Shown piece by piece: positions 1 to 23,224 of a stretch of DNA of 23,224 bases (positions are counted from its first letter, which is position 1; every line of letters begins with the position of its first letter). This DNA comes from a virus: positions 1 to 23,224 of IMG/VR virus record IMGVR_UViG_3300043773_000329; one strand, written 5' to 3'. The notes under the pieces were generated by a model. It was not told where the DNA came from, made no database searches, and saw nothing but the letters and a program-made list of their open reading frames with translations. Made by a program: the position numbers and the translations under genes.

Positions 1-59
1 TTAGGCACACTCTATGCATCAAGGTACTTGGGAGGCACTCCCGATGCATTGTGTGAATA

Positions 60-80
60 GAGCATCCGTATGAGATGCTC
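60..80. repeat. Perfect 7-bp hairpin
   Basis: GAGCATC (60-66) and GATGCTC (74-80) form a perfect 7-bp stem around the 7-base loop CGTATGA. On the plus strand it is followed by GGGTTTGGTTTT, which is T-rich, so it could terminate a plus-strand transcript entering from the left. A second small stem, GGGAG/CTCCC, lies just before it at 30-42. No gene is visible on either side to say what it serves. Confidence 0.5.
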
Positions 81-151
81 GGGTTTGGTTTTACACTTGC
101 AGCGTCTGGACTTTCGAACTACCTCATCGGCGTTTCTCGTTAGTATCTGCA

Positions 152-190
152 AGCGAAGGCTTTCTAGGTCGCGCAAGCTTCAACTTCGCT
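152..190. repeat. Nested stem-loop
   Basis: AGCGAAG (152-158) pairs with CTTCGCT (184-190). Immediately inside, GCTT (159-162) pairs with AAGC (175-178), leaving a 12-base loop and a 5-base bulge, so 11 base pairs in all. The loop contains one of the CTAG tetramers. The function is unknown; it could be part of a structured RNA or a packaging-end signal. Confidence 0.35.
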
Positions 191-430
191 CGCACTAGGC
201 ACCTAGTTCCTTCCACGGCTACCGATGCATCCTATTGCATCCCCCTAGTGGCACCGCTAGTGCCCGATCCGATCCCGATCTAGGTAGAAACTTCAAGCAG
301 CACTTTCCAAGTTTCGCCCTTGAGCTAACTTGTCCATGCCTCGTCTTGCAGAAGCGTTTTTGCGCGCTTGCGCGCGCCGCCTACTTCGATCTAACCGATC
401 CTAGTGCGCGTCAGTCCCGCGCCGATGGTA

Positions 431-497
431 GCCGTCCTAGTTGTGAAAGAGCGCCGGACTGTCAATCCGACACTTTGGCCTCATCCTAGCGGACCGG
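431..497 (+). other. tRNA-Asp(GTC)-like fold, probably degenerate or fortuitous
   Basis: The segment folds roughly as a tRNA: acceptor GCCGTCC (431-437) against GGACCGG (491-497) with 5 of 7 pairs, TA at the position 8-9 equivalent, a short D-arm (440-452), and an anticodon arm 454-470 with loop CTGTCAA (anticodon GTC, Asp) and a stem with 4 of 5 pairs. The T-arm (474-490) has a weak stem partly made of G-T pairs, and its loop is CCTCATC instead of the conserved TTCRANY. The missing T-loop consensus, the short variable region and the acceptor mismatches argue against a functional tRNA. A decayed tRNA or chance similarity is more likely. Confidence 0.2.
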
Positions 498-656
498 ACA
501 CTTTCGACCCTTCCAGCGCCCTAGTATATACGGTATGCCGATTGCCGAAGAAACGCCGTAAACCACTGCAAATGCAGCACTTAGAGCGGATTAGTAGTCC
601 GGTGGCATGGGGGACACGACACTCGCCAACCTACATAATACCAGCTCAGATTTTTG

Positions 657-673
657 CCCCAAAACATTTGGGG
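657..673. repeat. CCCCAAA/TTTGGGG hairpin
   Basis: A perfect 7-bp inverted repeat (657-663 and 667-673) surrounds a 3-base loop. It is followed at 674-684 by the smaller GTGG/CCAC stem. Neither strand shows a T-tract directly after the stem, so it does not look like a standard intrinsic terminator. It lies about 40 bases beyond the stronger terminator candidate at 713-749 in the direction of late transcription, and might act as a backup stop or RNA-stabilising structure. Confidence 0.4.
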
Positions 674-701
674 TGGAGGCCACTTTAGGCGGCGCTGGTA
701 T

Positions 702-749
702 CCAAACACAAAGACGGCTCCCACTAGCCCTATGCCAATGGAAGCCGTC
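702..749 (-). terminator. Probable intrinsic terminator after the late operon
   Basis: On the minus strand GACGGCT (749-743) pairs with AGCCGTC (719-713). One mismatch and a further 3-bp stem (CCA/TGG) extend it, around a loop of about 15 bases. The stem is followed directly by TTTGTGTTTGG, a T-rich tract interrupted by G. It stands about 80 bases after the stop codon of the last late gene (828-1742), the expected place to end late transcription. The tract is imperfect and the loop is long, so efficiency is uncertain. A weak TTG-started frame (784-581) runs through it and is a competing reading. Confidence 0.5.
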
Positions 750-827
750 CGCCACGCCCTAGCCCACCTGTCCAAGTAAGCCAAGGCTCAAGCATTCTAG
801 CAGCACGCTAGGCGCACTGCAAGGGGC

Positions 828-1742
828 TTATGCGCTCCAAGTGTGGAAGATGGCAGGAGCCGATCCCGTGCCGTTCGTGTATGTCTCGGTGCCCGCCTTG
901 GTCGGCAGGCCCGACGAGTAGGTGATCGTCTCGTACCAGTAGGTGATGGCGTTAGGCGTGGTGGTGCCGCTCGGGATCTGCCAGCCCAGTCCCATGTCTG
1001 CTTCGTTTGTAGACACGGCACGGATCGCGGGAGCGCCGCTCGACATCAGGCAGTACCAATACAGCCGACCAGCCGTCAGCGCGGTGGCGAAGGAGAACAC
1101 GAAAGTCCCGGTCGATGCCGTGCTCTGGGTTGCGCTGACGAGGGCCGACCCGCTAGGGCGGAAGTCGCTGGTGAGCGGCTTACCAGCTCCATTGCTCACG
1201 CAGTCGTAGAGCGCGATGCGGATGTTTTGTCCAGCAGCGGCGGTCGTGATCTGCACGCGCACATCCGCGAGCGTGCCGCCTCGCACGGGAGCCACGAAAG
1301 GAATCCAGTAGGTGCGGTTCGCGGTCAGCGTCAGCGTTCCCAGCGCCACGCCCGTCCGGCAGTTGGCGATGTAGCACTGGTCTGGGTTCGCACCAGTCGT
1401 CTGCTGGTAGTCCTCGATGTCCAAGTACTGAATGTGGTCATTGCTGGTTAAGCCCGACACCAGACTGTGGCTTACAGTTGTCGAGTCAATTGGCCCCCAA
1501 CTGTTGTCTCCAAGAAGCACATCCGATGCTGATCCAGATAGCTGTGGAACGCTTCCGGCATCGATCACATCAGCCAAACGAATGGGGATCGGGTCTGTAC
1601 CTCCGAAAGCGTGTGTTGGGCCATGCAGAGGAGGAGCGTTCTCCAACAGGTCGATGCGACCGCGCAAAGCCTCGCTCTTGGCAACTACTGAAGTCTCGAC
1701 ATTGACGGGTTCGTACTGCTTGGCGTTGCGATTGACTGTCAT
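828..1742 (-). CDS. Tail fibre-like or receptor-binding protein, modular
   Basis: This 304-residue protein is the last gene of the late region. Residues 39-52 (LHGPTHAFGGTDPI) and 97-107 (GLTSNDHIQYL) are short motifs of a type that recurs in phage fibre and appendage proteins, where they form connectors or repeats before a C-terminal recognition domain. The C-terminal two thirds (about 110-304) are rich in Thr, Ser, Gly and aromatic residues with beta-strand character, as expected for a surface-binding domain. The start is supported by AAAGGA eight bases before ATG. No T7 gp17-type adaptor domain is recognisable. Codon use changes near residue 105: mixed third positions before it and strongly C/G-ending after it, which suggests a swapped C-terminal domain. 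It probably acts on the virion with the esterase encoded just upstream. Function is inferred from motifs and position. Confidence 0.7.
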   Translation of the reverse strand: MTVNRNAKQYEPVNVETSVVAKSEALRGRIDLLENAPPLHGPTHAFGGTDPIPIRLADVIDAGSVPQLSGSASDVLLGDNSWGPIDSTTVSHSLVSGLTSNDHIQYLDIEDYQQTTGANPDQCYIANCRTGVALGTLTLTANRTYWIPFVAPVRGGTLADVRVQITTAAAGQNIRIALYDCVSNGAGKPLTSDFRPSGSALVSATQSTASTGTFVFSFATALTAGRLYWYCLMSSGAPAIRAVSTNEADMGLGWQIPSGTTTPNAITYWYETITYSSGLPTKAGTETYTNGTGSAPAIFHTWSA

Positions 1743-1763
1743 TTGGTTCCTTTGAATGAAGGA

Positions 1764-1786
1764 CCGGGAGGCTCACAACCTCCCGG
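1764..1786 (-). terminator. 8-bp hairpin between esterase and fibre genes
   Basis: CCGGGAGG (1764-1771) and CCTCCCGG (1779-1786) form a perfect GC-rich 8-bp stem with a 7-base loop. It lies 16 bases after the stop codon of the esterase gene. The bases after it on the minus strand (TCCTTCATTCAAAGG) hold only scattered T, then the ribosome binding site of the fibre gene. It may be a partial terminator that adjusts fibre levels, or an RNA-stability or processing element. Confidence 0.55.
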
Positions 1787-1802
1787 CTCACCTCACTTTC
1801 TA

Positions 1803-3446
1803 TCAGACAACTTGGCCGGGCACCCAGTTCTGGGGCATCGGGTAGCGGACATAGCCTTTGGCCGAGCCAGCGCCTGCGCCACCGTAGTAGTCTCCGTAGA
1901 AGATCGGTCCGGGACCGACCAACGGCGAACCATTGAGGCACGAGATCATCCAGTCCTCCATGTCCTTGGCAACGACCGCCATGGACGGACGAGCGGGATC
2001 ACCCGGGACGGCTTCGACAATCTCGCCTTCGGTCGGCGTGCAGTAGCGGAACTTGACATTGGCGTTGTAGCGCGCCGTGCTGAAGTCGATCATCCGCATG
2101 ATCACATCGTCGTGCGGATCCAAGGCGGGCCACGCAAGACCACCGTGCGCCGAAGTGGCGCTACGCTCGTCGAGCGTGAAACCAGCATTGGCGATGTTGA
2201 TGATCAACCCGGAACCAGCAGAAGCGGTGTCGCCATTGGCGGCATCGTAGGTGCAGGTGGAGTTGTTGAAGGTGGCCAGCGGTAGGCCAGTGGTCCCGTC
2301 CTGCTGACGGTTCGGGAGGTTGCGGTAGGACCCGAACTTCGACAAAGTACCGTCAATACGAAGCTGTGTACAAGCTCCGCCAGTCTGAGCGACAACACGA
2401 ACTTGCGCCTTTTCCGTGAACACTCCACCGTCAATCGAGATGAGTTGTCCGGCAACAAAGCCAGTACCTCCGTTGACAATGCCACCGTTAGCCACAGTGA
2501 AGTTGTAGAAGCTTTCGCCAGCATTCCTGAACCTCACCGGGTACGCCTGACCGATGAACTCGTAGAAGTGGTACACCGGAGGCAGGTACTTCAGGTTCGC
2601 ATGGTTCTGCTCCAAGTACCACAGCAACGAGAGCTGCTCGCGGTGCCACGCGGGAAGCGCCCACAACTGCTTGCGGGTCTTCACGCCCGTGTACTTCTGG
2701 GTGTGGATCGGGTCGTTGATGGACATATCCGCCCAGTTGCCGAGACCACCGGAGAACTCCGACATAATCGTGGTGTTGTTGCGGAAGTCGGGGCAGCAGT
2801 AGTGGTTGATGATGCCCTTGACCGTCGAATCGACGCCCGGCTTGAGGCCGTAGTACGACCGGAAGGTGGTCGTCAGGCTGTCGCTGTACAGCGGGCCAGT
2901 GATTTGGCTCATCAGGCAGCGGACGCCGCCGAAGGACGAACCCATGATGAAGATCTTGTCCGGGTCGATACCGAACTCCGAAGCGCGGCTCTTCAGCACC
3001 ATGATGAACACCTTGAGCTGCTCGAACAGAGCGCCAGCAGTCAGGGGTTCATTGCCAACAGGCATCGTCGTCTTCTCTTGGAAGGTCTGATCGATGAGCG
3101 CAGCGTTTGTCGAGCTGAACTTGTCAACACGCGCATACGGGTACGAGGCATCGTTCAGAGGAAACAGGTTCTGCTGAGCGGTGAACCCGACCATCACGAA
3201 CTTGTTCGCAGTCGATTGGCGCAGTTTGTCGAACAGGAAGTTGCCGTTGCCCAAGGCGACGAACGGCAGGCGTCCATCGTTCTGGGCGGCACCGCCACCG
3301 TGGACATAGATGATGCACGGGTTCTTGTCGGAACGGGTGCCGTTGGGGTGAAGCTTGACATGGAACCGCTGGGCTTCGTAGTCTCCGCCCCAGCGGATGT
3401 CAACTTCGTCCCTGTTGGCGGCGAAGTCAAACGGGATAACGGGCAT
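1803..3446 (-). CDS. Alpha/beta-hydrolase (esterase-like) tail protein with inserted beta domain
   Basis: The 547-residue protein has the hallmarks of an alpha/beta-hydrolase. A strand leads into HGGG (49-52), the usual oxyanion-hole motif of HGGG-type esterases, and GSSFG (169-173) is the nucleophile elbow with Ser171. Candidates for the catalytic His are His434 and His445 (in DPHDD); the acid is not clear. Between them, residues about 305-422 form a Gly/Thr-rich beta segment (GGTGFVAGQL, then TGGACTQLRI, GSYRNLP, GSGLIINI). It resembles a small beta module common in phage tail proteins. It has no signal peptide, and an AAGGA site precedes the ATG. Lying between tail-like genes, it probably removes acyl groups from host surface polysaccharide as part of the virion; the substrate is unknown. 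A soluble esterase unconnected to the virion cannot be excluded. Confidence 0.75.
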   Translation of the reverse strand: MPVIPFDFAANRDEVDIRWGGDYEAQRFHVKLHPNGTRSDKNPCIIYVHGGGAAQNDGRLPFVALGNGNFLFDKLRQSTANKFVMVGFTAQQNLFPLNDASYPYARVDKFSSTNAALIDQTFQEKTTMPVGNEPLTAGALFEQLKVFIMVLKSRASEFGIDPDKIFIMGSSFGGVRCLMSQITGPLYSDSLTTTFRSYYGLKPGVDSTVKGIINHYCCPDFRNNTTIMSEFSGGLGNWADMSINDPIHTQKYTGVKTRKQLWALPAWHREQLSLLWYLEQNHANLKYLPPVYHFYEFIGQAYPVRFRNAGESFYNFTVANGGIVNGGTGFVAGQLISIDGGVFTEKAQVRVVAQTGGACTQLRIDGTLSKFGSYRNLPNRQQDGTTGLPLATFNNSTCTYDAANGDTASAGSGLIINIANAGFTLDERSATSAHGGLAWPALDPHDDVIMRMIDFSTARYNANVKFRYCTPTEGEIVEAVPGDPARPSMAVVAKDMEDWMISCLNGSPLVGPGPIFYGDYYGGAGAGSAKGYVRYPMPQNWVPGQVV

Positions 3447-3461
3447 GGTGTGTCCTTTTGA

Positions 3462-4265
3462 TCAGAGAGAGAGGTTGCCGAGGAGAGTGGGGGTGCGGTT
3501 CTCTTCGGGAGAGCAGTGGATGAGGCCGCCGAGCAACAGCAAGCGCGGAGAGTTGGTTCCAGCATAGGAAGCACCAACAGCGAATTTCATCCCATTGGTG
3601 CAGTCAAACTTGCTGGAGCTGAGGGCCTCGGGAAAGTTGGCGTGAGCAAGAACAGTGTTCGAGGCATCAGTAGTTACCGGAACAAAAGTATCCCCAGCGT
3701 TGCTGTTGAGGACGATCCTGCTGTGCGTGATCTGCCGCCACTGCATTGTGCCGTAGTCACCAGCACCAACACTTGCCTTTTCGTTCTCGACTTGCGCTGA
3801 GATGATGGCAATTTGCGCGTCATACTTCCAAAGGAAGCGACGAGTGGTTGCTCCCGGAGTGAACGATCCGGCGTTCATCAAATGCTGATGGACGGACACC
3901 GGAGTGGCCTGCTTGGCAACGGTGGTCGTTGGGAAGGTGTTGGTCGCCGTGGATTGCGTGAACCTGACCGGAAGCTCCTTATCGAGGGTCGTCGCAATGG
4001 TGTAGAAGCGCAAAGAGATGGGATTGAGATCCGCAAACCCCTCGATCAAACCGTAAAGCGACACATTGACGATCAGCGGCCAACTGTACAAATCCTGAGG
4101 AGTCAGGGTGTACGGGTCCGTGTACACGATGTCTCCAAAGGCGTTGGTTTCAGCAGTGCCAGCCACCCAAGTGTCCTTGGTGGCAGTGACCACCTTGGAC
4201 TTGGCGTTGTCGGTGGAGCTGATCTGCTCCCCCAGAGGGGCAGAGCGGTAACGAAGAGGCTTCAT
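3462..4265 (-). CDS. Unknown protein, probable virion or tail component
   Basis: I do not recognise this 267-residue protein. It has no signal peptide or membrane segment and looks beta-rich, with many Thr, Ser, Ala and hydrophobic residues alternating. Residues about 60-90 (LYSWPLIVNVSLYGLIEG) are the most hydrophobic. An AGGAA site lies about 11 bases before the ATG, a long spacing. It ends 15 bases before the esterase gene and starts 27 bases after the HExxH gene, so the four distal genes look co-transcribed. Its place next to an esterase and a fibre-like gene suggests a tail or decoration protein, perhaps an adaptor that mounts them on the tail. That role is inference from position only. 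Confidence 0.6.
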   Translation of the reverse strand: MKPLRYRSAPLGEQISSTDNAKSKVVTATKDTWVAGTAETNAFGDIVYTDPYTLTPQDLYSWPLIVNVSLYGLIEGFADLNPISLRFYTIATTLDKELPVRFTQSTATNTFPTTTVAKQATPVSVHQHLMNAGSFTPGATTRRFLWKYDAQIAIISAQVENEKASVGAGDYGTMQWRQITHSRIVLNSNAGDTFVPVTTDASNTVLAHANFPEALSSSKFDCTNGMKFAVGASYAGTNSPRLLLLGGLIHCSPEENRTPTLLGNLSL

Positions 4266-4292
4266 GGGCTTGTGTTTCCTGAGGTGAGGTGA

Positions 4293-4610
4293 TTACCCGA
4301 GCAGGCGCTTCGCCAGTTCGGGGTTCTGCCTGAGCATCATAGGGATCAGTTGATCCAAACAGCGGACTTGACGCTCAGTGAGGTTGAGTTCGTAGGCAGC
4401 GGATGCAGCATGGAGCATCTCGTGGAGGAGGGTGGTCGGAAGCATCTCCTCCGCTTGCTGGCTTACTTGGATCACAGGCTCAGGGTGCTCTCCATACTGT
4501 CCCCATACCTGTAGTCCTGCTACTTCTTCTACCTTGATGGTGAGGATTCCAATGTGCAGGTGAGTAGGCATCCACTTCTTCTTCTTGGTTGCTTTAGTGT
4601 TCTTTTTCAT
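4293..4610 (-). CDS. Small HExxH putative metallopeptidase
   Basis: This 105-residue protein starts with a very basic segment (residues 2-12 contain eight Lys). HEMLH at 63-67 is the zinc-binding and catalytic HExxH signature. A likely third ligand is Glu79 in LTERQV, followed by a helix ending in NPEL. This layout (HExxH, a gap, Glu, then a C-terminal NPEL-like end) is seen in short metallopeptidase-like proteins of many phages whose substrates are unknown. AGG in the leader AGCAGGTATCC gives a good ribosome binding site. It is the first gene after the 482-base gap downstream of TerL and begins the distal host-recognition cluster. It could mature tail proteins or act on a host protein; the sequence does not say which. 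Confidence 0.75.
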   Translation of the reverse strand: MKKNTKATKKKKWMPTHLHIGILTIKVEEVAGLQVWGQYGEHPEPVIQVSQQAEEMLPTTLLHEMLHAASAAYELNLTERQVRCLDQLIPMMLRQNPELAKRLLG

Positions 4611-4623
4611 GGATACCTGCTGG

Positions 4624-4644
4624 TGCTGATCTGTTGCTGATCTG
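4624..4644. repeat. Tandem 10-base direct repeat
   Basis: TGCTGATCTG occurs at 4624-4633 and again at 4635-4644, separated by one T. It lies 14 to 34 bases upstream of the start codon of the HExxH gene, within its likely leader RNA. It could be a protein-binding or leader element, or simply a slippage product. Confidence 0.5.
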
Positions 4645-4972
4645 GGTTACTAGTGTTCTGATATGAGGCCGCCGCCGGGATCCCTGCTCCGCAGACCCCT
4701 CCGGCCCACCCCTCATCCAGATACACTGTCATCACCACCCTCGTGTAAGCTTCTCCCTTAGGCTAATCCCTACCACCCTGTTCCACATCTGCTCTAGGAT
4801 TCTCTAAGACGGGACTACATCCCCTAGGCCCGAGGCACGAGTGGTCGTCGCTACGCTCCGCCCCCTCGGCCTTCCGGTCTCAAAATACCAACTCCACCTA
4901 CCAACCTCTTCCCCTTTTCTGTGTTTGTCGTCCCAAAGCCTTGCCTCTAAAGGATTTGTCGAACCCAAGGGG

Positions 4973-5001
4973 GGTACCAAGGTACCTTAGTAATTACTAA
5001 G
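4973..5001. promoter_or_regulatory. Palindromic element, possible operator, promoter or processing site
   Basis: Two GGTACC palindromes (4973-4978 and 4981-4986) are separated by AA. They abut a perfect 16-base palindrome, CTTAGTAATTACTAAG (4986-5001). The AT-rich palindrome stands out in GC-rich surroundings and lies about 90 bases after the TerL stop. Such symmetry suits a dimeric DNA-binding protein, a recombination or cleavage site, or a short RNA hairpin. On the minus strand ACTAAGG faintly recalls the initiation end of a T3-type promoter (ACTAAAGG), but the upstream half does not match. Confidence 0.45.
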
Positions 5002-5092
5002 AAAGCGCCAAACCGCGCCAAACGCAATAGGAACGCACTACAGCGATCCTGATGGGGGGCTGGTAGGTAGACACCTGTTTGCCACTCATCGT

Positions 5093-6796
5093 TTACCAGC
5101 GGCCTCTGTAGCGCGTTTGGAGGCCACCGATCCACCCTGTAGGGGTTGGCCTTGCTCCAACGGCGTGCTCCAAGAAGACCCCCAGCTCTTGATTAAGGCG
5201 ATCTTCGCGGCGCATGGCGAGCGAAGTGTCCAGATCTGCACCCATGCGTTCGACCCAGTAGTTGACGGCGATGGCTAGGGAGTCTAGGCGGTCGTCGTGG
5301 GTCAAGGAGCCACGGTCCATGGTGATGTGGGCTAGCTGGAACAGCAGGCTGTACTTGATCCGCTGCTCGACGCCCATGTCGCTGGACTCGTCCCTGACTT
5401 GCGCTAGGTCGTGCTCGACGAGGCGGCGGTCCGCGATCAGCCGATGCTGGTTCATGACTGGTTCCAGCGTCTCGATGATGCGCTTCTCCTTCTGGGTGGA
5501 GTGCTTGACCTCGGTGAGCGTGCAGGCGTGGTACTGCTTGAGGATCGGCATGAAGAGCTGTCCCCACATACCGTCCCCGTAGTTGGCTTCGTGGACGATC
5601 TCGTTGACTTCGTAGCGTTTGGCCGCTAGGGCCAGCTTCTTCAGGTTGTCTTCGGTGTATCCGCCCTTCAAGCCACCAGCACTCAGCAGGAAGAACTGGT
5701 GGGAGAGCTTGGCAAGCACGCAGAAACCAAGCTCGTCCTTGCCGCGACCGCTGGGGTCCACGGCCATCACGATGCCTTCGTACTTGGTGGGTTGGCCGAC
5801 ACGGGACAGGGGTCGGTAGTAGCGGTCCCCGCTGAACCCGACCGTTTCGATGTCCCACGCCAAGGATCGATCAGCGGCGTAGACATACTTCTCGTAGGCG
5901 TGGGTGCTGTCTAGATCGTCCACGATGAGGTCGGACAGCTTGAGGGGGTAGCGGTCGGCGTCCGACAGCGAAGTGTCCAGCATGAACTGGAGGGCAAAGC
6001 CTGAGCGCCCGTAGGACAGCTCGCGCTCCTCCAGATCGAGGTCGGAAAACCGCTTGGGATCGACAGGCTCCCCGATTTCTAGGCCCATTTCGGCCACAAA
6101 CGGGGCCAGCCGCTCTCCGTAGCTGCGGCGCTGCTTGTCAGTCGGGATCTTGGCGGGCCAAATGCGGGTCTGGTAGCCGCGATTCGGCAGGACCGTGTAG
6201 ATCGACTCGGCGGATTGGGGAGTTCCAAGGAACACCACCTTGGCGTGGTCTCCGGGCTTCAGGACGGCGTCGAATTCCTTGATGGACTCCAACAGCTTCT
6301 CCCGCATCCCGGGAGTCCACGAGTTGTTGGCTACTTCGATGTCGTCCGCGATGACCAGATCGGCGCGTGAGCCAGTGATCTGGCCAGTAATACCAACCGA
6401 ACGAACAGACGGGGCATGAGAAGCAGGAGCAGGGCCGACATCAAAGGCGATCTTGGAATTGCGCTGATCGCCCGTAGGAGCTAGGTGATTGAGGAACGGT
6501 AGCTCGTTGATCAGTCGCAGGGTGAAGGTGGTGAAGTCGTCGGCGCGTGTTTTGGACGCCGACACGACAAGGATGTTATGCGCCGGGTTGTGGTACAGCC
6601 ACCAGAGCACGAAAGCCGAGGTGATCCACGACTTTCCACAGCCCCGGTACGCTTGGATGACCGTGCGCTTGGGGCCGTGCTGCAAGTACCCGGCGATGTC
6701 GTACTGAACAGGCGTCGGATCCGGAAGGCTCAGGCCCTTCCAGCACAGGAACAGGAAGTTCCTGAAGTCTGCCAGCTCTACGGGCTTACGAACCAT
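5093..6796 (-). CDS. terL: Terminase large subunit (T7 gp19-like)
   Basis: This is the DNA-packaging motor: an ATPase that pumps DNA through the portal and a nuclease that cuts concatemers. At 567 residues it is close to T7 gp19. Walker A is AYRGCGKSW (49-57), Walker B with the catalytic acidic residue is LVIADDIE (147-154), and the coupling motif is GTPQS (191-195). The C-terminal RNase H-like nuclease shows MAVDPSG (Asp347), an HEANYGDG segment (402-409) and HDDRLDS (500-506), which supply the metal-binding acids. The start overlaps the TerS stop by 11 bases, so translation is probably coupled. All key residues are present, so the enzyme should be functional. It ends a packaging block and is followed by a large gap, which in T7 would be the end of the late genes. 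Confidence 0.96.
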   Translation of the reverse strand: MVRKPVELADFRNFLFLCWKGLSLPDPTPVQYDIAGYLQHGPKRTVIQAYRGCGKSWITSAFVLWWLYHNPAHNILVVSASKTRADDFTTFTLRLINELPFLNHLAPTGDQRNSKIAFDVGPAPASHAPSVRSVGITGQITGSRADLVIADDIEVANNSWTPGMREKLLESIKEFDAVLKPGDHAKVVFLGTPQSAESIYTVLPNRGYQTRIWPAKIPTDKQRRSYGERLAPFVAEMGLEIGEPVDPKRFSDLDLEERELSYGRSGFALQFMLDTSLSDADRYPLKLSDLIVDDLDSTHAYEKYVYAADRSLAWDIETVGFSGDRYYRPLSRVGQPTKYEGIVMAVDPSGRGKDELGFCVLAKLSHQFFLLSAGGLKGGYTEDNLKKLALAAKRYEVNEIVHEANYGDGMWGQLFMPILKQYHACTLTEVKHSTQKEKRIIETLEPVMNQHRLIADRRLVEHDLAQVRDESSDMGVEQRIKYSLLFQLAHITMDRGSLTHDDRLDSLAIAVNYWVERMGADLDTSLAMRREDRLNQELGVFLEHAVGARPTPTGWIGGLQTRYRGRW

Positions 6797-7010
6797 ATTG
6801 CTTCATGTCGTCAGGACTGAACGGGAGGATCTTGGCCAGACCATCCAGCGCACTGTCCTTGACGGGCACCGCTTCGATGCCGTTGTCCTTCAGCATCTGG
6901 CGGGCGACATTGAGTTCAGCCGCCGTGGCCTGCCCACTGCGGACCCGGGCCAGCAAATCCTCGGCAAGGGCCTTGTGCAGGTCGGAAAAGGTGTTGTTGA
7001 TGTCGCTCAT
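6786..7010 (-). CDS. terS: Terminase small subunit (T7 gp18-like)
   Basis: TerS recognises concatemeric phage DNA and loads TerL. From the ATG at 7010 it is 74 residues, near the usual size for T7-type TerS. An in-frame extension to 7076 exists, but it would read antisense-like residues across the upstream gene and lacks homology. The segment ARVRSGQATAAELNVARQ is characteristic of the family (small helix, then a TAAELNVARQ-type turn, then DNGIE). The start forms an ATGA overlap with the stop of the upstream coiled-coil gene, and its stop overlaps TerL. No strong ribosome binding site is seen, so coupling is likely. The first twelve bases match those of the two preceding genes apart from one synonymous C/T difference. 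Confidence 0.9.
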   Translation of the reverse strand: MSDINNTFSDLHKALAEDLLARVRSGQATAAELNVARQMLKDNGIEAVPVKDSALDGLAKILPFSPDDMKQYGS

Positions 7011-7246
7011 GGGAAGATGTACTTGGCGATGATGGAAGCAACGGTGGCGACTGCGGCTGCCCAGCCTAGGAACCACGCCCTAGACATCTCAAGCTCGGCA
7101 ATTCTAGTTTCAAGTTTGGCGATCCGCTCGGCAACTTGCGTTTGTCGGTCGCTCATGGTTTCGATCTTACCTTCGATGCGGCCAATGGCCACCAGAACCT
7201 CGACAAGGTTAGCATCCACTTTTGCGTTGCTCATGATGTCACTCAT
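7007..7246 (-). CDS. Small coiled-coil/tail-anchored membrane protein, probable holin
   Basis: The 79-residue protein has a charged helical segment with heptad pattern (about 12-53, including ERIAKLETRIAELE) and one C-terminal transmembrane helix (about 58-77, GWAAAVATVASIIAKYIF). This plan resembles XhlA-type holin-associated proteins, and the position between the gp16-like gene and TerS is where T7 has its holin (gp17.5). It likely sits in the inner membrane and helps start lysis. Holin identity rests on topology and position. The ATG at 7246 overlaps the end of the giant gene by eight bases. An ATG four codons later (7234) is an alternative, with GAGTGA upstream as a possible ribosome binding site. 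It ends in an ATGA overlap with TerS. No endolysin is in the window. Confidence 0.7.
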   Translation of the reverse strand: MSDIMSNAKVDANLVEVLVAIGRIEGKIETMSDRQTQVAERIAKLETRIAELEMSRAWFLGWAAAVATVASIIAKYIFP

Positions 7247-10200
7247 AGATGGCGAGCTTCTCCGGGGCCTGACCGACCGCAGCCAATCCGCGAGCTTGCT
7301 TGATTTGCATCACGGCATTACGCAGCTTCGGGTACTTGCGCTGCATTTCGACCCACGCACGGGCGCTGTACTTGGCCATTTCTCCCCGGATGGCCAGCAC
7401 ACGCGGTGAATCCATGTACTCGCTGCTGTACGGCGACATGGACTTGTAGCGGTCGGAGCGGATCAGGGCGCGCACCGACTCTTCCATCGTCATGCCGCGC
7501 AGCGTGATCTTGCCCGTCGATTCCTGCAAGAAGTCGAACGCATTGCGCCCGTCTTCCAGCTCGATGCGGCGAAGATCGAGTCCGTCTCGGTTGTAGTGCG
7601 CCCCACGGAAGGCACGACCGAGCGAAATCAGCTCGCTGCGGAGTTCGTCGTCGAGGACCGGGACCATGTTGATGGGCGAGAAGAGATCCGGACCAGCACG
7701 CTCGGTGCGGGTCATCGGACGACCCATCAGGTCTCGAGCGGGCAGGTTCTCGTTCGACAATCCCGGGATCTGCGAGTAGATGGCGGACACCAGAGCATCG
7801 TCGAAGGACTGGTCGTTGACGCGCTTGTAGTCGTCGGTGTAATCCGTCAGCGTCCGCGTCATCGACGAGAACGGCACCAGAGAACCAGCCTGACGCACGG
7901 CCCACTTCTGGAATGCCGAGGAATCCTGCGTCGAGAGGAGTTCGACCATGGTCTTGACTCCTTGCAGGTAGCCCTTGTTGGTCAGGTTGTTGACCAGCGA
8001 CATATAGAGCGAGGCCATGCCCGCCTCGATGGTCGAGAAGTTCTGCTCGTCCATGTTGGCGTACTTAGAGGCAAGCGACAGGTCGGCCATCGTTCCGAGC
8101 AAGGTGGTGAACGGGTCGAGGCGACCGAAGCTGTACCAGTTGTCTCCGACTCGGATCGAGTACGGCTGGAATCCGGCTTGGATCCAAGTGGCCCTCTCGT
8201 CCTTGTTCTTCGGGCCGTAGCCCGTGATCATGCCGGACGCGGCCAAGGCCATGCCAGCCCCGACGAACGCCGTTCCAACGATGGAACGACCAACCGCTTC
8301 GGAGCGGACGATGGGATCGGCACTGTTCAGTTCCTTGATGAATCGCGATTCGTTCTCGCGCAGGCTGTCCACCAAGAAATTCGGCGCTCCGATCTTCTCC
8401 ATGCGATCAGCCAGCTTGGAACCAAACCGCTGGTTGGCCCACTGCATGAGGTGGACCGGAGCGGCGCGGTCTCCGGCGTAGATCAGGGCGTTGACCGGGG
8501 TGCTGACGAACGGCAGGAACAGGCGCGAGGACGGGTGCCTGCTGACGAACTGGTTGAGGGACTTCTGCCACGCAAAGCGCGGATCCGCCTGCATGGTGGC
8601 CTCCTTGGCCCCGTACAAGCTGGCGTCCATCATCGCCTTGATATCGTAGGAGGATTCCATGGTGCCAGCGGTAGCGCCCATCTCCGCCCACAGCCGATCC
8701 TTGTAGGATTCGGCGTACTCGTTGATCTGCTTCATCGAAGCAGTCGGTCCGAGATTCCTGACGGCTTCGGTCTGGCCATCCTTCAGCAGACGCTCGTTGG
8801 TCAGGAACTCCCCATCAAGAATGGCCTTGTCCATGGCCTCCTTGATGCGCGTCTCGCGGGCCGAACCGACGATGCCCTGCTTTTCGAAGTTCTCGTACAG
8901 GCGGGCATAGAGCTGGCCGCGATAGTTCATCTGCTTGAAGAACTCGTCGCCAGTCATGATGAGGCGCTGCGGAAGGCTGAACGCGCTCAACATGAAGTCG
9001 GCGCGAGCGACGAACTTGTCGGCCTCGGCCTCGGTCCGCTTGCCGCCTCTGGTGGCCAGCTTGCGGATCATCGGCAAGTTCCTGCTCGACAAGACATTCT
9101 GCGGGGCGGCTTCGTAGGTCGATCCGGTCCCGATGGGCTTCTTCTCGACGAACGCCCGCTTCAGCATGGTCGTGGAGTCCATGAAGCCACGGATCATGCC
9201 CTGATAGGTGCGGAAGCCGACCGACATGGCTCGGGCACCGTCCTCGTAGCCTCTGGCTGCGCGTGCGGCCCCGCCGAGGATCTGCTCGATGGGGCGCATC
9301 GTCGCCGTAAGCGAGTTGGCAATGCCCTGAACGCCGACCCAAGTCGTCGAGCTGGACACCAGCGCATTGATCCACAGCTCGTTGTGGAAGTCGAAGAAGC
9401 CCACGCGGCGCATCGCATTGGCGATGTTGCTGACGATAGGCCCGATGGACTCGCCCTTTTTGACTTGGTTCTCCAGCAGCGACAAGTACTTGTTGAAGGT
9501 GATGATGATCTTGTCGCGACCGCCAAGCTTCTTGAGGATGTCCTTGATGCCCTCTTCCCCGTAGATGCGGCGGAGGGCGGCAAGTTGGCGCAGCGTGCCT
9601 TCGTCGAACTCCTTGACGCGGACTCGCGGAGAAACCGGAGCCGGGGCGGGAGTGGCCGCAGGCGGGGTTCCGGTCGGCGGCGTAGCAGGAGCAGTCGTGG
9701 CCGAAGCGGCGGTGGAGGTGCCCGCAGAGGCAGCCGGAGCGCCTGTAGGCGTAACAGCCGGGGTGCCCAGAGGGGCAGCCGGGGTCACGGTCGGGGCTGC
9801 TGTCGGGGTGTCGTAGGAGATCTTGAGGTCACCCACGCTGCTCTTGATCTCGGCGCGCAGCGACCGCAGCAGGCGGCCCGCTTCCGACGACACGCCACGA
9901 ACGGCACCGACAATCTCCCCGTGGCCGAGGATCTTCATCATGGTGACGATGAGTTCCTCGTCGGAAATCGTGTTGTCGGTCATCTTCGGCTGAAGGACGC
10001 CGATGTCTCGGACGATTTCAGCGTTGCTGGCGACCATCACGACACGCGCACGATAGAGGCGGTGGGTGATCTCGCGCAGGGTCTTGGCATCGGTGCGAAG
10101 CTGGGTGGCGATGTCCCAAGCATTGAGGCCGGACTCTTCCGCGAGGAACTTGAGACCCATGGTCTCCAGCTCCTTCATCGACAGCTTGCCCAGATCGGTA

Positions 10201-13200
10201 GAGCCGCCGTTGAGCTTGCGCCGCTCCAGACGCCTACCGACGACATAGCGTTCCACCACGCGGAGGAACGAGGCGTCATCGCCCTCGATGAGGAGGTTCT
10301 TGAAGTTCAGCGTGGCGGCCTTCTCCATCAGCCACGCATCGACCAGCTCCTCAGGAGCAAGGTTGCGCGGGTTGACGCCCTTCGGGCCGAGGGTGGCCGG
10401 GTTGTTCTCCGTCCACCAGATGAGGTCTTCGGCGTCCTGCGCCGAGGGGATCTTGCCAGCCTCGATCTCTGCGCCGATATCTTCCGGCTTGCGGCGAATG
10501 CGCTCCGGGGCAGGAGCGGCTGAGGGCGGAGTCGGGGTGGTGGGAGGAGTAACGGGCGGGGTGGGAACGGCGGCGGCAGGCGTGGGAGCAGCCGGAGCAG
10601 GAGCAGCCGGAGCAGGAGCAGCCGCAGCAGGAGCAGCCGGAGCCGGAGCAGCCGGAGCGGTGGCTCCCGACAGTTGCGAGTCTACTTCCTTGAGCTGCTT
10701 GATGATGGAGCTGACTTCTTCGACAGCTTTGGCCTCCTGCTCCATATCCTTGGCAGCGGCCTGCTTCTTCTCGGCCTTCTTCAGCGCCTTTTGCAGCTCA
10801 GCTCGCCTGCTCTTGAGTGCGGCAACATCGACCGCCGGAACAGCAGCAGGAGTAGGCTCAGGGACGGCAGCAGCGGGGACAGGCGCGGGGGCGACTTCAG
10901 CAGCAGCGGCGCGAGCCACCGGAGTTTCCACGGCAGTTACGCCCTGTTCCTTCAGCGCCTGCTTTACGACCTTGCCGTGGGCGATGGCTTCTTCGACAGA
11001 CAGCCCAGCCGCTTCCAAGGCAGCCCGATACTTGGGGGCCGACTTGGATGCCTTGCCTTCGGCGTCCTTGGCGAGGATGTACGCGACCTTGTCGTAGTCG
11101 CTGGCGAACTCCAGCACATCGTTGCCGTAGCGCGGCTTGGCCCCGGCGAGGTCTCGCGGCAGCGTAAACGAAGCCGGATCGCCCGCAGGCGCGGTGGGGG
11201 CAGCAGCCGGAGCCTCTTCGACGGCATCGGCAATCTCATCCACGGCCTCGGCGCGAACACCCTCATCAGGGCTGGCCAGCTTCTCTGCCAGCTCAGGCTT
11301 GGCTTCGACGATCTCTTCAACCTTGGCGGCAATCGGAGACTCGGAAACAACGCCATCGGCCTTGTCCTCAACGGCAGCGGCGACTTCGCGCTCTACCTTG
11401 CGCCTACGCTTGACGGAGGCAGCGCGCTCCTTGGGCGCCTTGGGGCTGGTTCCCTCCGGGACCAACGGGGCCGCCGTGGAGGGGAACAGGGAGGTGGTGA
11501 CAGGACCCGTATTCAGCTCGACGACATCGAAGACGGGTTCCGCAGCCTCGGCGGGAACCTCAGCCTGCGCCTCAACGGGCGCTTCGGTGGGGGCAGCGGC
11601 GGGAGGCAGGGACTCAGCAGTAACCGACTGCTTGACGATCTCGGCTTGTGTGCGGATCGTGGCCACTTGCTCTTCGTATTCGCGAGCCAGCGTCTTCAGC
11701 TCCAAAGCCTTCTTGCGGATATCTGCCCGCAGGTTCTTCGGGGCTTCATTGATTGACGCCGTCAACTGGCTCGACTCTTCCATGGCGACGCGGCGCTTGT
11801 CGTCAAGGGCATCAATCTGCGCCTTGGCTTCCGCGTCGATCCTGTCCTGCTCGGCCTTGATGCGGGCCTGCGTGTTCTCATCGGCAGGCGCAGGCGTCAG
11901 GTTGGTTGTGGGCTGAGGCTCTTCAGCCGCAACGGCCTTCTTGCCCTTGCCTTTCGGCTTTTCTGGGGCCTCTTCGACGCCCTCAAGGGTGGCGCGGTCT
12001 AGCGTTCTGGAGTACTCAAGTTGCTTGCGCCTAGCCTTTTGAACGGCAGCCTTATACTCAGGGCTGTCAGGCCCCTTGTCCTTCAAGACCGCCTCTGCGT
12101 TCTTTTGCGCCGCGTCTCGCGCTTTGCGGAGGGAGGTCAGCGTGGTGCTCTGCACCGTAACCGAGAACTCGCGATTGCCGCCCTTCAAGGAGCTTTGCGG
12201 TTCGGCGGTGGCAACCAAGGTCAGGATCTGCTTGATCTCGCCCACCGTGATCGGAATCGACATGGTGCGCTTGCTCAGCTCCGTCATGTCCTTTTCCGCA
12301 CGAGCTTCGCCACTCTTCTTATTGGCGTCGGCTTTTGCGGAGACACCTTCAGTAGCTGCGGCAAAGATCTCCTTTGCCTCTGCCTCAGTGATGTCACCTT
12401 CTCCAACGCGCTTCTTCAAGAAGTTATCGACGACATCAATGTTGCCGTCAGTCAGTTGGTAGCGAGAGACGGCCATCCATTGAATGGCCTCTTTGACGCT
12501 CAGTCCGAGCTGCTTGACTTGGCGGTCGCCTTCGTTGATCTCCTTCCGAATGGCTTCTGAAATCTTGGCCTGCTTCTTGGCCGCTCCAGCCGCCTCGGCA
12601 GCTTCTGCCTTTTCAGCCGCAACATCGACTGCGCCCTTCTCGGTCTCGATCAAGCCAGTGTCGGCGGTGGACTTCGCTCCGCTGGCCTTCTTGCTTGAGA
12701 TCATGTCCTCAAGCTTGCGCTTGGAACCATCGATGATGGAGACCAAAAGGCGCTTGGCTTCCGGAGTCGGAACAATGCCGATGGTCTTGAGGTAGTCGTC
12801 GGCAAGGTTCTTGATCTTGCTCGAAGCGTGGTCGTTGGCGAGCACAAGCAGGGCGCGGACAATGTTCGTTCCCGGCACTTCCTTGCCGTACTCGGTACCA
12901 AAGACGATGGGCGGAGCATCGGTTGCCTTACCGAACTTAGGGGCAGTCTCGATGGCGTTGGCGGTGGTGTCGAACCCGTTCAGCAGCTTGGGGTACGGGA
13001 TCGACGAAGCCAGCTCGATCCCGGTCAAGCCGTTGTCGATGCCCTCCTTCATAGCGCCGTTGATCTTGGAGACCTCCGCATCGGTCAGCGAATCAAGCGT
13101 GCGGTTGTAGACCGTCTCCACGCCGAGCTTGGACAGCCCGCGCAGCGACAGGACGCTGTTCGTTCCCGCCCGCACACGGCCAGCCAAGAACTGCTGCATC

Positions 13201-14765
13201 ATGCTGTCGGCGGTTTCGACCCCGAACGCCTTGCGGAGGGACGCCGTGAAGTCGCTCCAGATCAGGTTGGTCTGCGCCAGCAATCCGCGAACGCCCTTGT
13301 CCTTGACCAAAGACAGCTTGGCCTGACGCTGCTGCGTGGCCAGCGTGCCGTTGGTGGCCCACCACTCGGCGGGCGAGATGTACTGGTACTCGTCGTGCGC
13401 GATGATGTCGCGGACAGCGTTGGCAACCTCGCCATCGTTGCTGGCTTCACGCAGGCGCTCAAAGCGTTCGGTAGCCTCCTCGCTCTTGGACAGGTACGCC
13501 TGCCGCTCGGACAAGAACTCAGACACGACCTTCCGGCGCTGCTTGGTGGAGAGGCGCTGCTCCAAGGCGTGCCACAGCTCGTGCATCGTGTTCTCGCGCA
13601 CGGAGCCTTGCCGGAACGATTCAGAGAAGATCGACACAGTCTTGCGGAGGTAGCTGTACGAAGCCGTGACCCCACGCTCGGGTGCCGTGCCGCCAACCGA
13701 GACAGACACATCATCGAAGTTGCGGGCACCGACCATGCCCACGAACTCCATGACGGCGTCCCGCGCCTGTCCGCGCAGTCCGTCCGCGATCTTGGTGTCT
13801 TGCAGCAGCTCGTTGACCGTTCCGCGCCAGACATCAGGCTCGACATCGCCAGCCCCGACTTCGCCGCGAAGCGCATCCATCTCAGGATCGCGCCCAGCCT
13901 CGTAAGCAAGCGGCTCCATGGCGTCATCGACCTTGCGGCCAAGAGCCTTCTTGCGGTCCTCCGCGACACGCAGGGACTGCTGATCGATGTAGTTGTCGAA
14001 CTGCTCGTCAAAGATGCCGACCGCCCCGGAGGCGGCCTCGAAGTCCGACAGACCGCCCGCCTTGTACTTCTTGTACTCGCGGATCATCTTGCTGCTGCGG
14101 AACAGGGGGTCCACCAGCGATCCGAGGATGCCGCCCTCCGCAAGGTTCTTGAGGCGACCCTCAAGCTCCGTATCATCCATGTCCGTGGCCAAGTACTCTG
14201 ATACGGCATTCTCGAACGGCGTGCCCTTCACCAAGTCCGACAAGCGACCGTCACTACCTTGGAAGGCGGCAAAGTCCACGATACCGCCGCGCACCGCCTC
14301 GGAGGCCATGGTGTCCTTGGCCATCCACTTGCCCACCTTGCCCAGCTTGCCCAGACGACCAGCCATCCCGAGCGCCGAGAACGGGATCAGGAACTGCGTC
14401 AGCCCCTCCGCGAAGCCGCCAATCATGGTCTTTGATTGGCCGAACACCCGATCCTCGTCGGTGTAGTCCGGCAGCGCATCAAAGGACGCGATATCAAGCA
14501 GACCGTAGACGCCTTGGACCGCGCCTTCCAGACCACGCGGAAGGAACAACAGCGTGTCCTCCAGCGACAGCAGGCCGCCTTCTTCCTCGCCGTTGCGGCG
14601 GTAGGACAGGGCGGCATCGGTTCCAGCGAACTGGCCGGGATTGCCGACAGCGCGGTTTGACGCCCAGTCATAGCCACCCGTGTAGCGAATCTGGGTGGGG
14701 CGGCTGTCGCCAAACAGGCTATTGCTCGGCTGATCGTCCAGCTCGTAGTCGAAGATGTCGCTCAT
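7239..14765 (-). CDS. Giant polyvalent internal virion protein with zincin motif (gp16 position)
   Basis: At 2,508 residues this is nearly twice T7 gp16 (about 1,320) and fills the same slot after the gp15-like gene, so it probably enters the cell with the DNA as part of the ejection channel. The N-terminus (about 65-150) resembles conserved segments of large phage internal proteins. HELWH (395-399) and Glu467 in SPAEWWA form a zincin HExxH...E signature. Coiled coils lie near 965-1041 and 1312-1361. Ala/Pro/Thr linkers lie near 1280-1312, 1362-1422 and 1648-1716, with a helical domain of about 215 residues between the last two. From about 1808 to the end is a helical domain with one hydrophobic stretch (about 2158-2182). 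I see no lytic transglycosylase signature. The start makes an ATGA overlap with the upstream gene. Peptidase activity is inferred from the motif only. It may be processed after assembly. Confidence 0.85.
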   Translation of the reverse strand: MSDIFDYELDDQPSNSLFGDSRPTQIRYTGGYDWASNRAVGNPGQFAGTDAALSYRRNGEEEGGLLSLEDTLLFLPRGLEGAVQGVYGLLDIASFDALPDYTDEDRVFGQSKTMIGGFAEGLTQFLIPFSALGMAGRLGKLGKVGKWMAKDTMASEAVRGGIVDFAAFQGSDGRLSDLVKGTPFENAVSEYLATDMDDTELEGRLKNLAEGGILGSLVDPLFRSSKMIREYKKYKAGGLSDFEAASGAVGIFDEQFDNYIDQQSLRVAEDRKKALGRKVDDAMEPLAYEAGRDPEMDALRGEVGAGDVEPDVWRGTVNELLQDTKIADGLRGQARDAVMEFVGMVGARNFDDVSVSVGGTAPERGVTASYSYLRKTVSIFSESFRQGSVRENTMHELWHALEQRLSTKQRRKVVSEFLSERQAYLSKSEEATERFERLREASNDGEVANAVRDIIAHDEYQYISPAEWWATNGTLATQQRQAKLSLVKDKGVRGLLAQTNLIWSDFTASLRKAFGVETADSMMQQFLAGRVRAGTNSVLSLRGLSKLGVETVYNRTLDSLTDAEVSKINGAMKEGIDNGLTGIELASSIPYPKLLNGFDTTANAIETAPKFGKATDAPPIVFGTEYGKEVPGTNIVRALLVLANDHASSKIKNLADDYLKTIGIVPTPEAKRLLVSIIDGSKRKLEDMISSKKASGAKSTADTGLIETEKGAVDVAAEKAEAAEAAGAAKKQAKISEAIRKEINEGDRQVKQLGLSVKEAIQWMAVSRYQLTDGNIDVVDNFLKKRVGEGDITEAEAKEIFAAATEGVSAKADANKKSGEARAEKDMTELSKRTMSIPITVGEIKQILTLVATAEPQSSLKGGNREFSVTVQSTTLTSLRKARDAAQKNAEAVLKDKGPDSPEYKAAVQKARRKQLEYSRTLDRATLEGVEEAPEKPKGKGKKAVAAEEPQPTTNLTPAPADENTQARIKAEQDRIDAEAKAQIDALDDKRRVAMEESSQLTASINEAPKNLRADIRKKALELKTLAREYEEQVATIRTQAEIVKQSVTAESLPPAAAPTEAPVEAQAEVPAEAAEPVFDVVELNTGPVTTSLFPSTAAPLVPEGTSPKAPKERAASVKRRRKVEREVAAAVEDKADGVVSESPIAAKVEEIVEAKPELAEKLASPDEGVRAEAVDEIADAVEEAPAAAPTAPAGDPASFTLPRDLAGAKPRYGNDVLEFASDYDKVAYILAKDAEGKASKSAPKYRAALEAAGLSVEEAIAHGKVVKQALKEQGVTAVETPVARAAAAEVAPAPVPAAAVPEPTPAAVPAVDVAALKSRRAELQKALKKAEKKQAAAKDMEQEAKAVEEVSSIIKQLKEVDSQLSGATAPAAPAPAAPAAAAPAPAAPAPAAPTPAAAVPTPPVTPPTTPTPPSAAPAPERIRRKPEDIGAEIEAGKIPSAQDAEDLIWWTENNPATLGPKGVNPRNLAPEELVDAWLMEKAATLNFKNLLIEGDDASFLRVVERYVVGRRLERRKLNGGSTDLGKLSMKELETMGLKFLAEESGLNAWDIATQLRTDAKTLREITHRLYRARVVMVASNAEIVRDIGVLQPKMTDNTISDEELIVTMMKILGHGEIVGAVRGVSSEAGRLLRSLRAEIKSSVGDLKISYDTPTAAPTVTPAAPLGTPAVTPTGAPAASAGTSTAASATTAPATPPTGTPPAATPAPAPVSPRVRVKEFDEGTLRQLAALRRIYGEEGIKDILKKLGGRDKIIITFNKYLSLLENQVKKGESIGPIVSNIANAMRRVGFFDFHNELWINALVSSSTTWVGVQGIANSLTATMRPIEQILGGAARAARGYEDGARAMSVGFRTYQGMIRGFMDSTTMLKRAFVEKKPIGTGSTYEAAPQNVLSSRNLPMIRKLATRGGKRTEAEADKFVARADFMLSAFSLPQRLIMTGDEFFKQMNYRGQLYARLYENFEKQGIVGSARETRIKEAMDKAILDGEFLTNERLLKDGQTEAVRNLGPTASMKQINEYAESYKDRLWAEMGATAGTMESSYDIKAMMDASLYGAKEATMQADPRFAWQKSLNQFVSRHPSSRLFLPFVSTPVNALIYAGDRAAPVHLMQWANQRFGSKLADRMEKIGAPNFLVDSLRENESRFIKELNSADPIVRSEAVGRSIVGTAFVGAGMALAASGMITGYGPKNKDERATWIQAGFQPYSIRVGDNWYSFGRLDPFTTLLGTMADLSLASKYANMDEQNFSTIEAGMASLYMSLVNNLTNKGYLQGVKTMVELLSTQDSSAFQKWAVRQAGSLVPFSSMTRTLTDYTDDYKRVNDQSFDDALVSAIYSQIPGLSNENLPARDLMGRPMTRTERAGPDLFSPINMVPVLDDELRSELISLGRAFRGAHYNRDGLDLRRIELEDGRNAFDFLQESTGKITLRGMTMEESVRALIRSDRYKSMSPYSSEYMDSPRVLAIRGEMAKYSARAWVEMQRKYPKLRNAVMQIKQARGLAAVGQAPEKLAIYE
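10588..10658. repeat. 15-base-unit repeat encoding an Ala/Pro linker
   Basis: The plus strand shows about four and a half degenerate copies of GCAGCCGGAGCAGGA. They are read on the minus strand as alternating Ala and Pro in the linker of the giant protein (about residues 1370-1393). The unit is a multiple of three, so copy-number change would lengthen or shorten the linker without breaking the frame. It is coding and not a separate element. Confidence 0.75.
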
Positions 14766-17599
14766 TGCTTGAAGTACTGTTGGTGGGCCTTGATCTGGGC
14801 GTTTTCGAAAGCGTTGATGGATTGCTGATCGTAGGGCAGGGAGAAGTTCCGCATCAGCTTCCTAAGAGCGGCGTTCTCTAGCGAGCCTTCAACCCTAGCT
14901 TCAGTGAACCACGCACTGACGGCGGACACGGTGGGCTGCGAGACAGTCCGATAGGTCGGATTGCCGAAGCTATCCTCCACCATGACCTCAAGCTCCATGG
15001 CATCACGCAGCGGGAGGTCCATCAGCAGCGGGGTGTAGAAGGGATCGATTTTCTCGGCATTGAGGCGCACCGCCGGGAACTGGCTTCCGCCAATGCTTCC
15101 GTTGCCCAGCAAGTTCAGCGACTCGTCCAAAGTCATGCCCGTCTGTGCGTATACCTCGGTGACGACCTGCGACACCAATTCGGTGGACTGCGCGAAGGCA
15201 TCGACATTGTCGAACTGGTCCGCAGCAGCCTCGGTCAACTGTCCGCGCTGGAAGGACAGGTTCTTGCCGCTATTGTTGCGAATGCTGTACTTGACCTCGG
15301 CAACGGATTCGTAGAAGTCTGGGGCGTCAAATGCCTGCTGGCCGACTTGGCCAAGTAGATTCTTGGTTGCGGGGTGGATATCGTCCTCGTTCATGTCGAA
15401 CATGGCCCCAAATGCCGTGGCCTTGGACACAAAGTGCTGCGAAGACGACTGGCCGCTAGCGGCTCTTCGGTTGATGTCCACAATCGACGCGCTCTGCAAT
15501 GACGCCTTAGGACCAGAAATGGCATTTCGAAGTTCGTCGGTGACAGTCTTGTCTACGGTACCTAGATTGTCCAGCGCCTCAAGAGCTGCCTTATTTCCGG
15601 CGGCGGCGGCTTTGGTCGATACTTCTACTTCACCCAAGTTCAGTGGAAGCAGCTCGCGATACTTATCAAGCGCCGCCTGTTGAAATGCTTGATTGACGGC
15701 GTTCATGATCGGACCAGCCGTCTGCGATGCAATGACTCGTTCGCCAGTCATTGATTCAATTCGAGCACCAGCCATCCGCATATTGTCGCTGAAGTCGGCC
15801 ATAGGACCGCTGCGCGGATTGGTGATGTATTCGGGAATCGTAGTGTATCGCTGTCGCATCTGCTCAACACTTGCCTGCTCTTCCCGGGGCAGGTAGCGCA
15901 TCAGATTGGACAGCTCTTCTTCGCCTAGGTTGATCTTGGCCGTCTTGTATTCACTCAGCTTGGTGACAGCCGCAGCTCTCTCAACAAGGAAGCTCTGCTC
16001 TCTTTCTTTCAGCTTAGCATCGGCTTCTTTGGTAATGGCCGTGAAGCGTTCTCGCTTCTGTTCTTGAGTCAGTTCGGTACTCTTGCTGACCTCGAATAGC
16101 CGCTCTCTATGGTACTCTTCAATATCAGCCAAGGCACTGCGGTGTTCATCGTCCAAATCGGTTCCCTTTGAGGGAATAGCGTTCCGCACCGCAGACCTGC
16201 CAATACTTGTCTCAGCTCGCGTGTAGTAATCGTCTCTGCTTGCCCGCTGGAGAGCGTCATTTTCGCTGGTGATCAGGCTGGACCTTTGCTGGTAGTCCTC
16301 GATACTGATCTGCCCATTCGCAAGGCCGTCATTGGCTTTAGACTTGGCTTCGTCAAAAAGGCGTTTTCCGATCAGCCGATCAATCTCCTTGAGCAGATCA
16401 GGAGACGACTGGATCTGTAGGAGCTGCGCCCGCTCATATGCAGAGAACTGCACAAGAGCTTCTTTCTTCATCTCGGAGTCGTTGGCGTATTCTTGGTCGA
16501 TGCGCTTCAAGACATCCTGCTTGAATTGATCTGGGGGCAGATTCTTGTCAACGCCGTTGATGACTTTGTAGCCAGCCGAACCCAACGCACGCGCTCGATC
16601 TCCAGCATCTCGGCGCTCCAGCATGAACTCCGTATCGGTGATCTCTTCCATGGCCTTGTCCAGCGAAGCCATGTAGCTCGGATTGTCACCCAGCTTGCTG
16701 CTGCCAAACGCAATGTCGTCGGCAGCCATGAGCAGATCCTTGGCTTCATCCATCTTGGCGGATCTGGCCACGGGATCGGTGATCAAAGATGCGTTGGACT
16801 TGATGGATGAAACCGTAGCCAGTACGGCCTTTCCTACCTTTTCTTGAATGTTGGGGACGCCGAACGCCCGGTATTCGGCAATCTTCTCTTGAAGCTTTCC
16901 GTGGGCAGTCTCGAAGTCTTGGCCGAGCGTCAGAACGATGGTTCCAATCTCCTCATCCATCCTGTTGCTGCGCCACTGCTTCAGGTTCTCCGCACGGCGA
17001 GCCACGGCGGCGCTGCGGAAGTCGGCGTCGATCTCGTTACGGAACTTGCCAGCCTCCTGCTGCCCGTAGAAGTTGGCGAAGACAGGATTCTTGGCGTACT
17101 TGTCCTGCCACAGCTTGGCAGCAAACTGCTCGGCTTCCTGCGGCTGCTCGATGAAGTTGCCGTTGTCGTCCTCGACCTTGGCGAACTTGTCCACCTCGGC
17201 GGACAGGTCATCGCTGTACTTGCGGAGGAGGTCGCGGGCGGCGTAGGTGTAGTTGCTGTTCCAGAACAGCGGAGAGTAGGTCTCCGAGATCTTGCCGGAG
17301 CGCGTCAGGGCAGCCAGCTTGTTGCGGGCCGCCTCCGGATCCTCCGTGCTGAGGGCGTCCAGCACCTGCTCCTTGTTGGCACCGTAGAAAGCCTCGGCCT
17401 GCTTCTTGGTGGTTTCGGCCATGCCCTCCGCCATGGACATGGCCAGCGTGCTGAAGCTCTTGGAGAGCGGGGACAGGTCGATGATGTTCTGGAGTTCGGG
17501 AGCGCGAATCTCCGGAACGATCATGGCATCGACCGGAGAAGCAATGGGGCGAAGCTGCGCCTCTTGCTGCGGGTTCTCAATTACATAACGCTGTGCCAT
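14762..17599 (-). CDS. Internal virion/ejection protein (gp15-like)
   Basis: The 945-residue protein is larger than T7 gp15 (about 750) but holds its place between the gp14- and gp16-like genes. It is largely helical, acidic and rich in Ala, Gln, Glu and Arg, with no signal peptide or clear membrane helix. That fits a component of the periplasmic ejection tube. The N-terminal part (about 1-200) has a segment with LSTEDPEAARNKLAAL-type helices and aromatic FYGQQEAGKF stretches. The start lies six bases after the gp14-like stop with no good ribosome binding site, so coupling is likely. It ends in an ATGA overlap with the giant gene. Codon use is strongly C/G-ending at both ends but more mixed in the middle (about 15360-16980), hinting at a mosaic gene. 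Assignment rests on order, size and character more than on motifs. Confidence 0.78.
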   Translation of the reverse strand: MAQRYVIENPQQEAQLRPIASPVDAMIVPEIRAPELQNIIDLSPLSKSFSTLAMSMAEGMAETTKKQAEAFYGANKEQVLDALSTEDPEAARNKLAALTRSGKISETYSPLFWNSNYTYAARDLLRKYSDDLSAEVDKFAKVEDDNGNFIEQPQEAEQFAAKLWQDKYAKNPVFANFYGQQEAGKFRNEIDADFRSAAVARRAENLKQWRSNRMDEEIGTIVLTLGQDFETAHGKLQEKIAEYRAFGVPNIQEKVGKAVLATVSSIKSNASLITDPVARSAKMDEAKDLLMAADDIAFGSSKLGDNPSYMASLDKAMEEITDTEFMLERRDAGDRARALGSAGYKVINGVDKNLPPDQFKQDVLKRIDQEYANDSEMKKEALVQFSAYERAQLLQIQSSPDLLKEIDRLIGKRLFDEAKSKANDGLANGQISIEDYQQRSSLITSENDALQRASRDDYYTRAETSIGRSAVRNAIPSKGTDLDDEHRSALADIEEYHRERLFEVSKSTELTQEQKRERFTAITKEADAKLKEREQSFLVERAAAVTKLSEYKTAKINLGEEELSNLMRYLPREEQASVEQMRQRYTTIPEYITNPRSGPMADFSDNMRMAGARIESMTGERVIASQTAGPIMNAVNQAFQQAALDKYRELLPLNLGEVEVSTKAAAAGNKAALEALDNLGTVDKTVTDELRNAISGPKASLQSASIVDINRRAASGQSSSQHFVSKATAFGAMFDMNEDDIHPATKNLLGQVGQQAFDAPDFYESVAEVKYSIRNNSGKNLSFQRGQLTEAAADQFDNVDAFAQSTELVSQVVTEVYAQTGMTLDESLNLLGNGSIGGSQFPAVRLNAEKIDPFYTPLLMDLPLRDAMELEVMVEDSFGNPTYRTVSQPTVSAVSAWFTEARVEGSLENAALRKLMRNFSLPYDQQSINAFENAQIKAHQQYFKQ

Positions 17600-17605
17600 A
17601 GTGGA

Positions 17606-18253
17606 TTATGCGTAGGGGGCCATGCCGTAGCCCGGAGTGTACTGATTGCTTCCGGGATACACTCCCGTCTGCTTGTAGGTGATGTCGGCGTAGGTGCCAT
17701 AGGCATCCAGAGCGCCAGCACCAATCCTAAGCATTGCGCCAAGGTAATCAGGCTGCTCGACAGGCTTCGGCATGGCGGACACGATGGCGGCCTGCTGGTT
17801 GGAGCGGATGCCTTCCATGTTCAGCTTGATCTGCGCGTTCTGCCAAGTCTGGTTCCGGATGGTAGTCTGGGCAAAGCCCAGCTCCTGCCTGCGGAAGTCG
17901 TTGAGCAGCGCAGCCACGGAGCCACCAGCGGCCCCGGATTCGCCCGCAGTGACGCGGGCCGTGGAAGCCGCAGCCTCGGCTCGGCGCGAGGACATCTCGA
18001 TGGCTTCGGCAGCGGAGGCAGTCTCCTGCTGCTGGCGGGTCAGGAGCGCGTTGTACTGGTTGATGGCGTTGGCAGTGGCCGCTTCCTTGGTGGCCTTGTA
18101 CTGCTGGTTCTGGTACTTGCTCATCGCCCGCGCATTGGCCGCCTGCTGCGCGATACCAATACCAGCGGAGAGCGTGGTGATGGCCAACTGAGTGGTCGCG
18201 ATGGCCGTGGCAGTCATGTTGCCCACGGCAGCGGCGATTGCGGGAAGGCACAT
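17606..18253 (-). CDS. Internal virion protein (gp14-like)
   Basis: The 215-residue protein matches T7 gp14 in size and position. Residues about 5-40 are hydrophobic and Ala/Thr-rich (AIAAAVGNMTATAIATTQLA and on), consistent with the membrane-spanning part that gp14 provides in the outer membrane during ejection. A long helical Gln/Ala/Glu-rich region follows (about 45-150), then a Gly/Tyr/Pro-rich tail. In the usual T7 model it is ejected first and forms the outer-membrane pore. The start lies one base after the gp13-like stop (TGATATG), the same junction as between the two tail tubular genes. It shows no cleavable signal peptide of normal form. Confidence 0.83.
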   Translation of the reverse strand: MCLPAIAAAVGNMTATAIATTQLAITTLSAGIGIAQQAANARAMSKYQNQQYKATKEAATANAINQYNALLTRQQQETASAAEAIEMSSRRAEAAASTARVTAGESGAAGGSVAALLNDFRRQELGFAQTTIRNQTWQNAQIKLNMEGIRSNQQAAIVSAMPKPVEQPDYLGAMLRIGAGALDAYGTYADITYKQTGVYPGSNQYTPGYGMAPYA

Positions 18254-18254
18254 A

Positions 18255-18701
18255 TCAGTAGCGTTTGATCATGTATTGGTAGTGGGGATGACCTTCGACC
18301 TGTTCGTGCGGCGTGAAGCCAAGTCCGGCGGCCCAACGGATGTGGACCTTGTTCCTGACATCGAAGATGTTCGACAGCAGGACAGCTTCTCCGCGCAGGG
18401 CCTCAAGCCACTTGGGCGACTCTTGGACGATCTGCTTGCGGAACTGGGACATGAGGTCGGTCCCGAAGAGCCAAGGGTGCGCCACGGTCGGCAGCGGCCT
18501 ATGGACGCCAAACATCACGAATGGCTCCCCATCGGCGCAGGCGACCCACGCTTGATCGGACACAGCGATGCAGTCGTGGACGATCTGCGACAGCGTCCGG
18601 CCCAAGGCGAACGGGTGCTCAAGCAGCTCCCGGGCATCGGACTTCCGGAGGCTGCCAGAGATGTGCGCGCAGTCCAGCATGGTGGGTGTCCGATAGGTCA
18701 C
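18255..18701 (-). CDS. gp13-like internal/assembly protein (DUF2833-type)
   Basis: With a GTG start at 18701 the product is 148 residues, near T7 gp13 (138). It then begins MTYRTPT, much like the MTIRPT start of T7 gp13 as I remember it, and ends with a VHIRWAAGLGFTPHEQ segment matching the family's HIRFLKTIGAVFHEE-type C-terminus. This fold resembles acetyltransferases (GNAT), but no enzyme activity is established for gp13; it is needed for assembly of the internal proteins. The GTG overlaps the tail tubular B stop as GTGA, suggesting coupled translation. Alternatives are ATG at 18743, with AGGTG upstream but a 46-base overlap and 14 extra unsupported residues, and ATG at 18683, which would lose conserved residues. 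Confidence 0.85.
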   Translation of the reverse strand: MTYRTPTMLDCAHISGSLRKSDARELLEHPFALGRTLSQIVHDCIAVSDQAWVACADGEPFVMFGVHRPLPTVAHPWLFGTDLMSQFRKQIVQESPKWLEALRGEAVLLSNIFDVRNKVHIRWAAGLGFTPHEQVEGHPHYQYMIKRY

Positions 18702-21445
18702 GACCGCAAGCGGACAAAGTTGGTCGTGAAGTTGGCGATCCATTCGGCACCTAGGAATGTGCTGGGGAACGGGGTGCTGTTGGTGATCTCGACGGTCAGG
18801 TTGTCCGTCTTGGTCAGGGTGGGGAATCGATACTCGCCGTTGGCCAGCGGCACAGACCCAGCCTCGTCGTTTCCGACTACGGCAGTGTAGGTCATCGTCT
18901 TCGGCGTCTCAGACTGGATCTGCGTCGAGATGGTGAAGTTGTTGGTCTTGGAGAACTTGATCAGACCAAACAGGTTCTGGTATCGACCGCTCTTGATCGT
19001 CGAGTAGCCGCCACGCTGCGTGTCTTCGCGGACATCCACGCGGCCAAACTGGTAGCGCATGGTGTACGGGAACCCGAAGATCAAGCCAGTCTGTCCTGTT
19101 TGGTCTCCGGCAACTTCGTAGTCAGACTGGTTGATGCGGGTAGTCGTCAGCACCGTACCGTTCGGCTTGACGACGACCGGGGCTGTGGTCACAGGGCTGG
19201 GGTACTGGTAGTCCGTAGGCATCGTGATCCGGGTATTCGAGCCATTTAGAACCATGTTTCCAACCGAGATGATGTGCTGCGAGTCGAGCAGCGGGGCGGT
19301 CACCGGATTGAAGCTGGCCGTGCCGAACTCGATGTCCATTCGCTGTAGTGACCAGCTATCGCCAAGCTTGGCTACCATGTAGAGCTTGTTCTCGAACATG
19401 GCGATGGAGTAGATCGAGAACTCAAAGGTGAACTTGGACCACGCCGACTGGAGCACCTGCTGCCCATTGATGAAGTACTTCCAGACATACAAGGTCTTTG
19501 GATCGCTTGGGGCGCGCACAAAGAAGACCTCGTCGGTGGGGCTGGCCGCGATGTCCTTGATGTTCTGCGGGATGTAGCGCGGCACCTGAGACGCCAGATC
19601 GGTGGCCGAGTAGGAGCCGACCGTGACATTCTCCAAGATCTGCTGGTACTCCCAGAGGGTACCGAACCCGGCGCGATTGGTTGCGAAGTAGATGTTGCGG
19701 CCTACGGCAATCGGCGTCTGGCCGACATCGACCTCGTAGGACGAGACGAATTGCAGGCTGCCCGTCTTGGGGGTCAGCAGCGGCTCTCCGCTCAGCACGA
19801 ACTGGGCGCGGTCGGCAAACACCAGCAGGCGCTCGTTGTGCGGAACGGCGTGCTCAAGCTTGGCCACGGAGGTGTAGGCGGCCTGCAAGTCAATGGGGTC
19901 GCCGTCCAGTAGCTGCCGCGTGCTGGAGCGGAAGAAGTTGCCGTAGACCCCGGCCTCAGACAGGATCACTGCCGAGTCGGTCAGGAAGCCTAGGCGGTTC
20001 TTGTGGAAGAAGACATCATTGATTGATTGGCCGACAAAGGACGGGGCTGGATTGCTGTCGTCATCCCCGACAAGGCGGTTCAACCACGAGTAGTACTCGA
20101 CTGAGAAGTACTGTTGGAACGGAGTGCCAGTGATGGTTCCAGCAGTATCGATCCGCCGCACGATGGTCAGCGGCATATTGCTCAGCGCGGTATCGACCTC
20201 AGGACCAACCGTCTCGCGCCACTCTCCTTCGTCAAACAGGCCAGCGGTCTTGGTTACGAACTTGACATAGAAGTCGTCCTCAAAGGTCTCCACGGACCCT
20301 TGCACACGCAGCACGATCCCATCGCGGCAACGCGGCGGTAGCTCGTCAAAGTTGTCCACCGTCAGGAAGTACGGCTTCATGGCCGTATCTCCCACACTGT
20401 CCTTGGTGGAGACATTCAGGATGTCCTGAGAGGCGTGCGCGATCTCGATGACCGAGCCGGAGGATGTAGCCGACCACCCGCTACCAGCGGCATTGATCTT
20501 GGTGGTAAGGTCTACGGCAATGTCGTCCGTCTTGATGCTGTTGTATTCAGTGGCCGGACCCGTGTTGACGGTCTGCGTGACCGTGAAAGTACAGCCGGGG
20601 GCTGTCACAGTCGGCGTAAACGACAGTCCCCCGAAGTCCCCACGAATACGCATGGACGATTGTCCGGCGGTGTATAGGCCAGTCACCACATCGTCCATGC
20701 TGTCGCCAGCTCCAGTCGAATTGACGGCGGTGGAAAGATTGAGTGCGGTGTTGGTGGTGTTAGTCGTGGTTGCGAAATTTCGGGTGTACCCTAGGACTGT
20801 GACACTACCAGTGCCAACCACTGTCGAAGTAAAGTTGACCGTCCATTCTTCCTGCACCGGACCTGCCGTGGTCCCATCCCAAGTACTTACCGACACATTC
20901 AGTGCCGGACCGCTGGCGGCGGTTGCCGAGATGCTGTAGTTCGTCTTGTACCCCGGAACGCGGATGTACACATACGCCTTGCGCTTGTCCTGTGCGGCGG
21001 ACTGGGTACCGAAGGTCGGAAGCTGAACCCTGTTCGTCAGGAAGGTGAAGTCGTTGACGGTGGTCCACTTGAAGTCGGTCATGGCCGAGTGGGCCAAGTA
21101 GTTTTGGATCACCGCAAGCGTGGCCGGATAATGAACGAAGACAGGCAGGCCGTTCAGATCCCACGCCCGAATTTGGTTTCCTGTGCTTGTGTTGTTGACT
21201 ACCGCCAGCAAGTATCGCTCTTGCGGGTCGCGGTTGACCCAATGGTAGCTGGCACCCGCTAGGTTATCGTTTGCCGCAACCGTGAGCGAGTTGAGCCACT
21301 TGGTGGGGAACCGCTTCTTCAGTCCCTCCACAATCGTCCCGTAGGCATTCTCCTGAACTCGGCACTGGGTATCTAGCCGCAGAGCATCCGGCTGCTGCGA
21401 AACCCCGCCCACCAGATTGGGCTGTGCCTTGGAAGTCAGCGTCAT
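18698..21445 (-). CDS. Tail tubular protein B (T7 gp12-like nozzle)
   Basis: The 915-residue protein forms the tail nozzle that extends the short tail and carries the fibres. The N-terminus NLVGGVSQQPDALRL, then QCRVQENAYGTIVEGLKKR, is the typical opening of the gp12 family. Residues about 150-350 hold a Thr/Ser-rich beta region, and the rest shows the mixed beta pattern of the family with the motif HKNRLGFLTD near the middle. T7 gp12 is 794 residues, so this one is longer, with the extra length probably in the Thr-rich region (about 180-320). The start lies one base after the tail tubular A stop (TGATATG), with no strong ribosome binding site. Confidence 0.95.
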   Translation of the reverse strand: MTLTSKAQPNLVGGVSQQPDALRLDTQCRVQENAYGTIVEGLKKRFPTKWLNSLTVAANDNLAGASYHWVNRDPQERYLLAVVNNTSTGNQIRAWDLNGLPVFVHYPATLAVIQNYLAHSAMTDFKWTTVNDFTFLTNRVQLPTFGTQSAAQDKRKAYVYIRVPGYKTNYSISATAASGPALNVSVSTWDGTTAGPVQEEWTVNFTSTVVGTGSVTVLGYTRNFATTTNTTNTALNLSTAVNSTGAGDSMDDVVTGLYTAGQSSMRIRGDFGGLSFTPTVTAPGCTFTVTQTVNTGPATEYNSIKTDDIAVDLTTKINAAGSGWSATSSGSVIEIAHASQDILNVSTKDSVGDTAMKPYFLTVDNFDELPPRCRDGIVLRVQGSVETFEDDFYVKFVTKTAGLFDEGEWRETVGPEVDTALSNMPLTIVRRIDTAGTITGTPFQQYFSVEYYSWLNRLVGDDDSNPAPSFVGQSINDVFFHKNRLGFLTDSAVILSEAGVYGNFFRSSTRQLLDGDPIDLQAAYTSVAKLEHAVPHNERLLVFADRAQFVLSGEPLLTPKTGSLQFVSSYEVDVGQTPIAVGRNIYFATNRAGFGTLWEYQQILENVTVGSYSATDLASQVPRYIPQNIKDIAASPTDEVFFVRAPSDPKTLYVWKYFINGQQVLQSAWSKFTFEFSIYSIAMFENKLYMVAKLGDSWSLQRMDIEFGTASFNPVTAPLLDSQHIISVGNMVLNGSNTRITMPTDYQYPSPVTTAPVVVKPNGTVLTTTRINQSDYEVAGDQTGQTGLIFGFPYTMRYQFGRVDVREDTQRGGYSTIKSGRYQNLFGLIKFSKTNNFTISTQIQSETPKTMTYTAVVGNDEAGSVPLANGEYRFPTLTKTDNLTVEITNSTPFPSTFLGAEWIANFTTNFVRLRS

Positions 21446-21446
21446 A

Positions 21447-22070
21447 TCAGAAGTGGTTCAGGTTGTTGAGGACACTGCGGCGCATCACGGTTCGTCCGGC
21501 GGCCCAGCCTTCAAAGATGGTGTAGTCGCCATCGGTTGCCTCCTGATCGCGGAGGTCGGCCAAGGCGCGGATCTCGTCCTGCATCTGGAAGCCGTGGACA
21601 TTCGGCGCACCCGCAATGCGGTCTTGGAAGACGCGGGTAGCCTTGATCATGATGTAGCGGCGGGCGGTCTCTGGGATCTTCTCGAAGTCTTGGTAGTAGA
21701 CGATCTCGCACTTGAGGTCGATACCAACGACAAAGGTGTTCTTGTTGTGCGCCTTGTTGTACAGGCGCAGGGTGCCAGCGTCATCGCGCACGACGATGTC
21801 GTAGTCGGTGCGGGACAGGCTCTCGTCGTACAGGTCGATCTTGGCGTAGTCGGACGCCACGGCGATCTTGCCGTTGACATCCTTGGTCAGGGTCTTGACC
21901 TCGGTGTTGAAGTGCCAACCAGAAGACAGGACTTCCCGAGTGGTTTCATCAAGGATCGTCTCCGCCAACTGTCCGTCAGCCCTCGTTGCCGGGAGCGAAG
22001 CCACGGGGGCCTCGCCAATGCCTGAAAGCATGGTGTTGACTGCTTGGAGTTTGGTGGTGGAGACGACCAT
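21447..22070 (-). CDS. Tail tubular protein A (T7 gp11-like adaptor)
   Basis: The 207-residue protein is close to T7 gp11 (196). It forms the ring joining the portal to the nozzle. Family features are the opening LQAVNTMLSGIGEAPVASL, the WHFNTE segment near residue 50, YYQDFEKIPETARRYI (about 130-145) and a C-terminal helical region. The start has GGAAA a few bases upstream. It lies 60 bases after the capsid gene, with the 22096-22123 hairpin between. It is followed at one base by tail tubular B, and the two are made together in all T7 relatives. Confidence 0.95.
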   Translation of the reverse strand: MVVSTTKLQAVNTMLSGIGEAPVASLPATRADGQLAETILDETTREVLSSGWHFNTEVKTLTKDVNGKIAVASDYAKIDLYDESLSRTDYDIVVRDDAGTLRLYNKAHNKNTFVVGIDLKCEIVYYQDFEKIPETARRYIMIKATRVFQDRIAGAPNVHGFQMQDEIRALADLRDQEATDGDYTIFEGWAAGRTVMRRSVLNNLNHF

Positions 22071-22095
22071 GATGTTTCCGTTTGTAGATGGAGGT

Positions 22096-22123
22096 GGGGG
22101 CTACCCGCTATTGGATAGCCCCC
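22096..22123 (-). terminator. Hairpin after the capsid gene (Tphi position)
   Basis: GGGGGCTA (22096-22103) and TAGCCCCC (22116-22123) form an 8-bp stem, extended by CC/GG after one mismatch. It begins seven bases after the capsid stop codon. T7 has its partial terminator Tphi at this spot, which raises capsid mRNA relative to tail genes. There is no T-run after the stem on the minus strand (ACCTCCATCT), so it may be a partial terminator or an RNA 3' stabiliser. Confidence 0.6.
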
Positions 22124-22130
22124 AGCCGGA

Positions 22131-23156
22131 TCACGCCTTGGTGAGGTTGATGGCGCACTCGGGGCGCAGGATGCCATGGCCCATCGCGTAGCGAGCGACC
22201 AACAGCGTACCCTGACGGTCGATGCGGTACTCCGACTGCATCGAGAGGTCCATCAGCTTCAGCGTGCCAATGGCCTGCGTGGTGAAGAAGGTCGTAACCA
22301 CATTGGTTCCATTGACTTGGTACTTGCTCGGGCCAGTGTTGACATTGGTACCATCGCCAGCCGCCGCGGCAATCGTAGCGTAAGGCGTGTGGTTCGACTT
22401 CAGCACCTTGATGCCGCCGATCTCCAGCGAGTCGCTCGGCATACCCAGCGTGCCGTTGCCACCACCGTTGATGTCCTTGTTCAGGATCACGGCCTTGGCA
22501 ACATCCGAAGTACCAGCGCGGTACAGCTTGTAGAAGGTGTCCGGGGTCACAATGCAGTAACGGCTCTCCTTCGGAACATTGACCTCATCGAAGCGAGCTG
22601 CTGCGGTGTAGCACGCATCGATGAAAGCCCCAGCCGAAGTAGCCAAAGTGGCACTCACCAAGTTGCCGTCGTTGATCGGACGGGTAGGCAGCGTGTGATC
22701 GTCGTTGAACTTAGCCGTGCCAGCAGCCTTGGCTGCAAGTTGGATAAGCTGACGGTCAGCCGTGTACGCCAGCGCACGACCCATCTCCGTCGAGTAGATC
22801 GAACGGATATCGTAGTGGTTCTCCAGCTCTTCGATTTCAGGGATGAAGGTCGTCGAAACCAGCAGGTCGTCGATGGTGATCGTGGTTTCGGCCTGCTTGA
22901 ACGAAGTACCAGCCGTGAAGGCGGTGTTGTCCAAGAGGTCAGTACCCGGCGTGTGATATCCCGCTTGGGCGATACCAACGCTCGGGAACTGAGCGGACTT
23001 ACCATTGGTGATGGTGCGGACGGTCGTCAGCGGAATCATGACATTGGCCTGTTCAAAGGCCGTCATCACTTCACCGCTGAACTGCTTGAGGAACAGGGCA
23101 TCAAGGTTACCAGCACCGTTGACTTGTCCCGGGCGGGACAGATTCGGAATCGGCAT
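22131..23156 (-). CDS. Major capsid protein (T7 gp10-like)
   Basis: The 341-residue protein is almost the size of T7 gp10A (345) and should have the HK97 fold. It assembles the T=7 shell on the scaffold. Recognisable family parts are the N-terminal LDALFLKQFSGEVMTAFE helix, TTVRTITNGKSAQFP, the TPGTDLLDN loop, the ITIDDLLVSTTFIPEIEELE segment, and the C-terminal QSEYRIDRQGTLLVARYAMG. AGTGAG lies upstream of the ATG as a ribosome binding site and overlaps the end of the preceding frame. I found no convincing slippery site near the 3' end, so a T7-style 10B frameshift product is not supported. A hairpin follows the stop codon. Confidence 0.97.
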   Translation of the reverse strand: MPIPNLSRPGQVNGAGNLDALFLKQFSGEVMTAFEQANVMIPLTTVRTITNGKSAQFPSVGIAQAGYHTPGTDLLDNTAFTAGTSFKQAETTITIDDLLVSTTFIPEIEELENHYDIRSIYSTEMGRALAYTADRQLIQLAAKAAGTAKFNDDHTLPTRPINDGNLVSATLATSAGAFIDACYTAAARFDEVNVPKESRYCIVTPDTFYKLYRAGTSDVAKAVILNKDINGGGNGTLGMPSDSLEIGGIKVLKSNHTPYATIAAAAGDGTNVNTGPSKYQVNGTNVVTTFFTTQAIGTLKLMDLSMQSEYRIDRQGTLLVARYAMGHGILRPECAINLTKA

Positions 23157-23165
23157 TGTCTTAGC

Positions 23166-23224
23166 TCACTTTACAAACAGAGTCGAGATGGAAGGGTTAG
23201 CGATCAGCCGACTATCTGCTTTCC
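23166..23224 (-). CDS. C-terminal end of a probable scaffolding protein (partial)
   Basis: One minus frame is open from the window edge to a TGA at 23168-23166 and encodes about 18 residues, including SRLIANPSISTLFVK. The gene just before the capsid in T7-like phages is the scaffold (gp9), and a short helical C-terminus of this kind would fit. The stop lies nine bases before the capsid ATG, giving the usual tight junction. The fragment is too short for a family match, and an open frame of this length could occur by chance. Confidence 0.5.
   Translation of the reverse strand, partial: KADSRLIANPSISTLFVK

Follow-up and report, generated by a model that had tools for sequence, protein, structure and literature searches.

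The window analyzed here, a virus record of 23,224 bases, derives from a T7-like podophage whose recognized genes all lie on the minus strand; they encode a capsid protein resembling those of T7-like phages, tail proteins, internal virion proteins, and the small and large terminase subunits. The large terminase, whose closest counterparts in isolates (Roseobacter phages) are 56% identical, is followed by genes for a 105-aa protein, a 267-aa protein, an alpha/beta-hydrolase, and a 304-aa protein with an N-terminus similar to a 192-206-aa tail-fiber-like protein of relatives (Table 1). The predicted hydrolase ORF is real: it starts with ATG, is preceded by AAAGGA, and encodes 547 aa on the minus strand, the original prediction having given no strand. 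Since no signal peptide was evident in this protein when its sequence was judged by eye, secretion by the host is unlikely. The hydrolase-bearing end of the window is duplicated in a second record, L009 (10,069 of 10,070 bases).

Some further features of the region were recorded. No genes are evident in two stretches that flank the cassette region, one separating the terminase from the 105-aa gene (4611-5092) and one located at the end of the window (1-827); no tRNA was found. The gene of the 105-aa protein directly follows that of the large terminase and is kept across the clade; its HExxH motif reads HEMLH, or HELLH in relatives, and the protein is possibly a small metallopeptidase as judged from this motif. 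The internal virion protein of 2508 aa (7239-14765) includes the motif HELWH, and extended parts of it are rich in Ala, Pro, and Glu; its counterparts in G001 and G002 differ strongly from each other.

Table 1. Positions of the features discussed (window coordinates unless a locus is named)
Feature	Position	Strand	Basis
Alpha/beta-hydrolase-fold protein, 547 aa, entire ORF	1803..3446	-	Pfam, profile comparison, model
Hydrolase core, N-terminal part (residues 14-306), comprising the strands through beta7 (PPVYHFYEF)	2529..3407	-	model and alignment
Inserted beta-rich domain, ~120 aa, residues 307-427, phage virion type	2166..2528	-	model, sequence match
Hydrolase core, C-terminal part, residues 428-505; helix 445-460, beta8 466-469, helix 489-504	1932..2165	-	
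Variable C-terminal tail, residues 506-547	1806..1931	-	low-confidence part of the model; 31-45% identity
HGGG motif at residues 49-52 (HSGG in L015), putative oxyanion hole	3291..3302	-	
GSSFG nucleophile elbow, residues 169-173, Ser171	2928..2942	-	
Invariant DPHDD, residues 443-447; His445 candidate base	2106..2120	-	role inferred
Large terminase, T7 type; conserved cassette flank	5093..6796	-	
105-aa protein, HExxH; conserved flank, terminase on one side, cassette on the other	4293..4610	-	
267-aa partner protein; adjoins hydrolase at all five known loci	3462..4265	-	
304-aa probable tail-fiber or minor structural protein	828..1742	-	
Connector proteins carrying a BD-FAE domain	L123:2949-6137, L124:2958-6134 (also L125-L127)		

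Fold of the hydrolase and its inserted domain

An esterase-type alpha/beta-hydrolase fold, as originally proposed, is borne out by family matching, profile-profile comparison, and modeling. The 547-aa protein matches the Pfam family BD-FAE (PF20434) with E = 1.2e-7 and 31.9 bits against a cut-off of 26.8, as do all five aligned family members, and its match to Abhydrolase_3 (PF07859) stays below the cut-off (14.8 bits versus 25). A single profile-profile comparison with bacterial BD-FAE proteins gave a probability of 97% (E 4e-11). The resemblance to esterases exceeds chance. An AlphaFold2 model built from the five family members alone reached a pLDDT of 45; a second model, for which ten distant hydrolases were added and one duplicate member was dropped, reached a mean of 60.9. 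The characteristic alpha/beta core is present in the second model, whose confidence is middling, with the best core blocks at 75-92 and block means of about 31-66 across residues 431-490. The structural comparison that had been proposed as a check returned only esterases among the Foldseek matches listed, and VIA-align ranked carbohydrate esterases first. Its top match, the carbohydrate esterase 6xyc (Z 17.9, rmsd 3.4, 239 aligned residues), and the structure 6tkx (Z 17.6) align with residues 12-506 of the model at an identity of about 15%, and the tannase chains 3wa6 and 4j0g align at Z of about 16. The fold and the GxSxG motif are thus common to the phage protein and the BD-FAE/carbohydrate esterases of gut bacteria; the phage protein differs from these in bearing an insert of ~120 aa and in lacking a histidine after strand 8.

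In the model, the insert interrupts the hydrolase core between strand 7 (residues 291-294) and the helix that begins at residue 445. It varies more among relatives than the N-terminal core, with 41-45% as opposed to 60-71% identity. Weak similarity links it to PHROG 9703, annotated as head decoration (E 0.003), and in one hhalign comparison it was 33% identical (E 2.4e-5) to the GGTGYTVGD repeat of a 1062-aa P22 gp10-like (Hc3) connector protein from locus L123, which itself carries a BD-FAE domain. A tblastn search of the reference phages with the insert gave one weak match only (E 0.5). Lidded feruloyl esterases and MHETase, as well as tannases, likewise have a domain added between strand 7 and the helix that follows, and their catalytic acid is located after this domain (PMC6461665). 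It is this lid position that the insert occupies according to the model. The lid of the feruloyl esterases and MHETase confers substrate specificity and is helical (PMC6461665), whereas the phage insert is a beta-rich domain of phage type. A further difference concerns the disulfide that flanks the triad in these enzymes and is formed by cysteines beside the catalytic serine and beside the histidine (PMC6461665), as no cysteine adjoins GSSFG in the phage protein.

The putative active site and its missing histidine

Both motifs, HGGG and GSSFG, were located exactly as claimed, HGGG being the oxyanion motif of esterases of the hormone-sensitive lipase type. GSSFG sits between a strand (160-170) and a helix (172-182) of the model, as befits a GxSxG nucleophile elbow, and Ser171 is invariant across the family and in an alignment of 14 hydrolases. 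Within the family, DPHDD, His215, and His445 do not vary, nor does GSSFG apart from the final G of its flanking GG; three of four distinct members retain HGGG. Asp443-Pro444 of DPHDD, located past the insert, is similar to the acid motif commonly seen in such enzymes, but lies in a part of the model with pLDDT below 50. Alpha/beta-hydrolases are described as having a "totally conserved" histidine in the loop that follows strand 8 (PMC11878206). This residue has no counterpart here: residues 470-488, between beta8 and the last helix, and the stretches aligned with them are free of histidine in all four distinct members. The canonical triad is therefore incomplete and any catalysis putative. Of the Ser-His-acid triad that the original reading as an enzyme presupposed, the serine elbow stands and the strand-8 histidine does not, which, by the criterion given with that reading, refutes it in part.

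The absence of this histidine from every member, together with the HSGG found in L015, favors an alternative in which the protein is a non-catalytic adhesin: the hydrolase fold would serve as a glycan-binding scaffold, the insert and the 267-aa protein would provide specificity, and Ser171 would be a relic. Inactive alpha/beta-hydrolase families are known (PMC11878206), and the locus would then exemplify a phage adhesin derived from an enzyme fold. This alternative deserves serious consideration and seems rather unlikely all the same, given the invariant GSSFG elbow with Ser171, the retention of HGGG in most distinct members, and the invariance of His215 and His445.

If the protein is an esterase, a base has to be sought elsewhere. 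Seven histidines are invariant in the family (29, 33, 49, 215, 268, 293, and 445). Since only four distinct members are known, invariance of a single residue is weak evidence. From the topology of the model, His215, His445, also His49 of HGGG, and possibly His293 would lie near the edge of the active site, and the best candidate bases would be His215, where strand 6 ends, and His445, where the helix following the insert starts. A more specific version of the esterase reading, in which a virion beta domain substitutes for the lid, His215 or His445 has become the catalytic histidine instead of one after strand 8, and the cassette replaces the tail fiber, is put forward tentatively and is more doubtful than probable. 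Such a rearranged triad would constitute an exception in a superfamily whose strand-8 histidine is regarded as fixed.

Variability of the cassette and the tail-fiber question

The family is small. A tblastn search with the 547-aa protein gave no match up to E 1 among 50,697 reference phage records. Besides L009, four IMG/VR loci carry the gene (L012 from genome G001, L013 from genome G002, L014, and L015), their products being 51-58% identical to the 547-aa protein; L013 and L014 encode the same 524-aa protein, which leaves four distinct family members including the one in the window. An ORF scan of 79 loci fetched through a terminase search (L012-L090) revealed no others, so the family appears confined to relatives with a terminase of ~80% identity. 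In all such relatives that have DNA at this position (L012-L015), the gene is kept. The genome G001 (42 kb; L106) also harbors a T7-type RNA polymerase and an integrase (L106:8816-9622 and L106:5687-8128), which suggests from gene content that it is a temperate T7-like phage.

The hydrolase gene and the adjoining partner gene form a cassette that varies between otherwise similar genomes. Between L012 and L013, the flanking products are 99% (terminase), 94% (101-aa protein), and 96% (400-aa protein) identical, and those of the cassette 62% (hydrolase) and 38% (265-aa partner). At the DNA level, identity drops from 94-99% to 43-79% over the two cassette genes; it is back at 88-98% in the 400-aa gene, and the 206-aa gene contains another low patch (62%). 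L013 and L015 show the same pattern, with 97% and 96% for the following genes and 41% and 56% for the cassette. At every locus where the 267-aa partner was detected (five of five), it adjoins the hydrolase, and no relative of it was detected in the reference phages. Since the gp16-like internal virion protein diverges as well (36-59% identity between G001 and G002, next to a terminase region of 96%), variability is not unique to the hydrolase cassette, and the two variable islands are plausibly both host-facing. The pattern of the cassette is typical of host-recognition genes, would suit a binder as well as an enzyme, and may result from selection on receptor use. A sharp mosaic joint was observed at L012:600-762 relative to L013, where the end of the gp16-like gene is 54% identical and the DNA just beyond it 98%.

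This context also bears on two readings that do not place the protein at the host surface. Several relatives from the reference set have a lysozyme or amidase annotated adjoining or overlapping the terminase match, which would fit a lysis or envelope-breaching enzyme of the LysB type at this position. Searches of Pfam, PHROG, and PDB sequences, however, detected no similarity to LysB or cutinase families, such variable gene pairs are unusual for lysis enzymes, and the protein contains an inserted domain of virion type; a lysis function is thus very improbable. An accessory esterase acting within the infected cell, encoded by an auxiliary metabolic or lysogenic-conversion gene, would agree with the integrase in G001 and with the isolate-phage alpha/beta-hydrolases that were checked (Mycobacterium phage Gaia and the lambda-like 4A7), which are accessory genes among regulatory, replication, or recombination genes. 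The late-operon position between terminase and fiber-like genes, retention in L012-L015, the virion-type domain within the protein, and variation resembling that of host-recognition genes nevertheless make this explanation improbable too.

T7 carries its fiber gene with gp16 on one side and the terminase genes on the other. A more distant relative, G003, has a protein with the T7 tail-fiber N-terminal domain (PF03906) and a second fiber protein between the gp16-like and terminase genes, and PF03906 was also found in G004, both genomes serving as positive controls. No match to PF03906 was obtained in the window, in the 42 kb of G001, or in G002, and in the window the small terminase gene directly follows the gp16-like gene. 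The 206-aa protein of the relatives matches tail-fiber PHROGs weakly (E 0.005). Because no PF03906 fiber is recognizable in this clade, an adhesion module is best sought in the cassette together with the fiber-like genes that follow the terminase, and by the comparative evidence the cassette is most likely that module. The "tail module" of the original prediction is thereby narrowed to a variable, probably adhesion-type cassette with which the late operon closes, past the gene of the large terminase.

Taken with the fold, this arrangement renders it fairly probable that the 547-aa protein is carried in the virion of the T7-like phage and directed at the host surface, and that it is probably also an esterase, catalysis accounting for somewhat over half of that reading. 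Its body would be an alpha/beta-hydrolase of the BD-FAE/carbohydrate-esterase type, in which the beta insert sits as the specificity lid does in feruloyl esterases. The usual T7 tail fiber would be replaced by the hydrolase, the product of the fiber-like gene after it, and the 267-aa protein, which may act as an adaptor. At adsorption, the hydrolase protein would bind a decorated surface glycan, from which Ser171 would most likely remove an ester group, either acetyl or a larger acyl.

Esterase folds in phage virions and probable adhesion modules

Known tail esterases are, as far as checked, mainly SGNH proteins (PMC13123978), which upholds the SGNH part of the original statement that tail deacetylases are mostly of other folds. 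SGNH tail deacetylases such as gp63.1 of coliphage G7C and receptor-binding proteins of Klebsiella prophages (PMC13123978) would share the role proposed here, i.e., removal of esters from a surface glycan at adsorption. They differ in fold and motifs from the present alpha/beta-hydrolase, and the activity of gp63.1 has been shown, whereas that of the phage protein is only proposed. The suggestion of an undescribed type of enzyme is better put more cautiously. Virion-associated lipases of Cellulophaga and Pseudomonas phages, likewise ester hydrolases of the virion by prediction, have been reported without validation (Pires 2016, as cited in PMC5380687), and the alpha/beta-hydrolase is among the depolymerase folds that DepoScope lists (PMC11326577). 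The protein described here has no tblastn match in any of the 50,697 reference phage records. Novel in this clade are a virion-type domain in the middle of a hydrolase at the lid position, a variable cassette with a dedicated 267-aa partner, and the lack of the strand-8 histidine. An esterase fold other than SGNH appears to have entered phage adhesion modules, here with a virion domain as its lid. If active, the protein would add to the ways in which phages are known to remove ester groups from host surfaces, and its missing histidine would test how fixed the triad is.

In other uncultured phages, the hydrolase fold has separately been fused to structural proteins or lies next to them. A BD-FAE-type hydrolase adjoins a collagen-like tail fiber in L128 (4989-7031); a hydrolase domain lies within a multidomain protein of 1851+ aa in L129 (4908-10462), and similarly in L130; and in L132 (3123-10219) such a domain shares a protein of 2365+ aa with cadherin-like repeats and a part resembling subtilases. 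By sequence, L123, L124, L128, and L129 retain the Ser, Asp, and His motifs, which argues against a purely non-catalytic adhesin. A tblastn search of the reference phages with the L128 hydrolase gave seven partial matches, all of them in unannotated records; several are short and might be DNA of bacterial origin. Literature searches on feruloyl esterases of phage tails and on lipases as tail-fiber depolymerases returned nothing useful.

An eps15-like podophage (PF12236 portal, GP7 capsid) encodes a 557-aa BD-FAE protein (L104:17356-19029, identical to L103:892-2565) with the portal gene on one side and the scaffold gene on the other; no relative of this protein was found in IMG/VR or the reference phages. 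A "DxH" motif apparently common to this hydrolase and DPHDD was rejected (hhalign E 0.1, with 183 of 2000 shuffles scoring as high).

The closest parallel to the domain combination of the 547-aa protein is offered by L123-L127, in which a BD-FAE domain is located near the C-terminus of the P22 gp10-like (head closure Hc3) connector. Here too, a BD-FAE domain and a GGTGY-type beta repeat reside on one polypeptide. The order of insertion is reversed: in L123-L127, the hydrolase is inserted in the connector and keeps its Ser/Asp/His motifs, whereas in the 547-aa protein it is the hydrolase that the beta repeat interrupts.
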